Origin: an uncultured Merdimonas sp.
GTDB taxonomy: Bacteria > Bacillota > Clostridia > Lachnospirales > Lachnospiraceae
Direction: 5' to 3'
NCBI GenBank assembly: GCA_944378225.1
Contig: CALWGE010000011.1
Span: 1 to 54,715, forward strand
Length of the DNA: 54,715 bases
Shown: positions 1 to 54,715 of the stretch, piece by piece
Layout: each line of letters starts with the position of its first letter
How positions within the stretch are numbered: the first letter of the stretch is position 1
The notes under the pieces: generated by a model
Database searches by the model: none
Seen by the model: the letters and a program-made list of their open reading frames with translations, nothing else
Told to the model about the DNA's origin: nothing
Position numbers and translations under genes: made by a program

Positions 1-74
1 TGGGACTTGAACCCACACAGCCTTGCGACTACAGGCACCTGAAGCCTGCGCGTCTGCCATTCCGCCACTCCTGC
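1..74 (-). tRNA. tRNA-Leu (anticodon CAG), 3' end cut off by window edge
   Basis: Read on the minus strand, the sequence begins GCAGGAGTGGCGGAATGGCAG and has an anticodon stem CAGGC/GCCTG closing a seven-base loop TTCAGGT, so the anticodon is CAG (plus positions 39-41). A class II variable arm follows, then the start of the T arm with GTTCAAGTCCC. The acceptor 3' strand lies beyond base 1. It decodes CUG. It is transcribed divergently from the second leucine tRNA at 224. Confidence 0.93.
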
Positions 75-85
75 GAACAAATAGT

Positions 86-114
86 ATTCTATCGAATTTC
101 AGATAAAATGTCAA
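86..114 (-). promoter_or_regulatory. Sigma-A type promoter of tRNA-Leu(CAG)
   Basis: On the minus strand there is TTGACA (114-109), a 17-nt spacer and TAGAAT (91-86), about 12 nt upstream of the mature tRNA 5' end. The -35 is a perfect consensus. Confidence 0.8.
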
Positions 115-157
115 CACTTTTTTGAATGTTTTTCAAAACTTTTTTTGAAAAAAACAC

Positions 158-186
158 TTGACTTTTGGACGCTGTAATGCTACTAT
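158..186 (+). promoter_or_regulatory. Sigma-A type promoter of tRNA-Leu(AAG)
   Basis: TTGACT (158-163), 17-nt spacer, TACTAT (181-186), 37 nt before the tRNA. It is back to back with the promoter of the CAG tRNA. Confidence 0.75.
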
Positions 187-223
187 ATATGAGCGCGCTG
201 ATGAAGCGCACAACAGAAGAGAT

Positions 224-307
224 GCGGAAGTGTCGGAACTGGCAGACGAGCAAGACTAAGGATCTTGTGACATTCGTGTCGTGTGGGTTCAAGTCCCATC
301 TTCCGCA
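224..307 (+). tRNA. tRNA-Leu (anticodon AAG)
   Basis: An 84-nt class II tRNA. The acceptor stem is GCGGAAG (224-230) pairing with CTTCCGC (300-306), with discriminator A307 as usual for leucine. The anticodon stem CAAGA/TCTTG closes loop CTAAGGA, giving anticodon AAG, which reads CUU (and CUC if A34 is deaminated to inosine). The long variable arm and GTTCAAGTCCC T arm are intact. CCA is not encoded, since ATTA follows. Confidence 0.93.
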
Positions 308-314
308 TTACGAG

Positions 315-355
315 AGGCAAAGAACTTGAGAATTCAGGTTTTTTGCCTTTTTCTT
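315..355 (+). terminator. Intrinsic terminator after tRNA-Leu(AAG)
   Basis: The stem AGGCAAA (315-321) pairs with TTTGCCT (342-348), and an inner stem AACTTGA/TCAGGTT continues it. A T-rich run follows. Confidence 0.75.
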
Positions 356-389
356 TGCGTTCACTTTTATGCTCTGCAGGCAGCTGTGA

Positions 390-418
390 TTGAAAGCAGA
401 CGGGTTCTGTGATAAGAT
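390..418 (+). promoter_or_regulatory. Probable promoter of the FGGY kinase gene
   Basis: TTGAAA (390-395), 17-nt spacer, TAAGAT (413-418), followed by about 70 nt of leader to the start codon at 490. Confidence 0.55.
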
Positions 419-489
419 AAAACACAGATAAATGACTGAAGTCGGAAGACAGAAATCGGAATGATATTCTGCAGAAGGAGGAGGTATAT

Positions 490-1977
490 ATGGAACAGTT
501 TCTGATAGCACATGACCTTGGAACGTCAGGGGATAAGGCTACACTGTTTACTACGGAGGGAAAACTGATCCGCAGTTATACAGCGCCATATGATGTTCAT
601 TTCTTTCATGGAAATTATGCAGAACAGGATCCGGAAAACTGGTGGGATGCAGTCTGTGAAGCGACAAAAGCAGTATTGGAAGGGGAAGATGCCGGAAGAG
701 TGGCAGCGATGTCTTTCAGTGCGCAGATGCAGGGGTGTCTGCCGGTGGATAAACATGGATATCCTTTGCGCAATTCTATGATCTGGGCGGATCAGAGAGC
801 GGTAAAAGAAGCAAAGCATTTGGAAAAAGAACTGGGAGGGGACAGGATTTACAAAATAACGGGCCACAGGGTAAGCGCCAGCTACAGTATTGAAAAACTG
901 ATGTGGCTGAAGAAACACGAGCCGGAAGTTTATAAGAAAACATATAAGATGCTTCAGGCTAAGGATTATATTATTCAAAGAGCGACCGGAAATTTTGTGA
1001 CAGATTATTCGGATGCTTCCGGGACACAGGCGTTGGATTTGCGGAAACTGGAATGGTCAGATGAGATCCTGAAGGCAGCGGACATTGATAAGGACAAACT
1101 TCCGGAACTTAAGAAGTCCACAGATGTGGCAGGATATATCAGGGAACGTGTGGCCGGAGAGATTGGTCTTCCGGCTGGAACACCTGTAGTCTGCGGCGGC
1201 GGGGATGGACCGGTATCTGCAGTAGGAGCAGCCTGTATTAAAGATGGAGAGTTTTATCTCACCTTTGGTACATCAGCCTGGATTGGCGGAACCACCACAG
1301 AACCATTTATAGATGAGGATAAGACAGTTTTCTGTTTTGCCCATGTCATTCCTGGCAGATATATGCCCTGCGGAACCATGCAGGCAGCTGGAAGTTCCTA
1401 TTCTTATATCCGGCATGCGCTTTGTGATGATATGCCGTATGAGGAGCTGAATCAGATGATAGAAAAATCTCCCGCAGGAGCTGAGAATCTGATTTTCCTG
1501 CCCTATCTTCTGGGAGAACGGAGTCCACGCTGGAATCCGGATACAAGCGCGGCTTTTCTGGGAATTAAGCCGGAACATGAGAAGAAGGACTATGTGCGTG
1601 CCGTGATAGAAGGCATTGCCATGAATATGGATCTGATTCTCAAAGCTTACAGGAAGAAAGCAAAAATTGAAACGATGAATCTCACAGGAGGCGGAGCAAA
1701 GGGGGCTGTTGTAGCCCAGATTCTTTCGGATGTGCTGGATGTACGTTTCCGCATGCCGGACTGCGTGGAAGCCGCCACAGCCATTGGTGCAGCTGTAATT
1801 GCAGGTGTAGGAGTAGGCGTATTCGAGGATTTTGATGAGATCAGGAGATTCCTCAAATTTGAGAAAGAAGTGGAGCCGAATCAGGAGAATCAGGAGGTTT
1901 ATGATAAACTGAAACCGGTATTTGACAAAGCGTACGACTGCCTGGTTCCCCTGTATGAGAAGCTTTCAAAACTGTAG
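490..1977 (+). CDS. FGGY-family carbohydrate kinase, xylulokinase-like
   Basis: A 495-residue sugar kinase that would phosphorylate a pentulose-type sugar with ATP in the cytoplasm. The N-terminal phosphate-binding block HDLGTSGDKATLF (about 8-20), the middle blocks SAQMQG and IWADQRA, the adenosine block GGGDGPVSAVGA near 235 and FGTSAW, and the C-terminal GGGAKG near 400 are all in family order, and length is normal. The RBS AGGAGGAGG lies about 8 nt before ATG. It stands alone between a tRNA and convergent htpG, with no xylose isomerase or transporter nearby, so the substrate is not fixed by context. The xylulokinase assignment is by overall resemblance; the QMQG motif differs from the usual QMHG of XylB, so another keto-sugar is possible. 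Confidence 0.8.
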   Translation: MEQFLIAHDLGTSGDKATLFTTEGKLIRSYTAPYDVHFFHGNYAEQDPENWWDAVCEATKAVLEGEDAGRVAAMSFSAQMQGCLPVDKHGYPLRNSMIWADQRAVKEAKHLEKELGGDRIYKITGHRVSASYSIEKLMWLKKHEPEVYKKTYKMLQAKDYIIQRATGNFVTDYSDASGTQALDLRKLEWSDEILKAADIDKDKLPELKKSTDVAGYIRERVAGEIGLPAGTPVVCGGGDGPVSAVGAACIKDGEFYLTFGTSAWIGGTTTEPFIDEDKTVFCFAHVIPGRYMPCGTMQAAGSSYSYIRHALCDDMPYEELNQMIEKSPAGAENLIFLPYLLGERSPRWNPDTSAAFLGIKPEHEKKDYVRAVIEGIAMNMDLILKAYRKKAKIETMNLTGGGAKGAVVAQILSDVLDVRFRMPDCVEAATAIGAAVIAGVGVGVFEDFDEIRRFLKFEKEVEPNQENQEVYDKLKPVFDKAYDCLVPLYEKLSKL

Positions 1978-2007
1978 TAAAAAAGAAGATTGACATGAAG
2001 AGAAAAA

Positions 2008-2046
2008 CTGCCCTGCCATCCGGATAAGATGGCGGGACAGCTTTTT
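2008..2046. terminator. Bidirectional intrinsic terminator between the kinase and htpG
   Basis: A 13-bp stem (2008-2020 with 2028-2040, seven-base loop) is followed by CTTTTT on the plus strand and flanked by AAAAA on the other side. It can stop transcription from both convergent genes. Confidence 0.8.
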
Positions 2047-2055
2047 ACTTTTTGA

Positions 2056-4137
2056 TTATTTTGCCAGAAGCATCATAATTTCATTGCTTCTGGAAATAAA
2101 TTTTGTCATTGCGTCAGGTGACAGCGGCTGATGGCTGATAAGGGCCAGGTCGTAAAGCTGTTCGCAGAACAGATTTACATTTTCGGCATCGCTGTGATTC
2201 AGAATATACTGTACCAACTGGTTGTTGGCATTTAATACCAGAGTCTGTCCTCCGAACATGCCGGCGTCGAAATCGCCTCCCATACTGTACATTTTCATCA
2301 TATCCTGCATTCTGCGGCTCTGTTCCGACAGAGTGATCATGGAAGAAATGTTTTCGTTCTTCATTTTTTCCACTTTGATCTCCAGAGTGTCGTTATTCAG
2401 AGCTTTGCGGAAAATTTCAGTCAGGGATTCTGTGGTTTCCTTCACAGAAGTTTCATCTGTAGATTCTACAAAATCGTCTGTAAGATCCGCGTCAATACGC
2501 TGGAACTTAATCGTTTCATTCTTGGCTTCTAGATGAGAAATAAAAGGAGTATCAATATTATGCTTCAGGATTACAGCGTCCTTGCCTTCCTCACGGAACA
2601 TGTTGATGTACTGGCTTTGCTGGATCTCATCGGTTACGTAGAAGATAGAAGTTTTTTCGGGTTCTTTTTCCTCTGCGTTTCCGCTGTCAGAAGCCTTATC
2701 ATTTTCTGCTGTTTCATCTGCATTCTCGACAATGTCAACATCGCTGTCTGCAGAATCCTTTTCCGGAATCAGATCTTTCAGGGTCAGATATTTTCCGTCC
2801 AGATTTTTGAACAGAATATAGTCTGTCATCTTGTCACAGAATTTTTCATCTTTCAGGCAGCCGAATTTGATGAAGGGGCTGATATCATCCCAGTATTTTT
2901 CGTAGTTTTCTCTGTCTGTTTTGCACATTCCGGAGAGCTTGTCGGCTACCTTTTTGGAAATGTAGTCTGAAATTTTCTTTACGAATCCGTCATTTTGCAG
3001 AGCGCTTCTTGAAACATTCAGCGGCAGATCCGGACAGTCGATAACACCTTTTAAGAGCATCAGGAATTCAGGAATAACTTCCTTGATATTGTCGGCAATG
3101 AATACCTGATTGTTGTACAGCTTGATGGTTCCTTCGATGGAATCGTATTCCGTGTTGATCTTGGGGAAATACAGAATTCCTTTCAGGTTAAAAGGATAAT
3201 CCATATTCAGGTGAATCCAGAACAGAGGCTCCTTGTAATCCCGGAATACCTTACGATAGAAGGTCTTGTACTCTTCATCAGTGCACTCGTTCGGATGCTT
3301 TGTCCACAGAGGATGTGTATCGCTCAGAGAGACGGGACGTTTGTTGATTTTTACACGTTCTCTGGCCGGAGAGATTTCTCTGGTTTCCTTCGTGCCGTCC
3401 TCATTTTCTACTTCTTCGGTTTTGGCGTCTTCATGGATATGCTCCACAACTACATCATCATCCCGGAGATCTGCCTCGTCAATAGTCTCGTATTCCTGCG
3501 GTGCTCCGGCTTTTTCCAGGAAAATCTCTACCGGCATGAAAGAGCAGTATTTTTCAATAACTTCTCTTGCGCGGTATTCATTGGAAAATTCCAGGCTTTC
3601 TTCATTCAGAAACAGGGTGATTTCCGTACCGATCTCTGTGCGGGTTCCGTCAGTCATGGTATATTCCGTACCGCCATCACATTCCCAGTGTACGGCTTTT
3701 GCGCCTTCCTGATAGGAAAGGGTATCAATGTGTACTTCATCTGCCACCATAAATGCAGAGTAAAAGCCCAGACCAAAATGACCGATAATCTGATCGTCAT
3801 TGGCCTTATCTTTATATTTTTCAAGGAAAGCTGCGGCTCCGGAGAACGCAATCTGGTTAATATATTCCTCTACTTCATCGGCAGTCATACCAAGTCCTGT
3901 ATCGATGAATTTTAAAGTTTTTTCTTCAGGGTTCACGATGACGCGGATACTGTCCTTGTGATCTTCAGGATAGCTGTATTCCCCTATCAGAGAAAGTTTT
4001 TTCAGCTTTGTGATAGCGTCGCAGCCGTTGGATACCAGTTCACGGAAGAAAATGTCGTGATCGGAATACAGCCACTTTTTGATAATTGGAAAAATATTTT
4101 CGCTGTTGATGGAAAGACTTCCATGTTTGTCTGCCAT
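2056..4137 (-). CDS. htpG: Molecular chaperone HtpG (Hsp90)
   Basis: An ATP-dependent chaperone of the Hsp90 family, 693 residues, cytoplasmic. The GHKL ATPase domain shows catalytic Glu33 in FRELVSNGCDA, the DTGLGM motif at 79-84 (usual form DNGIGM) and the lid motif GHFGLGFYSAFM at 119-130. Arg377 in NVSRSAL is the middle-domain residue that contacts the gamma-phosphate in this family. It is longer than the usual 620-640 residues because of two acidic stretches, about 213-260 and 461-495. The RBS AAGGAG lies 7 nt before ATG. Expression is likely heat-inducible through HrcA, since a CIRCE operator and two promoters lie upstream (4208-4305). Confidence 0.97.
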   Translation of the reverse strand: MADKHGSLSINSENIFPIIKKWLYSDHDIFFRELVSNGCDAITKLKKLSLIGEYSYPEDHKDSIRVIVNPEEKTLKFIDTGLGMTADEVEEYINQIAFSGAAAFLEKYKDKANDDQIIGHFGLGFYSAFMVADEVHIDTLSYQEGAKAVHWECDGGTEYTMTDGTRTEIGTEITLFLNEESLEFSNEYRAREVIEKYCSFMPVEIFLEKAGAPQEYETIDEADLRDDDVVVEHIHEDAKTEEVENEDGTKETREISPARERVKINKRPVSLSDTHPLWTKHPNECTDEEYKTFYRKVFRDYKEPLFWIHLNMDYPFNLKGILYFPKINTEYDSIEGTIKLYNNQVFIADNIKEVIPEFLMLLKGVIDCPDLPLNVSRSALQNDGFVKKISDYISKKVADKLSGMCKTDRENYEKYWDDISPFIKFGCLKDEKFCDKMTDYILFKNLDGKYLTLKDLIPEKDSADSDVDIVENADETAENDKASDSGNAEEKEPEKTSIFYVTDEIQQSQYINMFREEGKDAVILKHNIDTPFISHLEAKNETIKFQRIDADLTDDFVESTDETSVKETTESLTEIFRKALNNDTLEIKVEKMKNENISSMITLSEQSRRMQDMMKMYSMGGDFDAGMFGGQTLVLNANNQLVQYILNHSDAENVNLFCEQLYDLALISHQPLSPDAMTKFISRSNEIMMLLAK

Positions 4138-4160
4138 TGTTATTCACTCCTTCATATAAA

Positions 4161-4188
4161 AGACTGCCGTTCCTGGCTGGGGCAGTCT
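4161..4188 (-). promoter_or_regulatory. Hairpin in the htpG 5' untranslated leader
   Basis: A perfect 8-bp stem, AGACTGCC (4161-4168) with GGCAGTCT (4181-4188), sits between the promoters and the htpG RBS. On the mRNA it is followed by TTTTAT, so it could be a stabilising hairpin, an attenuator or a temperature-sensitive structure. Its role is inferred only. Confidence 0.55.
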
Positions 4189-4207
4189 GTCCTTTGCTTT
4201 GTCCCAT

Positions 4208-4236
4208 ATTTTAAGACACCCGGTATAAAAAGTCAA
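4208..4236 (-). promoter_or_regulatory. htpG proximal promoter P2
   Basis: On the minus strand TTGACT (4236-4231), a 17-nt spacer and TAAAAT (4213-4208). It lies downstream of the CIRCE element, so it may give CIRCE-independent basal expression. Confidence 0.75.
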
Positions 4237-4243
4237 TAGAAAA

Positions 4244-4270
4244 TCAGCACTCTAATGCGATGAGTGCTAA
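4244..4270 (-). promoter_or_regulatory. CIRCE operator (HrcA binding site)
   Basis: The consensus is TTAGCACTC-N9-GAGTGCTAA. Here the plus strand has TCAGCACTC (4244-4252), a 9-nt spacer and GAGTGCTAA (4262-4270): one mismatch in one arm, exact spacing. HrcA represses heat-shock genes through this site. It lies just downstream of a candidate -10 (4277-4282) for htpG, the standard position for repression. Confidence 0.92.
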
Positions 4271-4276
4271 CAAAAT

Positions 4277-4305
4277 ATTATAAACTTTATTAAAAAAATA
4301 TAAAC
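4277..4305 (-). promoter_or_regulatory. htpG distal promoter P1, CIRCE-controlled
   Basis: A perfect TATAAT on the minus strand (4282-4277) ends 6 nt before the CIRCE element, so the start point would fall inside the operator. The -35 at 17 nt is weak (GTTTAT, 4305-4300) in very AT-rich DNA. Confidence 0.5.
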
Positions 4306-4387
4306 AACAGATGGGTGATGATATATTTTACGGAAAATTGAATATTTTATTAAGTTTCTGCGAGAGTATAAAATTGCGGAAATGCTG

Positions 4388-4396
4388 TGCTATAAT
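4388..4396 (+). promoter_or_regulatory. Extended -10 promoter of the O-acylation cluster
   Basis: TGCTATAAT has the TGN extension before a perfect TATAAT (4391-4396). No good -35 is seen 17 nt upstream, as is usual for extended -10 promoters. The leader to the first start codon is about 110 nt. Confidence 0.5.
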
Positions 4397-4508
4397 AGGT
4401 CTACATAAGAAAAATTTTTGAAATTTGAAACTAAATTGCATGGAGAAACGTCTGATAATCGGGAGTTGTGTCGAAGCATAAGGAAATCTGAAGGAGGACA
4501 GCATAAGG

Positions 4509-5321
4509 ATGAAACAGAGAAAGACGGGCATAAGATTTCTGATTATACTGCTTTTGTCATCCGTATTTGCCTGGTTAGGAGGAAGAACTGTTCAGAAGGA
4601 GAAAGAAGAGTTTCCCGTTGTGGATTGGATTATAGAACTGGAGCAGAAGGATACCGGAGTTATTAAAGCAGAGCTGAATGCAAGGGATGAGGCGGAAAGA
4701 CAGCAGGAAGAGGCAGAAAATGCGGCTTCGTCTGCCTCTGCGGAAGAAGGAGAACAGGAAGGGAATGGAAGTCCTCTGCCTACAGATCGCGAAGGGCTCA
4801 GACAGCGCTTTGGTCAGGCTGTTATTGTGGGTGATTCGGTGGCAGAGGGATTTATCGATTATGAAATTCTGAATCCCTCTTCGATTATAGCGCAGAAGGG
4901 ACTGCGTGCCGATTCAGCCGGGGAGGATATTGAGAAAGCCCTTTCTCTTTCACCTTCCCACTTATTTCTGTCTATTGGATTGAATGATCTGGAATACTGT
5001 GCCGGGGACAGCAGCCGCTTTGTGAAAGAATATGAGGAGCGCATTCAGGAGATCAGGGAAAAAGCCCCGGATCTTCCTGTCTATATTAATGCAATTATGC
5101 CGGTGCTTCCTGCTGCGGTAGAAAAAAAACCTGTGCTGGGGTATGTGGACGAATTTAACGCAGCACTTAAGGAACTCTGTGAAACATGGGGGATTCCTTT
5201 TCTGGATAATGGAGATATTCTGGAAGGCCATGAAGACTGGTATCAGAAAGATTCGGTACATCTGACTTCAGAACCCTATACATTGTGGCTGACGCGGATG
5301 GAGGAGGCAGCAGGCTTATGA
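4509..5321 (+). CDS. Secreted or membrane-anchored SGNH/GDSL hydrolase
   Basis: A 270-residue esterase or acyltransferase-like protein. It has an N-terminal hydrophobic segment (about 8-24), then a charged Glu/Ala-rich linker (about 45-85), then an SGNH domain: block I VGDSVAEG with nucleophile Ser110, block III GLND with Asn159, and block V DSVHL with Asp248 and His251. All four catalytic positions are present. It starts a cluster with DUF4358, MBOAT and DHHW genes, so it probably acts outside the membrane on acetyl or acyl groups of a surface polymer. The RBS AAGGAGG lies shortly before ATG, and the stop overlaps the next start (ATGA). Confidence 0.88.
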   Translation: MKQRKTGIRFLIILLLSSVFAWLGGRTVQKEKEEFPVVDWIIELEQKDTGVIKAELNARDEAERQQEEAENAASSASAEEGEQEGNGSPLPTDREGLRQRFGQAVIVGDSVAEGFIDYEILNPSSIIAQKGLRADSAGEDIEKALSLSPSHLFLSIGLNDLEYCAGDSSRFVKEYEERIQEIREKAPDLPVYINAIMPVLPAAVEKKPVLGYVDEFNAALKELCETWGIPFLDNGDILEGHEDWYQKDSVHLTSEPYTLWLTRMEEAAGL

Positions 5322-5812
5322 AAGATATTTTACTGCAGACGGTGAAACTTTTGCTTCTGGCGGTGCCGTTTGTACTGTTGGTGGGAATTTTCTATGTAAG
5401 TCCGCAGAAGGTTGATTTTTCCGACCTGAAGGCTGAAACAGAAAGCGCCATGGATCTTACAGAGATGCAGCAGGCGGATGCACAGCTTTTAAGAAGGCTG
5501 TACGGGCTGAATGGGGAAGAACTGTCTGACTGGATACTGTGGACTGCACAAGACAATATGGCAGTGGAAGAACTGCTTCTTGTGGAATGTGTATCCAAGG
5601 AACAGGCAGAACAGGTAAGACAGGCTGTAGAAGCGAGGGTCGATACACAAATACATAATTTTGAGGGTTATGGACCGGAACAGGTACAGCTTTTAAAAGA
5701 GAGCGTAACAGAGGTCAGAGATACCTGTGTGCTTTTTGTTGTGTCAGAACAGGCTCAGGATGTGAAGGACAGCTTTTTAAAATTACTTTATCCCCGGTTT
5801 TTCCGGCCATAG
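5318..5812 (+). CDS. DUF4358-type membrane-anchored protein
   Basis: 164 residues, start ATG at 5318 overlapping the previous stop with GAGGAGG 10 nt upstream; an in-frame ATG at 5285 has no RBS. One N-terminal membrane segment (about 7-26) is followed by an extracytoplasmic mixed helical domain with LYGL, a conserved-looking SDWI segment and a C-terminal FLKLLYPRFF. Proteins of this kind (DUF4358 by resemblance) often lie beside MBOAT and DHHW genes in Clostridia. Its molecular function is unknown; an accessory or regulatory role in polymer acylation is inferred from position. Confidence 0.72.
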   Translation: MKDILLQTVKLLLLAVPFVLLVGIFYVSPQKVDFSDLKAETESAMDLTEMQQADAQLLRRLYGLNGEELSDWILWTAQDNMAVEELLLVECVSKEQAEQVRQAVEARVDTQIHNFEGYGPEQVQLLKESVTEVRDTCVLFVVSEQAQDVKDSFLKLLYPRFFRP

Positions 5813-5852
5813 AATTAATGAATATAATACGGACAGAGAAAGGATGGACAGC

Positions 5853-7244
5853 GTGGTTTTCAGCAGCATAGTTTTTGTTTTTACATTTCTTCCGGTTGTG
5901 ATACTGGCTTTTTATCTGGCTCCGGTGAAGCTTCGCAATTTTGTGCTGCTTCTGGCAAGCCTTATTTTTTATGCCTGGGGAGAACCGGTATATATTTTTC
6001 TGATGCTGTACAGCATTCTGTTTAATTATGTAATGGGAATCGATATTTCCAGACAGCAGGAGAAAGGGAAAACAGGAAGGGGAAGTCTGATTCTGGGTGT
6101 GGCGGTAAATCTGTTTTTACTGGGTTTCTTTAAATATTACGGTTTTGCTGCACAGAATCTGGAGTATCTGCTGTCTGTGGAGCTTCCGGAGGTGAATCTG
6201 GGGCTTCCCATAGGCTTGTCTTTCTACACGTTTCAGTCAATTTCCTATCTGGCAGACGTGTACAGAGGAAAGGCAGGAGGGCAGAAAAGTCTTATTTCCT
6301 TTGGCTTATATATTTCCATGTTTCCGCAGCTGGTGGCAGGACCTATCGTCCAGTATGCCGATATCGATGCACAGCTTCGCAAACGCGTTACATCCTGGGA
6401 AATGTTTGGTGAAGGAACGCGTTTTTTCATCGGCGGACTTGCAAAAAAAGTTCTGCTGGCCAATAATCTGGGGGCCGTTTTTGATGCCGTGTCAGGCCTT
6501 TCTTCTATGTCTGTGCTGTCGGCATGGGTGGGCGTTCTGGCCTATACCTTTCAGATTTATTTTGATTTCAGCGGATATTCTGATATGGCGATTGGGCTTG
6601 GAAAAATGTTTGGATTTACATTTAAGGAAAATTTTCATTTTCCATACTGCGCCCGGAGCATTACGGAATTCTGGCGCAGATGGCATATTTCTCTGGGGTC
6701 CTGGTTCCGGGAATATGTGTATATACCTCTGGGAGGAAACCGGGTGGGAGTCATCAGAAATATCCGTAATCTCCTGATTGTCTGGGGTCTGACAGGGCTG
6801 TGGCACGGAGCAAGCTGGAATTTTGTGGTCTGGGGATTATATTACGGAATTCTTTTGACTGCGGAAAAGTATATATTCCGCAGAGTGACGGAGAAGATTC
6901 CTGTATTGGGAACAGCTGTTACAATGGTGCTGGTTATGGTCGGATGGGTGTTCTTTTTCAGTCCGTCTCTGGGAGGAGCTGTTCAGTATCTGAGTGTGAT
7001 GATGGGAAGTGCAGGTGTTCCGGTGACAGATAATGCAGGAATGTATTATTTTCTGACCAGTCTGGGATTGTTCTGGATTTCCTGGCTGTGTTCAGTGCCT
7101 CTTCCTTTTGAAGTGATGGACAGGCTATGGAAGAAAAACGGCACGAAAATAGTATTGTATTTGTTTTATATGGTACTTTTCCTGCTGAGTACTGCTTACC
7201 TGATAAATGATACGTATAACCCGTTTTTATATTTTCGGTTCTGA
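5853..7244 (+). CDS. MBOAT-family O-acyltransferase, AlgI-like
   Basis: A polytopic membrane protein, about 463 residues, that would pass acyl (probably acetyl) groups from the cytoplasm to an extracytoplasmic acceptor, as AlgI, PatA and DltB do. It has about 10-11 hydrophobic segments, the family blocks PIGLSFYTFQSISYLADVYRG and FWRRWHISLGSWFREYVYIPLGG, and the invariant histidine in LWHGASWNF (His318). I prefer GTG at 5853: it gives MVFSSIVF, the usual N terminus of this family, with AAAGG 9 nt upstream. The ATG at 5844 lies directly against that RBS. Confidence 0.93.
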   Translation: MVFSSIVFVFTFLPVVILAFYLAPVKLRNFVLLLASLIFYAWGEPVYIFLMLYSILFNYVMGIDISRQQEKGKTGRGSLILGVAVNLFLLGFFKYYGFAAQNLEYLLSVELPEVNLGLPIGLSFYTFQSISYLADVYRGKAGGQKSLISFGLYISMFPQLVAGPIVQYADIDAQLRKRVTSWEMFGEGTRFFIGGLAKKVLLANNLGAVFDAVSGLSSMSVLSAWVGVLAYTFQIYFDFSGYSDMAIGLGKMFGFTFKENFHFPYCARSITEFWRRWHISLGSWFREYVYIPLGGNRVGVIRNIRNLLIVWGLTGLWHGASWNFVVWGLYYGILLTAEKYIFRRVTEKIPVLGTAVTMVLVMVGWVFFFSPSLGGAVQYLSVMMGSAGVPVTDNAGMYYFLTSLGLFWISWLCSVPLPFEVMDRLWKKNGTKIVLYLFYMVLFLLSTAYLINDTYNPFLYFRF

Positions 7245-7259
7245 GAGGTGCGTAAGAAG

Positions 7260-8471
7260 ATGCAGAATAAGAAAAGAACGAAAAAAGATGTGCGCGGGTG
7301 CCTGAGTAAAAAGAGAAATATTTCGATTCTGGGACTCGGGTTTGTTTTGGTACTGTTTGGATTTGGGGTGCTGAATCTTCTGAGCGGAGATCGAAAATTT
7401 TCTGAGACAGAGAACCGGATGCTGGAGCAGAGACCTGAAGTGCAGCTGTCTTCGGTTCTGGACGGCCGATTTATGAAAAGTTTTGAAAACTGGCAGACAG
7501 ATCAGTTTGTATTTCGGGATGAATGGATTCAGCTTCAGACAATGGCGGACAGGCTGCTGGGGAAAAAAGAAGCGGGCGGCGTGTATCTGGGAGAGGACGG
7601 GAGCCTGTACGAGAAACCGGAGAAAATCGGAGAGCAGACATGGGAGAATCTTGATTCCATTAAAGCATTCTGCGGCAGGCATCCGGAGCTCCCCATTTAT
7701 ATGATGCTTGTTCCGGATGCGGCGGGAGTGAATCCTGAAGGTCTGCCTTCCTTTGCGCCCGTGGAAAACCAGGAAGAACAGCTGGAGCAGATTCAGACAT
7801 ACCTGGGGGATTCCATCCGGCAGATCAGGGCCTATGATGCTCTGCGTCAGCATCGGGAGGAATATATCTACTACAGGACGGATCATCACTGGACCACGCT
7901 GGGAGCCTGGTATGCATATCAGCAGGCTGCCCAGGTCATGGGCTTTGAGAATGCAGATATGGCGCCGCGTCTGTATCCGGTTTCAGATTCCTTTAAAGGT
8001 ACACTGGTTTCCCGCAGCGGCTACCAGGCAGAAGCAGATACGATCTCAGTGTACTGGCCGCAGGATCAGCCGGATATGGTGGTATCTTATGTACAGGAAC
8101 AGGAAGAGTCAGCTTCCCTCTATGCATCTGAAAAGCTTGAAACAAGAGATCAGTATGGGATGTTTCTGAACGGAAACCATCCGCTGGTACGGATCAGAAC
8201 GATGGCTGACAGTCATAAAAAACTTCTTCTGGTGAAAGATTCTTATGCTAACTGTTTTGTCCCGTTTCTGACGTCTCAGTTCCGGGAAATAGTAATCGTA
8301 GATCCGCGTTATTATTACGGAAGCCTGGAGAGTCTGGTAAAAGAAGAAGATTTTACGGATGTTCTGTTTTTGTATAATCTGAACACATTTCTGGGAGATG
8401 AGGTTCTTCATCTCGCATTGGAAGAACCTGCCTCCCCGCCGGCGCCGGGAGAAAGCCCGGATGCCCGCTGA
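7260..8471 (+). CDS. DHHW-family protein, AlgJ/AlgX-like partner of the MBOAT protein
   Basis: About 403 residues: a basic N terminus, one membrane segment (about 20-40), then an extracytoplasmic SGNH-like domain. The diagnostic DHHW motif is at 208-211 (YRTDHHWTTLGAWYAY), and a C-terminal LLVKDSYANCFVPFL block carries a serine as in AlgJ-type proteins. In alginate-type systems this partner moves the acyl group from the MBOAT protein to the polymer. The ATG at 7260 has AGAGGTG about 9 nt upstream; the GTG at 7248 is too close to it. It follows the MBOAT gene with a gap of about 15 nt. Confidence 0.9.
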   Translation: MQNKKRTKKDVRGCLSKKRNISILGLGFVLVLFGFGVLNLLSGDRKFSETENRMLEQRPEVQLSSVLDGRFMKSFENWQTDQFVFRDEWIQLQTMADRLLGKKEAGGVYLGEDGSLYEKPEKIGEQTWENLDSIKAFCGRHPELPIYMMLVPDAAGVNPEGLPSFAPVENQEEQLEQIQTYLGDSIRQIRAYDALRQHREEYIYYRTDHHWTTLGAWYAYQQAAQVMGFENADMAPRLYPVSDSFKGTLVSRSGYQAEADTISVYWPQDQPDMVVSYVQEQEESASLYASEKLETRDQYGMFLNGNHPLVRIRTMADSHKKLLLVKDSYANCFVPFLTSQFREIVIVDPRYYYGSLESLVKEEDFTDVLFLYNLNTFLGDEVLHLALEEPASPPAPGESPDAR

Positions 8472-8500
8472 AAGTGACGCGGGAAAGCAGTTACAAAGTT

Positions 8501-9004
8501 TCAGGGGAGAAGAAAAGGAAGATTCTGCTGCAGAAAAAATTTCTGTACCATCTGATCCCAGGCCTGATCCAGGGATTTATCCAGAGTGAAAATGTTGAGT
8601 GAAGTGGCTGTGGTGCAGGTAAGACCTCCGTTTTCAAAACGGATATTCAGCACAAGCCCATTTACATCGGCAGAAGAAAGGGGGGAGTCAGACTGAATCA
8701 GAAGCTTTTGCGTGTTCTCGGGTGAGAGCTGAAAAGTGAAGCGAAAGCTCAGAGGTGTCCGTTTCCCCTTTATTAATTCAAGACAAAAAGGTCTGAGTTC
8801 CTGCCAGCGGGAGAAACGCTGTTCTTCCAGACGGTCAGCTTCCTGTTCTTCTTTACTGTAATAATCCGGATGAAGCCGTCCGTCTATCTGAAAGGTGTTG
8901 AAGGTAGTGATGTTTCCGTCCACAACGAGAAAAGCATCGAAGGCGGAAGAAAGCAGCAGCCTGCTCATGAAAGTTCTGATATCCTGCATCTGAAGCGCAA
9001 TCAT
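8501..9004 (-). CDS. Conserved hypothetical protein, DUF5721-like
   Basis: 167 residues, cytoplasmic, no membrane segment. Features seen are an N-terminal MIALQMQDIRTFMSRLL, a FDAFLVVDGNI strand pair, a run of charged residues and a C-terminal region ending FFLQQNLPFLLP. It resembles the DUF5721 family known from Lachnospiraceae, with no known function. The RBS GGAGGGAG lies about 8 nt before ATG. It is convergent with the DHHW gene, with only 29 nt between stops and no clear terminator. Confidence 0.72.
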   Translation of the reverse strand: MIALQMQDIRTFMSRLLLSSAFDAFLVVDGNITTFNTFQIDGRLHPDYYSKEEQEADRLEEQRFSRWQELRPFCLELIKGKRTPLSFRFTFQLSPENTQKLLIQSDSPLSSADVNGLVLNIRFENGGLTCTTATSLNIFTLDKSLDQAWDQMVQKFFLQQNLPFLLP

Positions 9005-9029
9005 AAAGACGACTCCCTCCTGTGTTTAA

Positions 9030-9054
9030 AAGTCCGGGATTTGTTTCCGGACTT
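9030..9054 (-). promoter_or_regulatory. Hairpin upstream of the DUF5721-like gene
   Basis: The 8-bp stem AAGTCCGG (9030-9037) with CCGGACTT (9047-9054) lies 26-50 nt upstream of the minus-strand start. It may be a leader hairpin or an operator dyad in the divergent region. Confidence 0.35.
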
Positions 9055-9088
9055 ATATTTTTATGGAATAAAATAAGTATACATGCAA

Positions 9089-9117
9089 TTGAATCAGAAA
9101 GCAATTGATTGTATAAT
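9089..9117 (+). promoter_or_regulatory. Promoter of the M18 aminopeptidase gene
   Basis: TTGAAT (9089-9094), 17-nt spacer, perfect TATAAT (9112-9117), about 44 nt before the start codon. Confidence 0.75.
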
Positions 9118-9160
9118 AGCATCACACACAGAAAGAAATACAGGCAGGAGGAGAAAAGAA

Positions 9161-10462
9161 ATGAACAGAATGGAACATGCAGAAAAGCTGCTTTCTCTGG
9201 TGGAGGAGGGAACTTCTCCATTTCATGTGACAGCAAGTGTAGAGCATCAGCTTGTACAGGCAGGTTTTCAGAAGCTGAATATGAGAGAAGACTGGAATCT
9301 GGAAAACGGGGGTCGGTATTATCTGGTGCATAACGGCTCTACTCTGGCGGCTTTTACCATAGGAAAGAAATTTGCTTTTGGAGATACTTTCCGGATAGCG
9401 GCAGCTCATACTGATTTTCCGGGACTTCGGATCAAGCCGGCGCCGGAAATGGAGAAAGAAGGGTACCGGCAGCTGAATGTGGAAGTGTACGGCGGCGCCA
9501 TTTTGAATACCTGGCTGGATCGCCCGCTTTCAGCGGCAGGACGTGTGACGCTTCGAAGCAGGGATATCTTCCATCCGGAGATCCGGTACGTGGATTTTCG
9601 GAAGCCGTTTCTCACTATTCCAAATCTGGCTATACATATCAATAAGGAAATTAATAAGGGAGTGGAATTAAATCGTCAGAAAGATATGCTTCCCGTACTG
9701 GGATTGGGCGTTCCGGATGAAGAAGAGAAAGATGAAGCCTTTTTCCTGGAATATCTGGCCAGAGAACTGCAGGTGGAAAAGGAAGAAATTCTGGACTATG
9801 AGCTGGGACTTTATAACACAGACACCGGGGATTTCCTTGGCATGGAGGAAGAGTTCATTTCATCGCCCCGTCTGGATAATCTGACCAGTGTACAGGCAGT
9901 GGTTACAGGCATCATTGAAGGAGAGCGCAGTGACGGCGTCAATCTGGCAGTATTTTTTGATCACGAGGAAATCGGAAGCAAGACAAAACAGGGAGCAGGC
10001 TCTGCATTTCTGTCTGCAGTGGCAGAGCGGATTCTTTTATCTTACGGACGGGGACGGGAAAAGTTTCTGGAAACATTTGCAGATGCCATGCTGTTATCCG
10101 TAGATGTAGGTCATGCCCTGCACCCGAACAACGCTGATAAAAATGATCCGACGAATAAAAATGTACTGGGAAGAGGAATCTGCATTAAAGAGGCAAGCAC
10201 ACAGTCCTATGCTACAGACAGTGAAGCAGTGGCTGTTATGCAGCAGATCTGCGAGGCTGAGCAGATACCTTATCAGAAATTTGTGAACCGTTCTGATGGA
10301 ACGAGCGGAAGTACTCTTGGTTCCATTGCATCTGCATTTTATCCCGTAAAGACGGTGGATGTGGGAGTTCCTCTGCTGGCTATGCATTCCAGCCGGGAGA
10401 TGATGGGAACAGCAGATCAGGAAAGTCTGGTGCATGCTGTGACAGCGTTTTACAGACTGTAA
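9161..10462 (+). CDS. M18-family aminopeptidase
   Basis: A 433-residue zinc aminopeptidase that trims N-terminal residues from peptides in the cytoplasm. The metal-binding and catalytic blocks of the M18 family are visible in order: AAHTDFPGLRIKP (first His and Asp), the general base region FFDHEEIGSKTKQGAGS, SVDVGHALHPNN and, at the C terminus, VGVPLLAMHSSREMMG. Length is usual. Start ATG at 9161 has AGGAGG 9 nt upstream; the longer reading frame from 9083 would begin inside the promoter. It is monocistronic by its own promoter, and DegV downstream has another. Confidence 0.93.
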   Translation: MNRMEHAEKLLSLVEEGTSPFHVTASVEHQLVQAGFQKLNMREDWNLENGGRYYLVHNGSTLAAFTIGKKFAFGDTFRIAAAHTDFPGLRIKPAPEMEKEGYRQLNVEVYGGAILNTWLDRPLSAAGRVTLRSRDIFHPEIRYVDFRKPFLTIPNLAIHINKEINKGVELNRQKDMLPVLGLGVPDEEEKDEAFFLEYLARELQVEKEEILDYELGLYNTDTGDFLGMEEEFISSPRLDNLTSVQAVVTGIIEGERSDGVNLAVFFDHEEIGSKTKQGAGSAFLSAVAERILLSYGRGREKFLETFADAMLLSVDVGHALHPNNADKNDPTNKNVLGRGICIKEASTQSYATDSEAVAVMQQICEAEQIPYQKFVNRSDGTSGSTLGSIASAFYPVKTVDVGVPLLAMHSSREMMGTADQESLVHAVTAFYRL

Positions 10463-10473
10463 TCAAAAATGCC

Positions 10474-10502
10474 TTGAAAAGATCCTGACAGTATGCTACT
10501 AT
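10474..10502 (+). promoter_or_regulatory. Promoter of degV
   Basis: TTGAAA (10474-10479), 17-nt spacer, TACTAT (10497-10502), 55 nt before the start codon. Confidence 0.65.
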
Positions 10503-10556
10503 CATATGTGGTATTAAAAACCAGATAATGGAGTGCAAAATGTTCGGAGGAAAGCT

Positions 10557-11396
10557 ATGAGTTATAAAATTGTTGTAGACAGCTGCGGTGAACTGCCGGA
10601 AAGATGCAAAAAGGATTCACATTTTGAAAGTGTGCCGCTGGTGCTGGATATCGACGGTCATTTTGTTGTGGATGATGATACCTTTGAACAGGCGGATTTT
10701 CTGAAAAGAGTGGCAGAAAGCCCGAATTGTCCCAAATCTTCCTGCCCGTCTCCGGAACGTTATATGGAGGCGTATGACTGCGATGCGGAGAATGTTTATG
10801 CAGTTACCCTTTCAGCGGAGCTGAGCGGCTCTTACAACAGTGCGGAGCTTGGAAAAAGGCTTTATGAAGAAGAAAAGGGTGAGAAGAATATTTATGTCTT
10901 CAACTCCCGATCTGCGTCTGTCGGCGAGACTCTGATTGCATTAAAAATAGAGGAATGTGAAAAAGCGGGAATGAGTTTCCCTGAGATTATTGAGACTGTG
11001 GAAGATTATATCGAAACGCAGCATACGTATTTTGTTCTGGAATCTCTGGAGGCTCTGCGTAAAAACGGGCGTCTCAGTAATCTCAAGGCCTTTGTGGCCA
11101 ATGCATTGAACATTAAGCCGGTTATGGGCTCCACACCTCAGGGGACCATCTGCCAGCTGGATCAGGCACGGGGAGTCAACCGTGCCCTGAAAAAAATGAT
11201 AGACTATATTGTAGAGAACCTGAAAGATCCCGCAGAAAAAGTTCTGGCTATTTCTCACTGTAATTGTCCGGAACGGGCGGAACTGGTAAAAAAGGCCATT
11301 CTGGATCGGGTCAGTGTGAAGGAGATTATTATCCTGGATACTGCCGGAGTCAGCAGTTTATATGCCAGCGACGGCGGCATTATTGTAGTGGTATAG
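10557..11396 (+). CDS. DegV family protein (fatty-acid-binding, FakB-like)
   Basis: A 279-residue soluble protein. DegV/FakB proteins bind a fatty acid and present it to the FakA kinase for entry into phospholipid synthesis. Seen here: N-terminal YKIVVDSCGELP, the SSCPSPERY motif, the TLSAELSGSYNSA segment that lines the head-group site, and GRLSNLKAF near 180. The RBS GGAGG lies 6 nt before ATG at 10557. No fakA gene is adjacent. It ends before a strong terminator. Confidence 0.9.
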   Translation: MSYKIVVDSCGELPERCKKDSHFESVPLVLDIDGHFVVDDDTFEQADFLKRVAESPNCPKSSCPSPERYMEAYDCDAENVYAVTLSAELSGSYNSAELGKRLYEEEKGEKNIYVFNSRSASVGETLIALKIEECEKAGMSFPEIIETVEDYIETQHTYFVLESLEALRKNGRLSNLKAFVANALNIKPVMGSTPQGTICQLDQARGVNRALKKMIDYIVENLKDPAEKVLAISHCNCPERAELVKKAILDRVSVKEIIILDTAGVSSLYASDGGIIVVV

Positions 11397-11447
11397 GTGT
11401 TGCCGGGAGTTTTGAGTTCAGGCAGAGAGCGCGGAATATGTAAGTGA

Positions 11448-11481
11448 CAGGGCATGGAAATCCGTTCCATGCCCTGTTTTT
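11448..11481 (+). terminator. Intrinsic terminator after degV
   Basis: A 12-bp perfect stem CAGGGCATGGAA (11448-11459) with TTCCATGCCCTG (11465-11476), followed by TTTTT. Confidence 0.9.
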
Positions 11482-11518
11482 GGGTCTGCGAAAGTTTTTA
11501 TGGCTTTTTTCCGGATAT

Positions 11519-11528
11519 ATGGTATAAT
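11519..11528 (+). promoter_or_regulatory. Extended -10 promoter of the pyrH operon
   Basis: ATGGTATAAT has TGG before a perfect TATAAT (11523-11528); the -35 region is poor. It would drive the small membrane protein gene and pyrH-frr-uppS-cdsA-dxr-rseP. Confidence 0.55.
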
Positions 11529-11597
11529 ATCGACAGATATGATACCGAGCCGGTATGGAATTCTGCCGGACAAATCAGTAAGAGAGGAACTTGTAAC

Positions 11598-11837
11598 ATG
11601 AGTCAGGAAAAAGTAAACCGTTATAAAGAAGAAAAGGCGAACCGGAAACAGATTCTGGCGAAGGAAAAACGCCATAAGATGTATATGAGAATCGGCGGAG
11701 GCTTGATTGCACTTGCGCTGGTGTGCTGGCTGGGATATTCTGTTTATGATATGGCTACCAGACCGGACACATCAGAGGTCACTATAAATACGACGGCTCT
11801 GGATGAATATCTGGGAAGCCTTGGAACGGAGGAATAA
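11598..11837 (+). CDS. Small single-pass membrane protein upstream of pyrH
   Basis: 79 residues: a very basic N-terminal part (about 1-28, many Lys, Arg and Glu, probably cytoplasmic helix), one membrane segment (about 32-53, IGGGLIALALVCWLGYSVY) and a short acidic tail outside. The RBS AGAGAGG lies about 10 nt before ATG. It stands 7 nt before pyrH, where most Firmicutes have rpsB-tsf. I do not recognise a family, and no function can be given beyond co-transcription with pyrH. Confidence 0.75.
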   Translation: MSQEKVNRYKEEKANRKQILAKEKRHKMYMRIGGGLIALALVCWLGYSVYDMATRPDTSEVTINTTALDEYLGSLGTEE

Positions 11838-11844
11838 GAGCAGT

Positions 11845-12540
11845 ATGAAGCGTGTATTGTTAAAATTAAGCGGTGAAGCTCTGGCAGGAGAGAAACACAC
11901 AGGTTTTGATGAGGCCACTGTTCTGGGGGTTGCACATCAGGTAAAAGCTCTGGTGGATGACGGAATTCAGGTAGGAATTGTTATCGGCGGAGGAAACTTC
12001 TGGAGAGGCCGTACCAGCGAAAATATGGACCGGGTAAAGGCAGATCAGATTGGTATGCTGGCTACAGTTATGAACTGTATTTATGTATCTGAAATTTTCA
12101 GATCTGTAGGACTTGATACGGAAGTCTTCACACCTTTTGTGTGCGGCGGGTTTGCGAAGCTTTTTACAAAGGACGAAGCTCTGGCCTGTCTGAACCGGGG
12201 CGGTGTGGCTTTCTTTGCAGGCGGAACCGGACATCCCTATTTTTCAACAGATACAACCACGACTCTGCGCGCCATTGAAATCGAAGCAGATGTGATTCTG
12301 CTTGCCAAGGCCGTGGACGGTGTTTACGACAGCGACCCGAAGGTGAATCCCAATGCTGCCAAGTATGATGAAATTCCCATTGCAGAAGTAGTGGATAAGC
12401 GTCTTGCGGTTATGGATCTGACAGCTTCTATTATGTGTATGGAAAATCATATGCCGATGCTGGTGTTCGGGCTGGAAGGCGAGAACAGTATCGTGAATGC
12501 AGTGAAAGGAGAGTCTGCCGGAACAAAGATTACGGTATGA
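11845..12540 (+). CDS. pyrH: UMP kinase
   Basis: Phosphorylates UMP to UDP with ATP in pyrimidine nucleotide synthesis; cytoplasmic hexamer in the family. 231 residues, amino acid kinase fold. Seen: RVLLKLSGEALAG at the N terminus, IGGGNFWRG, the MGMLAT-like QIGMLATVMNC segment, GTGHPYFSTDT and the DGVYDSDPKVNP nucleotide-binding block. Start ATG at 11845 with GGAGG 11 nt upstream. Confidence 0.97.
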   Translation: MKRVLLKLSGEALAGEKHTGFDEATVLGVAHQVKALVDDGIQVGIVIGGGNFWRGRTSENMDRVKADQIGMLATVMNCIYVSEIFRSVGLDTEVFTPFVCGGFAKLFTKDEALACLNRGGVAFFAGGTGHPYFSTDTTTTLRAIEIEADVILLAKAVDGVYDSDPKVNPNAAKYDEIPIAEVVDKRLAVMDLTASIMCMENHMPMLVFGLEGENSIVNAVKGESAGTKITV

Positions 12541-12594
12541 TCCTGGAACACTATCAAAAAGCTAATAAATGAAAATAAAAGCGGAGGACAGAAT

Positions 12595-13149
12595 ATGGAC
12601 GAGAGACTGAAAGTATATGAGGAAAAGATGACAAAATCATACGATTCAATGATGCGTGATTTTACATCCATTCGTGCGGGACGGGCGAATCCGCATGTTT
12701 TGGATAAGATTAAGGTAGACTATTACGGAGCACCGACTCCGCTGCAGCAGGTGGGAAATATTTCTGTTCCCGAGCCGCGTATGCTTCAGATACAGCCCTG
12801 GGAGAAGAGCCTCCTGAAAGCTATTGAGAAGGCACTTCTGGCTTCTGATCTGGGAATTACGCCCACGAATGACGGTTCTGTAATTCGGCTGATCTTCCCG
12901 GAGCTTACTGAGGAACGCAGAAAAGAACTTGTGAAGGATATTAAAAAGAAAGGTGAGGCAGCCAAGGTGGCTGTAAGAAATATCCGCCGTGACGCGAATG
13001 AAGCTTTCAAGAAGCTGAATAAAGCGAACGAGATTTCCGAGGATGATCAGAAGGATCTGGAGACCAAGACCCAGAAGATGACAGATAAGTATATTGCTGA
13101 TATAGACAAGGCTGTGGAAGAGAAGTCAAAAGAAATTCTTACCGTGTAG
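12595..13149 (+). CDS. frr: Ribosome recycling factor
   Basis: Splits the post-termination ribosome together with EF-G. 184 residues, normal length, with the family blocks RAGRANPHVLDKI, YYGAPTPLQQVGNISVPEPR and the long C-terminal helix. The RBS GGAGGA lies shortly before ATG. It follows pyrH as in most bacteria. Confidence 0.97.
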   Translation: MDERLKVYEEKMTKSYDSMMRDFTSIRAGRANPHVLDKIKVDYYGAPTPLQQVGNISVPEPRMLQIQPWEKSLLKAIEKALLASDLGITPTNDGSVIRLIFPELTEERRKELVKDIKKKGEAAKVAVRNIRRDANEAFKKLNKANEISEDDQKDLETKTQKMTDKYIADIDKAVEEKSKEILTV

Positions 13150-13183
13150 AACGACGGCTTTTGCGAGTGAACAGATATTGAGA

Positions 13184-13216
13184 GGGGACGGGTATGTTTT
13201 GAGGCTGCCCGTCTCC
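13184..13216 (+). other. Intra-operon hairpin between frr and uppS
   Basis: A 9-bp stem GGGGACGGG (13184-13192) with CCCGTCTCC (13208-13216, one G-T pair), no T run. It may be an RNA processing or stability element just before the uppS RBS. Confidence 0.4.
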
Positions 13217-13236
13217 TTGTATGAAGGAGAGTATGT

Positions 13237-13950
13237 ATGAAGATACCGCAGCACGTAGCGATTATTCTTGACGGAAACGGACGCTGGGCGAAATCCAAAG
13301 GAATGCCCCGTAATTACGGACATGCCCAGGGAGCAAAAAATGTAGAAACCATTTGCCGGGAAGCATGGAACATGGGGATTAAGTATCTGACAGTTTACGC
13401 CTTTTCCACGGAAAACTGGAAAAGACCGGACGACGAGGTGGCTGCCCTGATGAAACTTCTGCGCAGTTATATGAAGAACTGCCTGAAAACTGCAGAGAAA
13501 AACCATATGAAAGTGCGGGTTATTGGAGATAAAACCGGACTGGATGAGGATATCCGGGCACGGATAGATGAACTGGAGAGGGCATCAGCAGACAATGACG
13601 GACTGAATTTTCAGATTGCCATTAATTACGGAAGCCGGGATGAGATGATCCGCGCAATGAGAAAGATGGCGGCGGATCGGGATGCCGGAAAAATTAAAAG
13701 CGAAGATATTACAGAAGAGCTCTTTTCTTCTTATCTGGATACAGCGGGAATTCCTGATCCCGATTTGCTGATTCGTACCAGCGGAGAGCAGCGTCTTTCC
13801 AACTATCTGCTCTGGCAGCTGGCTTATACGGAATTCTATTTTACAGAGGTACATTGGCCTGATTTTACGAAGGAAGAGCTTGTAAAGGCCATAGAAGCCT
13901 ATAATCACAGAGAACGCCGGTATGGAGGCGTGAGGGAGGAAACAAAGTAA
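13237..13950 (+). CDS. uppS: Isoprenyl transferase (undecaprenyl diphosphate synthase)
   Basis: Makes the C55 lipid carrier precursor for peptidoglycan and wall polymers from farnesyl diphosphate and isopentenyl diphosphate. 237 residues. Family blocks: HVAIILDGNGRWAK with catalytic Asp, GHAQGAKNVETI, YAFSTENWKRP, and the C-terminal PDLLIRTSGEQRLSNYLLWQLAYTE region. The RBS AAGGAG lies 8 nt upstream; the stop is 1 nt from the cdsA start. Confidence 0.97.
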   Translation: MKIPQHVAIILDGNGRWAKSKGMPRNYGHAQGAKNVETICREAWNMGIKYLTVYAFSTENWKRPDDEVAALMKLLRSYMKNCLKTAEKNHMKVRVIGDKTGLDEDIRARIDELERASADNDGLNFQIAINYGSRDEMIRAMRKMAADRDAGKIKSEDITEELFSSYLDTAGIPDPDLLIRTSGEQRLSNYLLWQLAYTEFYFTEVHWPDFTKEELVKAIEAYNHRERRYGGVREETK

Positions 13951-13951
13951 A

Positions 13952-14755
13952 ATGAAGGCATTTTTTGTCAGACTGTTCAGTGGAATTGTGCTGCTGGCTA
14001 TTATTATATCAGCCGGTATTCTTGGCGGAGACGTGCTGTTTGCATTGACTCTTGCGATTTCCGTGATCGGATATCTGGAGTTCCTGAAGGTATTTCGGCT
14101 GGAAAAAAGCGCACCCGGCATCTGGGGCTTTTGTTTCCTGATTCTTTATTATCTGGGACTGAGGCTGTGGAATGTGGAGAATCTGGCACTTTTCATGCTG
14201 CTTGCGTATCTGATGGTTCTTCTGGCAGTCTATGTGTTTACCTTCCCGAAGTATAAGACGGAAGAGATTGCAGAGGCTTTTCTCGGTTTCGTTTACGTGC
14301 CGGTACTGCTTTCGTTTATCTGGCAGACAAGGATGCTGCCTATCGAAGGCGAGGATACGAGCCTTATTTATTTCCTCATTTTTATCTGTTCCTGGGGCTG
14401 CGATACCTGTGCCTATGCAGTAGGTATGCTGCTTGGAAAACACCGGCTTGCTCCGGTTCTGAGTCCTAAGAAGTCTGTCGAGGGAGCGATTGGAGGAGTT
14501 ATCGGAGCGGCTTTGATTGGCTTTATATATGCCGGCATCTTTGCTCTGGACAGAGCAGACTGTGCTTTGCTGTGCGCAGCAGGAGCGATTGTGTCTCAGG
14601 TGGGGGATCTGGCAGCTTCGGCGATCAAAAGGAATCATAATATTAAGGATTACGGAAAACTGATACCGGGACATGGCGGAATTCTGGACAGATTTGACAG
14701 TGTGATTGTTACGGCGCCGATTATCTATATTCTGGCGGTTATATTTATGCAGTAA
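13952..14755 (+). CDS. cdsA: Phosphatidate cytidylyltransferase
   Basis: Makes CDP-diacylglycerol, the branch point of phospholipid synthesis, in the membrane. 267 residues with about eight membrane segments. The C-terminal CDS signature is present: LSPKKSVEGAIGG followed by SQVGDLAASAIKRNHNIKDYGKLIPGHGGILDRFDS. The RBS GGAGG falls inside the uppS end. Confidence 0.96.
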   Translation: MKAFFVRLFSGIVLLAIIISAGILGGDVLFALTLAISVIGYLEFLKVFRLEKSAPGIWGFCFLILYYLGLRLWNVENLALFMLLAYLMVLLAVYVFTFPKYKTEEIAEAFLGFVYVPVLLSFIWQTRMLPIEGEDTSLIYFLIFICSWGCDTCAYAVGMLLGKHRLAPVLSPKKSVEGAIGGVIGAALIGFIYAGIFALDRADCALLCAAGAIVSQVGDLAASAIKRNHNIKDYGKLIPGHGGILDRFDSVIVTAPIIYILAVIFMQ

Positions 14756-14767
14756 AAGGAGATACCA

Positions 14768-15910
14768 ATGAAGAAGATAGCAATACTGGGCTCCACAGGT
14801 TCCATTGGAACGCAGACCCTGGAGGTGGCCCGTAATAATGGAGATCTGGAAATTGTTTCTCTGGCAGCGGGTTCCAACATCAGAAAGCTGGAAGAGCAGA
14901 TTCGCGAATTTCATCCCAGAACAGTAGCGGTATGGAGTGAAGAGAAGGCAGCCGAGCTGCGTACGGCGGTCAGGGATTTGAATGTGCGTGTCGTATCCGG
15001 AATGGACGGACTGATTGAAATCTGTACGCTTCCGGAGGCGGAAATTGTGGTGACGGCCATTGTGGGTATGATAGGAATTGTACCTACTATTGCAGCTATG
15101 AAGGCCGGAAAGGATATTGCTCTGGCAAATAAGGAAACTTTGGTGACAGCAGGGCATATAATCATACCATTGGCAAAAGAAACCGGCGTGAAAATTCTTC
15201 CGGTGGACAGCGAACACAGCGCAATTTTTCAGTGCCTGAATGGAGAAAACAGAAACCAGCTGCACAAGATTCTTCTGACGGCTTCCGGCGGTCCGTTCCG
15301 AGGGAAAAAACGGGAAGAACTTCTGAATATTCAGGTGGAGGATGCACTGAAACATCCAAACTGGGCTATGGGAAGAAAGATTACGATAGATTCTTCCACC
15401 CTGGTAAATAAAGGCCTTGAAATGATGGAGGCCCGCTGGCTGTTCGGTGTGGAGCCAAAAGATATTCAGATTGTGGTTCAGCCCAAGAGCATTATTCATT
15501 CCATGGTGGAATTTGTAGACGGGGCAGTGATTGCCCAGCTGGGAACACCGGATATGAAGCTGCCGATCCAGTATGCTCTCTATTATCCGGAACGGCGCTA
15601 TCTGCCTGGCGAACGTCTGGATTTTGAGACTCTGACCCAGATTACTTTTGAAAAACCGGATATGGAGACTTTTACCGGGCTGAAGCTTGCTTTTGACGCA
15701 GCTGCTGCCGGAGGTTCCATGCCTACTGTATACAATGCGGCCAACGAGAAAGCTGTCGCGCTCTTCCTGGATCGGAAGATAGGATGGCTGGCAATTCCGG
15801 AGATTATCCAGGAGTGCATGGAGGCTCACAGGGTGATTTCGGATCCGACTGTAGAAGAGATTCTGGAAACAGAAAAGGCCGTGTACGAATTTATTGAAAG
15901 CAGGTGGTAG
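14768..15910 (+). CDS. dxr: 1-deoxy-D-xylulose 5-phosphate reductoisomerase
   Basis: The NADPH-dependent step to 2-C-methylerythritol 4-phosphate in the MEP isoprenoid pathway, feeding uppS upstream. 380 residues. Seen: the Rossmann motif ILGSTGSIGTQTLEV, ALANKETLVTAG, PVDSEHSAIFQ with metal-binding Asp and Glu, TASGGPFRG, the HPNWAMGRKITIDSSTLVNKGLE block and AANEKAV. The RBS AAGGAG lies 7 nt before ATG. Confidence 0.97.
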   Translation: MKKIAILGSTGSIGTQTLEVARNNGDLEIVSLAAGSNIRKLEEQIREFHPRTVAVWSEEKAAELRTAVRDLNVRVVSGMDGLIEICTLPEAEIVVTAIVGMIGIVPTIAAMKAGKDIALANKETLVTAGHIIIPLAKETGVKILPVDSEHSAIFQCLNGENRNQLHKILLTASGGPFRGKKREELLNIQVEDALKHPNWAMGRKITIDSSTLVNKGLEMMEARWLFGVEPKDIQIVVQPKSIIHSMVEFVDGAVIAQLGTPDMKLPIQYALYYPERRYLPGERLDFETLTQITFEKPDMETFTGLKLAFDAAAAGGSMPTVYNAANEKAVALFLDRKIGWLAIPEIIQECMEAHRVISDPTVEEILETEKAVYEFIESRW

Positions 15911-15911
15911 A

Positions 15912-17003
15912 TTGAGCATTGTAAGCATCATACTGGCACTGTTGATATTCAGCCTGATTGTTATTTTTCATGAGCTGGGCCATTTTCTGCTGGCGAAACG
16001 GGGAGGTATCCGGGTAAATGAGTTTTCTCTGGGCATGGGGCCGACACTGTTGAGCAAGCAGATAGGTGAGACTAAATATTGTCTCAAGCTTCTTCCGTTC
16101 GGTGGTTCCTGCATGATGGAAGGGGAAGACGGAGATTATGAAGAGGATCCGGGCGAGGGGCCGGAAAAGGCGGGATATTCGCCGGATAGACTGCCTCCGT
16201 ATTCTTTTGGCGCCAAGTCTGTGTGGACGAGAATCTCGGTTGTGGCGGCCGGTCCTGTTTTTAATTTCATTCTGGCCTTTATTCTTGCTCTTTTTATTAT
16301 TGGAAGCATTGGTTATGATGAACCGATAATTACAGATGTGATGGAAGGATATGCCGCGGCAGAGGCCGGTATGCAGCCGGGAGACAGAATCGTTCGTATT
16401 AATGATCAGAACATTCATGTTTACCGGGAAATAAGCATTTTTACGCGGATGCATCAGGGAGAGACCGCGGTTGTCACTTATGAACGGGATGGAGAACGCT
16501 ATACAGTTGTTCTTGAGCCGAAGCAGAATGAGAATGGAGAATGGCTGCTGGGCTTTCTGGGATCCGGAGTGCGAACCAGGGGAAATGTTTTCGAGACAGT
16601 ATATTATAGCGCCTATGAAGTGAAATTCTGGATCAGCACGACGATACAGAGTCTGGGTATGCTGATTGGAGGACAGGTGGGGGCCGATGATATTTCCGGT
16701 CCTGTGGGAATTGTTAATACAATAGGTGAAACTTACGAAGCCAGCAGACAGGACGGAGCTTTCTATGTATGGCTGAATATGCTGAATCTGTCCATTCTTC
16801 TGTCGGCGAACCTGGGGGTCATGAATCTGCTGCCGCTCCCGGCTCTCGATGGCGGGCGGCTGGTATTCCTTTTTCTGGAGATTATTCGACGGGGTAAACG
16901 GGTGGATCCGGAGAAAGAAGGAATGGTCCATTTCGTAGGGCTGATGCTTCTGATGGCTCTGATGGTATTTGTGATGTTCAATGATTTCAGAAACATTCTT
17001 TAG
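15912..17003 (+). CDS. rseP: Site-2 protease, RseP/RasP type
   Basis: An intramembrane zinc protease that cuts within membrane segments, for example of anti-sigma factors. About 363 residues. HExxH is at 20-24 in VIFHELGHFLLAKRGG, a PDZ domain spans about 115-195, and the second metal block is MNLLPLPALDGGRLVF. The dxr stop overlaps its RBS; the likely start is TTG at 15912, with AGGTGG just upstream, giving MSIVSIILAL. The frame can be opened by TTG at 15894 but has no RBS there. An ECF sigma/anti-sigma pair at 39 kb in the same window is a conceivable client. Confidence 0.93.
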   Translation: MSIVSIILALLIFSLIVIFHELGHFLLAKRGGIRVNEFSLGMGPTLLSKQIGETKYCLKLLPFGGSCMMEGEDGDYEEDPGEGPEKAGYSPDRLPPYSFGAKSVWTRISVVAAGPVFNFILAFILALFIIGSIGYDEPIITDVMEGYAAAEAGMQPGDRIVRINDQNIHVYREISIFTRMHQGETAVVTYERDGERYTVVLEPKQNENGEWLLGFLGSGVRTRGNVFETVYYSAYEVKFWISTTIQSLGMLIGGQVGADDISGPVGIVNTIGETYEASRQDGAFYVWLNMLNLSILLSANLGVMNLLPLPALDGGRLVFLFLEIIRRGKRVDPEKEGMVHFVGLMLLMALMVFVMFNDFRNIL

Positions 17004-17029
17004 ATAAAAATGAGGAGGAACAGAAAGAA

Positions 17030-18127
17030 ATGAAATTAGGTATCGTGGGACTTCCCAATGTAGGGAAGAGCACCCTTTTTAATTCACTGACAAAAGCAGG
17101 CGCTGAATCAGCCAACTATCCGTTCTGTACAATTGATCCCAATGTGGGAGTAGTGGCGGTGCCGGATGAAAGACTGGGACTGCTGTCAGATATGTATCAT
17201 TCTGCAAAAGTGACGCCGGCAGTGATTGAATTTGTAGATATTGCCGGTCTGGTGAAGGGTGCTTCCAAAGGCGAGGGTCTGGGAAATCAGTTCCTGGCCA
17301 ATATCCGTGAAGTGGACGCCATTGTTCATGTAGTGCGTTGTTTCGAGGATCCGAATGTAATTCATGTGGATGGGAGCGTTGATCCGCTGCGGGATATAGA
17401 AACCATTAATCTGGAGCTGATTTTCTCAGATCTGGAGATCCTGGAGAGAAGAATCTCCAAGACGGTACGGGGTGCCCGCAACGATAAGACCCTGGCGAAA
17501 GAGCTGGAACTGCTGGAACGTATCAAGGCCTGGCTGGAAGATGGAAAGATGGCTATCAGCTTTACCACTGACGACGAGGACGAGCAGGGATGGCTGGCTG
17601 AGTATAATCTTCTGACCCGCAAACCCGTTATTTTTGCGGCAAATGTAAAGGAAGACGATCTGGCGGATGACGGTGCTTCCAATGCCCATGTGCAGGCAGT
17701 CCGGAAGTATGCGCAGGAGTATGGCTGCGAGGTATTTGTAATCTGTGCAGAGATTGAGCAGGAAATCGCAGAGCTGGATGACGATGAAAAATCTATGTTT
17801 CTGGAGGACCTGGGGCTGACAGAATCCGGCCTGGAAAAGCTCATCAAGGCAAGTTACCGGCTTCTGGGGCTTATCAGCTATCTGACGGCAGGAGAAACGG
17901 AAACCCGTGCCTGGACAATTAAAAAAGGTACGAAAGCTCCTCAGGCAGCAGGCAAAATCCATTCTGATTTTGAAAGAGGGTTTATCCGGGCTGAGGTAGT
18001 GAATTATCAGGACCTTCTGGACTGCGGTGCCTATGCGACAGCCAGAGAGAAGGGACTGGTAAGGCTTGAGGGAAAAGAATATGTGGTAAAGGACGGAGAT
18101 GTGATTCTGTTCCGTTTTAATGTATAA
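17030..18127 (+). CDS. ychF: Redox-regulated ATPase YchF (Obg-family)
   Basis: A P-loop NTPase that binds ATP rather than GTP and associates with ribosomes. 365 residues, normal. G1 is GLPNVGKSTLFN, followed by the NYPFCTIDPNVG switch region, the DIAGLVKGASKGEGLGNQFL G3 block, a coiled-coil insertion (about 130-200) and a C-terminal TGS domain (about 280-365) ending VKDGDVILFRFNV. The AGGAGG RBS is present. It follows rseP by 26 nt and is closed by a strong terminator. Confidence 0.97.
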   Translation: MKLGIVGLPNVGKSTLFNSLTKAGAESANYPFCTIDPNVGVVAVPDERLGLLSDMYHSAKVTPAVIEFVDIAGLVKGASKGEGLGNQFLANIREVDAIVHVVRCFEDPNVIHVDGSVDPLRDIETINLELIFSDLEILERRISKTVRGARNDKTLAKELELLERIKAWLEDGKMAISFTTDDEDEQGWLAEYNLLTRKPVIFAANVKEDDLADDGASNAHVQAVRKYAQEYGCEVFVICAEIEQEIAELDDDEKSMFLEDLGLTESGLEKLIKASYRLLGLISYLTAGETETRAWTIKKGTKAPQAAGKIHSDFERGFIRAEVVNYQDLLDCGAYATAREKGLVRLEGKEYVVKDGDVILFRFNV

Positions 18128-18174
18128 TCTTTCAAAAGCAGGAAAGTATACGACCTTTTGGCGGCATAACAGAT

Positions 18175-18223
18175 GGAGCCGGTGCAAAACAGTGATATTC
18201 GTGGTTTTGCACCGGCTCCTTTT
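18175..18223 (+). terminator. Strong intrinsic terminator after ychF
   Basis: A 16-bp perfect stem, GGAGCCGGTGCAAAAC (18175-18190) with its complement (18204-18219), followed by TTTT. Confidence 0.92.
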
Positions 18224-18308
18224 AACATACGAAAACAGATAAAGGGCTGAAGACCATTTACCCAAAGACAGAATTTTGATATGATAAAGACAGAAGTTTC
18301 AGGCAGAT

Positions 18309-19118
18309 TCAGCTTTGTCTGGCGATAAGCTCCAGCTTGTCTTTCATAAGTACCAGATTGAACCCGGAAGGATTCAGGGCATAACCTTTTGCTTCCTTAA
18401 TCATAGCGGGAATGAGTCCCTGAAAAAGAACAGTTACCGGTTGGAGTCTGCGTCCGTTTTTCTCGCGGAATTTTTCGAATTCCCAGAGATCGGAGAAGAC
18501 TGGCTGGAGAATGTCGCCGGAAGGATTTTTCAGATACGGCATTTTCAGATCGGGATTTGGTTTTTTCAGATCCAGCCTGCCGGTTATATCTGTGACATCC
18601 AGAGCCAGGATGAAACGGGAACGGACGAGATCTGCCATAAGTTCCTGCTCCAGTTCGCGCACTCTTTTTATATGTTCCGGATTTTTGGCATCCAGTCCGG
18701 GTCTGCGGAGCTCCTGCAGAAAATAGACAGCGGTGAGCTGAAGAGCCGTATTGGAGACTGGCGGTGTCTTTGGATTTTCTTCAGGTTTACGGATGGTGAC
18801 GATCTCTTCCAGAGGAAGATAACTGAATCCCGTTCCGTTGTGGAAGGCTATCCGGTTTATACCAGTGAGGTAAAGAGCTGTATAGAAGCGCTGCATCTGT
18901 TCTCTTTCTACTTTGGTCACAACTGTGGGATATCCGTTGTCATTGAGAGCTTTGCAGAAGTCGACAGCATCCGTTTCTGCAGAGAACAGATAAGCCTCAT
19001 CGTCAAAGGTGGTTTCATCACACCGGGCAAAGGTGAGATTGGTTGCCCTGGAACCAATGGAATAGAAGCAGTCCAGCTTCTGAAGATTTTTTATCATTAA
19101 GCGATTATCTGCGGTCAT
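18309..19118 (-). CDS. SseB-family protein
   Basis: 269 residues, soluble. An N-terminal SseB-like domain (about 1-110, with YLFSAETDAVDFCKALNDNGYPTVV) is followed by a linker and a second domain (about 150-269) resembling the SseB C-terminal half, including IPAMIKEAKGYALNPSGFNLVL. SseB of E. coli was named for serine sensitivity; the biochemical role is not known. The AGAGGTG RBS lies about 9 nt before ATG. It is divergent from uridine phosphorylase. Confidence 0.75.
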   Translation of the reverse strand: MTADNRLMIKNLQKLDCFYSIGSRATNLTFARCDETTFDDEAYLFSAETDAVDFCKALNDNGYPTVVTKVEREQMQRFYTALYLTGINRIAFHNGTGFSYLPLEEIVTIRKPEENPKTPPVSNTALQLTAVYFLQELRRPGLDAKNPEHIKRVRELEQELMADLVRSRFILALDVTDITGRLDLKKPNPDLKMPYLKNPSGDILQPVFSDLWEFEKFREKNGRRLQPVTVLFQGLIPAMIKEAKGYALNPSGFNLVLMKDKLELIARQS

Positions 19119-19253
19119 GGCTGTACACCTCTTTCTGAAATTTACTGAATACTATTGTAGCAAAAGAAGAGGTATGATACAACCATCAGCATTCACAGCC
19201 CGCAGAAAAAGACTGTGTGCTGCATTCTGCAGAAGAAAAAGGAGGTTGATTGT

Positions 19254-20021
19254 ATGCAGAAAACAGAAAAACAGTTTCATCTCCACTGCGTTCCGGAAGA
19301 TATCGGACGCTATTGTATCCTGCCGGGAGATCCGGGACGGGTGCCTGCGATTGCGGCCCTGTTTGAGGATGCGCATCCGGTGACACAGAACCGGGAATTC
19401 AATATCTGGACCGGATATCTGCTCGGTGAGAAAGTAACGGCCTGTTCCACAGGAATCGGCGGACCTTCTGCTTCTATTGCTATGGAAGAACTCCATAATT
19501 GCGGCGCGGATACGTTTATCCGGACGGGTACCTGCGGAGGAATCGCTCTGGATGTAAAATCCGGAGATATTGTGGTGGCAACAGGATCTGTTCGATTCGA
19601 ACATACAAGTCTGGAGTACGCGCCTATTGAGTTTCCGGCAGTTCCGGATTTTGAAGTGACGCGCTGTCTGGCTGAGGCATCCCGTGAGCTGGGTTATCCC
19701 CTGCATCTGGGAGTTGTACAGTCAAAGGACAGCTTTTACGGGCAGCATTCGCCGGAAAAATCACCGGTTTCCTATGAGCTTCTTCAGAAATGGGAAAGCT
19801 GGAAACGGCTTGGAGTTAAGGCCAGTGAGATGGAATCAGCGGCACTGTTCGTAGTAGCCGCTGCCCTGGGATGCCGCTGTGGTTCCTGCTTCCATGTAAT
19901 CTGGAATCAGGAGCGTGAAGCTGCCGGGTTGGATCAGGAGATGAATGAGGATACATCGCGGGCAGTCAAAGTGGCAGTGGAAGGGCTGAAGCGCTTGATA
20001 GAGGCTGATAAGAGAGCATGA
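19254..20021 (+). CDS. udp: Uridine phosphorylase
   Basis: Splits uridine with phosphate to uracil and ribose 1-phosphate, a pyrimidine salvage step. 255 residues of the nucleoside phosphorylase family I: phosphate site LPGDPGRV (about 23-30), [24 protein letters not shown], and the nucleoside site [18 protein letters not shown] near 200. AGGAGG lies 8 nt before ATG at 19254. Purine specificity is less likely given the overall match to Udp, but this is not proven here. Confidence 0.88.
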
Positions 20022-20106
20022 AGACAGTATTTTCTGCATAAACTGTAAAAAATAAAAGTGCCGGAAAGGGCAGGCCCGACTCCGGACATGGGAGCGGACA
20101 GAGATT

Positions 20107-20727
20107 TTGCAGGAACTGATAATTTCTCTGATGGAGCAATATGGATATGCGGGCATTTTTTTCCTGATTGCCCTGGAAAATATCATTCCGCCGATACCTT
20201 CGGAGGTCATTCTGACCTTCGGAGGTTTTCTGACAACGTATACAAGTCTTGGAGCAGCGGGAGTGATATTTGCAGCTACACTGGGATCGCTGGCCGGTGC
20301 GGCTGTGCTTTACAGTGCAGGGACACTTTTGAATAAAGAGCGGCTGAAAAAGATCGCAGAAGGGAAATGCGGAAAGCTGCTGGGACTGAAACCAGAGGAC
20401 GTGGAAAAGGCAAATGACTGGTTTCAGGCGACAGGCTCAAAGGCGGTATTTTTCTGCCGCTGTGTGCCCGTGGTGCGCAGTCTGATTTCAATTCCCGCGG
20501 GAATGAGCGGTATGGCGCTTCCGCAGTTTTTCCTTTATACAGCAGCCGGCTCTATGGTCTGGAATCTGATTCTGGTATCACTGGGAGCTCTTGTAGGGGA
20601 ATCCTGGAACCGTATTGCACGTCTGGCAGGGGACTATGCTCATATCATGCTTATTGTACTGGGAATCAGTGCGGTAAGCGGGTTAATCTGGATAGCAGGA
20701 AACAGGCGAAATTCCGGGAACGGATAA
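20107..20727 (+). CDS. DedA-family membrane protein
   Basis: 206 residues, four to six membrane segments. DedA/UPF proteins flip lipid carriers such as undecaprenyl phosphate or phospholipids. The family motif is present as FFCRCVPVVRSLISIPAGMSGM (about 117-138), preceded by the ALENIIPPIPSEVIL re-entrant segment. The start is uncertain: TTG at 20107 with GGAG 12 nt upstream gives MQELIISLMEQYGYAGIFF, which matches relatives; ATG at 20131 is the alternative. A long terminator follows. Confidence 0.9.
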   Translation: MQELIISLMEQYGYAGIFFLIALENIIPPIPSEVILTFGGFLTTYTSLGAAGVIFAATLGSLAGAAVLYSAGTLLNKERLKKIAEGKCGKLLGLKPEDVEKANDWFQATGSKAVFFCRCVPVVRSLISIPAGMSGMALPQFFLYTAAGSMVWNLILVSLGALVGESWNRIARLAGDYAHIMLIVLGISAVSGLIWIAGNRRNSGNG

Positions 20728-20795
20728 TATTTAAGAAATTATGAAGGAGCAGTTTCCCGGGGTCTGATAAAGAATGGTAACTTGTGGCAGAAAAC

Positions 20796-20862
20796 GAGAG
20801 GAACAACTATATCTTGTGGTTGGGTGATTGGAAAGAACAAGATGTAGTTACCTCTCTTTTTT
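20796..20862 (+). terminator. Long-stem intrinsic terminator after dedA
   Basis: The arms 20796-20817 and 20835-20856 pair over about 20 positions with few mismatches (GAGAGG...CCTCTC outer end), followed by TTTTTT. It separates dedA from the dcw cluster. Confidence 0.85.
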
Positions 20863-20886
20863 GTGCACTTTTAACAGAAAAATACC

Positions 20887-20915
20887 TTGATTTTTAAGAA
20901 AAATTAAGATATTAT
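20887..20915 (+). promoter_or_regulatory. Promoter of the mraZ/dcw operon
   Basis: TTGATT (20887-20892), 17-nt spacer, TATTAT (20910-20915). The predicted start lies just before the GTGG repeats. Confidence 0.7.
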
Positions 20916-20925
20916 TAACCCATAA

Positions 20926-20970
20926 GTGGTGAAACGTGGGGAAAGGTGGCTTTAAAGTACATAAAAGTGG
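20926..20970 (+). promoter_or_regulatory. MraZ-box direct repeats (autoregulatory operator)
   Basis: GTGG occurs at 20926, 20936 and 20946, an exact 10-bp period, and again at 20967, two helical turns further. MraZ binds tandem GTGG-type repeats upstream of its own gene and represses the operon in several bacteria. The position, just downstream of the promoter and 40-85 bp before mraZ, fits repression. Confidence 0.8.
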
Positions 20971-21010
20971 TGACACACAGCTTTGAAGCAGTGAAAGAGG
21001 GGTGAAAGCC

Positions 21011-21448
21011 ATGTTCCGTGGAGAATACAGTCATACGGTAGATGCCAAGGGCAGGCTCATTATCCCTTCCAGGTTCCGGGAACAGCTGGGAGAAGAATGT
21101 ATTGTTACCAGGGGACTGGATGGCTGCCTTTTTGTATTTACACTGCCGGAGTGGGAAGCTTATGAAGAGAAGCTGCGCAGGCTTCCGATGACGAATAAGA
21201 GTGCCCGCTCATTTGTAAGGTTTCTGACCGCGGGTGCCACTTCCTGTGAATTTGATAAACAGGGAAGAATTTTACTTCCCGCTACCTTACGGAAGTTTGC
21301 GGGTATTGAAAAGGATGTTATCCTTGCCGGACTGCCGAACCGGATTGAAATCTGGAGCGAACAGAAGTGGAACGAGAATAATAATTACGAAGAGATTGAT
21401 ATGGATGAGGTCGCAGGGCAGCTGACGGAGCTTGGCCTGGATATCTGA
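21011..21448 (+). CDS. mraZ: Transcriptional regulator/division protein MraZ
   Basis: 145 residues, two AbrB-like swapped-hairpin domains: [23 protein letters not shown] and the second copy [19 protein letters not shown]. It forms ring oligomers that bind direct repeats and controls the dcw operon. ATG at 21011 has GAGGGGTG 7 nt upstream; the GTG at 21002 lies within that RBS. Confidence 0.97.
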
Positions 21449-21464
21449 AAGCCGGAGGAAGTTT

Positions 21465-22400
21465 ATGGAGTTTTCACACGTATCAGTTTTACTGGACGAG
21501 ACCCTGGAACAGCTGAATATCCGGCCGGATGGCATTTATGTAGACGGGACGCTGGGAGGAGGCGGACATTCCTATGAAATATGCCGGAGGCTGTCAGAAA
21601 AAGGACGGCTCATTGGCATCGATCAGGATGCGGACGCTATCGCTGCAGCAGGAAAGCGTCTGGAGGAATTTGGAGACCGGGTAACGATTATTCGCAGTAA
21701 TTACTGCAATATGGAACAGGAACTCCGGAAACTTGGGATTAATAAAGTGGATGGAATTGTGCTCGATCTGGGGGTTTCCTCTTATCAGCTGGACGCAGCG
21801 GAGCGGGGATTTACTTACCGGGTGGATGCCCCTCTGGACATGCGCATGGATCAGCGGCAGACCAAAACGGCGAAAGATATTGTAAATGGCTATTCAGAGG
21901 AAGAGCTTTACAGAGTACTTCGGGATCTGGGTGAGGAACGGTTTGCCGGAAACATTGCAAGGCATATCGTAGCAGCCCGGGAGAAAAAGCCCGTTGAGAC
22001 GACAGAGGAACTGAACGATATAATCCGGAGTGCTATTCCTGCCAGATTACGTGCAGTGGGAGGACATCCTTCCAAGAGAACCTTTCAGGCTATTCGCATT
22101 GAGCTGAATCAGGAACTGGAGGTTCTGAAGAATTCTCTGGACAGTATGATTGATTTGCTGAACCCGGGAGGAAGACTGTGTGTGATTACCTTTCACTCCC
22201 TGGAAGATCGGATTGTAAAAACTATTTTTAAGACAAATGAAAACCCCTGTACCTGCCCTTCAAACTTTCCTGTGTGTGTGTGTGGTAAAAAACCGAAGGG
22301 CAGGGCAGCCGTTAAAAAGCCAATTCTTCCGGGTGCGGAGGAACTTGAGAGAAATAAGAGAGCAAAAAGCGCGAAGCTTCGCGTGTTTGAACGGATTTAG
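21465..22400 (+). CDS. rsmH: 16S rRNA (cytosine1402-N4)-methyltransferase
   Basis: Methylates N4 of C1402 in the ribosomal decoding centre with S-adenosylmethionine. 311 residues. Seen: [27 protein letters not shown] (SAM site), [24 protein letters not shown] and the C-terminal [13 protein letters not shown] with the CTCP-like cysteines. The RBS GGAGGAAG lies before ATG at 21465, 16 nt after mraZ. Confidence 0.97.
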
Positions 22401-22420
22401 GAAAGTCAGGGAAACGGATT

Positions 22421-22951
22421 ATGGCAGAGATTAGAAGCATTTACACGGACAAAAGAAGAATTGACAGCAAAGGAAGGACAGGCTATGTAGAGGGAGCAGC
22501 TGTCCGTAAGCTTCATAAAGTCTCCGAGCCTGCACAGCGGGAGAGACGGCGTCAGCCGGAAGTACACAGAGCAAGCCGGAAAAATGCACAGAGTCTGGGA
22601 CTTGGTTATGTATTTTTTCTGACGGCAGCATGTGCTCTGACCATGTGGATTTGCGTAGGATATCTGCAGCTTCAGGCAGATAATACGGCGAGAGTGAAGA
22701 ATATTGCGGCTCTGGAGTCGCAGCTTTCCGATTTGAAACAGGATAATGATGATGAATACAATCGGGTAGTTACTTCTGTGGATTTGGAAAAAATCAGGGA
22801 TATCGCGATCAATGAACTGGGTATGGTATATGCGCAGGAAGATCAGGTAGTACTGTATGACAGCCAGGGAAGCGATTATGTAAGACAGTATGCGGATATT
22901 CCGGAGGAAGAGAGTGGATTGAAAGAGTTACTGGGCACGATCAGCAGGTGA
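22421..22951 (+). CDS. ftsL: FtsL-like septum formation protein
   Basis: 176 residues: a basic cytoplasmic N terminus (about 1-58), one membrane segment (about 62-83), a heptad-rich coiled coil (about 84-125, LQLQADNTARVKNIAALESQ) and the short DLEKIRDIAINELGMVY motif of the FtsL/DivIC family, then an acidic tail. It would join FtsQ and DivIC in the divisome. Position after rsmH and before pbp is the standard place for ftsL. The last bases overlap the next reading frame. Confidence 0.88.
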   Translation: MAEIRSIYTDKRRIDSKGRTGYVEGAAVRKLHKVSEPAQRERRRQPEVHRASRKNAQSLGLGYVFFLTAACALTMWICVGYLQLQADNTARVKNIAALESQLSDLKQDNDDEYNRVVTSVDLEKIRDIAINELGMVYAQEDQVVLYDSQGSDYVRQYADIPEEESGLKELLGTISR

Positions 22952-22956
22952 GAAAT

Positions 22957-25107
22957 TTGAGCAGAGGAAAAGAAAAGAGAAAGAAGCGGCAGGCGCTGCT
23001 GACAAACCGTATGAAACGCAAGCTGGCACTATTATTTTCAATAATAGTGCTTGCTTTAATTGCGGTAAATGTGCGTCTGGCATATATTAATAAGACAAAT
23101 GGTGAAAAATTTACAAAAAAGGTTCTGGCGCAGCAGGATACGAACAGTACTCTGCTTCCGTACAGAAGAGGAGATATTCTGGACCGGAACGGAACTATCC
23201 TGGCTACCAGCGAGAAGGTATATAATCTGATCCTGGACCCGAAAGTGCTTTCTCAGAATGCGGACGAGGACCCGGAGAAAGACTGCGTGGAGCCTACACT
23301 GCAGGCGCTGGCGCAGTGCTTCGAACTGGATGCGGCAGAGCTTCGCGCCACTTATAATGAAAAGATAGACAGCAGTTATGTGCCGCTTTTAAAGCAGCTT
23401 ACAAAGGAAGAAATTTCAGAGTTCCAGGCACTTCAGGAGGACGATGAGACCGGTTCCAGAATTAAAGGGGTCTGGTTCGAGGATTCCTATATCCGCCGTT
23501 ATCCGTACAATTCCCTTGCCTGTCATGTGTTGGGTTATACTGTGTCGGGTAATCAGGGCCAGACGGGGCTGGAACAGGAATACAGTGATATACTGAATGG
23601 TACCGACGGCAGAAGTTATAAATATCTGAACGAGGATCTGGAGCAGTCCACGACAGTGCGTCAGCCCACAGACGGACATACGATTGTGTCCACGATTGAC
23701 GCGACGCTCCAGGAGATTGTAGAGAAATATATCGATAAATTTATTGCCGATTATACAAATAAAAACATAGAAGGCCCTGCGGCAGAGAACATTGGCGTTA
23801 TTATGATGAATCCTCAGAATGGCGAGGTGCTGGCGATGGCGTCCAATGTGGACTATGATTTGAATAATCCGCATGACCTGGTGGAAAACGGATATCTTAC
23901 ACAAGAGCAGGAGGACGCCATGACCGAGGAAGAACTCCTGGATGCCAGAAATCAGATGTGGAGAAATTTCTGTATCAGTGATGGCTATGAACCTGGTTCC
24001 ACATATAAACCTATGGTTGTGGCAGCTGCCCTGGAGCTTGGTCTTGTATCTGATTCGTCAACATTTCTCTGTGACGGCGGTCAGACCGTAGTGGAAGGAC
24101 AGCCCAGAATTAAATGCGCAAAACGTACCGGACACGGGATTATTTCCCTGGAAGGTTCACTGATGTTCTCATGCAATGATGCGCTGATGCAGATTGGAGC
24201 GGATCTGGGTTATGAGAATTATCTGAAGTATCAGGAAATATTTAATTTTGGATTAAAGACAAACATTGATCTTCCGGGAGAAGCCAATAATGCTTTCACG
24301 GTATTTAATGAGGATACGCTGGGAGTGACAGAGCTTGCCACCAGTTCTTTCGGACAGGGATTCAATGTTACAATGATTCAGCTTGCCTCTGCATTTTCAT
24401 CTGTAATTAACGGCGGCTATTATTATCAGCCTCATATGGTGAAAAAGATTCTGGATGCAGACGGAGGCACAGTCGAGACAATTAATGCCACACTGATACG
24501 TCAGACGGTTTCCGAAAAAACGTCCGCTCTGATACGTCAGTATCTGTATCACACGATGTACGGAGAAGCAGATGCCAATGGAAATAACGCAACAGGAAGA
24601 AATGCCCGTGTTGCAGGATATGCCATGGGAGGAAAAACAGGAACAGCTCAGAAGATTCCGCGTTCCGAAAGAAAATATCTGGTATCGTTTATCGGGTTTG
24701 CTCCGGTAGATAATCCACAGGTAGTCTGCTATGTGGTTGTGGATGAGCCGAATGCGGCAGATGCCACTTCTCAGGCCAGCAGTTCTTTCGCTCAGGAAAT
24801 TTTTAAAAATATTATGAAAGAGGCTATGCCTTATCTGAATATTTATGCGACGGAAGAAATCCCGGCGGATATGCAGGATGAGGTGGATGCGGAAAACGCT
24901 GCAAAAGAAGAAGAGGCGACAGAGGAAGGAACTTCGGAGGAGCAGGAAGAAGAACTGCCGGAAGGAACGCTGGTTGATCCGAATACAGGAGAGACTGTCA
25001 CTATGCCTACAGAAGAAGAGGTGGCGCAGGAGGAAGATACCGGAGAAATCCCGAGTGGAATTGAAAACTCTATCCTTGACAATGCAGATGAAAATGTCCA
25101 GGAGTAA
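22957..25107 (+). CDS. Class B penicillin-binding protein (peptidoglycan transpeptidase, FtsI/PBP2-like)
   Basis: About 716 residues: membrane anchor (about 22-42), a dimerisation/pedestal domain and a transpeptidase domain with SxxK at STYK (about 348-351), SxN at SCN (about 405-407) and KTGTAQ. It crosslinks septal peptidoglycan. No PASTA domain; instead the last 85 residues are a Glu-rich acidic tail. The start is TTG at 22957 with AGGTGAG upstream, or GTG at 22948 overlapping the ftsL stop. It is followed by a terminator-like hairpin and a second class B PBP gene. Confidence 0.94.
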   Translation: MSRGKEKRKKRQALLTNRMKRKLALLFSIIVLALIAVNVRLAYINKTNGEKFTKKVLAQQDTNSTLLPYRRGDILDRNGTILATSEKVYNLILDPKVLSQNADEDPEKDCVEPTLQALAQCFELDAAELRATYNEKIDSSYVPLLKQLTKEEISEFQALQEDDETGSRIKGVWFEDSYIRRYPYNSLACHVLGYTVSGNQGQTGLEQEYSDILNGTDGRSYKYLNEDLEQSTTVRQPTDGHTIVSTIDATLQEIVEKYIDKFIADYTNKNIEGPAAENIGVIMMNPQNGEVLAMASNVDYDLNNPHDLVENGYLTQEQEDAMTEEELLDARNQMWRNFCISDGYEPGSTYKPMVVAAALELGLVSDSSTFLCDGGQTVVEGQPRIKCAKRTGHGIISLEGSLMFSCNDALMQIGADLGYENYLKYQEIFNFGLKTNIDLPGEANNAFTVFNEDTLGVTELATSSFGQGFNVTMIQLASAFSSVINGGYYYQPHMVKKILDADGGTVETINATLIRQTVSEKTSALIRQYLYHTMYGEADANGNNATGRNARVAGYAMGGKTGTAQKIPRSERKYLVSFIGFAPVDNPQVVCYVVVDEPNAADATSQASSSFAQEIFKNIMKEAMPYLNIYATEEIPADMQDEVDAENAAKEEEATEEGTSEEQEEELPEGTLVDPNTGETVTMPTEEEVAQEEDTGEIPSGIENSILDNADENVQE

Positions 25108-25142
25108 AGCGGGATGAAAACAGGATAAAAGCATAAAATATC

Positions 25143-25185
25143 AGACCCCATAATAGGTTGTAACAAACCGTTTATGGGGTCTTTT
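25143..25185 (+). terminator. Terminator-like hairpin between the two PBP genes, abutting the next start codon
   Basis: An 11-bp perfect stem AGACCCCATAA (25143-25153) with TTATGGGGTCT (25172-25182), with a small inner GGTT/AACC stem, then TTT C and ATG at 25187. It has the shape of an intrinsic terminator but lies inside the operon and occupies the space where an RBS would be. Confidence 0.7.
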
Positions 25186-25186
25186 C

Positions 25187-26953
25187 ATGAATCCGAAATG
25201 CAAAACCTATAACCGGAAGAAGATGCTGGTTGTTTTTCTGGCCTGTTTTCTGATGATGGCAGGTCTGGCAGCGCGGCTGGTACAGCTGATGATTTTCGAG
25301 TCAGAATATTATCAGGAACTGGCGCAGGATCTGCATGAACGTGAGAGAAGCATCAAGGCGGCGCGTGGGAAAATTGTGGACGCCTCCGGCACGGTTTTGG
25401 CAACAAACCGTACTGTATGCACCATTTCCGTCGTACACAGCCAGATAGAGGATGCAGAGCAGGTTATCGATGTTCTGAGCAGAGAACTTGGGATGGCAGA
25501 AGAGACAGTGCGGGAACGTGTGGAAAAATACAGTTCCATTGAACGGATTAAAGCAAATGTAGATAAGGAAACAGGGGATAGAATCCGCGCTTATGAGCTT
25601 GCAGGGGTAAAGGTGGACGAGGATTTTAAAAGATATTATCCTTATGGCAGTCTGGCGTCCAAGGTGCTGGGATTTACGGGGAGCGACAATCAGGGAATCA
25701 TAGGTCTGGAAGTGGTTTATGATGAGTTCCTGCAGGGAATTGACGGAACTATTCTGACAGAGACAGATGCCAGAGGAGTGGAAATTGCTGATGCGGGGGA
25801 GGAACGGGTAGAGCCGGTTCCGGGCAACGATCTGTATGTCAGTCTGGACTATAACATTCAGCTGTATGCCCAGCAGGCGGCCCTGAAGGTGCTGGAGGAA
25901 AAACAGGCTTCCTATGTTTCCATTCTGGTTATGAATCCTCAGAATGGGGAAATCTATGCCTGTGTGAATGTCCCGGAATTTGATTTAAACGATCCGTTTA
26001 CATTGAATACCGATGTGGATACAGGCAGTCTGACGTCACAGGAAAAACAGGATCTGCTTAACCAGATGTGGAGAAATCAGACTGTTAATGATACTTATGA
26101 GCCCGGCTCTACCTTTAAGGCGATTACAGCAGCGGCTGCTCTGGAAAAAGGAGTGGTTTCGCTTACTGACACCTTCAGCTGCCCCGGATTCCGTGTGGTG
26201 GAAGATCGGAAAATACGCTGCCATAAGGCAGGCGGTCACGGTTCGGAAACTTTTGTGCAGGCTATAGAAAATTCCTGCAATCCGGTCTTTATCGATATCG
26301 GACAGCGTATTGGAGCAGAGGATTTTTATAAATATTTTCAGGAATTCGGGCTGACGACCAAAACGGGAATTGATATTCCGGGAGAAGCGGCGACGATTAT
26401 GCATAAACTGGATAATATAGGCGCCGTAGAGCTTGCGACCATTTCCTTTGGTCAGTCGTTTCAGATTACCCCCATTCAGCTTGCGACGACTGTCAGCTCT
26501 ATTATTAACGGAGGAGTCCGGATTACCCCTCATTTTGGAGTGGAAATCCGAAGCGGGACGGGAGAACTTCTGAAACGGTTCCGTTATGATACGAAGAAAG
26601 ATATTGTCTCGGCAGAAACTTCAGAAACCATGCGGTTTCTTCTGGAAAAAGTGGTTTCTGAGGGCGGAGGAAACAAAGCTTATATTGAAGGATACCGAAT
26701 CGGCGGCAAGACAGCCACTTCTCAGACGCTGCCCAGAGGAACAAACAAATACATTTCTTCTTTTATAGGGTTCGCGCCGGCGGATGATCCGCAGGTACTG
26801 GCCATGTGTATTATTCATAATCCTCAGGGCGTCTATTACGGAGGCACCATAGCAGCTCCTGTGGTACGTGATATTTTTGAAAATATTCTGCCCTATCTGG
26901 GAATTGAAAAAACAGAAACTGTCCCAGAGCCTGTTTCCGGGTCAGAAGAGTGA
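25187..26953 (+). CDS. Class B penicillin-binding protein, SpoVD/FtsI-like, with KTA in place of KTG
   Basis: 588 residues: membrane anchor (about 13-35), dimerisation domain, transpeptidase domain with STFK (308-311) and SCN (363-365). The third motif reads GGKTATSQ (508-513), so the usual KTG glycine is alanine at 510. It may be the sporulation (SpoVD-type) or a second division transpeptidase. The ATG at 25187 has no normal RBS, as a terminator-like stem ends 4 nt upstream; ATG at 25223 with GGAAG close by is an alternative but would cut the cytoplasmic part. mraY follows after 112 nt. Confidence 0.93.
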   Translation: MNPKCKTYNRKKMLVVFLACFLMMAGLAARLVQLMIFESEYYQELAQDLHERERSIKAARGKIVDASGTVLATNRTVCTISVVHSQIEDAEQVIDVLSRELGMAEETVRERVEKYSSIERIKANVDKETGDRIRAYELAGVKVDEDFKRYYPYGSLASKVLGFTGSDNQGIIGLEVVYDEFLQGIDGTILTETDARGVEIADAGEERVEPVPGNDLYVSLDYNIQLYAQQAALKVLEEKQASYVSILVMNPQNGEIYACVNVPEFDLNDPFTLNTDVDTGSLTSQEKQDLLNQMWRNQTVNDTYEPGSTFKAITAAAALEKGVVSLTDTFSCPGFRVVEDRKIRCHKAGGHGSETFVQAIENSCNPVFIDIGQRIGAEDFYKYFQEFGLTTKTGIDIPGEAATIMHKLDNIGAVELATISFGQSFQITPIQLATTVSSIINGGVRITPHFGVEIRSGTGELLKRFRYDTKKDIVSAETSETMRFLLEKVVSEGGGNKAYIEGYRIGGKTATSQTLPRGTNKYISSFIGFAPADDPQVLAMCIIHNPQGVYYGGTIAAPVVRDIFENILPYLGIEKTETVPEPVSGSEE

Positions 26954-26983
26954 AAAGGGAGGAGAAGAACCTTGGGAAAACAG

Positions 26984-27011
26984 TTGCACAGAGGGAACAA
27001 AAGGCTTATAA
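26984..27011 (+). promoter_or_regulatory. Possible internal promoter before mraY
   Basis: TTGCAC (26984-26989), 16-nt spacer, perfect TATAAT (27006-27011). The -35 is poor beyond TTG. Confidence 0.4.
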
Positions 27012-27014
27012 TGC

Positions 27015-27041
27015 TGATGTGCCGGAGCAGGTCCGGCACAT
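27015..27041 (+). other. Stable hairpin in the mraY leader
   Basis: An 11-bp perfect GC-rich stem GATGTGCCGGA (27015-27025) with TCCGGCACATC (27031-27041), five-base loop, without a T run. If the promoter just upstream is real it would lie at the very 5' end of the mRNA. Confidence 0.6.
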
Positions 27042-27065
27042 CGAAGAAAAAGACCTGAGAGGTAA

Positions 27066-28028
27066 ATGGATATGGATTATACGACGATACTGCCGATACT
27101 GATTTCCTTTGCTGTCAGCGCGGCCCTGGGACCTGTGGTGATTCCGCTGCTGCGCAGGCTTAAATTTGGACAGACTGAACGTGACGACGGGCCCAAGAGC
27201 CATCTGAAAAAAACGGGAACGCCTACCATGGGCGGATTGATGATACTGGCGGGAATTATTATCACCTCCCTGCTGTATGTGAAGGATTATCCCCGGATTA
27301 TTCCGGTGCTTTTTGTGACGGCCGGTTTTGGAATTATCGGTTTTCTGGATGATTATATCAAGATTATGCTGCATCGCTCAGAGGGGCTTACTCCTCCCCA
27401 GAAGATGCTGGGACAGTTTCTTGTAACCGGGATTTTTCTCTTTTACCTTTACAGGGTGAAAGGCGGAGACATGGCCATGCTGATTCCTTTCTGGCCGGAG
27501 CATTATCTGCATCTTGGCTGGCTGGCAGTGCCGGTTGCTTTTCTGGCGATTATCGGCACAGTAAACGGAGCCAATTTTACGGATGGCCTGGACGGTCTGG
27601 CTTCCAGCGTTACTCTGCTGATTGCTACTTTCTTTTCAGTGGTAGCTATCGGAACACAGAGCGGTCTGCACCCCATTACCTGCGCTGTGGTGGGAAGTCT
27701 GATGGGATTCCTTCTGTTTAATGTGTACCCGGCCAGTGTCTTTATGGGTGATACGGGTTCGCTGGCCCTGGGAGGCTTTGTGGCGGCGACAGCTTATATG
27801 ATGGATATGCCGATTTTTATTCTGATAGTGGCATTGATTTACTGGGTAGAGATTCTTTCAGTCATGATTCAGGTAGGCTATTTTAAAATCAGCGGAGGCA
27901 AGCGTGTTTTCCGCATGGCTCCCATACACCATCACTTTGAACTGGGAGGATGGTCTGAGACGAGAGTGGTGGCTGTATTTTCTATTGTAACAGCCTTGCT
28001 TTGCCTTGTGGGAATTCTGGCATTATAG
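27066..28028 (+). CDS. mraY: Phospho-N-acetylmuramoyl-pentapeptide transferase
   Basis: Transfers phospho-MurNAc-pentapeptide to undecaprenyl phosphate, making lipid I at the membrane. 320 residues, about ten membrane segments. Catalytic and signature blocks: GPKSHLKKTGTPTMGG, GFLDDYIKI (Asp pair), NFTDGLDGLA, VFMGDTGSLALGG, and RMAPIHHHFELGGWSE. RBS AGAGGT just before ATG. Confidence 0.97.
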   Translation: MDMDYTTILPILISFAVSAALGPVVIPLLRRLKFGQTERDDGPKSHLKKTGTPTMGGLMILAGIIITSLLYVKDYPRIIPVLFVTAGFGIIGFLDDYIKIMLHRSEGLTPPQKMLGQFLVTGIFLFYLYRVKGGDMAMLIPFWPEHYLHLGWLAVPVAFLAIIGTVNGANFTDGLDGLASSVTLLIATFFSVVAIGTQSGLHPITCAVVGSLMGFLLFNVYPASVFMGDTGSLALGGFVAATAYMMDMPIFILIVALIYWVEILSVMIQVGYFKISGGKRVFRMAPIHHHFELGGWSETRVVAVFSIVTALLCLVGILAL

Positions 28029-28053
28029 AGTGGAACAGAAAAAGGAGAAAACC

Positions 28054-29412
28054 ATGATTACAGATAAAAAAATTCTGGTAATAGGAAGCGGCGTCAGTGG
28101 TATCGGAGCTGTAAAACTGCTCGAGAAGGCAGGAGCGGCTCCGGTGCTCTATGACAGTAACGCAAAGCTTTTAGAGGAAGAAGTGAGAAAACGGATTCCG
28201 GAGGCAAATCATACCCGGATTATTCTTGGAGAACTTCCTGAACAGATGAAGCAGGATACAGAGCTTGTCGTTTTAAGCCCTGGCGTGCCGGTGGATCTTC
28301 CCCTTGTAGAGGAGCTGCGCAGTAATGGAGCAAAGATCTGGGGAGAGGTGGAACTGGCCTGGCATTTTGGAAAAGGGCAGGTGGCAGCCATTACCGGAAC
28401 GAACGGGAAAACGACTACCACCACCCTGGTAGGAGAGATTTTCAGGAGCTGGTTCCCGGAAGTGTTTGTGGTTGGGAATATTGGAACAGCTTATACCCAG
28501 GAAGCTCTGAGCATGACAGAAAACAGTGTTACGGCTGCAGAGATCAGCAGCTTCCAGCTGGAGACCATTCAAACTTTTCATCCGAAGGTCAGTGCCATCC
28601 TGAATATTACCCCGGATCATCTGGACAGGCATCACACCATGGAGTGTTATATTCATACGAAAGAAATGATCGCCATGAATCAGAATGAACAGGATACCTG
28701 TGTACTGAATTATGACGATGAGGAAACCAGACGATTTGGAGAACAGGTGAAAGCTTCAGTTCTGTATTTCAGCCGGGAGCATATACTGGATCAGGGCGTA
28801 TATCTGGATGGCAGCGAAATTCTGTACAGTAACGGAGAAACCCGTACAAAAATCTGTGATGTCAGTGAACTGCATCTTCTGGGTACTCATAATTATGAAA
28901 ATGTGATGGCAGCCATTGCCATTGGAGCAGCTATGGGAGTGCCTCTTGAAAACATCCGTCAGACGGTTATCAGTTTTACAGCGGTGGAACACCGGATTGA
29001 GTTTGTAGCGGAAAAGAAAGGCGTGGCTTACTATAACGACTCCAAGGGCACGAACACAGACGCTTCCATTAAGGCCGTGCAGGCTATGAACCGTCCTACA
29101 GTGGTGATTGGAGGCGGCTATGATAAGCATGTGTCTTTCGATGACTGGATTGAATGTTTTGACGACAAGGTTACCTGGCTGGTGCTCCTTGGTCAGACGG
29201 CAGAACAGATAGCAGAGACAGCAAAAAGACATGGTTTCACAAACATTGTGTTTACCGACAGTCTTGAGGAAGCAGTAAAAGTCTGTGCCGCAAAAGCCAG
29301 ACCCGGAGACGCGGTGCTGCTGTCGCCCGCGTGCGCAAGCTGGGGAATGTTTGATAATTACGAGCAGAGAGGAAGATTATTTAAAAAGTACGTCCGTGAG
29401 CTTTCAGATTAG
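28054..29412 (+). CDS. murD: UDP-N-acetylmuramoyl-L-alanine--D-glutamate ligase
   Basis: ATP-dependent addition of D-Glu to UDP-MurNAc-L-Ala in the cytoplasm. 452 residues in three domains: N-terminal VIGSGVSGIGAVKLL, central ATPase ITGTNGKTTTTTLVGEI, NITPDHLDRH, and C-terminal HRIEFVAEKKGVAYYNDSKGTNTDA and LLSPACASWGMFDNYEQRG. ATG at 28054 has AAAGGAG upstream; the longer frame from 28006 lies inside mraY. Confidence 0.97.
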   Translation: MITDKKILVIGSGVSGIGAVKLLEKAGAAPVLYDSNAKLLEEEVRKRIPEANHTRIILGELPEQMKQDTELVVLSPGVPVDLPLVEELRSNGAKIWGEVELAWHFGKGQVAAITGTNGKTTTTTLVGEIFRSWFPEVFVVGNIGTAYTQEALSMTENSVTAAEISSFQLETIQTFHPKVSAILNITPDHLDRHHTMECYIHTKEMIAMNQNEQDTCVLNYDDEETRRFGEQVKASVLYFSREHILDQGVYLDGSEILYSNGETRTKICDVSELHLLGTHNYENVMAAIAIGAAMGVPLENIRQTVISFTAVEHRIEFVAEKKGVAYYNDSKGTNTDASIKAVQAMNRPTVVIGGGYDKHVSFDDWIECFDDKVTWLVLLGQTAEQIAETAKRHGFTNIVFTDSLEEAVKVCAAKARPGDAVLLSPACASWGMFDNYEQRGRLFKKYVRELSD

Positions 29413-29459
29413 GCAGAGAGAAGACATTGAATGACAGGCGTCTTCGGAACGGAGGTCAT

Positions 29460-30578
29460 ATGGCAGGTCCGGATTCCACCGGGAAAGAAAAGAAGCACAG
29501 GCAGGAGCCTTTTGACGGCAGTTTACTGCTGGTGGTGCTGATTCTGGTGGTATTCGGACTTGTTGTGCTTTACAGCACCAGCGCCTGGAATGGTCAGGTG
29601 AAATTTGCAGACAGAGCTTATTACCTGAAAAAACAGTTTTTCGCCACTTCGCTGGGGCTGGCAGCCATGTATGCCGTATCGGAAGTGGATTATCACAGAT
29701 GGGAGAAACTGGCAGTTCCGGGGTATCTGCTGTCGCTTCTGCTTTCTACAGCAGTGCTGTTTTTTGGTGATGAATACAATGGATCGAAGAGATGGCTTTC
29801 TCTGGGGCCGCTTTCTTTTCAACCTTCGGAATTCGCAAAACTGGCGGTAATTGTTCTGCTGGCCTCTGTGATCAGCCGCCGTGTCCGGAAAATGACTTCT
29901 CTGAGACAGATGTTTCTGGTTATGCTTCTGGTACTCCCTGTCATCGGACTGGTAGGAACAAATAATCTGAGTACTGCCATTATCATCATGGGAATCGCGG
30001 TGATTCTGGTATTTGTGGCCAGCCCGAAATATCTTCAGTTTATCGCTATGGGAGGTCTTGGGGCAGGGTTTCTGGCAGTGTTTCTGAGTGTGGAATCGTA
30101 TCGTCTGGAACGCCTGGCTATCTGGCGCAATCCGGAGGCTTATGAGAAGGGATATCAGACCCTGCAGGGACTTTATGCCATAGGATCCGGAGGCCTGTTT
30201 GGCGTGGGTTTTGGAAACAGTATGCAGAAACTGGGATTCGTACCGGAAGCGCAGAATGACATGATCTTTTCGATTGTATGCGAGGAATTCGGGCTTGTGG
30301 GCGCCGTACTTCTGATGTTTCTGTTTCTGCTCCTGGTCTGGCGCCTGTTTCTGATTGCGGTTCATGTTCCGGATCTTCTGGGAAGTCTGATTGCCGCAGG
30401 CATTATGGGACACATTCTGATTCAGGTCATCCTGAATATTGCTGTAGTAACCAATACCATTCCAAATACAGGAATTACCCTTCCTTTTGTAAGTTATGGG
30501 GGGACTTCGGTGCTTTTCCTTCTGTCTGAGATGGGCCTGGCGCTCAACGTATCCAGGAGTGTCCGTCAGGAACCATAA
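29460..30578 (+). CDS. ftsW: SEDS peptidoglycan glycosyltransferase FtsW
   Basis: Polymerises lipid II into septal glycan together with a class B PBP. 372 residues, ten membrane segments. Typical blocks: GSKRWLSLGPLSFQPSEFAKLAVI, the loop QTLQGLYAIGSGGLFGVGFGNS, FSIVCEEFGLVGA and TNTIPNTGITLPFVSYGGTSVLFLL. The RBS GGAGG lies 5 nt before ATG at 29460. FtsW rather than RodA is inferred from the dcw context. Confidence 0.95.
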   Translation: MAGPDSTGKEKKHRQEPFDGSLLLVVLILVVFGLVVLYSTSAWNGQVKFADRAYYLKKQFFATSLGLAAMYAVSEVDYHRWEKLAVPGYLLSLLLSTAVLFFGDEYNGSKRWLSLGPLSFQPSEFAKLAVIVLLASVISRRVRKMTSLRQMFLVMLLVLPVIGLVGTNNLSTAIIIMGIAVILVFVASPKYLQFIAMGGLGAGFLAVFLSVESYRLERLAIWRNPEAYEKGYQTLQGLYAIGSGGLFGVGFGNSMQKLGFVPEAQNDMIFSIVCEEFGLVGAVLLMFLFLLLVWRLFLIAVHVPDLLGSLIAAGIMGHILIQVILNIAVVTNTIPNTGITLPFVSYGGTSVLFLLSEMGLALNVSRSVRQEP

Positions 30579-30630
30579 AAATTCTGCGGCATATCTTAAT
30601 GGTATAGTGAAAACCGTGGAGGGAGAGTCT

Positions 30631-31881
30631 TTGGATTATCTGGAAATCGAGGGTGGCAGTCCGCTCTGCGGCGAAGTTCGTATACAGGGTTCCAAAAATG
30701 CTGTGCTGCCCATTCTCTCCGCCGCGCTGCTAAATCCGGGGATTACTGTGATTGATAACTGTCCGGATATTTCAGATGTAAAGGCCATGCTGGAAATTCT
30801 TAAGGGTTATGGCTGCAGAACGCACCGGGAAGGAGACAGTCTGGTTCTGAACGCAGAGCATCTTCATTCGGGGCGCGCTCCGGAAGATTATGCCGGTGTC
30901 ATGCGTTCTTCCATTATGCTGCTGGGAAGTCTGCTGGCGAGACTGGGGGAAGCGTTTCTTCCTTATCCGGGCGGCTGCGTGATAGGAGAAAGACCTATTG
31001 ATCTGCATCTGACGGCACTGCGGAAAATGGGGGCCCGGCTCCGGGAGGAGCCGGAAGGATTGAAAGCTGTCTGTGCCAGACCTCAGGGCGCCGACATTTA
31101 TCTGCCATTCCCAAGTGTAGGGGCTACAGAAAATGTCATTTTGCTGGCAGTGAGGGCCGAGGGAGATACACTTCTTCAAAATGCTGCAAGAGAGCCGGAG
31201 ATTGTGGAACTTTGCCGGTTTCTGAATTGTATGGGAGCGAAGATTAAAGGAGCGGGTACGTCAGTAATAAGAATCCGGGGAGTTAAGACTCTGCATGAAA
31301 TCCGGTACCGTATTATGCCGGATCGCATTGTGGCCGGAACTTATATGTTTCTGGCGGCTGCGGCGGGAGGAAAGATACTTCTGCGGGATGTACCGTTTGA
31401 ACAGCTGGAGGCAGTCCGGCATATACTGAAAGGAATGGGAATCCGCCAGGAGCGCAGCGGAAAAAGTCTTCTGTTGTGGTGTCCTGCGCGAAGCCGGGGA
31501 GAAATTCAGGTCTGCACTTCGCCTTATCCGGGATTTCCCACAGATTTGCAGTCGCCTCTGACAGCTGCTCTTTGTCTGGCAGATGGGGAAAGTATGATAG
31601 AGGAGCGGATTTTCGAGGCACGATTCAAAGTAGTAAAGGAACTTCAGAAAATGGGCGCAGATATCCGGGTTGACGGTTCCCGGGCCTGTATCAGGGGCGT
31701 GGAAAGACTGAAGGGAGCATTTCTGGAAGCGGAGGAGCTGAGGGGAGGAGCAGCCCTGTGCGTGGCGGCTGCCGCAGCAGAAGGAACGAGCAGAATTTAC
31801 CAGTATCATTATATAGCCCGCGGCTATGAAAATATAATCAGGGATTTAAAAGACCTGGGAGTTGTGGTACACTGTTTCTGA
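30631..31881 (+). CDS. murA: UDP-N-acetylglucosamine 1-carboxyvinyltransferase
   Basis: First committed step of peptidoglycan synthesis: enolpyruvyl transfer from PEP to UDP-GlcNAc. 416 residues. GSKNA (20-24; usual GAKNA) carries the Lys22-Asn23 pair, and the active-site Cys116 lies in PGGCVIGERPIDLH. The start is TTG at 30631 with GGAGGGAG 5 nt upstream, giving MDYLEIEGGSPLCGEV like relatives; the open frame before it overlaps ftsW. Its place between ftsW and ftsQ, where murG is common, is unusual. Confidence 0.94.
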   Translation: MDYLEIEGGSPLCGEVRIQGSKNAVLPILSAALLNPGITVIDNCPDISDVKAMLEILKGYGCRTHREGDSLVLNAEHLHSGRAPEDYAGVMRSSIMLLGSLLARLGEAFLPYPGGCVIGERPIDLHLTALRKMGARLREEPEGLKAVCARPQGADIYLPFPSVGATENVILLAVRAEGDTLLQNAAREPEIVELCRFLNCMGAKIKGAGTSVIRIRGVKTLHEIRYRIMPDRIVAGTYMFLAAAAGGKILLRDVPFEQLEAVRHILKGMGIRQERSGKSLLLWCPARSRGEIQVCTSPYPGFPTDLQSPLTAALCLADGESMIEERIFEARFKVVKELQKMGADIRVDGSRACIRGVERLKGAFLEAEELRGGAALCVAAAAAEGTSRIYQYHYIARGYENIIRDLKDLGVVVHCF

Positions 31882-31952
31882 AAGTCCGTGCGGCATCAGC
31901 CGGAAGAGGCCGGGATACCGGTCGTCGTAAAACCGGAAAAGGAATGAAAAGT

Positions 31953-32705
31953 ATGAGGATTCGCAGGAGAGAAAAAAGGGAAGAAAGGGAGAGAAGAGGA
32001 AGAGGATTCCTGGCAGCGGCAGTTCTGGTGCTGGTTCTGCTGCTGGCAGGTGTGCTTGTCGTATCACTGTTTCAGATACGTGAAGCTGAAGTGACGGGGA
32101 ATAGCTTTTATACCGAGGAGGAAATCCGCGACAGAGTTATGTCTGACCGGTACAGCTCCAATTCTCTCTATCTTTATCTGAAATATAAATATTTAAAGAC
32201 AGAAGAAATTCCTTTTGTGGACAAGATTGAAGTGAGCCTTCAGGGGCCCGGGAAGGTAAAAATTCGTGTCTATGAAAAAAGCATTGTAGGATATGTGGCT
32301 TATATGGGCTCTAATTTTTATTTCGATCAGGACGGAGTAGTTGTAGAGTGTTCCTCCGAGGTAAAAAACGGGGTTCCCTGTATTTCAGGTCTGAAATTCA
32401 ATTCCCTGACTATGTATCAGAAACTGGCTGTAGAAGATGATTCTGTTTTTGACAGAATTCTTACTATCACTCAGCTGGTGAAAAAATATGAGCTGGATCC
32501 GGACAGAATTGAATTCTCAGCGGATATGTCACTGACTCTTTATTTTGATCAGGTCAGAGTGGCACTTGGAAACAGCGGATCGCTGGAAGAAAAAGTAGGA
32601 CGTCTTCATGAACTTTATGCCGATCTGGAAGGGCGCTCCGGCGTGTTTCATATGGAAAATTATACAGAAGATTCCAAGTTTATCAGTTTTGAGCAGGACG
32701 AGTAG
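31953..32705 (+). CDS. ftsQ: Cell division protein FtsQ/DivIB
   Basis: About 250 residues: an Arg-rich cytoplasmic start, one membrane segment (about 21-43), a POTRA domain (FQIREAEVTGNSFYTEEEI, about 46-115) and a beta domain. It links FtsL/DivIC to other divisome parts on the outer face of the membrane. ATG at 31953 is preferred, as AAAAGGA lies 9 nt upstream; ATG at 31944 is directly against it. Confidence 0.9.
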   Translation: MRIRRREKREERERRGRGFLAAAVLVLVLLLAGVLVVSLFQIREAEVTGNSFYTEEEIRDRVMSDRYSSNSLYLYLKYKYLKTEEIPFVDKIEVSLQGPGKVKIRVYEKSIVGYVAYMGSNFYFDQDGVVVECSSEVKNGVPCISGLKFNSLTMYQKLAVEDDSVFDRILTITQLVKKYELDPDRIEFSADMSLTLYFDQVRVALGNSGSLEEKVGRLHELYADLEGRSGVFHMENYTEDSKFISFEQDE

Positions 32706-32796
32706 AATGCGTGACAGAAGCTTTTTTTCAGAACTGATATAATTGCAGACAGGCTTGAATAGGAAAAATATTTTTTGGAAAACTTATAAATAAAGG

Positions 32797-32825
32797 TTGA
32801 TTAATTATGGAAAAAAAGTTATCAT
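32797..32825 (+). promoter_or_regulatory. Probable ftsZ promoter
   Basis: TTGATT (32797-32802), 17-nt spacer, TATCAT (32820-32825) in the 200-nt AT-rich gap between ftsQ and ftsZ. It would allow ftsZ to be made independently of the dcw operon. Confidence 0.5.
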
Positions 32826-32905
32826 ATATTGTATGAGAAAATTCTGAAGATAAGATATGAAAGAAATATTTTAGATAGACAGGACAGGGATAGGAGGGCA
32901 AGATC

Positions 32906-34072
32906 TTGCTTGAGATTATGATGAATGATGCGGAAGCGGCGGCGAGAATTATTGTGATTGGAGTCGGCGGCGCCGGTAATAATGCTGTAAACCGCATGAT
33001 AGATGAGCAGATTGGCGGCGTGGAATTTATCGGAATCAATACGGACAGGCAGGCCCTGCAGCTTTGTAAGGCAGAACGGACGATTCAGATTGGTGAGAAG
33101 CTGACAAAGGGACTTGGTGCGGGAGCAAAGCCGGAAATCGGTGAAAAAGCTGCGGAGGAAAGCATTGAGGAACTGAAAGAGGCCATTCAGGGCGCGGATA
33201 TGGTATTTGTAACCTGTGGTATGGGCGGCGGTACCGGAACCGGCGGAGCTCCGGTAGTGGCAAAGCTTGCCAAGGATATGGGAATTCTGACAGTAGGCGT
33301 GGTGACAAAGCCTTTTAAATTTGAGGCAAAGACCCGTATGAATAATGCGCTGGCAGGTATCCAGAAGCTGAAGGAAAGCGTAGATACCCTGATTGTAATT
33401 CCGAATGACAAGCTTCTGGAGATCGTGGATCGTCGGACAACCATGCCGGATGCTTTGAAAAAAGCGGATGAGGTTCTGCAGCAGGCAGTACAGGGAATTA
33501 CGGATCTGATCAATCTTCCTGCCCTGATCAACCTGGATTTTGCGGATGTGCAGACAGTTATGACAGACAAGGGTATCGCTCATATCGGAATTGGTTCCGG
33601 AAAGGGCGACGACAAGGCTCTCGATGCAGTAAAGCAGGCGGTAGCCAGTCCTCTTCTGGAGACGACTATTGTGGGAGCTTCCCATGTCATTATCAATATT
33701 TCCGGAGATATTTCTCTTATGGATGCCAATGATGCGGCAAGCTATGTACAGGATCTGGCAGGTGATGACGCAAACATCATTTTTGGTGCCATGTATGACG
33801 ATACATACACCGATGAAGCGACTATCACAGTCATTGCCACCGGACTGGATGAGAAGAGCCCGACCAAGGTGCTTCCCAAGAGCAGCAGCTTCGGTAAGCT
33901 TCCCAGCCAGGCGTCCAAAGCAGCGGCTGCAGCTGTGCACAGCCAGACCGGCACACAGACGGAGACCCCGGCTTTCAAGCCTCTGCCTGGACTGAATACT
34001 CCGAAACGTCCGGAGAGCAAGATCCCGGAGACAGAGATTAAAATTCCGGAATTCCTGCAGAGAAATAAATAG
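32906..34072 (+). CDS. ftsZ: Cell division GTPase FtsZ
   Basis: Tubulin-like GTPase that forms the Z ring. 388 residues. Seen: [14 protein letters not shown], the GTP signature [12 protein letters not shown] (about 105-116), T7 loop [11 protein letters not shown], a variable linker and the C-terminal conserved peptide [11 protein letters not shown]. Start is TTG at 32906 with AGGAGG 8 nt upstream; no ATG gives a better RBS. No ftsA lies beside it. A terminator follows. Confidence 0.98.
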
Positions 34073-34133
34073 AATTCATTACACAATATAGACAGGAAAC
34101 AGAAGTTGACCGTGCGTGCGGAAAGCTGTAATG

Positions 34134-34174
34134 CCCCATACCGAAGATCAGGAAGATTTGCGGTATGGGGTTTT
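34134..34174 (+). terminator. Intrinsic terminator after ftsZ
   Basis: The 10-bp stem CCCCATACCG (34134-34143) with CGGTATGGGG (34161-34170), then TTTT. Confidence 0.88.
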
Positions 34175-34297
34175 ATATTTCCGGGGAGAAACAAAAGTTG
34201 TTGACAAATCAAAAAAGTCTTGATTTTTTGCAGATTATGGAGCAATATAAAAAAGAAATTGTTGAGATGAAATACAGGAAGCACAGGAGTAAAAACG

Positions 34298-35497
34298 ATG
34301 TTTGTTATAAGAAAAGTATACTGCAGAATCTTTCAGAAAGCTTTTCGGGCAGCATTGCCCTTTCTTCCATATAGAAAGCCGAAGCTTCTGCATTCCGTAA
34401 AGGAAATTCCGGATGTGTGCCGGAAATGGAAGGTAACTTCCGTGATGCTGGTTACAGATGCGGGAATCCGCTCCATGGGTCTTACAGATTTTCTGGAAAA
34501 GACTCTGGAGGAAAACGGGATAGACTGCTGTGTCTATGATCGCACAGTGGCCAACCCCACCATCTGGAATGTGGAGGAGGCCAGGGAACTGTATCTGGAG
34601 AAGGGGGCCCAGGCGATTATCGCTTTTGGAGGCGGCTCTTCCATGGACTGCGCCAAAGCCGCAGGGGCAAGGATTGTGAAGCCCCGGCAGAGCATCAGCC
34701 AGATGAAGGGGCTTCTGAAGGTACATAAAAAGCTTCCCCTGCTGATTGCTGTTCCGACCACGGCGGGTACGGGAAGCGAGACGACACTGGCTGCAGTTAT
34801 TACGGACAGCGAGAAACATTATAAATATCCGATTAATGATTTCAGCCTGATTCCCCTTTATGCGGTTCTCGATTATCACGAGACTGTGGGCCTTCCTAAA
34901 AATGTCACAGCTACGACCGGTATGGACGCGCTGACACACGCGGTAGAGGCTTATATTGGAGGTTCCACCACGCGTGAGACCCGGGCCATGGCAGAGGAAG
35001 CTGTACGCCTGATCCACTGCCATCTGAAAGATGCCTATGATGACGGCCACAATAAGGCGGCCCGCAAGGGGATGCTGAAGGCAGCTTACTGCGCCGGCGT
35101 GGCCTTTACCAAATCCTATGTGGGTTATGTCCATGCGGTAGCCCATTCTCTGGGAGGCCAGTACGGCACGCCCCACGGTCTGGCAAACGCGGTCCTTCTG
35201 CCGGTGGTTCTGCGCATGTACGGCTCTTCCTGCGCCAAAAAGCTGGCGGCTCTGGCGCGGAATACGGGAGTGGTGGATACGGCCCTGGGAGATGAAGAGA
35301 CGGCCCGGCTGTTTATTGACTGGGTGCAGGAAATGAATGATTCCATGGGAATCCCCCGGACTCTTTCCGGCATTCAGGAAGAGGATATCCGGATGATGGC
35401 AAAGCATGCGGATAAGGAAGGAAATCCGCTCTATCCCGTACCCAAGCTGATGAACAGAAAAGAACTGGAAAAGATTTATTACGCGGTAAAGGAGTAG
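34298..35497 (+). CDS. Iron-containing (group III) alcohol dehydrogenase
   Basis: 399 residues. Oxidises alcohols or reduces aldehydes with NAD(P)H. The nucleotide block GGGSSMDCAKA (about 109-119), PTTAGTGSETT, the metal-binding region GMDALTHAVEAY and the second metal block HAVAHSLGGQYGTPHGLANAVLLP are present, so the site looks intact. RBS AGGAG lies shortly before ATG. It overlaps in operon with the aldehyde dehydrogenase 4 nt downstream; together they would interconvert an alcohol and an acid. Its codons favour GCC, GGC and CCC more than in the dcw genes. Confidence 0.93.
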   Translation: MFVIRKVYCRIFQKAFRAALPFLPYRKPKLLHSVKEIPDVCRKWKVTSVMLVTDAGIRSMGLTDFLEKTLEENGIDCCVYDRTVANPTIWNVEEARELYLEKGAQAIIAFGGGSSMDCAKAAGARIVKPRQSISQMKGLLKVHKKLPLLIAVPTTAGTGSETTLAAVITDSEKHYKYPINDFSLIPLYAVLDYHETVGLPKNVTATTGMDALTHAVEAYIGGSTTRETRAMAEEAVRLIHCHLKDAYDDGHNKAARKGMLKAAYCAGVAFTKSYVGYVHAVAHSLGGQYGTPHGLANAVLLPVVLRMYGSSCAKKLAALARNTGVVDTALGDEETARLFIDWVQEMNDSMGIPRTLSGIQEEDIRMMAKHADKEGNPLYPVPKLMNRKELEKIYYAVKE

Positions 35498-35501
35498 AAG
35501 T

Positions 35502-36884
35502 ATGGGCACAGAAATAAAGCTGAAGGCGCTGGTGGAAAAACAGAGAGCATACTTTATGGAAGGGAAAACGCTTTCCGTAGAGACACGTCTTGCTGCTCTG
35601 AACCGGCTTGAAAAGGCAATTCTTGCAAATGAAGAAGCAATCAGCCGGGCTCTGAAAGAGGATTTGGGAAAATCACCGACAGAAAGTTACATGTGTGAGA
35701 CAGGAATGACTCTGGCAGAGCTTAGTTATGTAAAAAAACATCTGCGTTCCTGGAACCGTGACAGAAGAGTCATGACGCCTATGGCCCAGTTCCATGCCAG
35801 AAGCTTTACAGTCAGAGAGCCTTATGGAGTCGTTCTGATCATGTCTCCCTGGAATTATCCCCTTCAGCTTGCGCTGGAGCCTCTGATTGGCGCTCTGGCA
35901 GCAGGAAACTGCTGTATTGTAAAGCCTTCGGCCTATTCGCCGGCTACATCCGCAGTTATAGCAAAACTGCTGCGTGAAAGTTTCCCGGAGGAATACGTTG
36001 CAGTGGTGGAAGGCGGCAGACAGGAAAATCAGGGACTTCTGGCTCAGAAGTTTGATTATATTTTCTTTACAGGCGGCGTAAATGTGGGAAAACTGGTTAT
36101 GGAAAAGGCAAGCGCCCATCTGACGCCGGTGACACTGGAACTGGGAGGCAAAAGCCCCTGTATTATTGATGAAAGCGCGAATCTGAAGCTTGCAGCCAGA
36201 CGGCTTGTTTTCGGAAAATATCTGAACTGCGGTCAGACCTGTGTGGCTCCGGACTACGTTCTCGTGCATGAGAAGGTGAAAGAAGAGTTCCTTGGGCTGG
36301 TGAAAAAAGAGATTGTCCGCATGTTCGGGGAACGTCCCCTGGAAAACCCGGATTACGGAAAAATTATCAACCGGAAGCATTTTGAACGTCTGCTCGGGCT
36401 TCTGAACCGGGAGAAGCTGATTTTTGGCGGGGAGAGCGATCCGGAAGCGCTTCGGATCGCCCCATCGATTCTGGACAACGTGACGGAGGAGGACGCGGTC
36501 ATGCAGGAGGAGATTTTCGGCCCCATCCTGCCCGTTTTGACGGTTCGTTCCATGGAAGAGGCCCTTTCCTTCGTGAACGCCCGGCCCAAACCGCTGGCTT
36601 TCTATGTATTTACGCAGGATAAAAAAGTGGAGCAGCTGTTCCTGCGGCGGGCGTCCTTTGGCGGCGGCTGCATCAATGATACCGTCATCCATCTGGCTAC
36701 TTCGGCCATGGGCTTCGGAGGCGTGGGCAGCAGCGGTATGGGATCCTACCACGGAAAAAAGAGTTTTGAAACCTTCAGTCATGAGAAAAGCATCGTAAAA
36801 AAATACAACTGGATTGATCTGCCCATGCGTTATCAGCCGTATACGCAGATGAAAGATAAGATGATTCGGATGTTTCTGAAATAG
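35502..36884 (+). CDS. Aldehyde dehydrogenase, class 3-like
   Basis: 460 residues. NAD(P)-dependent oxidation of aldehydes to acids. PWNYPLQLALEPLIGALAAGN (cofactor and active-site Asn), FTGGVNVGK, the general base Glu in TLELGGKSPCI, catalytic Cys in NCGQTCVAPDY and EEIFGPILPV are all present. The short length and SPWNYP form match class 3 (fatty or aromatic aldehyde) enzymes; the substrate is not known. The start is 4 nt after the alcohol dehydrogenase stop. Confidence 0.92.
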   Translation: MGTEIKLKALVEKQRAYFMEGKTLSVETRLAALNRLEKAILANEEAISRALKEDLGKSPTESYMCETGMTLAELSYVKKHLRSWNRDRRVMTPMAQFHARSFTVREPYGVVLIMSPWNYPLQLALEPLIGALAAGNCCIVKPSAYSPATSAVIAKLLRESFPEEYVAVVEGGRQENQGLLAQKFDYIFFTGGVNVGKLVMEKASAHLTPVTLELGGKSPCIIDESANLKLAARRLVFGKYLNCGQTCVAPDYVLVHEKVKEEFLGLVKKEIVRMFGERPLENPDYGKIINRKHFERLLGLLNREKLIFGGESDPEALRIAPSILDNVTEEDAVMQEEIFGPILPVLTVRSMEEALSFVNARPKPLAFYVFTQDKKVEQLFLRRASFGGGCINDTVIHLATSAMGFGGVGSSGMGSYHGKKSFETFSHEKSIVKKYNWIDLPMRYQPYTQMKDKMIRMFLK

Positions 36885-36958
36885 AAACGACGAGGACATG
36901 TGAAATCAGATGGTATAAACTGTCCGGGTAATTCTGTTATCTGGTAAAAATGCATAGG

Positions 36959-36997
36959 AAAAGGCGTTGAAACATTCGTTTGAATCAACGCCTTTTT
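36959..36997 (+). terminator. Intrinsic terminator after the aldehyde dehydrogenase gene
   Basis: Stem AAAAGGCGTTGA (36959-36970) with TCAACGCCTTTT (36985-36996), followed by T. Confidence 0.85.
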
Positions 36998-37020
36998 GTG
37001 TGCGCGCGAGGATTTCTATT

Positions 37021-37105
37021 CACAGACCCGGATTTGAACTGCCGCCGGTTATGGGGGGCGAAGCCTGCGATTTAAGCGCGCTGCCGCCGGTCCGTTGTGG
37101 CACCG
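37021..37105 (-). other. tRNA-like remnant with an 11-bp direct repeat
   Basis: On the minus strand the segment ends with CAGTTCAAATCCGGGTCTGTG, which looks like a T loop (TTCAAAT) and acceptor strand, and has CTTAAAT in an anticodon-loop position. The T, anticodon and acceptor stems pair poorly (only about three good pairs in each), so a working tRNA is unlikely. CTGCCGCCGGT is repeated at 37039-37049 and 37081-37091. The segment lies downstream of sigE. Confidence 0.35.
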
Positions 37106-37160
37106 GTATCGTTCCGGGCGGTAAGTTCTGACGCCATGAAAAAAGACTGTGTTCCCGGCG

Positions 37161-37901
37161 TTATTCGTATTTCATAATTTCCTTTTTCAGCCGGCGGATG
37201 ATTTTCTTTTCCAGCCGGGAGATATAGGACTGGGAGATTCCAAGTAAATCCGCCACTTCCTTCTGTGTCATTTCCTGTCCCATGGGATTCTTAAGGCCGA
37301 AGCGCAGCTCCACGATTGTCCGCTCCCGTTCAGAGAGTTTCTCAATGGCTTTGTCCAGGAGCTTGCGCTCCATCTCTGTCTCGATATCCCGGTAGATCAC
37401 GTCTTCGTCGGTTCCCAGAATATCGGAGAGAAGAAGCTCGTTTCCGTCCCAGTCCACATTCAGAGGTTCGTCGATGGAGACCTCCAGACGGGTTTTGCTG
37501 TTCCGGCGCAGGTACATCAGGATTTCATTTTCAATACAGCGGGAGGCATAGGTGGCCAGCTTGATATTCTTGCCGCTGTTGAAGGTGTTGATAGCCTTGA
37601 TGAGGCCGATGGTCCCGATGGAGATCAGATCCTCCACGCCTACGCCTGTATTGTCGAATTTCTTTGCTATGTATACCACAAGACGCAGGTTGTGCTCGAT
37701 GAGCAGGGAACGGGCCGCGTTCCCGGACTCTGTGCCCAGCTCCTGAATGGCCCGGGCCTCTTCTTCCGCTTCCAGGGGAGCGGGAAGGACCTCCGCGCCT
37801 CCGATATAGTGGATATCGTTCTGTTTTCCCGCGAAGAGAGCAGAAAAGTTGGGTACGAGCTTCAGTTGAATCTGGTTTGGAATTGCCACTTTAATCAGCA
37901 T
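37161..37901 (-). CDS. sigE: Sporulation sigma factor SigE (pro-sigma-E)
   Basis: The early mother-cell sigma factor, made as a precursor. 246 residues: a pro-sequence of about 30 residues ([10 protein letters not shown]...[10 protein letters not shown], with YIGG at the known processing site), region 2 ([35 protein letters not shown]), and region 4 with the helix-turn-helix [24 protein letters not shown] at 37901 overlaps the 3' end of spoIIGA by 11 nt, with AGGAGG 11 nt upstream. SpoIIGA next door would process it. In most Firmicutes sigG follows directly, but not here. Confidence 0.97.
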
Positions 37902-38778
37902 TGTCTTTATTTCCTCCTGAACTATTAATGAGTCGGCATACCCGTCCGGATCTCTTTCCCGGGAACGGGGGATCTGCGGAAAATTCCAGCAGATCCGGAT
38001 GGAGCAGTATGTCATATTCCTTTTTGGAAGAAAGTGGTTCTTTTGTAATTCCAAGCAGAGGACGTTCCATCCGGATCAGACGTCCCTCCTCTGTCTCTAT
38101 CTGAAGAAAATCTGCGTAAAATGCAGGCAGCAGGCCGTTTGCTTTCCCCACGCTGTGATAGGGTATGGGATAGCAGAGGATATGCTCCTCTCCTTCGAGA
38201 ACTTTTTTAAGCTCCTGGCTCAGGAGGCTCACCGGTTTTCCGGAAATGGGATCCCGAAGGGAATTTCCGGTGTCCAAAAATCCCCGGAGTTTCAGGGTCT
38301 GACCGCAGAATCCCAGGGTTACGGCAAAAATGTGTCTTTCCTTCTGCCGGGACCGGGTCAGGCATCCCATGCCCAGGGACAGAAGCCAGAAGCTGACCAG
38401 GGAAAATCCCAGAAAGGGATAAACAGGAAGCCTTACCATACCCTTCAGCCAGCCGAAGATTCCTCCCAGCAGGAAGCTGCTTAGATACAGCAGAATGACT
38501 GCTCTTGCCAGAAGAACAGGCTTTCCGGACCCAAGCTTCAGCCCTGCCGCAACCATGACCACGGCAGCGACCCCGTGAAAAACCAGGAAAACCGGAAGCG
38601 GGCACCGGGGAAATACTGCGTATATCACACAAAGAAGCAGGCTTCCCAGAGCCGCGGAAAGAATCTTTCTAAGCCATCCCGGTGACAGTTTCATAAGCCT
38701 GGCTAAAAGGGTGAGAAGCAGGTAATCCAGCAGTAGGTTCTCAAGAAACAGCACGTCTATGTACAGCACATAATACAC
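37891..38778 (-). CDS. spoIIGA: Sigma-E processing peptidase SpoIIGA
   Basis: A membrane aspartic protease that cleaves the pro-sequence of SigE in the mother cell. 295 residues: five N-terminal membrane segments (about 3-140) and a cytoplasmic protease domain with [12 protein letters not shown], catalytic Asp169. The C-terminal half ends close to [11 protein letters not shown]. Start is GTG at 38778, with AAGGTGG about 9 nt upstream. The first gene of the spoIIGA-sigE unit, driven by a Spo0A-type promoter. Confidence 0.96.
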
Positions 38779-38801
38779 AGTCCACCTTCTTTCTGCCCCT
38801 C

Positions 38802-38834
38802 ATTATAGGAAAAGGAGTCTGCGGAATTTGTCAA
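38802..38834 (-). promoter_or_regulatory. spoIIG-type promoter with 21-nt spacer
   Basis: On the minus strand a consensus TTGACA (38834-38829) and a consensus TATAAT (38807-38802) are separated by 21 nt instead of 17. The B. subtilis spoIIG promoter has the same kind of stretched spacing (22) and needs Spo0A-P for use by sigma-A. The plus-strand TTTGTCAAA (38827-38835) overlaps the -35 as a Spo0A-like box. Confidence 0.8.
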
Positions 38835-38870
38835 AGAAAGGGACCGGAAGGAGGAATTTTTTCCTGTTTT

Positions 38871-38877
38871 TTCGACA
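38871..38877 (-). promoter_or_regulatory. Spo0A box upstream of spoIIGA
   Basis: TGTCGAA on the minus strand, an exact core 0A box continuing into AAAAA, 37 nt upstream of the -35. It corresponds to the distal Spo0A site of spoIIG-type promoters. Confidence 0.7.
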
Positions 38878-38901
38878 GTCTCTGAAAAAATATTTCTTCT
38901 G

Positions 38902-38996
38902 CTTGCAACATTTCTGCCTGTATGCCACTCTTATATTACAGAAATGCATTTCGCGAAGAAAAGGAGCTGCGTCTGGTTCAAAAGGAAGGGACGCAG
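38902..38996 (+). promoter_or_regulatory. Candidate autoregulated ECF promoter and leader hairpin
   Basis: TGCAACATTT at about 38903 has the AAC core of ECF-type -35 elements, but no clear CGTC-type -10 lies at the usual distance. Further down, CTGCGTC (38967-38973) pairs with GACGCAG (38990-38996), giving a 7-bp hairpin just before the ECF sigma gene RBS. Confidence 0.3.
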
Positions 38997-39017
38997 AAGA
39001 GTATATGAGGTGTGGGG

Positions 39018-39530
39018 ATGGAGGAATTCAGAAGACTGTATGAAACGGTATATCAGGATCTGTACCGTCTGGCCTACTATTATCTGGGAGACGCGGCAGA
39101 CGCGGAGGATGCGGTGCAGGAGACAGCTCTGGCGGCCTGGAAGCATTTTAACGGTCTGAGAAAGAAGGAGTCCTTTCGGGCCTGGATTTTTCAGATTCTG
39201 GTAAACGTATGCCGGAAAATGCAAAGAGAGCGGGCCCGGCGGAGGACTTTTTCTTCGGAACTCAGAAAAGATGAGGAGCCGGGAACCGGAATGGAGAGGA
39301 ATCCCAATCTGGCGGAGCGTCTGGAACTTCTGGAGCTTTTGGCGGGGCTGGATGAGGAAGAGCGCGTCATCGTGCTTCTTACGGTCTTTGGCGGCTACAA
39401 AGGGGAGGAAATCGCCCGAATCCTTAGACGCAGGCACAGTACAGTCCGTTCCCGATACCGGCGCGCGCTGAAAAAGCTGGAAGGAGAACTTCGGGAAAAG
39501 ACCGAAGGCCGGAAGGAGGAGAGCTTATGA
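39018..39530 (+). CDS. ECF-family RNA polymerase sigma factor
   Basis: 170 residues. Region 2 (about 5-70: RLYETVYQDLYRLAYYYLGDAADAEDAVQETALAAWKHF) and region 4 (about 112-160: LDEEERVIVLLTVFGGYKGEEIARILRRRHSTVRSRYRRALKKL) are present, and no region 3, as in the ECF group. ATG at 39018 has GAGGTG 6 nt upstream; GTG at 39012 lies within it. The stop overlaps the start of the beta-propeller gene (ATGA), which suggests that protein is the cognate anti-sigma factor. It is divergent from spoIIGA. Confidence 0.92.
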   Translation: MEEFRRLYETVYQDLYRLAYYYLGDAADAEDAVQETALAAWKHFNGLRKKESFRAWIFQILVNVCRKMQRERARRRTFSSELRKDEEPGTGMERNPNLAERLELLELLAGLDEEERVIVLLTVFGGYKGEEIARILRRRHSTVRSRYRRALKKLEGELREKTEGRKEESL

Positions 39531-41716
39531 AGCCTATGAAAAGAAGCGGAGTATTTCTGGAGAAGCTTAAGAAGGACGGCAGAAGGTTGGAGATGCCGGA
39601 AAGCCTGAAGCCGGAGAACATAGAGAAAGTGCTTTGCGACGCAGAAAGAAAGCGGAAATTCCGGAAGCGCCGGATCCGAGCGTTTCTTGCTGCCGCCGCC
39701 TGTATCTGCCTTGTATCGGCAGGGGCTCTGACGCTAGTTTATCTGGCTCTGCCTGTATCGGAAAGGGAAGAACTGCGCACGGCGGAAAACACGGCAGAAA
39801 ACACGGCGGACGCCGTAAAACAGGAAGAGGATGAGGTCGGGGAGGGGCTTCAGGACAGACTGCAGTTCGCGGACAAGAGCTATGAAGAGATTTATGAACT
39901 GCTGGGACTGGACGCGGGCCGGACAGAACTTTTGTATCAATACGGGATTTCCAAAGAGGCAGCGGCAGAGGACAGCCAGGGAGAAATCATGGAAGAAAGC
40001 ACGGCGGAGTTTTCCGCAGACAGCGCTTTAAAGGAGTACGGGACGACCAACCTGCAGACAGAAGGCGTGGAGGAAGCGGATACCGTTAAAAACGACGGAC
40101 GCTACCTCTATCAGCTTGCCGAAGGTACGGACCAGAACGGAGCGCGGTATCAGGGAATACAGATTGCAGATACCAAAGACGGCCTTCGCCAGACGGCCTT
40201 TGTAGGACGGTTCGAACATCCCAGGGAGTTCTACGTCTGGGAAGACCTGCTCATTGTCCTGGAGGACGGGTATTATATGGCAGATACTAAGGACGGGGAT
40301 GCTGACTCCGGAACAGAGGAGAAATACCAGATGCAGGTCTGCGCGGATGTGCTTTGGCTCTGGGATCAGTATACCAAAATTCACATCTATGATATTTCCG
40401 ATCGGGAGAATCCCCGGCTGGGAAAGACCTTTACCCTGGACGGGTTCTACAGCACGTCCCGAGTGGCGGACGGATATTTTTACGGCTTTTCCTTTTTTAC
40501 TCCCAGGCCTGGAGCCAAAGAGGAGGACTATGAAGCCTATATCCCCAAGACGGACGGAGTTCTTATTCCGGCTGAAAAGATTTCCTGTCCGGACGGCGCT
40601 TCCTGGCAGAACTATCTGGTGATGGTGTCCATCGATCTGTCCAGTCCCGCCAGACTTTCTGACAGCCGTTCGGTACTGGCTTCGAACGGGATCTTTTATG
40701 TAAGCACAGACAGCATTTATCTGGCTTCCTGGCATTCGGTCTATGATGAGGAAGTTCCTGTTTTCTATGGAGACACAGGCGAAGCAGAGAAGGAGGGGAG
40801 AAGGGTCTCTGAGGAAGAAACTGTCTGGGATCATACGCAGATCTTCAGCTTTGCCTTTGAGGACGGAAAATTTCTGGCCCGGGCGGAGGGAAGGGTTCCA
40901 GGAAGAGTGATGGATTCCTTCTGTCTTGATCAGGACGGGACGTATCTTCGGGCCGTGACCACCGTGACGGAATGCGTAAGAAGGCGGGTGACGGATGATC
41001 GGACCGGGGAAATACTGGGGTACGAATACGGGATGGAGGAGGAAGGAGAAAGTCAGTCCAGCGGTCTTTATATTCTGAATGAAGACCTGGAGATCACAGG
41101 GGAACTTACCGGCCTGGCAGAAGGAGAACAGATTTATTCCGCCCGTTTTCTGAAGGATACGGCGTATTTCGTAACGTTCCGTCAGACGGATCCCCTTTTT
41201 GCCGTGGACGTGAGCAATCCTGAGAAACCCAGCCTTCTTTCAGAACTGAAGGTCAGCGGATTTTCCGAGTATCTGCATTTTTATGGAGAAAATCTGCTTT
41301 TTGGCCTGGGCATGGAAGCGGACGAAAAGACGGGAGCGCAGCAGGGACTGAAGCTTTCCATGTTTGATCTGACGAATCCTAAGGAACTTACAGAAGCAGC
41401 GCGGCGAAACCTTTCCGGCTATGACTACAGCCCGGCTCTCTACGATCACAGAAGTCTTCTGATTGATCCGGGGCAGAACCTGATCGGCTTTGAGGTTCAG
41501 GGCTCCGTGGACGGCGTTTTCAGCCAGGCGTATCTTCTGTATTCCTATGAGAACGGAGAGTTCAGGGAACGGCTTCATATAAAGATAAAGTCAGGAAACG
41601 GCGCTTATCATGCCTGCCGGGGCACCTTTATCGGCGACAGCTTTTATCTCCTGCAGCCGGACGGAAGCATTCGGGAATACAGCCTTCTGGACGGCAGCCT
41701 GCTGGGGGAACTGTGA
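39527..41716 (+). CDS. Membrane-anchored beta-propeller protein, probable anti-sigma factor
   Basis: 729 residues: a basic cytoplasmic N terminus (about 1-50, with a helix VLCDAERKRKFRKRR), one membrane segment (about 51-77), an acidic linker, then an extracytoplasmic domain of about 580 residues like the Beta_propel family (PF09826 by resemblance): TNLQTEGVEEADTVKNDGRYLYQL, KIHIYDISDRENP, FLKDTAYFVTFRQTDPLFAVDVSNPEKPSLLSELKVSGFSEYLH. The start overlaps the ECF sigma stop. The N terminus shows no clear ZAS zinc motif, so an anti-sigma role is inferred from gene order and topology. The ligand sensed is unknown. Confidence 0.82.
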   Translation: MKPMKRSGVFLEKLKKDGRRLEMPESLKPENIEKVLCDAERKRKFRKRRIRAFLAAAACICLVSAGALTLVYLALPVSEREELRTAENTAENTADAVKQEEDEVGEGLQDRLQFADKSYEEIYELLGLDAGRTELLYQYGISKEAAAEDSQGEIMEESTAEFSADSALKEYGTTNLQTEGVEEADTVKNDGRYLYQLAEGTDQNGARYQGIQIADTKDGLRQTAFVGRFEHPREFYVWEDLLIVLEDGYYMADTKDGDADSGTEEKYQMQVCADVLWLWDQYTKIHIYDISDRENPRLGKTFTLDGFYSTSRVADGYFYGFSFFTPRPGAKEEDYEAYIPKTDGVLIPAEKISCPDGASWQNYLVMVSIDLSSPARLSDSRSVLASNGIFYVSTDSIYLASWHSVYDEEVPVFYGDTGEAEKEGRRVSEEETVWDHTQIFSFAFEDGKFLARAEGRVPGRVMDSFCLDQDGTYLRAVTTVTECVRRRVTDDRTGEILGYEYGMEEEGESQSSGLYILNEDLEITGELTGLAEGEQIYSARFLKDTAYFVTFRQTDPLFAVDVSNPEKPSLLSELKVSGFSEYLHFYGENLLFGLGMEADEKTGAQQGLKLSMFDLTNPKELTEAARRNLSGYDYSPALYDHRSLLIDPGQNLIGFEVQGSVDGVFSQAYLLYSYENGEFRERLHIKIKSGNGAYHACRGTFIGDSFYLLQPDGSIREYSLLDGSLLGEL

Positions 41717-41750
41717 GGAGCATAATTCTTTTTCACTTCAGATAATCAAT

Positions 41751-41799
41751 AAAAATCCGGAATTTCTTCTGGCTTTGGCGAAGGATTCCGGATTTTTTT
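41751..41799 (+). terminator. Intrinsic terminator after the beta-propeller gene
   Basis: Stem AAAATCCGGAAT (41752-41763) with ATTCCGGATTTT (41785-41796), continuing into a T run. Confidence 0.88.
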
Positions 41800-41961
41800 G
41801 CGGAGCTTATCAGTTGTTTTGTCAGGCGCCATCGGAAGAAAATGCAGGAAATTGTGAAAAACCAAAATTGCAGCAGGGACGGATTATTTTGCAAACAAAA
41901 GGCAACTTGTAAACGCAGGAAATATGCTATGATTGCAAACAGAAGAGAAGGAGAGCTGGAA

Positions 41962-42840
41962 ATGCGGATAAAATGGATCGTGACGGATATGGACGGAACT
42001 CTGCTGAACAGCAGAAATGAAATATCGGATAGAACCAGAAAAGCGCTGATGGACTGCCAGAAAAAGGGAATCCGGCTGATTCTGGCAAGCGGAAGAAGCT
42101 ATGCCCGGCTGATGCCCTATGTAAAAGAACTGCAGCTGGAAGAGTACGGAGGCAGCCTGATAGAAATAAACGGTCTTGCTCTGAACCGGCTCAGAGAAAA
42201 GAAAAGGCAGGTGTTCGCTCAGCTGGAACAGGAAGATATCGATCGGCTGTTTCCGATTCTGGAAGAATGCCGCGCAGAAATTCAGGGATATGAGGATGAT
42301 GCCATTTATTTCTGGATTCCTGAATGGCAGCTTCCTCTGAAAGAACAGGAACGAAAAGAAAAAGGATATCCGCCGGATCATCCTCTGGTTGCCGGTCCCT
42401 GGTCCTGGGTGACGGACAATGTTCATAATTATTCAAAAATCCAGAGGATATATTCCCGTGAAGAACTTCCTCACAGATTGAATAAACTCAACTGCACTTC
42501 GGACAGTGAGCATATGAAGAAGGTTTATCGGGAACTGATTTCCCGGCTGGCTGGACAGTATGAATTTGTAAGAACCTGTCCCAGACTGGTGGAAATCTGT
42601 CCCGCAGGCATCACCAAAGGAAAGACGCTCCGCCGTTATATGAAAATGGAGGGAGTGGCTCCGGAAGAAGTGATGGTCTTCGGAGACGGAGAAAATGATG
42701 TGGACATGTTTTCCAGTGTTAAATACAGCATTGCCATGGGAAATGCGGAGGATTACGTAAAGGAAAGCGCTTCCTACGTGACGGAAACGAACAATGAAGA
42801 TGGTCTGGTGGCTGCGCTTGAGAAATACAGAGTGATTTAA
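41962..42840 (+). CDS. HAD-IIB (Cof-type) phosphatase
   Basis: 292 residues. Motif I DMDGTLLNSRNEIS carries the nucleophile Asp (residue 8) and acid/base Asp10, motif II is ILASGRS, motif III Lys lies near GITKGKTLRRYM, and motif IV is FGDGENDVDM. Cof-type proteins dephosphorylate sugar phosphates or cofactors. ATG at 41962 has AAGGAGAG 8 nt upstream; the longer frame from 41842 has no RBS. It ends 18 nt before the PRD/EIIB regulator gene and may be co-transcribed with the amino-sugar-acid operon, perhaps to remove phosphorylated side products. Substrate unknown. Confidence 0.9.
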   Translation: MRIKWIVTDMDGTLLNSRNEISDRTRKALMDCQKKGIRLILASGRSYARLMPYVKELQLEEYGGSLIEINGLALNRLREKKRQVFAQLEQEDIDRLFPILEECRAEIQGYEDDAIYFWIPEWQLPLKEQERKEKGYPPDHPLVAGPWSWVTDNVHNYSKIQRIYSREELPHRLNKLNCTSDSEHMKKVYRELISRLAGQYEFVRTCPRLVEICPAGITKGKTLRRYMKMEGVAPEEVMVFGDGENDVDMFSSVKYSIAMGNAEDYVKESASYVTETNNEDGLVAALEKYRVI

Positions 42841-42858
42841 AGAGAAAGGCAAAAGAAT

Positions 42859-44763
42859 ATGGAACATACGCCAAAGCCAAGGCAGATGGAAATTCTTAGA
42901 CAGCTGATGATTTCCAATGTTCCCCTGGACGTGGGCTTTTTTATGACAAAGCTCCAGAAAAGCGACAGGACGGTTCGCTATGATATCCATGAACTGAAGG
43001 AAATCTGTGCAAAGTATCAGATAGAAATAGGGTATATCACAAAAAAAGGATATTATATTCCCAGCGCCCAGAAGACGGAATGCGCAGCTCTGCTGATTCA
43101 CTGGGAGGCAGGAAGCAAAGAGAGTCTGTTTGACGAAGAGGAAGAAAAGCGGTACTGGAAGCTGTTTTTCTGTCTGTTTGTACAGAAAGGATATATAACG
43201 GCGGAGAAGCTGTCGGATACGTATTTTGTATCGCGCTCCACACTGGGACGTCTGCTTGTCCGTATGGAAGAATTTTTTGAGGGTGATGTGCAGCTGGACG
43301 CAAAAAAGGCTCTGGGCTACCGCCTGAGAGGAGAGGAGCTCACCCTGCGGAGACTGGCAGTGCGGTTTTTGACATCCCGGTTCAAGGGAAGTTATACGGC
43401 GGATGACTGGTATCTTCTGCTCCCGGAGGAGCTGAAGAGCAGGATACAGCTGAACGAGGTGCGGGAGCTGAGTCAGACGATCCGCAGGATGAATGGAAAG
43501 TATAACATCTGGATTTCCAACACGGCTTATCTGAATCTCATTGGCTACTGTGTGGTGCGTCGGGTTCGTCTCCCTCTGCTTGAGCAGACAGAAACGGTTT
43601 CTGAACGGGAGGATACTTATATTCAGGAGCTGCTGAAGGAACTTTCCATAGGAAATCTGGGCAGGAATGAGCAGGAACTTGACTGGCTGTCCGCCATTCT
43701 GTCGGAAAATGGAATCTATGTGGAAAAGTATCAGGTGAATGAGGCTCTGATTTCCCGTGTCATCAACAGAATCCTGGATTGCCTGTGCAGGGAGCGGAAA
43801 CCGGAGGAATTTGACCTGGAAAGCCTGAGCCAGGATCTGTATGAGCATTTGAAGAATTATCTGGCCATGAGCCGGCAGGATCAGCAGGAAGAAGAGAACG
43901 AATACGTTCTGAAAGAAATCACAGAGTATTACTACTCCTATTATCAGCTGGCAAGGAAACTGGGAAATCAGATAGAGGAAGAGATCGGCCAGAGCCTCGG
44001 GGTGATGGAAATCTGCTATCTGGCAGTTTATCTGTATAAAAACAGTATTTTTACGGAGAACGGCCGGAAAAATGTCATGGTAGTCTGCGCTACCGGAAAG
44101 GGGCTGTCCCATTTCCTGACTCTCCGGATCAAGCATGTATTTCCGGAGCTTAATGTGGTAGGACAGATTTCTCCCTATCAGCTTTCCAAGGCCAGCGATC
44201 TGAAAAACGTAGATTTTGCCATTTCCACCATACCGCTGGAGAACAGCGTTGTTCCTGTAATAAAAATATCCGGAGTGCTGTTGGAAGATGACATAAAGAG
44301 AATCCGGAATTTCCTGAAATACGGAAAACTGGTGGACGAGCTTCCCATGAAACAGAAAAATGAGGCCTCTTTCCTGTCAAGAGAAGATTCAGTCTTTGCC
44401 GAGGAGGCCCAGGATGGAGTGCCGGACGAAAACCTTGCCCAGGCAGCAGGCACTATGAGCCGCCTGATCCTGTCCCTTTTGGAATATACGGCGAAGATGC
44501 CCCCTCAGATTCATATGAGCCAGGACACCATGCTGGGTCTGGTCATTCACATGAGTATGGCCGTACCCCGATGGCTGAGCGGGAACGTGCAGGAGGAAGC
44601 CAGCCGGGATTACCAGCGGGAATATGAACGGTTCCGCACCAGTTATCCGGATGTGTTCCAGGTGATGGGAAAATTTTTCAGTCTGGTGGAAAAAACCCTG
44701 AAGGTCAGAATCCCAATTTCAGAGAGAACAGCGTTCTTTCTGTATATTATAGAGGAGGAATAA
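42859..44763 (+). CDS. PRD- and EIIB-domain transcriptional regulator (BglG/MtlR type)
   Basis: 634 residues. Order: N-terminal HTH (about 5-65, SDRTVRYDIHELKEIC), second HTH/Mga-like part (about 100-165, YFVSRSTLGRLLVRME), PRD-like region (about 200-400), an EIIB-like domain with Cys410 in NVMVVCATGKGLSHFL, and a C-terminal PRD-like part (about 540-634) with LVIHMSMAVPRW. Several usual PRD histidines are replaced (GYCVVRR, YLAVYL), while His330 fits. Activity should follow PTS-type phosphorylation. It lacks an AAA+ domain, unlike the sigma-54 activator DgaR of the enterobacterial D-glucosaminate system. The next gene starts 3 nt after its stop, leaving no room for an antiterminator site; it probably acts as a DNA-binding activator. 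Confidence 0.9.
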   Translation: MEHTPKPRQMEILRQLMISNVPLDVGFFMTKLQKSDRTVRYDIHELKEICAKYQIEIGYITKKGYYIPSAQKTECAALLIHWEAGSKESLFDEEEEKRYWKLFFCLFVQKGYITAEKLSDTYFVSRSTLGRLLVRMEEFFEGDVQLDAKKALGYRLRGEELTLRRLAVRFLTSRFKGSYTADDWYLLLPEELKSRIQLNEVRELSQTIRRMNGKYNIWISNTAYLNLIGYCVVRRVRLPLLEQTETVSEREDTYIQELLKELSIGNLGRNEQELDWLSAILSENGIYVEKYQVNEALISRVINRILDCLCRERKPEEFDLESLSQDLYEHLKNYLAMSRQDQQEEENEYVLKEITEYYYSYYQLARKLGNQIEEEIGQSLGVMEICYLAVYLYKNSIFTENGRKNVMVVCATGKGLSHFLTLRIKHVFPELNVVGQISPYQLSKASDLKNVDFAISTIPLENSVVPVIKISGVLLEDDIKRIRNFLKYGKLVDELPMKQKNEASFLSREDSVFAEEAQDGVPDENLAQAAGTMSRLILSLLEYTAKMPPQIHMSQDTMLGLVIHMSMAVPRWLSGNVQEEASRDYQREYERFRTSYPDVFQVMGKFFSLVEKTLKVRIPISERTAFFLYIIEEE

Positions 44764-44766
44764 GGG

Positions 44767-45903
44767 ATGAGAACATTGTTGATTCAAAATGGACAGCTTC
44801 TCTCCCCCGTAAACGGGTATCGGGGAGAAAAGAAGGACATCCTGATTCGGGACGGGAAAATCGCTGAAATCGAAGACAGTATTTCGGCAGAGGGAGTATC
44901 GGTGGTGGATGCTTCCGGCTGTTATGTGACGCCGGGATTCATAGACATCCATACCCACTGCTATCCCAAAGCATTTCTGGGCCTTGAGCCTGATGTCCTG
45001 GGACTGAAAAGAGGAGCGACTACAATTCTGGATGCCGGATCAAGCGGAGCGGATAATTACGAAGATTTCCGCCGGAATTTCATTGACAAAAGCCGCACTA
45101 AGGTGTTTACGCTCCTGAATGTGTCCAAAGAGGGGCTGATCCGCGGACATGAGCTTGACAGCATGGATAAGCTTGATGAGGCGGCGTTGAAGAAAACCCT
45201 GGAACAGTATAAGGATAACATCGTAGGGCTGAAAGCCCGTGCCAGCGCCAGTGTGGTGGGCCAGATGGGGCTGACACCCATAGCGGAAGCCGCCGCTCTG
45301 GCAAAGGAGACAGGAAAGCCCTTGATGGTTCATGTGGGCAACTATCCTCCGGCTCTGACGGAGGTGTTAAAACTCCTTGGCAGAAACGATATTGTTACCC
45401 ATGCCTACCATGGAAAAAAGGGGGGAATCCTGAATGAAGAGGGGGGCATTATTTCCGAGGCTCTGGAAGCCCGGGAACGGGGTGTTCTCTTTGACATCGG
45501 GCATGGGGTGGCAAGTTTCAGCCTGCGGGTATTTGAAAAGGCGCTGGCCAAAGGGTTTGACTGCGATTTGATTTCTACAGATCTGCATGTGGAAAATTAT
45601 GAAGGACCTGTATACAACATCGCAAGCGTCATGAGCAAGATTCTGAACTGCGGAAACACTCCGGAGCAGGTGATTCATAAGTGTACCTGTGCGCCTGCCA
45701 GACATTTCGGTCTGAAAGGGCTTGGAGAACTGAAGACTGGCTATACAGCCGACCTGAACCTGATTACGGTGGATCCGTGCAGCGAAGAGATTGCAGACTC
45801 GATAGGAGATACTGTGATGCTGAAAGAAAAGATCACGGTCAGAAAAACAGTATACAGCAGGGGAGAAGAAAGTGAAATATTTGGAGAAAGTTCTGCAGAT
45901 TAA
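44767..45903 (+). CDS. Amidohydrolase/deacetylase family metallohydrolase
   Basis: 378 residues of the amidohydrolase superfamily. Metal ligands: His62 and His64 in DIHTHCYP, Lys156 (candidate carboxylated Lys in GLKARAS), His189 in MVHVGN, His212 in VTHAYHG, and catalytic Asp272 in STDLHVEN. A small beta domain is formed by both ends. It resembles the EF_0837-type family that travels with DgaE and the DUF4310-4312 proteins. The likely job is removal of an N-acyl group from an amino-sugar acid or amino acid derivative. Start ATG 3 nt after the regulator, with GAGGAGG inside the regulator end. Confidence 0.9.
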   Translation: MRTLLIQNGQLLSPVNGYRGEKKDILIRDGKIAEIEDSISAEGVSVVDASGCYVTPGFIDIHTHCYPKAFLGLEPDVLGLKRGATTILDAGSSGADNYEDFRRNFIDKSRTKVFTLLNVSKEGLIRGHELDSMDKLDEAALKKTLEQYKDNIVGLKARASASVVGQMGLTPIAEAAALAKETGKPLMVHVGNYPPALTEVLKLLGRNDIVTHAYHGKKGGILNEEGGIISEALEARERGVLFDIGHGVASFSLRVFEKALAKGFDCDLISTDLHVENYEGPVYNIASVMSKILNCGNTPEQVIHKCTCAPARHFGLKGLGELKTGYTADLNLITVDPCSEEIADSIGDTVMLKEKITVRKTVYSRGEESEIFGESSAD

Positions 45904-46240
45904 TGAGATTTCCCAGGAGCAGAGGGAGCTGGCTTCCAGAGAATATCTGGAGGCAAAGGAGAGAGTAAAGGGGCTTCCCGTAGCGTTAGGAGATGACGCA
46001 GACATGATGCTCAGCAATCATCTGATGGCTCTGATCAAACGTATATTGCAGAGACAGTTTGTGGAGCCTGTGGAAGATGAAATGATGAGCGAGCTGTCAG
46101 AGAATGCCTGGAACTACGCCCACCGGGTTGTGGATCCGCTCTTTGCGGCGCATGGACTGGAAGCGGACAGAAGTGAAGTGTTTCTGGTAGGCACACATAT
46201 GGAAATGGCGATTGCAGCGGCAGCACCTGCCGTTCAATAA
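45872..46240 (+). CDS. Stand-alone PRD-domain protein (EF_0829-type)
   Basis: 122 residues, almost wholly one PTS-regulation-like helical domain: ALGDDADMMLSNHLMALIKRI near the centre carries His49-region residues, and a second histidine is in LVGTHMEMAIAAA. Start is GTG at 45872 with GGGGAGAAG upstream, overlapping the amidohydrolase end by 32 nt. Such small PRD proteins always occur with SFCGS/DUF4312 genes, as far as I know, and in the E. coli yhf operon with DUF2620. It may be a phosphorylatable subunit or regulator of the transport complex; this is inference. Confidence 0.78.
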   Translation: MKYLEKVLQINEISQEQRELASREYLEAKERVKGLPVALGDDADMMLSNHLMALIKRILQRQFVEPVEDEMMSELSENAWNYAHRVVDPLFAAHGLEADRSEVFLVGTHMEMAIAAAAPAVQ

Positions 46241-46261
46241 AGAAAAACTGGAGGTATTAGT

Positions 46262-46627
46262 ATGAAAGAAATACTTGTTGTGATTGGCCATCGCATGGGT
46301 AAGGGACAGGCAGTGGCCAGAGGAGTGGAAAAAGCCGGGGGGAAGGCGATTGTGATTCCGGGCATGGCAGCTGATATGAAGCTGGGAGATGTGATGCATG
46401 AGAATCACGCGGATCTGGGAATCAGTTTCTGCGGAAGCGGCGGAGCCGGAGCTCTCATGGCACAGAATAAATACGGGTATAAAGGAAAATCTTCTCTTCG
46501 TTCTGTAGACGCAGCCTGCACCGCGGTGGAAGAAGGCTGCACCGTGGTCGGCCTTGGATTCCTGGATGTGGAGGAGCTGGGACAGCGCCTTGTGGAAACC
46601 TACCGCAGGGTACATGGAGAAGAGTAA
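46262..46627 (+). CDS. Glycine-rich SFCGS-family protein (DUF2620-like)
   Basis: 121 residues, soluble. N-terminal strand and loop ILVVIGHRMGKGQAVARGV (His10), then the family hallmark ISFCGSGGAGALMAQNKYG with Cys57, then VDAACTAVEEGCTVVGLGFLDVEELG. The fold looks like alternating strands and helices. The CGSGG loop recalls the phosphocysteine loop of PTS EIIB proteins, though it sits after the second or third strand. AGGTATT-type weak SD GGAGG lies upstream of ATG at 46262. Function unknown; the context says transporter subunit. Confidence 0.82.
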   Translation: MKEILVVIGHRMGKGQAVARGVEKAGGKAIVIPGMAADMKLGDVMHENHADLGISFCGSGGAGALMAQNKYGYKGKSSLRSVDAACTAVEEGCTVVGLGFLDVEELGQRLVETYRRVHGEE

Positions 46628-46628
46628 C

Positions 46629-46964
46629 ATGTTTGGAAAGAAAGCGGAGCGAATCAATACGTTGGACAGCCGTCAGCTTCTGGAAGAAAAAGAGCACGAG
46701 ATGACCATCAAAATGACGGGAGGCTCGCTGGAGAACGCGGTGGCGAATCTCTTCCAGGTCATGCGCAGGCAGATTTTTGAAGAAATCCGGCATCCCATTA
46801 TTCAGATGGAGGCGAAGGAGGTCTATTTCGAAGAGGTATTGGTTCAGAGAGAGACAGAGAGATTTCTGTTTTTGTTCATGCCAAGAGAAAAAAGTTATTA
46901 TACCATCACCGCCCGGATAGTGGTGAAGGTAAAATATCTAAATATTACAAAGGAGGAATTGTAA
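46629..46964 (+). CDS. DUF4312 family protein
   Basis: 111 residues, soluble, alpha/beta. Seen: EKEHEMTIKMTGGSLENAVANLFQVMRRQIFEEI and a C-terminal FEEVLVQRETERFLFLFMPREKSYYTITARIVVKVKY. It resembles the EF_0831-type family found only in this kind of locus. ATG at 46629 is 1 nt after the previous stop, with GGAGAAG as RBS. It probably forms the cytoplasmic part of a complex with DUF4311 and DUF4310. Function unknown. Confidence 0.8.
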   Translation: MFGKKAERINTLDSRQLLEEKEHEMTIKMTGGSLENAVANLFQVMRRQIFEEIRHPIIQMEAKEVYFEEVLVQRETERFLFLFMPREKSYYTITARIVVKVKYLNITKEEL

Positions 46965-46965
46965 A

Positions 46966-47676
46966 ATGTTAGAAATCGTCATCTACTCAGCCATTATCGG
47001 AATTATTGGCGGCGGATGTATCGCGGCAGGAGCGGCGCGTATGTTCCACGCTCCTGAGATTCAGTCTATGGGAGCTTTCCGTACACTGGGAGAGCTGAAC
47101 GCCTGCAACGGAGACCCTATTTCCCATTTTTCATTTGGTCTGGGCTTCTTCTTCTCATCCGCGGCCTCCGCGGTGGCGGCAGGAGCCATGACACAGGACG
47201 TTATGCACCGTATCGTGCCCAACTGGGGCGCTGCTGTTCTTCTGGCAAAGAATAAGAAGGTAGAGGAAACTTTGCATAACCCGCGCAAAATGATGCTGTC
47301 CGGAGCGGTGATTGGCGGTCTTGTAGTTGTATTCCTGAACACCGTGGCAAGCGTAATTCCGGAAAAGCTTTCCACCATTGCTTCCGAGGTTCTCGGACCT
47401 GCCACCAGCTGGCTGATTAATCCGGTGATGCCCGCCATCTTCTGGCTGGCAGCTGTGGACGCAGGAAAAACCACTGGTATCTGGGGTACGGTTCTGGGCG
47501 GCGTATCCGCGCTGATAACGGGTAATGCAGTGCCTGGCGTTGTGCTTGGTATTCTGATTGGAAAATCCGCAGAGGAAAACGGGTATAAGAGTAAGATTGT
47601 ACAGATTCTGATCGCGATAGTTGTGATACTGTTTATTGCCATCGCATACTTCAGAGGATTCTTTGGACAATTCTAA
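46966..47676 (+). CDS. DUF4311 family membrane protein
   Basis: 236 residues, about six to seven membrane segments, very Gly/Ala-rich: IIGGGCIAAGAARMFHAPEIQ at the start, SHFSFGLGFFFSSAASAVAAGAM, and LGGVSALITGNAVPGVVLGILIG near the end. A conserved-looking NACNGDPISHF loop lies after the first segment. The AGGAGG RBS overlaps the end of the DUF4312 gene. Likely one half of the membrane channel of an uncharacterised transporter; no sequence link to known PTS EIIC proteins is apparent by eye. Confidence 0.84.
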   Translation: MLEIVIYSAIIGIIGGGCIAAGAARMFHAPEIQSMGAFRTLGELNACNGDPISHFSFGLGFFFSSAASAVAAGAMTQDVMHRIVPNWGAAVLLAKNKKVEETLHNPRKMMLSGAVIGGLVVVFLNTVASVIPEKLSTIASEVLGPATSWLINPVMPAIFWLAAVDAGKTTGIWGTVLGGVSALITGNAVPGVVLGILIGKSAEENGYKSKIVQILIAIVVILFIAIAYFRGFFGQF

Positions 47677-47692
47677 GCAGGGAGGAAGAACA

Positions 47693-48343
47693 ATGGAAGA
47701 TAAGAGAAGCTTTGGACAGAAAATGGATGAATTTCTGCTGAAAGACAGCACCTTTATACTGCTGATTATGGGAGCTGCCGCAGCGATTTTTGCAGGAACC
47801 TTTATGTATCTGAAATTTGGCACAGGAGCGTTCAACGATATTTCCATCGTGGCAATGCTTAAGGAAGGAATCGACACGGGAGACTACGCCGCGGCCGCAG
47901 CCTTCGCCGCAGGTTTCCTGATTGCCCGTATTCTGGAAGGACCGCTGGTAGGTCTTCTGGATATCGGCGGTTCCCTTCAGACAGGCGTGGGCATCGGACT
48001 TCCCGCTCTGTTCCTGTCCATGGGATGGGATCTGCCCTTCTCCAATTTCTTTGTGGCGCTTCTGGCAGGCGCAGTCATTGGCCTGGTGCTGGGCGCAGTG
48101 ATCATGATTATCCGTAAGCTGATGCCGGAAGGCGTGGCAGTGGGCGGAACTTCTGTTATGATGGGCGCAGGAAACGCAACCGGCCGTTATCTGGCTCCCC
48201 TGATCGTTCTTGCGGCAGCCAGCTATAATGTATACGCAGGACTGGGAGCAGTTATCGGTGCCGCTGCTTTCTATAAGTGGGGAAAAGAAATGACAGGAGG
48301 AGCTATCCTGGGAGCCATGATTATCGGCGGTATCTTTATTTAG
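47693..48343 (+). CDS. DUF4310 family membrane protein
   Basis: 216 residues, about six membrane segments after a short cytoplasmic N terminus. Blocks: FLIARILEGPLVGLLDIGGSLQTGVGIGLPALFLSMG and EGVAVGGTSVMMGAGNATGRYLAPLIVLAAA. The Gly-rich re-entrant look (GGTSVMMGAGNATG) suggests a substrate path. RBS GGGAGGAAG before ATG at 47693, 17 nt after DUF4311. Expected partner of DUF4311 in the membrane; substrate unknown, probably the compound degraded by the operon enzymes. Confidence 0.84.
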   Translation: MEDKRSFGQKMDEFLLKDSTFILLIMGAAAAIFAGTFMYLKFGTGAFNDISIVAMLKEGIDTGDYAAAAAFAAGFLIARILEGPLVGLLDIGGSLQTGVGIGLPALFLSMGWDLPFSNFFVALLAGAVIGLVLGAVIMIIRKLMPEGVAVGGTSVMMGAGNATGRYLAPLIVLAAASYNVYAGLGAVIGAAAFYKWGKEMTGGAILGAMIIGGIFI

Positions 48344-48388
48344 ACAGAATATACGGATGAAACAGACAGTTTCTGAGGGTGAATGATC

Positions 48389-49495
48389 ATGAATATCTAT
48401 GAAGAAATCGGACTGGAAAGAGTCATCAATGCCAGCGGCCGTGTGACGGTGCTGGGTGTCTCCACTATCAGTGAAAAAGTGGCGGAAGCGGCAGTGGCAG
48501 GAGGACAGTCCTATGTGGTGATGGACGATCTGATTGACAAGGCAGGAGAAATCATTTCCCGTTATACGGGAGCGGAGGACAGTTGTCCCACCGTATGCGC
48601 TTCGGCTGCCATTGCCATATCCATTGCCGGACTGATTTCAAAGGGAAAAAAATCTGTGATGGACCGGCTTCCCGATTCCACGGGCCTTCCCAATGAAATC
48701 ATTCTCCAGAAAGGACACGTAATTAATTTCAACGCGCCCATTGAAACAATGATCCGGCTGGGCGGAGGAGTACCTGTGGAAGCCGGTACAGCCACCGAGG
48801 TGGTGGAGGCGGATGTGGAGGAAGCCATTACAGATAAAACCGTGGCGCTCCTGTATGTGAAGAGCCACCACTGTGTACAGAAGGGAATGCTGGATCTTCC
48901 CACCATGATTGACATTGCCCACCGCAATCAGCTGCCCCTTCTGGTAGATGCGGCGGCAGAGGAGGATTTCCGGAAATATATTGCCATGGGTGCGGATCTG
49001 GTGTTCTACAGCGGCGCGAAAGCCCTGGAAGCCACCACCTCCGGCTTTGTGACCGGCAGAAAGGATCTGATAGCCTACGCAAAAAAGCAGTATAAGGGAA
49101 TCGGCCGCGCCATGAAAGCCGGGAAGGAAGGCATTATGGGGCTTCTGGCCGCCCTGGAGCAGTATGAGCATAAGGACAGACAGGCAGAGGTGGAAAAAAA
49201 TATTGGGATTGTAAACTATCTCTGCGGCGAAATCAATCAGATCCCTGGACTGAGAGCGGAAATGATTCAGGATGAAGCAGGACGGGCCATATACAGGGCA
49301 AGAGTGTTTGTGGAGCCTGATAAGGCAGGAATGACAGCCACGGAGCTGGACGCGAGGCTCAAGGAAGGCAATCCCACAATCCGCTGCCGTACAGAATTCA
49401 TGTCTCTGGGTAAGCTTGATTTTGATCCAAGACCGCTGGTGGCCGGTGACAAGGAACTGATTGTAGAAAAGTTAAGAAGAATAATGGAGGCTTAA
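48389..49495 (+). CDS. DgaE-family PLP-dependent ammonia lyase
   Basis: 368 residues, fold-type I PLP enzyme. Lys211 in FYSGAKALEATTSGF is the Schiff-base lysine, Asp187 in LLVDAAAEED contacts the pyridinium nitrogen, and the N-terminal RVINASGRVTVLG is typical of the SelA/DgaE group. The enterobacterial DgaE turns D-glucosaminate 6-phosphate into 2-keto-3-deoxy-6-phosphogluconate and ammonia. The start is ATG at 48389, 7 nt after AGGGTG; ATG at 48383 is too near it. The aldolase gene starts 2 nt after its stop. Confidence 0.9.
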   Translation: MNIYEEIGLERVINASGRVTVLGVSTISEKVAEAAVAGGQSYVVMDDLIDKAGEIISRYTGAEDSCPTVCASAAIAISIAGLISKGKKSVMDRLPDSTGLPNEIILQKGHVINFNAPIETMIRLGGGVPVEAGTATEVVEADVEEAITDKTVALLYVKSHHCVQKGMLDLPTMIDIAHRNQLPLLVDAAAEEDFRKYIAMGADLVFYSGAKALEATTSGFVTGRKDLIAYAKKQYKGIGRAMKAGKEGIMGLLAALEQYEHKDRQAEVEKNIGIVNYLCGEINQIPGLRAEMIQDEAGRAIYRARVFVEPDKAGMTATELDARLKEGNPTIRCRTEFMSLGKLDFDPRPLVAGDKELIVEKLRRIMEA

Positions 49496-49497
49496 AA

Positions 49498-50232
49498 ATG
49501 GCAATTAATTATTATAAGGGACGAATCTGTTTGAATGTGCTGGGCGGAAGCCTGAAAAACGCCGAAGAGATCTATGCGGCTGCTGAAAAACATGTGGTTG
49601 TGGGCGTGCTTTCCGCCAACTATCCGGATGTACCCAGCGCTGTGGAGGATATGAAAAAGTACATGGATGTTCTGGAAGGAAATCTTTCTGTAGGTCTTGG
49701 GGGAGGCAACCCGGCTCAGTGGAAAGCAGTGGCAGATATCGCCAAAGAGATCAAGGCAAATCATTTTAACCAGACCTTTTCCGCTGTGGGCTGGACAAGA
49801 GCAAACGTGGGCTGCGAGGAAGCGCACATCAACTCCCTCGTTTCTCCCAGCGGAAAACCGGGTTTTGTGAAGATTTCCACAGGAGCCATTTCTTCCAAAT
49901 GCCAGGATCCGGTACTGGCTCCCGTGGATACGGCGATTGCCATGATCCGGGAGATGGGCGGAAATTCAATTAAGTTCTTCCCGATGGGCGGTCTGAAATG
50001 CAGAGAGGAGCTGAAGGCTGTGGCAGAGGCCTGCGCGCGTAACCAGTTTATTCTGGAGCCTACAGGTGGGATCGATTTGGAGAATTTCCGTGAGATTCTG
50101 CAGATTATTCTTGACGCCGGCGTGGAGAAAATGATTCCTCACGTTTATTCCTCTATCATTGACAAGGCAAGCGGGGATACTCGCATTGAGGACGTTAAAA
50201 AGCTGATGGAAATTGTAAAGGAACTGGTATAA
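49498..50232 (+). CDS. dagF: KDPG-type aldolase, DgaF/DagF family
   Basis: 244 residues, TIM-barrel aldolase. It would split 2-keto-3-deoxy-6-phosphogluconate into pyruvate and glyceraldehyde 3-phosphate, the last step of the pathway. Lys159 in SIKFFPMGG is the Schiff-base candidate, and LEPTGGIDLENF is the phosphate-binding end. The N terminus AINYYKGRICLNVLGGSLKNA is typical for the EF_0839-type family. It is the last gene of the operon and is followed by a strong terminator. Confidence 0.9.
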   Translation: MAINYYKGRICLNVLGGSLKNAEEIYAAAEKHVVVGVLSANYPDVPSAVEDMKKYMDVLEGNLSVGLGGGNPAQWKAVADIAKEIKANHFNQTFSAVGWTRANVGCEEAHINSLVSPSGKPGFVKISTGAISSKCQDPVLAPVDTAIAMIREMGGNSIKFFPMGGLKCREELKAVAEACARNQFILEPTGGIDLENFREILQIILDAGVEKMIPHVYSSIIDKASGDTRIEDVKKLMEIVKELV

Positions 50233-50249
50233 TATAAGCCATTTTTGAA

Positions 50250-50295
50250 GAGAATGTCCCTCAGGTCATGTAAGGCCTTTGGGACATTCTCTTTT
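50250..50295 (+). terminator. Intrinsic terminator after the amino-sugar-acid operon
   Basis: The 11-bp perfect stem GAGAATGTCCC (50250-50260) with GGGACATTCTC (50281-50291), then TTTT. Confidence 0.9.
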
Positions 50296-50305
50296 ATTAC
50301 AGTCA

Positions 50306-50422
50306 GGGCCGTTGCAAAATAGATGAGTAAGCATCTATGGAGCAGCGGCACCAGTTTTATGTCCTAGAAACAGAAAAGAAGTGCCGCTCAATCATCTATT
50401 TTGATGATTTTGCGACACTCCC
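50306..50422. mobile_element. MITE-like element or IS remnant with terminal inverted repeats
   Basis: The ends GGGCCGTTGCAAAAT (50306-50320) and ATTTTGCGACACTCCC (50407-50422) are imperfect inverted repeats. Inside them AAAATAGATGA pairs with TCATCTATTTT and AGCGGCAC (50344-50351) pairs with GTGCCGCT (50381-50388). The termini recall those of IS1182-type elements in Clostridia. No transposase and no clear target duplication are seen; a structured RNA is an alternative. Confidence 0.45.
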
Positions 50423-50445
50423 ATCTTCTGCAGGCATCCGTCGGT

Positions 50446-50559
50446 TTATCTGCTTCTTAAATATTTTACCGCGCATAAGATAATCAGGATGGTAGCGGCA
50501 AACTGGACGACTGCATTGAAAATGTTGAAATACATCATCAGGTATCCGGTGGTTATCAT
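50446..50559 (-). CDS. Small 37-residue single-pass membrane protein
   Basis: ATG at 50559 has a near-perfect RBS AAAGGAGG 7 nt upstream. The peptide starts MITTGYLMMYFNIFNAVVQF and continues AATILIILCAVKYLRSR. It is one hydrophobic helix with a basic C terminus, topology N-out or N-in not certain. It is too short for standard gene calling. Two TATAAT sequences lie 45-55 nt upstream on this strand. It is the next gene after sigG on the same strand and could be a sporulation-time peptide. No family recognised. Confidence 0.62.
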   Translation of the reverse strand: MITTGYLMMYFNIFNAVVQFAATILIILCAVKYLRSR

Positions 50560-50589
50560 ATCTCATCCTCCTTTGTAAATGGTTTTTTC

Positions 50590-50629
50590 CCGCTGTTTTA
50601 TTATAATGATTATAACATGGAAACAGCGG
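50590..50629 (-). promoter_or_regulatory. Dyad flanking TATAAT sequences between sigG and the small membrane protein gene
   Basis: CCGCTGTTT (50590-50598) pairs with AAACAGCGG (50621-50629). The loop holds a second palindrome TTATAAT-G-ATTATAA (50601-50615) with TATAAT on both strands. It could be a promoter with an operator for the 37-residue gene, a hairpin at the sigG 3' end, or both. Confidence 0.4.
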
Positions 50630-50659
50630 CGCGGAAATACGCAGGAGAAAAAAAGCAGA

Positions 50660-51442
50660 TTATTCCAGCTTCAGATAGTTCCGCATGTTTTTGAGCGCGT
50701 TTTTTTCCAGACGGCTGACCTGGGCCTGGGAAATGCCGATTTCTTCCGCCACCTCCATCTGGGTCTTCCCCTGAAAAAAACGGAGAGTGATAATATAATT
50801 TTCCCGTTCCGGAAGCTTTTTCATGGCTTCATTCAGGGAAAGCTCTTCGATCCAGAGTTCTTCCCGGTTTTTCCGGTCGCTGATCTGATCCATAACGTAA
50901 AGAGTATCCCCGCCTTCTGTATATACAGGTTCGTAAAGGCTTACGGGGCTTTGGATGGCATCCAGGGCAAAGACGATATCCTCATCGGAGATGCCGATTT
51001 CCTCCGCGATTTCATTGATGGTAGGTTCCCGGGAATTTTTCCGGGTAAGCCCTTCCTTTGCGTAGATCGCTTTGTAGGCAGTATCCCGCAGGGATCGGCT
51101 GACCCGGATAGCGTTGTTGTCCCGCAGATAGCGGCGGATTTCTCCAATTATCATAGGCACTGCGTAGGTGGAAAATTTTACGCCCAGCTTATCGTCGAAA
51201 TTGTCAATGGCTTTCATCAGTCCGATGCAGCCAATCTGAAAGAGATCGTCCGCGTTTTCGCTGCTGGCGGAGAAGCGTTTGATGACGCTTAAGACCAGAC
51301 GCAGATTTCCCTTGATGTAGAGTTCCCTCGCCTCCTTATCTCCCTGTGTGATCCGCTCCCACAGAGCGTCCTTTTCCTCCGGCTTCAGTAGCGGAAGCTT
51401 TGCCGTATTGACTCCGCAGATTTCGACTTTATTCAGTGCCAT
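50660..51442 (-). CDS. sigG: Sporulation sigma factor SigG
   Basis: The late forespore sigma factor. 260 residues: VEICGVNTAKLPLLKPEEK at the N terminus is the SigG-specific start, region 2 is GNLRLVLSVIKRFSASSENADDLFQIGCIGLMKAIDNFD, region 3 about 120-180, and region 4 is EVAEEIGISQAQVSRLEKNALKNM. AGGAGG lies about 9 nt before ATG. It is on the same strand as spoIIGA-sigE but about 12 kb upstream of them, whereas in most Firmicutes it directly follows sigE. Confidence 0.97.
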   Translation of the reverse strand: MALNKVEICGVNTAKLPLLKPEEKDALWERITQGDKEARELYIKGNLRLVLSVIKRFSASSENADDLFQIGCIGLMKAIDNFDDKLGVKFSTYAVPMIIGEIRRYLRDNNAIRVSRSLRDTAYKAIYAKEGLTRKNSREPTINEIAEEIGISDEDIVFALDAIQSPVSLYEPVYTEGGDTLYVMDQISDRKNREELWIEELSLNEAMKKLPERENYIITLRFFQGKTQMEVAEEIGISQAQVSRLEKNALKNMRNYLKLE

Positions 51443-51721
51443 GTTTGTGAAAACCTCCTGTCTGCTGTGTTTTGGCAGCCTGTCTGCCGAAAAATCAATC
51501 CGGCTTTCAGACGCTTTTGATACTTACAAGATTTCCCGGAGATTATTTTCTATACGCGGCAGAAAAAAATAAAAAAAATATTGCCCCTTGACATTTTCAG
51601 GCCATAGGTACACACAGTTTCCGGCCTGGAAAGACGGTGGAAGCTGCCTGAAAAACTGCACAAAAGTCAGCCGGAGACTATGGTGCAAAATCACGAAAAG
51701 AAGGGAAAACCCCAGGAAAAC
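51443..51721. other. Gene-free divergent region between sigG and carD
   Basis: No reading frame with an RBS is seen. On the sigG strand it holds the sigG leader, with a short GGCAG/CTGCC stem (51472-51486 area). TTGACA at about 51588 on the plus strand has no matching -10 at 17 nt. I could not assign a sigma-F or sigma-G type promoter for sigG with confidence. Confidence 0.4.
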
Positions 51722-51751
51722 TTGGAAAACAGGGCGAAATTCTGTTAATAT
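51722..51751 (+). promoter_or_regulatory. Probable carD promoter
   Basis: TTGGAA (51722-51727), 18-nt spacer, TAATAT (51746-51751). Transcription would start near 51758, just before a terminator hairpin. Confidence 0.5.
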
Positions 51752-51765
51752 AAATAAAAAGGCGT

Positions 51766-51799
51766 AAACCGTTCTGTCCATTGGACGTACGGTTTTTTT
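51766..51799 (+). terminator. Terminator hairpin in the carD leader (possible attenuator)
   Basis: AAACCGT (51766-51772) pairs with ACGGTTT (51789-51795), with an inner GTCC/GGAC stem, and seven T in a row. It lies about 90 nt upstream of carD and directly after the promoter. A second hairpin follows: GGTTTTGC (51804-51811) with GCAAAACC (51831-51838) and inner GGCAG/CTGCC. Confidence 0.65.
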
Positions 51800-51886
51800 G
51801 CGGGGTTTTGCAGGCAGTCTGTTTCTGCCGGCAAAACCGTGGGAATACTGAAGAACAGAGGAAAACAGCGGAAAGGAGGAATCTTC

Positions 51887-52381
51887 ATGTTTGAAAAAGG
51901 AGACTATGTGGTCTACGGAACCAAGGGGGTATGTCAGGTAGAGGAGATTACGGAACTGGATATGAAGGGAACGGCGGAGGGAAGGCTGTATTACGTGCTG
52001 CGTCCCTGTTTCCAGAAAGGAAGCACCATTTTTACACCGGTGGATAATGAAAAAACTGCTATACGGGCGGTTATGTCCAGAAAAGAAGCGGATGCGCTGG
52101 TGGATGGACTGGCCGGAATTGAGACTCTCAAAGAAAGCAGCGACAAGGAACGGGAAAAACAGTACAGAGAAGCCATAAGAAGCACAGATCCCAGGCAGTG
52201 GGTGCAGATTATCAAAACCTCCTATCTTCGAGGTCAGGAACGAAAGGTTCAGGGAAAAAAGGTGACCACCGTGGATGAAAGGTATTTCCATGCGGCGGAA
52301 GAACAGCTGCATGAAGAACTTTCCATTGCTCTGGGAGTACCGAAGGAAGAGATCAAAGACTATATCGGAAGGAGAATCTGA
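51887..52381 (+). CDS. CarD family transcriptional regulator
   Basis: 164 residues. The N-terminal RNA polymerase interaction (Tudor-like) domain is MFEKGDYVVYGTKGVCQVEEI and LYYVLRPCFQKGSTIFTPVDN; the C-terminal helical DNA-binding half includes QWVQIIKTSYLRGQ and FHAAEEQLHEELSIALGV. CarD/CdnL proteins stabilise open promoter complexes at many promoters. ATG at 51887 has AAAGGAGG 9 nt upstream. It has a structured leader and no obvious terminator behind. Confidence 0.93.
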   Translation: MFEKGDYVVYGTKGVCQVEEITELDMKGTAEGRLYYVLRPCFQKGSTIFTPVDNEKTAIRAVMSRKEADALVDGLAGIETLKESSDKEREKQYREAIRSTDPRQWVQIIKTSYLRGQERKVQGKKVTTVDERYFHAAEEQLHEELSIALGVPKEEIKDYIGRRI

Positions 52382-52485
52382 CACATGGAAAATAAAGGAT
52401 CTCTGTCGGAAAACATAGGGCAGCCGGATAAATAGGGAAAACAGAGAAAAGAAGGAATATTATTGTATATTTTGTGACTGTGTGT

Positions 52486-52500
52486 TACTATTTGATAGTA
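52486..52500 (+). promoter_or_regulatory. Inverted repeat upstream of the EAL gene
   Basis: TACTAT-TTG-ATAGTA is a perfect 6-bp dyad, followed by TTATAAAA. It may be an operator near the promoter; a clear -35/-10 pair was not found. Confidence 0.35.
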
Positions 52501-52571
52501 TTATAAAAGGTAGCAGTATACTAGAAAAGTACTGTTAAACCGTGTGTAGACGCGGACTAAGGGATATGGAT

Positions 52572-54512
52572 ATGACAAAATGGTTGTTGTTTGGTGAGAT
52601 TCTTTCTCTCTGTATTATTCAACTGATGTATGCCTATTACCATGAAAAGAATGCGGTGATGTCGTTTCGGCGCCGCCTCTTTTATTGGATATTCCGACTT
52701 TCATCAGCTTGTGTGATTCTGAATATCATCTGCGTCTGCACGATAGAAAATTACAGATTATTTCCCAGGTGGTTCCACATATGTATTAATACACTTTATT
52801 TTGTCCTGAGTATTTTTGTATGCAGCATTATTGCACTCTATGTATTCGATTTGATACTGGAGCAGGTTTATGATAAAAGCTGCTATAGAAAGGCCAAAGT
52901 AGGGCTGTCTTTGTTCTTTCTGGCATTTGCAGGTGTGGCGGTTACAAATATCTGGACGGGAAAACTGTTTTATTTTACAGCGGACGGGAGATATATGAGA
53001 GGTCCGTGGAACCGTCTGGGATATGGAATTATGGGCGCAGAACTGATAATGCTTCTGCTTTGCTATTATAAGAACCGCTCCGCGGTATCGAAGAAGGTAG
53101 TTCAGGTTATTCGTTCGCTTCCTCCGGTGGCTCTTGTTCTGACCGGCTTTCAGTTTGCATATCCCGAAATGCAGTTTAACGGAATTATTATGGCTGCTGC
53201 CATCTACATTCTTTATACGAATTTTCAACTGTGTCAGGTGGAAAAGGACAGTCTGACTCAGCTTGGGACGCGTAAAGCGATGGTTGAGGATATTAGTATT
53301 AAAATGAAAAACGGACAGCCTTTTCAGCTGATTTCCGTATCACTGAAGCATTTTGGCGTGATTAATCAGAAATATGGACATCTGTTTGGCGATATGCTTA
53401 TTTCTATGATTGGAGAGTGGTTTGCAAGCTATTCCAAAGATGGGGCTGCTTATCGTTTTTCCCGGGTAGAGTTTGTTAGTGTGTTCCCATACAAAGGAGA
53501 AGAGACAGCGGAAAGAAATATAAATAATATCTGCAGCCGGTTCCAGGAAAACTGGGAATGCAAAAAGGTGACATGCAAACTGGAGAACAGTATTTTCAAT
53601 TTAATCTGGACGGGTGAAAACTGGACTCCGGGAAGACTGTTGGAATACATGGACGCGGTGAAAGAACTGCCGGAATATCGCAATAAAAACTTTCTGCGAT
53701 TTACATCTTCCATGGCGGAACGGTTTGAAGATATAAAAGGTGTGGAACATGTGATACAGGCAGCTTTGAAGGAAAAACAGTTTTTTATCGCTCTTCAGCC
53801 GTTTTTCTGCTGCAGAGAACATAAATTCTGCTCCGGTGAGGCCCTGGCCCGGGTCGATGATTTCAATGGACGTCCTGTTCCGGCAGGGAAATTTGTTCCT
53901 ATAGCAGATAGAATGGGTGTGCTGGACGATATTACCTGGATAGTTCTGGAACGGGTCTGCAAATTCCTGAGTGAGCATAGAGAGCTGCCGCTGGAAACTG
54001 TTTCTGTGAATCTTTCCATGGAACAATTTCTGGATCCAGTGTTGCCGGAAAAAATCATCGCGGTTCTGGAGCAGTTTGGTATTCCGAGCAGTAAACTGAA
54101 AATTGAGATTACAGAGCATGTGATTGCACAGGATCTGGAATATGTGAAGAAAGTTATGTGCAGCCTTTGCGAAAAAGGCATCGGATTTTATCTGGATGAT
54201 TTTGGAACCGGATATTCTAATTTTTCTGTCGTTATGCATCTGCCGTTTGAAATGGTCAAGCTGGACAGAAGCCTGCTATCACACATTATAGACAGTGAGG
54301 AGGACAGAAACGTAATCCGGCAGCTGATTCTGCTTTTTCACAGTATTGGTGTCCGTGTAGTGTGCGAAGGAGTTGAAACGAAAGAACAGTTGGAAATTGT
54401 AACCAAACTTGGAGCAGATATGATGCAGGGCTATTATTGCGCCAGACCTATGGCGCCTGAAGCCTTTGCAGATTTTATTTCGGAGGCTCATGATCCAGAT
54501 CTACCAGGATAA
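52572..54512 (+). CDS. Membrane GGDEF-EAL protein, probable c-di-GMP phosphodiesterase
   Basis: 646 residues: an N-terminal part with about six to seven membrane segments (about 1-220), a GGDEF domain (about 225-385) and an EAL domain (about 400-640). The GGDEF signature is replaced by SRVEF near 297-301, so cyclase activity is unlikely. The EAL domain keeps EALARV (Glu near 423), VNLSMEQF, IEITE, DDFGTGYSN, KLDRSLL, CEGVET and MQGYYCARPM, so it should hydrolyse c-di-GMP. ATG at 52572 is 7 nt after AAGGGA; ATG at 52566 is possible. The last 38 nt overlap the convergent YlmC/YmxH gene. Confidence 0.93.
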   Translation: MTKWLLFGEILSLCIIQLMYAYYHEKNAVMSFRRRLFYWIFRLSSACVILNIICVCTIENYRLFPRWFHICINTLYFVLSIFVCSIIALYVFDLILEQVYDKSCYRKAKVGLSLFFLAFAGVAVTNIWTGKLFYFTADGRYMRGPWNRLGYGIMGAELIMLLLCYYKNRSAVSKKVVQVIRSLPPVALVLTGFQFAYPEMQFNGIIMAAAIYILYTNFQLCQVEKDSLTQLGTRKAMVEDISIKMKNGQPFQLISVSLKHFGVINQKYGHLFGDMLISMIGEWFASYSKDGAAYRFSRVEFVSVFPYKGEETAERNINNICSRFQENWECKKVTCKLENSIFNLIWTGENWTPGRLLEYMDAVKELPEYRNKNFLRFTSSMAERFEDIKGVEHVIQAALKEKQFFIALQPFFCCREHKFCSGEALARVDDFNGRPVPAGKFVPIADRMGVLDDITWIVLERVCKFLSEHRELPLETVSVNLSMEQFLDPVLPEKIIAVLEQFGIPSSKLKIEITEHVIAQDLEYVKKVMCSLCEKGIGFYLDDFGTGYSNFSVVMHLPFEMVKLDRSLLSHIIDSEEDRNVIRQLILLFHSIGVRVVCEGVETKEQLEIVTKLGADMMQGYYCARPMAPEAFADFISEAHDPDLPG

Positions 54513-54715
54513 TATCCGGTCCGATCTGTCGGATCCTGCACCAGGGAATTTCACATTCGCTGTCTTTTCCGAAAACTCCCCACAGTTTTTCGCTGGTGGA
54601 AGTGATAATTGCAAGAATGCAGCCGTTTTTGGGGTCGAAAACCAGGTCGCACACATGCCCCAGTCTCCGGCAGTCCCGAATGTTAATTACATCTTTTTCA
54701 CGCAGTTCACAGAAG
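54475..54715 (-). CDS. YlmC/YmxH family sporulation protein, 5' end outside the window
   Basis: The visible 79 residues read FCELREKDVINIRDCRRLG... and continue to IPWCRIRQIGPDIILVDLD. This is the PRC-barrel domain typical of YlmC/YmxH, seen from just after its start; the N-terminal few residues are beyond 54715. In B. subtilis and many Clostridia the gene lies close to sigG, as here. Role in sporulation is by association only. The stop (54475-54477) lies inside the EAL gene on the other strand, a convergent overlap of 38 nt. Confidence 0.85.
   Translation of the reverse strand, partial: FCELREKDVINIRDCRRLGHVCDLVFDPKNGCILAIITSTSEKLWGVFGKDSECEIPWCRIRQIGPDIILVDLDHEPPK

What the first reader, a model, noticed from the sequence alone, without database searches (positions are those of the whole stretch)
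42859..50232. Operon for an uncharacterised transport and catabolism system for an (N-acyl) amino-sugar acid
Seen: regulator, amidohydrolase, stand-alone PRD protein, SFCGS protein, DUF4312, DUF4311, DUF4310, DgaE-type ammonia lyase and KDPG-type aldolase in one strand with gaps of 1-45 nt or overlaps. Known: DgaE and DgaF in Salmonella degrade D-glucosaminate 6-phosphate after PTS uptake; the same DUF set occurs with them in Enterococcus (EF_0829 to EF_0839 region). Inference: the four or five small conserved proteins replace the PTS permease as a new uptake system, and the amidohydrolase removes an N-acyl group first. No kinase is present, though the lyase and aldolase are expected to act on phosphorylated compounds, so uptake may include phosphorylation.
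Basis: partly seen in the sequence, partly recalled or inferred. Interest (0 to 1): 0.8.

Follow-up and report, generated by a model that had tools for sequence, protein, structure and literature searches.

The report
Candidate new sugar-phosphorylating uptake system
A block of five adjacent genes of unknown function, found in many gut and soil bacteria, appears to import and phosphorylate an amino-sugar acid by drawing on the cell's PEP-driven sugar-uptake chain, although none of its parts resembles a known sugar permease of that chain.

Summary
The operon is real (42859-50232; a HAD phosphatase gene ends 18 nt upstream). Five genes, PRD, SFCGS, DUF4312, DUF4311 and DUF4310, form a fixed cassette in the 86 loci studied. 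The best-supported reading is a PTS-linked permease of a new type that imports and phosphorylates a D-glucosaminate-like (perhaps N-acylated) acid.

The evidence is comparative, none biochemical:
(1) 22 of 86 loci have an HPr gene beside the operon on its strand, 10 of them with Enzyme I.
(2) Of 9 DgaE genes without a cassette of their own, 8 stand with a PfkB/FGGY kinase and 1 with a mannose-family PTS permease; 0 of 77 cassette-linked loci has such a kinase.
(3) In one Olsenella locus twin DgaE-DgaF pairs stand behind a PTS permease and behind the cassette.
(4) The DgaE phosphate Arg triad is invariant in 80 rows.
(5) PRD histidines and SFCGS Cys57 are (nearly) invariant.
(6) 82 of 84 cassette genomes have Enzyme I.

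SFCGS is related to E. coli YhfU. Profile searches found no known EII in DUF4310/4311.

The parts
41962..42840 (+). Cof-type HAD phosphatase (possible sugar-phosphate phosphatase), 18 nt upstream of the regulator
   Evidence: TIGR00099 169.1 bits over cut-off 137; a HAD hit somewhere in the held stretch of 23 of 86 loci, directly before the regulator in 9 and directly after DgaF in 10 (gap table)
42859..44763 (+). transcriptional regulator, HTH-Mga-PRD with a weak EIIB-like stretch
   Evidence: PF08279, PF05043, PF00874; PF02302 only E 0.04
44767..45903 (+). amidohydrolase/deacetylase of the EF_0837 group
   Evidence: PRK09237 over cut-off; H62, H64, K156, H189, H212, D272, read as metal ligands from recalled knowledge of the superfamily, invariant in 83 of 83 rows
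45872..46240 (+). stand-alone PRD protein (proposed phosphoryl acceptor); the GTG start overlaps the amidohydrolase
   Evidence: PF00874; H50 in 81 of 81 and H109 in 79 of 81 rows (window, 78 loci, 2 YhfY-type)
46262..46627 (+). SFCGS protein, RpiB/LacAB-like by weak profile hits, invariant Cys57
   Evidence: TIGR03577 over cut-off; C57 in 87 of 87 rows; weak LacAB_rpiB hits in 27 of 34 members
46629..46964 (+). DUF4312, predicted soluble
   Evidence: PF14189 58.6 over 27; no hydrophobic segment in a simple scan
46966..47676 (+). DUF4311 membrane protein (proposed permease subunit)
   Evidence: TIGR03580 over cut-off; 4 strong hydrophobic segments in a simple scan
47693..48343 (+). DUF4310 membrane protein (proposed permease subunit)
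   Evidence: TIGR03579 over cut-off; 4 strong hydrophobic segments in a simple scan
48383..49495 (+). DgaE-type PLP ammonia lyase
   Evidence: TIGR01437 over cut-off; active-site residues of 7lc0 conserved
49498..50232 (+). DgaF-type KDGP aldolase
   Evidence: NF047796 over cut-off
50249..50296 (+). terminator-like hairpin with T run
   Evidence: read from the sequence printed; not scanned with a terminator tool

Best explanation
PRD-SFCGS-DUF4312-DUF4311-DUF4310 is a PTS-linked, phosphorylating uptake system of a type that profile searches do not relate to known Enzymes II. Enzyme I and HPr (inferred donors) phosphorylate the stand-alone PRD on a histidine; SFCGS, a small protein related to DUF2620 and weakly to the RpiB/LacAB fold, with an invariant Cys in an anion-binding-like loop, handles the phosphoryl group or the sugar phosphate; DUF4311 and DUF4310 form the membrane part, with DUF4312 accessory (all inferred). 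The product is 6-phosphorylated D-glucosaminate or its N-acyl form; the amidohydrolase removes the acyl group, DgaE eliminates ammonia to give KDGP, and DgaF splits KDGP to pyruvate and glyceraldehyde 3-phosphate (pathway as in Salmonella DgaE/DgaF). Shown here: gene content, order, residue conservation, co-localisation. Inferred: transport, phosphoryl route, substrate.
For: HPr gene beside the operon, same strand, in 22 of 86 loci, 10 of them with EI; the HPr/EI block lies 11 to 248 nt from the operon; HPr His motif 22 of 22, EI GGxTSH motif 10 of 10; Pfam agrees, 12 + 10 HPr and 6 + 4 EI. 0 HPr/EI in 14 comparison loci, 7 of them DgaF loci without cassette. HPr presence changes at least 8 times on a quick DUF4311 tree. 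DgaE without its own cassette: PfkB in L152-L156, L093, L095, FGGY in L157, man-family EII for the second L029 copy; PfkB/FGGY hits in 0 of 77 cassette-linked loci; Fisher 1.7e-10 on the table 0/77 against 8/9. L029: DgaE copies 368/369 and DgaF 244/244 identical, one pair behind EIIA-EIIB and EIIC-EIID proteins, one behind the cassette. DgaE H162, H163, K213, R301, R332, R346 equivalents 80 of 80 (roles from PMC9529869 passages). All 7 cassette genomes among 398 have DgaF (13 of 398). EI in 82 of 84 cassette genomes against 73 of 199 drawn from the phylum. PRD-SFCGS fusions in L019, L079, L084, L085 (three re-checked by Pfam).
Against: No phosphoryl-transfer or transport datum exists. 64 of 86 loci have no HPr in the held stretch, and 13 of the 80 fetched contig loci are under 19 kb. 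Two cassette genomes, both MAGs (G412, G438), gave no EI. The regulator also has PRDs and may by itself explain the PTS link; against that, 7 loci show no such regulator in the held stretch, 5 of them L027-L029, L037, L040, and L027 and L037 have GntR genes instead. The Arg triad is intact in kinase-type DgaE too, so it does not tell the routes apart. L093/L095 carry a kinase beside an enzyme-less cassette. L018 and the first of two tandem cassettes in L068 lack DgaEF of their own and have no HPr. Only PfkB/FGGY kinases were sought, and EII genes were not excluded around all 86 loci. EI co-occurrence is confounded by lineage. hhalign probabilities for SFCGS are low (28% with DUF2620; 4% with RpiB).
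Confidence: 0.6

Rival explanations
1. The cassette is an ordinary (ion-driven) importer of the free acid whose activity is gated by PTS phosphorylation of the PRD protein; phosphorylation of the substrate is done by an unlinked kinase.
For: PRDs are known as regulatory targets of HPr and EII (passage of PMC4987338). Enzyme-less cassettes coexist with a PfkB-containing DgaE operon in L093/L095 and in genome G244.
Against: No PfkB/FGGY hit in 77 cassette-linked loci while 8 of 9 other DgaE genes stand with one and the ninth with a PTS EII; L029 pairs the same enzymes with a PTS permease; extra HPr and EI copies beside the operon are more than gating would need (inference).
Confidence: 0.25
2. 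PRD and SFCGS are regulatory or enzymatic (SFCGS a sugar-phosphate isomerase of RpiB type) and only DUF4310/4311 transport; the HPr/EI genes serve the PRD regulator.
For: SFCGS resembles LacAB_rpiB (27 of 34 members, best 4.7e-4; 7.1e-5 for the SFCGS gene of G055); the alignment to LacB puts the Cys loop in the same place.
Against: PRD-SFCGS fusions and fixed order next to the membrane genes; cassette kept where the PRD regulator is absent from the held stretch; no isomerase step is needed between glucosaminate 6-phosphate and KDGP (known pathway).
Confidence: 0.12
3. The HPr/EI neighbours are chance or lineage effects and the cassette has no PTS link.
For: HPr-family genes are multicopy (3 to 24 matches per genome in the 23 searched), and the 22 loci are in part closely related (tree).
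Against: All 22 lie on the operon strand within 248 nt of the operon or its EI, both up- and downstream, with at least 8 changes on the tree; 0 in 14 comparison loci.
Confidence: 0.03

Closest known systems
Salmonella dgaABCDEF (mannose-family PTS EII plus DgaE and DgaF)
   Same: DgaE-type lyase with the same active-site residues and a DgaF-type aldolase; uptake by PTS there (passages of PMC9529869 and PMC4987338)
   Different: EIIA/B/C/D replaced by PRD, SFCGS, DUF4312, DUF4311 and DUF4310; an amidohydrolase added; regulator is HTH-Mga-PRD, not the LevR-like DgaR
EF_0829-EF_0839 / AHA_3910-AHA_3917 conserved families (TIGR03577-TIGR03583)
   Same: same gene set; SFCGS, DUF4311, DUF4310 and DgaF (TIGR03581) pass the curated cut-offs; the set is seen in Enterococcus viikkiensis (L097)
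   Different: PRD, DUF4312 and amidohydrolase fall below those hypoth_equivalog cut-offs; the family names carry no function for the cassette proteins
E. coli yhf operon: YhfY (PRD), YhfU (DUF2620), YhfT
   Same: a PRD protein, an SFCGS-related small protein and a large hydrophobic protein in one operon
   Different: YhfT gave no significant match to DUF4311 or DUF4310; different enzymes; the second PRD His is Leu in YhfY; no HPr/EI at the three yhf loci checked
RpiB/LacAB sugar-phosphate isomerases
   Same: weak profile match over the CGTG loop region and C-terminal half
   Different: match below the Pfam cut-off, one-residue longer loop, no isomerase step expected

Membership tests
PTS Enzyme II (known superfamilies) | membrane subunit related to a known EIIC/EIID | tested here: not met
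   41 DUF4311 and 45 DUF4310 members against Pfam at E up to 10: no PTS EII family among the 24 and 19 families listed; stray weak hits include DUF2232 (18 of 41, best 7.6e-4) and single MFS_1_like (0.014), Nramp (5.5), ECF (9.1) hits. PDB: none for DUF4311, only three small PsbX chains at E 0.25 or worse for DUF4310. Fold comparison was not possible.
PTS Enzyme II (known superfamilies) | EIIA and EIIB domains | tested here: not met
   The window PRD protein matched PF00874 and a stray bpMoxR hit; 34 SFCGS members matched SFCGS, LacAB_rpiB, DUF2620 and stray families, no EIIA/EIIB family.
PTS Enzyme II (known superfamilies) | dependence on EI and HPr | tested here: inconclusive
   gene neighbourhood and co-occurrence agree; not biochemical.
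PTS Enzyme II (known superfamilies) | PEP-dependent phosphorylation of the substrate during uptake | not testable with these tools
   needs assays.
[quoted passage not shown]
   all aligned in the window protein and in 80 of 80 rows; residue roles from PMC9529869 passages, where the phosphate contacts rest on manual docking.
[quoted passage not shown]
   458.3 bits against 600; the subfamily model TIGR01437 is met.
DgaF (KDGP aldolase) | score over the NF047796 equivalog cut-off | tested here: met
   375.2 bits against 300.
RpiB/LacAB isomerase family (for SFCGS) | Pfam PF02502 over the gathering score | tested here: not met
   14.6 bits in the window protein; best seen 23.7 against 24.7.
RpiB/LacAB isomerase family (for SFCGS) | remote homology | tested here: inconclusive
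   27 of 34 members hit weakly; best PDB hit LacB E 0.11; my RpiB profile hit 2 of 87 SFCGS proteins (E 0.007) and one true RpiB among 7318 ORFs, and hhalign gave P 0.0097, probability 4%.
DUF2620 (YhfU) relatives | a DUF2620 profile picks out SFCGS specifically | tested here: met
   a 3-sequence DUF2620 profile hit 46 of 7318 ORFs at E up to 10, 45 of them SFCGS, best 4.4e-4; 13 of 34 SFCGS members hit DUF2620 in Pfam, best 0.0075; hhalign P 6e-4, probability 28%.

The most novel reading that the evidence does not exclude
The five-gene cassette is an independently evolved class of PTS Enzyme II in which a stand-alone PRD has taken over the part of EIIA, an RpiB-like protein with an invariant Cys the part of EIIB, and DUF4311/DUF4310 the part of EIIC/EIID; E. 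coli YhfY-YhfU-YhfT would be a second branch of the same idea, so that a phosphorylating transporter of unknown substrate would be present in E. coli K-12.
Probability: 0.4. Interest if true: 0.92.

Novelty: new variant of a known kind. Interest (0 to 1): 0.8.

Why it matters
PTS permeases are thought to fall into a handful of evolutionary families (recalled). A permease built around a regulatory domain and an isomerase-like protein would be a new solution to group translocation, would give roles to PF14187, PF14188, PF14189, PF14272 and TIGR03582 and perhaps to DUF2620 and YhfT, and turns a long-standing annotation gap into a simple test: does loss of ptsI abolish cassette-dependent growth on glucosaminate-type acids?

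Tried and rejected
YhfT as a fusion of DUF4311 and DUF4310: suggested by size and operon parallels; hhalign and hmmsearch gave nothing significant, so rejected at sequence level. In one search one of the four YhfT rows (108T) was a wrong-strand ORF; one search used the right one. DUF4311 against DUF4310: nothing significant.

DgaE Arg triad as a marker that separates kinase-type from cassette-type operons: intact in both, so not informative.

My PRD profile became contaminated by SFCGS through the fusion proteins, so its hits on single SFCGS proteins are void; fusions were re-checked with Pfam for L019, L055, L079, L084, L094. The EI hit in L036 is an 864-aa protein of pyruvate-phosphate-dikinase size and was dropped. 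Left out of the kinase table: L158 (DgaF, no DgaE found) and a 150-aa DgaE fragment in L019.

L017/L062 look like one genome (G384 and G431 share EI coordinates) and L084/L085 bear the same MAG prefix, so counts hold duplicates. DUF4312 is missing from the strings of L040 and L094 only because its ORF overlaps SFCGS; the profile finds it in 86 of 86. Of 185 flanking genes listed I scanned 181; for those only the 25 commonest families are shown, so single EII genes further out are not excluded; ten flanking genes seen in full held no EII. The DUF2232 hits of DUF4311 were not followed.

Literature: searches listed no paper in the held library that treats the DUF4310/4311/4312/SFCGS set as a system (listings only). 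Passages seen: PMC9529869, PMC4987338, PMC7701990, PMC7396535; PMC10746210 and PMC8262876 gave only a reference-list line. Miller 2013 and Phillips 2021 were not held.
Full report
What is there. The operon runs from 42859 to 50232 on the + strand: regulator, amidohydrolase, PRD, SFCGS, DUF4312, DUF4311, DUF4310, DgaE, DgaF. A Cof-type HAD phosphatase ends 18 nt upstream and a terminator-like hairpin follows DgaF. A DNA search with the SFCGS-DUF4311 stretch found one copy in the genome, which is held as 138 contigs.

The cassette is a unit. SFCGS, DUF4312 and DUF4311 are found in 86 of 86 and DUF4310 in 85, the exception (L049) ending at a contig edge. The order PRD-SFCGS-4312-4311-4310 is kept, counting fusions, while the amidohydrolase, regulator and DgaEF change place: the amidohydrolase follows DUF4310 in Enterobacterales and Enterococcus (L097) and precedes the PRD in the others that have it adjacent. 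Median gaps within the cassette are -1 to 20 nt (starts taken mechanically). PRD and SFCGS are fused in L019, L079, L084 and L085, amidohydrolase and PRD in L055, SFCGS and DUF4312 in L094. DgaE is missing from 7 of 86 loci; L018, L050 and L054 of these are not at contig ends. L093 and L095 have a DgaE operon of another kind nearby, and L068 has two tandem cassettes with one DgaEF pair.

Link to the PTS. The commonest extra gene in the operon runs was an HPr. A profile search found HPr in 22 of 86 loci, each time on the operon strand: downstream in 9 (L020, L042, L043, L045, L047, L092, L103, L104, L106) and before the regulator in 13, of which 9 have HPr followed by EI; L020 has HPr and then EI downstream. 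The HPr/EI block lies 11 to 248 nt from the operon. All 22 keep the HPr histidine motif and all 10 EI the GGxTSH motif. Pfam agrees: 12 + 10 HPr and 6 + 4 EI among 181 scanned flanking genes. Fourteen comparison loci of 236,649 bases, 7 of them DgaF loci without the cassette and 3 of them yhf loci, have none. HPr presence changes at least 8 times on a quick DUF4311 tree. The genomes searched hold 3 to 24 HPr-family matches, so these look like extra copies. Among cassettes without DgaEF of their own, HPr is beside L050, L054, L093 and L095 but not L018 or the first L068 cassette. Enzyme I was found in 53 of 55 cassette genomes (PF05524) and in 29 of 29 further ones (TIGR01417 over cut-off); the two misses, G412 and G438, are MAGs and missed again. 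In 199 genomes drawn from the phylum it was 73; for the 7 cassette genomes among the handles of that phylum it is 7 of 7 against 70 of 196 others (Fisher 9e-4). Lineage confounds this last test.

Phosphorylation should precede DgaE. The window DgaE aligns with Salmonella DGL (7lc0) at H162, H163, the lysine at position 213 of that chain, R226, and the three arginines placed near the phosphate by manual docking, R301, R332 and R346 (roles from passages of PMC9529869, which writes Lys-217 for the lysine). Over 80 rows all are invariant except R226 (Arg 25, Lys 55). Yet the operon has no kinase. Among 398 genomes of the phylum, DgaF occurs in 13 and DUF4311 over the cut-off in 7, and all 7 also have DgaF (hypergeometric 6e-12). 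I read the DgaF loci without the cassette: L152-L156 have amidohydrolase-DgaE-DgaF-PfkB kinase; L157 has an SSF symporter, an FGGY kinase, DgaE and DgaF; L158 lacks DgaE. L093 and L095 have their own DgaE-DgaF-PfkB beside an enzyme-less cassette. Profiles of these kinases hit no other of the 86 loci, giving 8 of 9 against 0 of 77 (Fisher 1.7e-10). The ninth is the telling one: in Olsenella sp. Marseille-P4559 (L029) a second DgaE-DgaF pair, 368/369 and 244/244 identical to the first, stands behind a mannose-family EIIA-EIIB protein and an EIIC-EIID protein, while the first stands behind the cassette. The same enzyme types are thus served by a kinase, by a PTS permease, or by the cassette. The cassette operon there has an amidohydrolase and the PTS operon shows none among its ORFs, which suggests that the cassette carries an acylated form (inference).

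How the parts may work. The stand-alone PRD keeps both PRD histidines (H50 81 of 81, H109 79 of 81; 78 of the 86 loci gave a row). SFCGS keeps Cys57 in C-G-S-G-G-A-G in 87 of 87. SFCGS is related to DUF2620/YhfU: a DUF2620 profile hit 46 of 7318 ORFs, 45 of them SFCGS. Both show weak matches to LacAB_rpiB, whose CGTG loop aligns with the Cys loop; an RpiB profile of my own reached only 2 of 87 SFCGS proteins. DUF4311 and DUF4310 are hydrophobic and matched no PTS EII family; stray weak hits to other membrane families are listed under membership. I therefore propose HPr to PRD to SFCGS to substrate at DUF4311/4310, with DUF4312 accessory. The order of steps is inference. L027-L029, L037 and L040 (four Coriobacteriia and one unclassified record) keep the cassette without the PRD regulator in the held stretch; GntR regulators were seen in the 2 checked, L027 and L037, so the stand-alone PRD is not merely a partner of that regulator.

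Known or new. The gene set is already recognised as conserved families named after EF_0829-0839 and AHA_3910-3917, without function. [quoted passage not shown] I found no paper on the set in the held library. By membership it is not a known Enzyme II: no EII homology was found by profile. By behaviour it looks like one.

Noticed in passing
L029:1417-13261: Two near-identical DgaE-DgaF pairs in one 20-kb stretch, one with a mannose-family PTS EII, one with the cassette: a natural paired experiment.
   Followed up: yes
L154:7159-15677 and L152:3213-9881: Amidohydrolase-DgaE-DgaF-PfkB operons stand beside PTS EIIC and MupG genes, in L154 also a SIS-domain protein (MurQ name recalled), hinting at a link of this catabolism with cell-wall sugar recovery.
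   Followed up: partly
L107:4936-12345: E. coli K-12 yhf operon parallels the cassette: PRD (YhfY), SFCGS-related YhfU, large hydrophobic YhfT.
   Followed up: partly
L068:1811-13296: Two tandem amidohydrolase-cassette copies share one DgaE-DgaF pair.
   Followed up: no
L019:8102-8821: DUF4311 is split by an in-frame TAG in this genome (G274) while the other cassette genes are open.
   Followed up: no
window 41962-42840: A Cof-type HAD phosphatase gene abuts the operon; relatives have it before the regulator or after DgaF, as if it drains a sugar phosphate.
   Followed up: partly
L045:3694-4767: A MupG-type 6-phospho-N-acetylmuramidase gene lies just upstream of the HAD-led cassette operon.
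   Followed up: no
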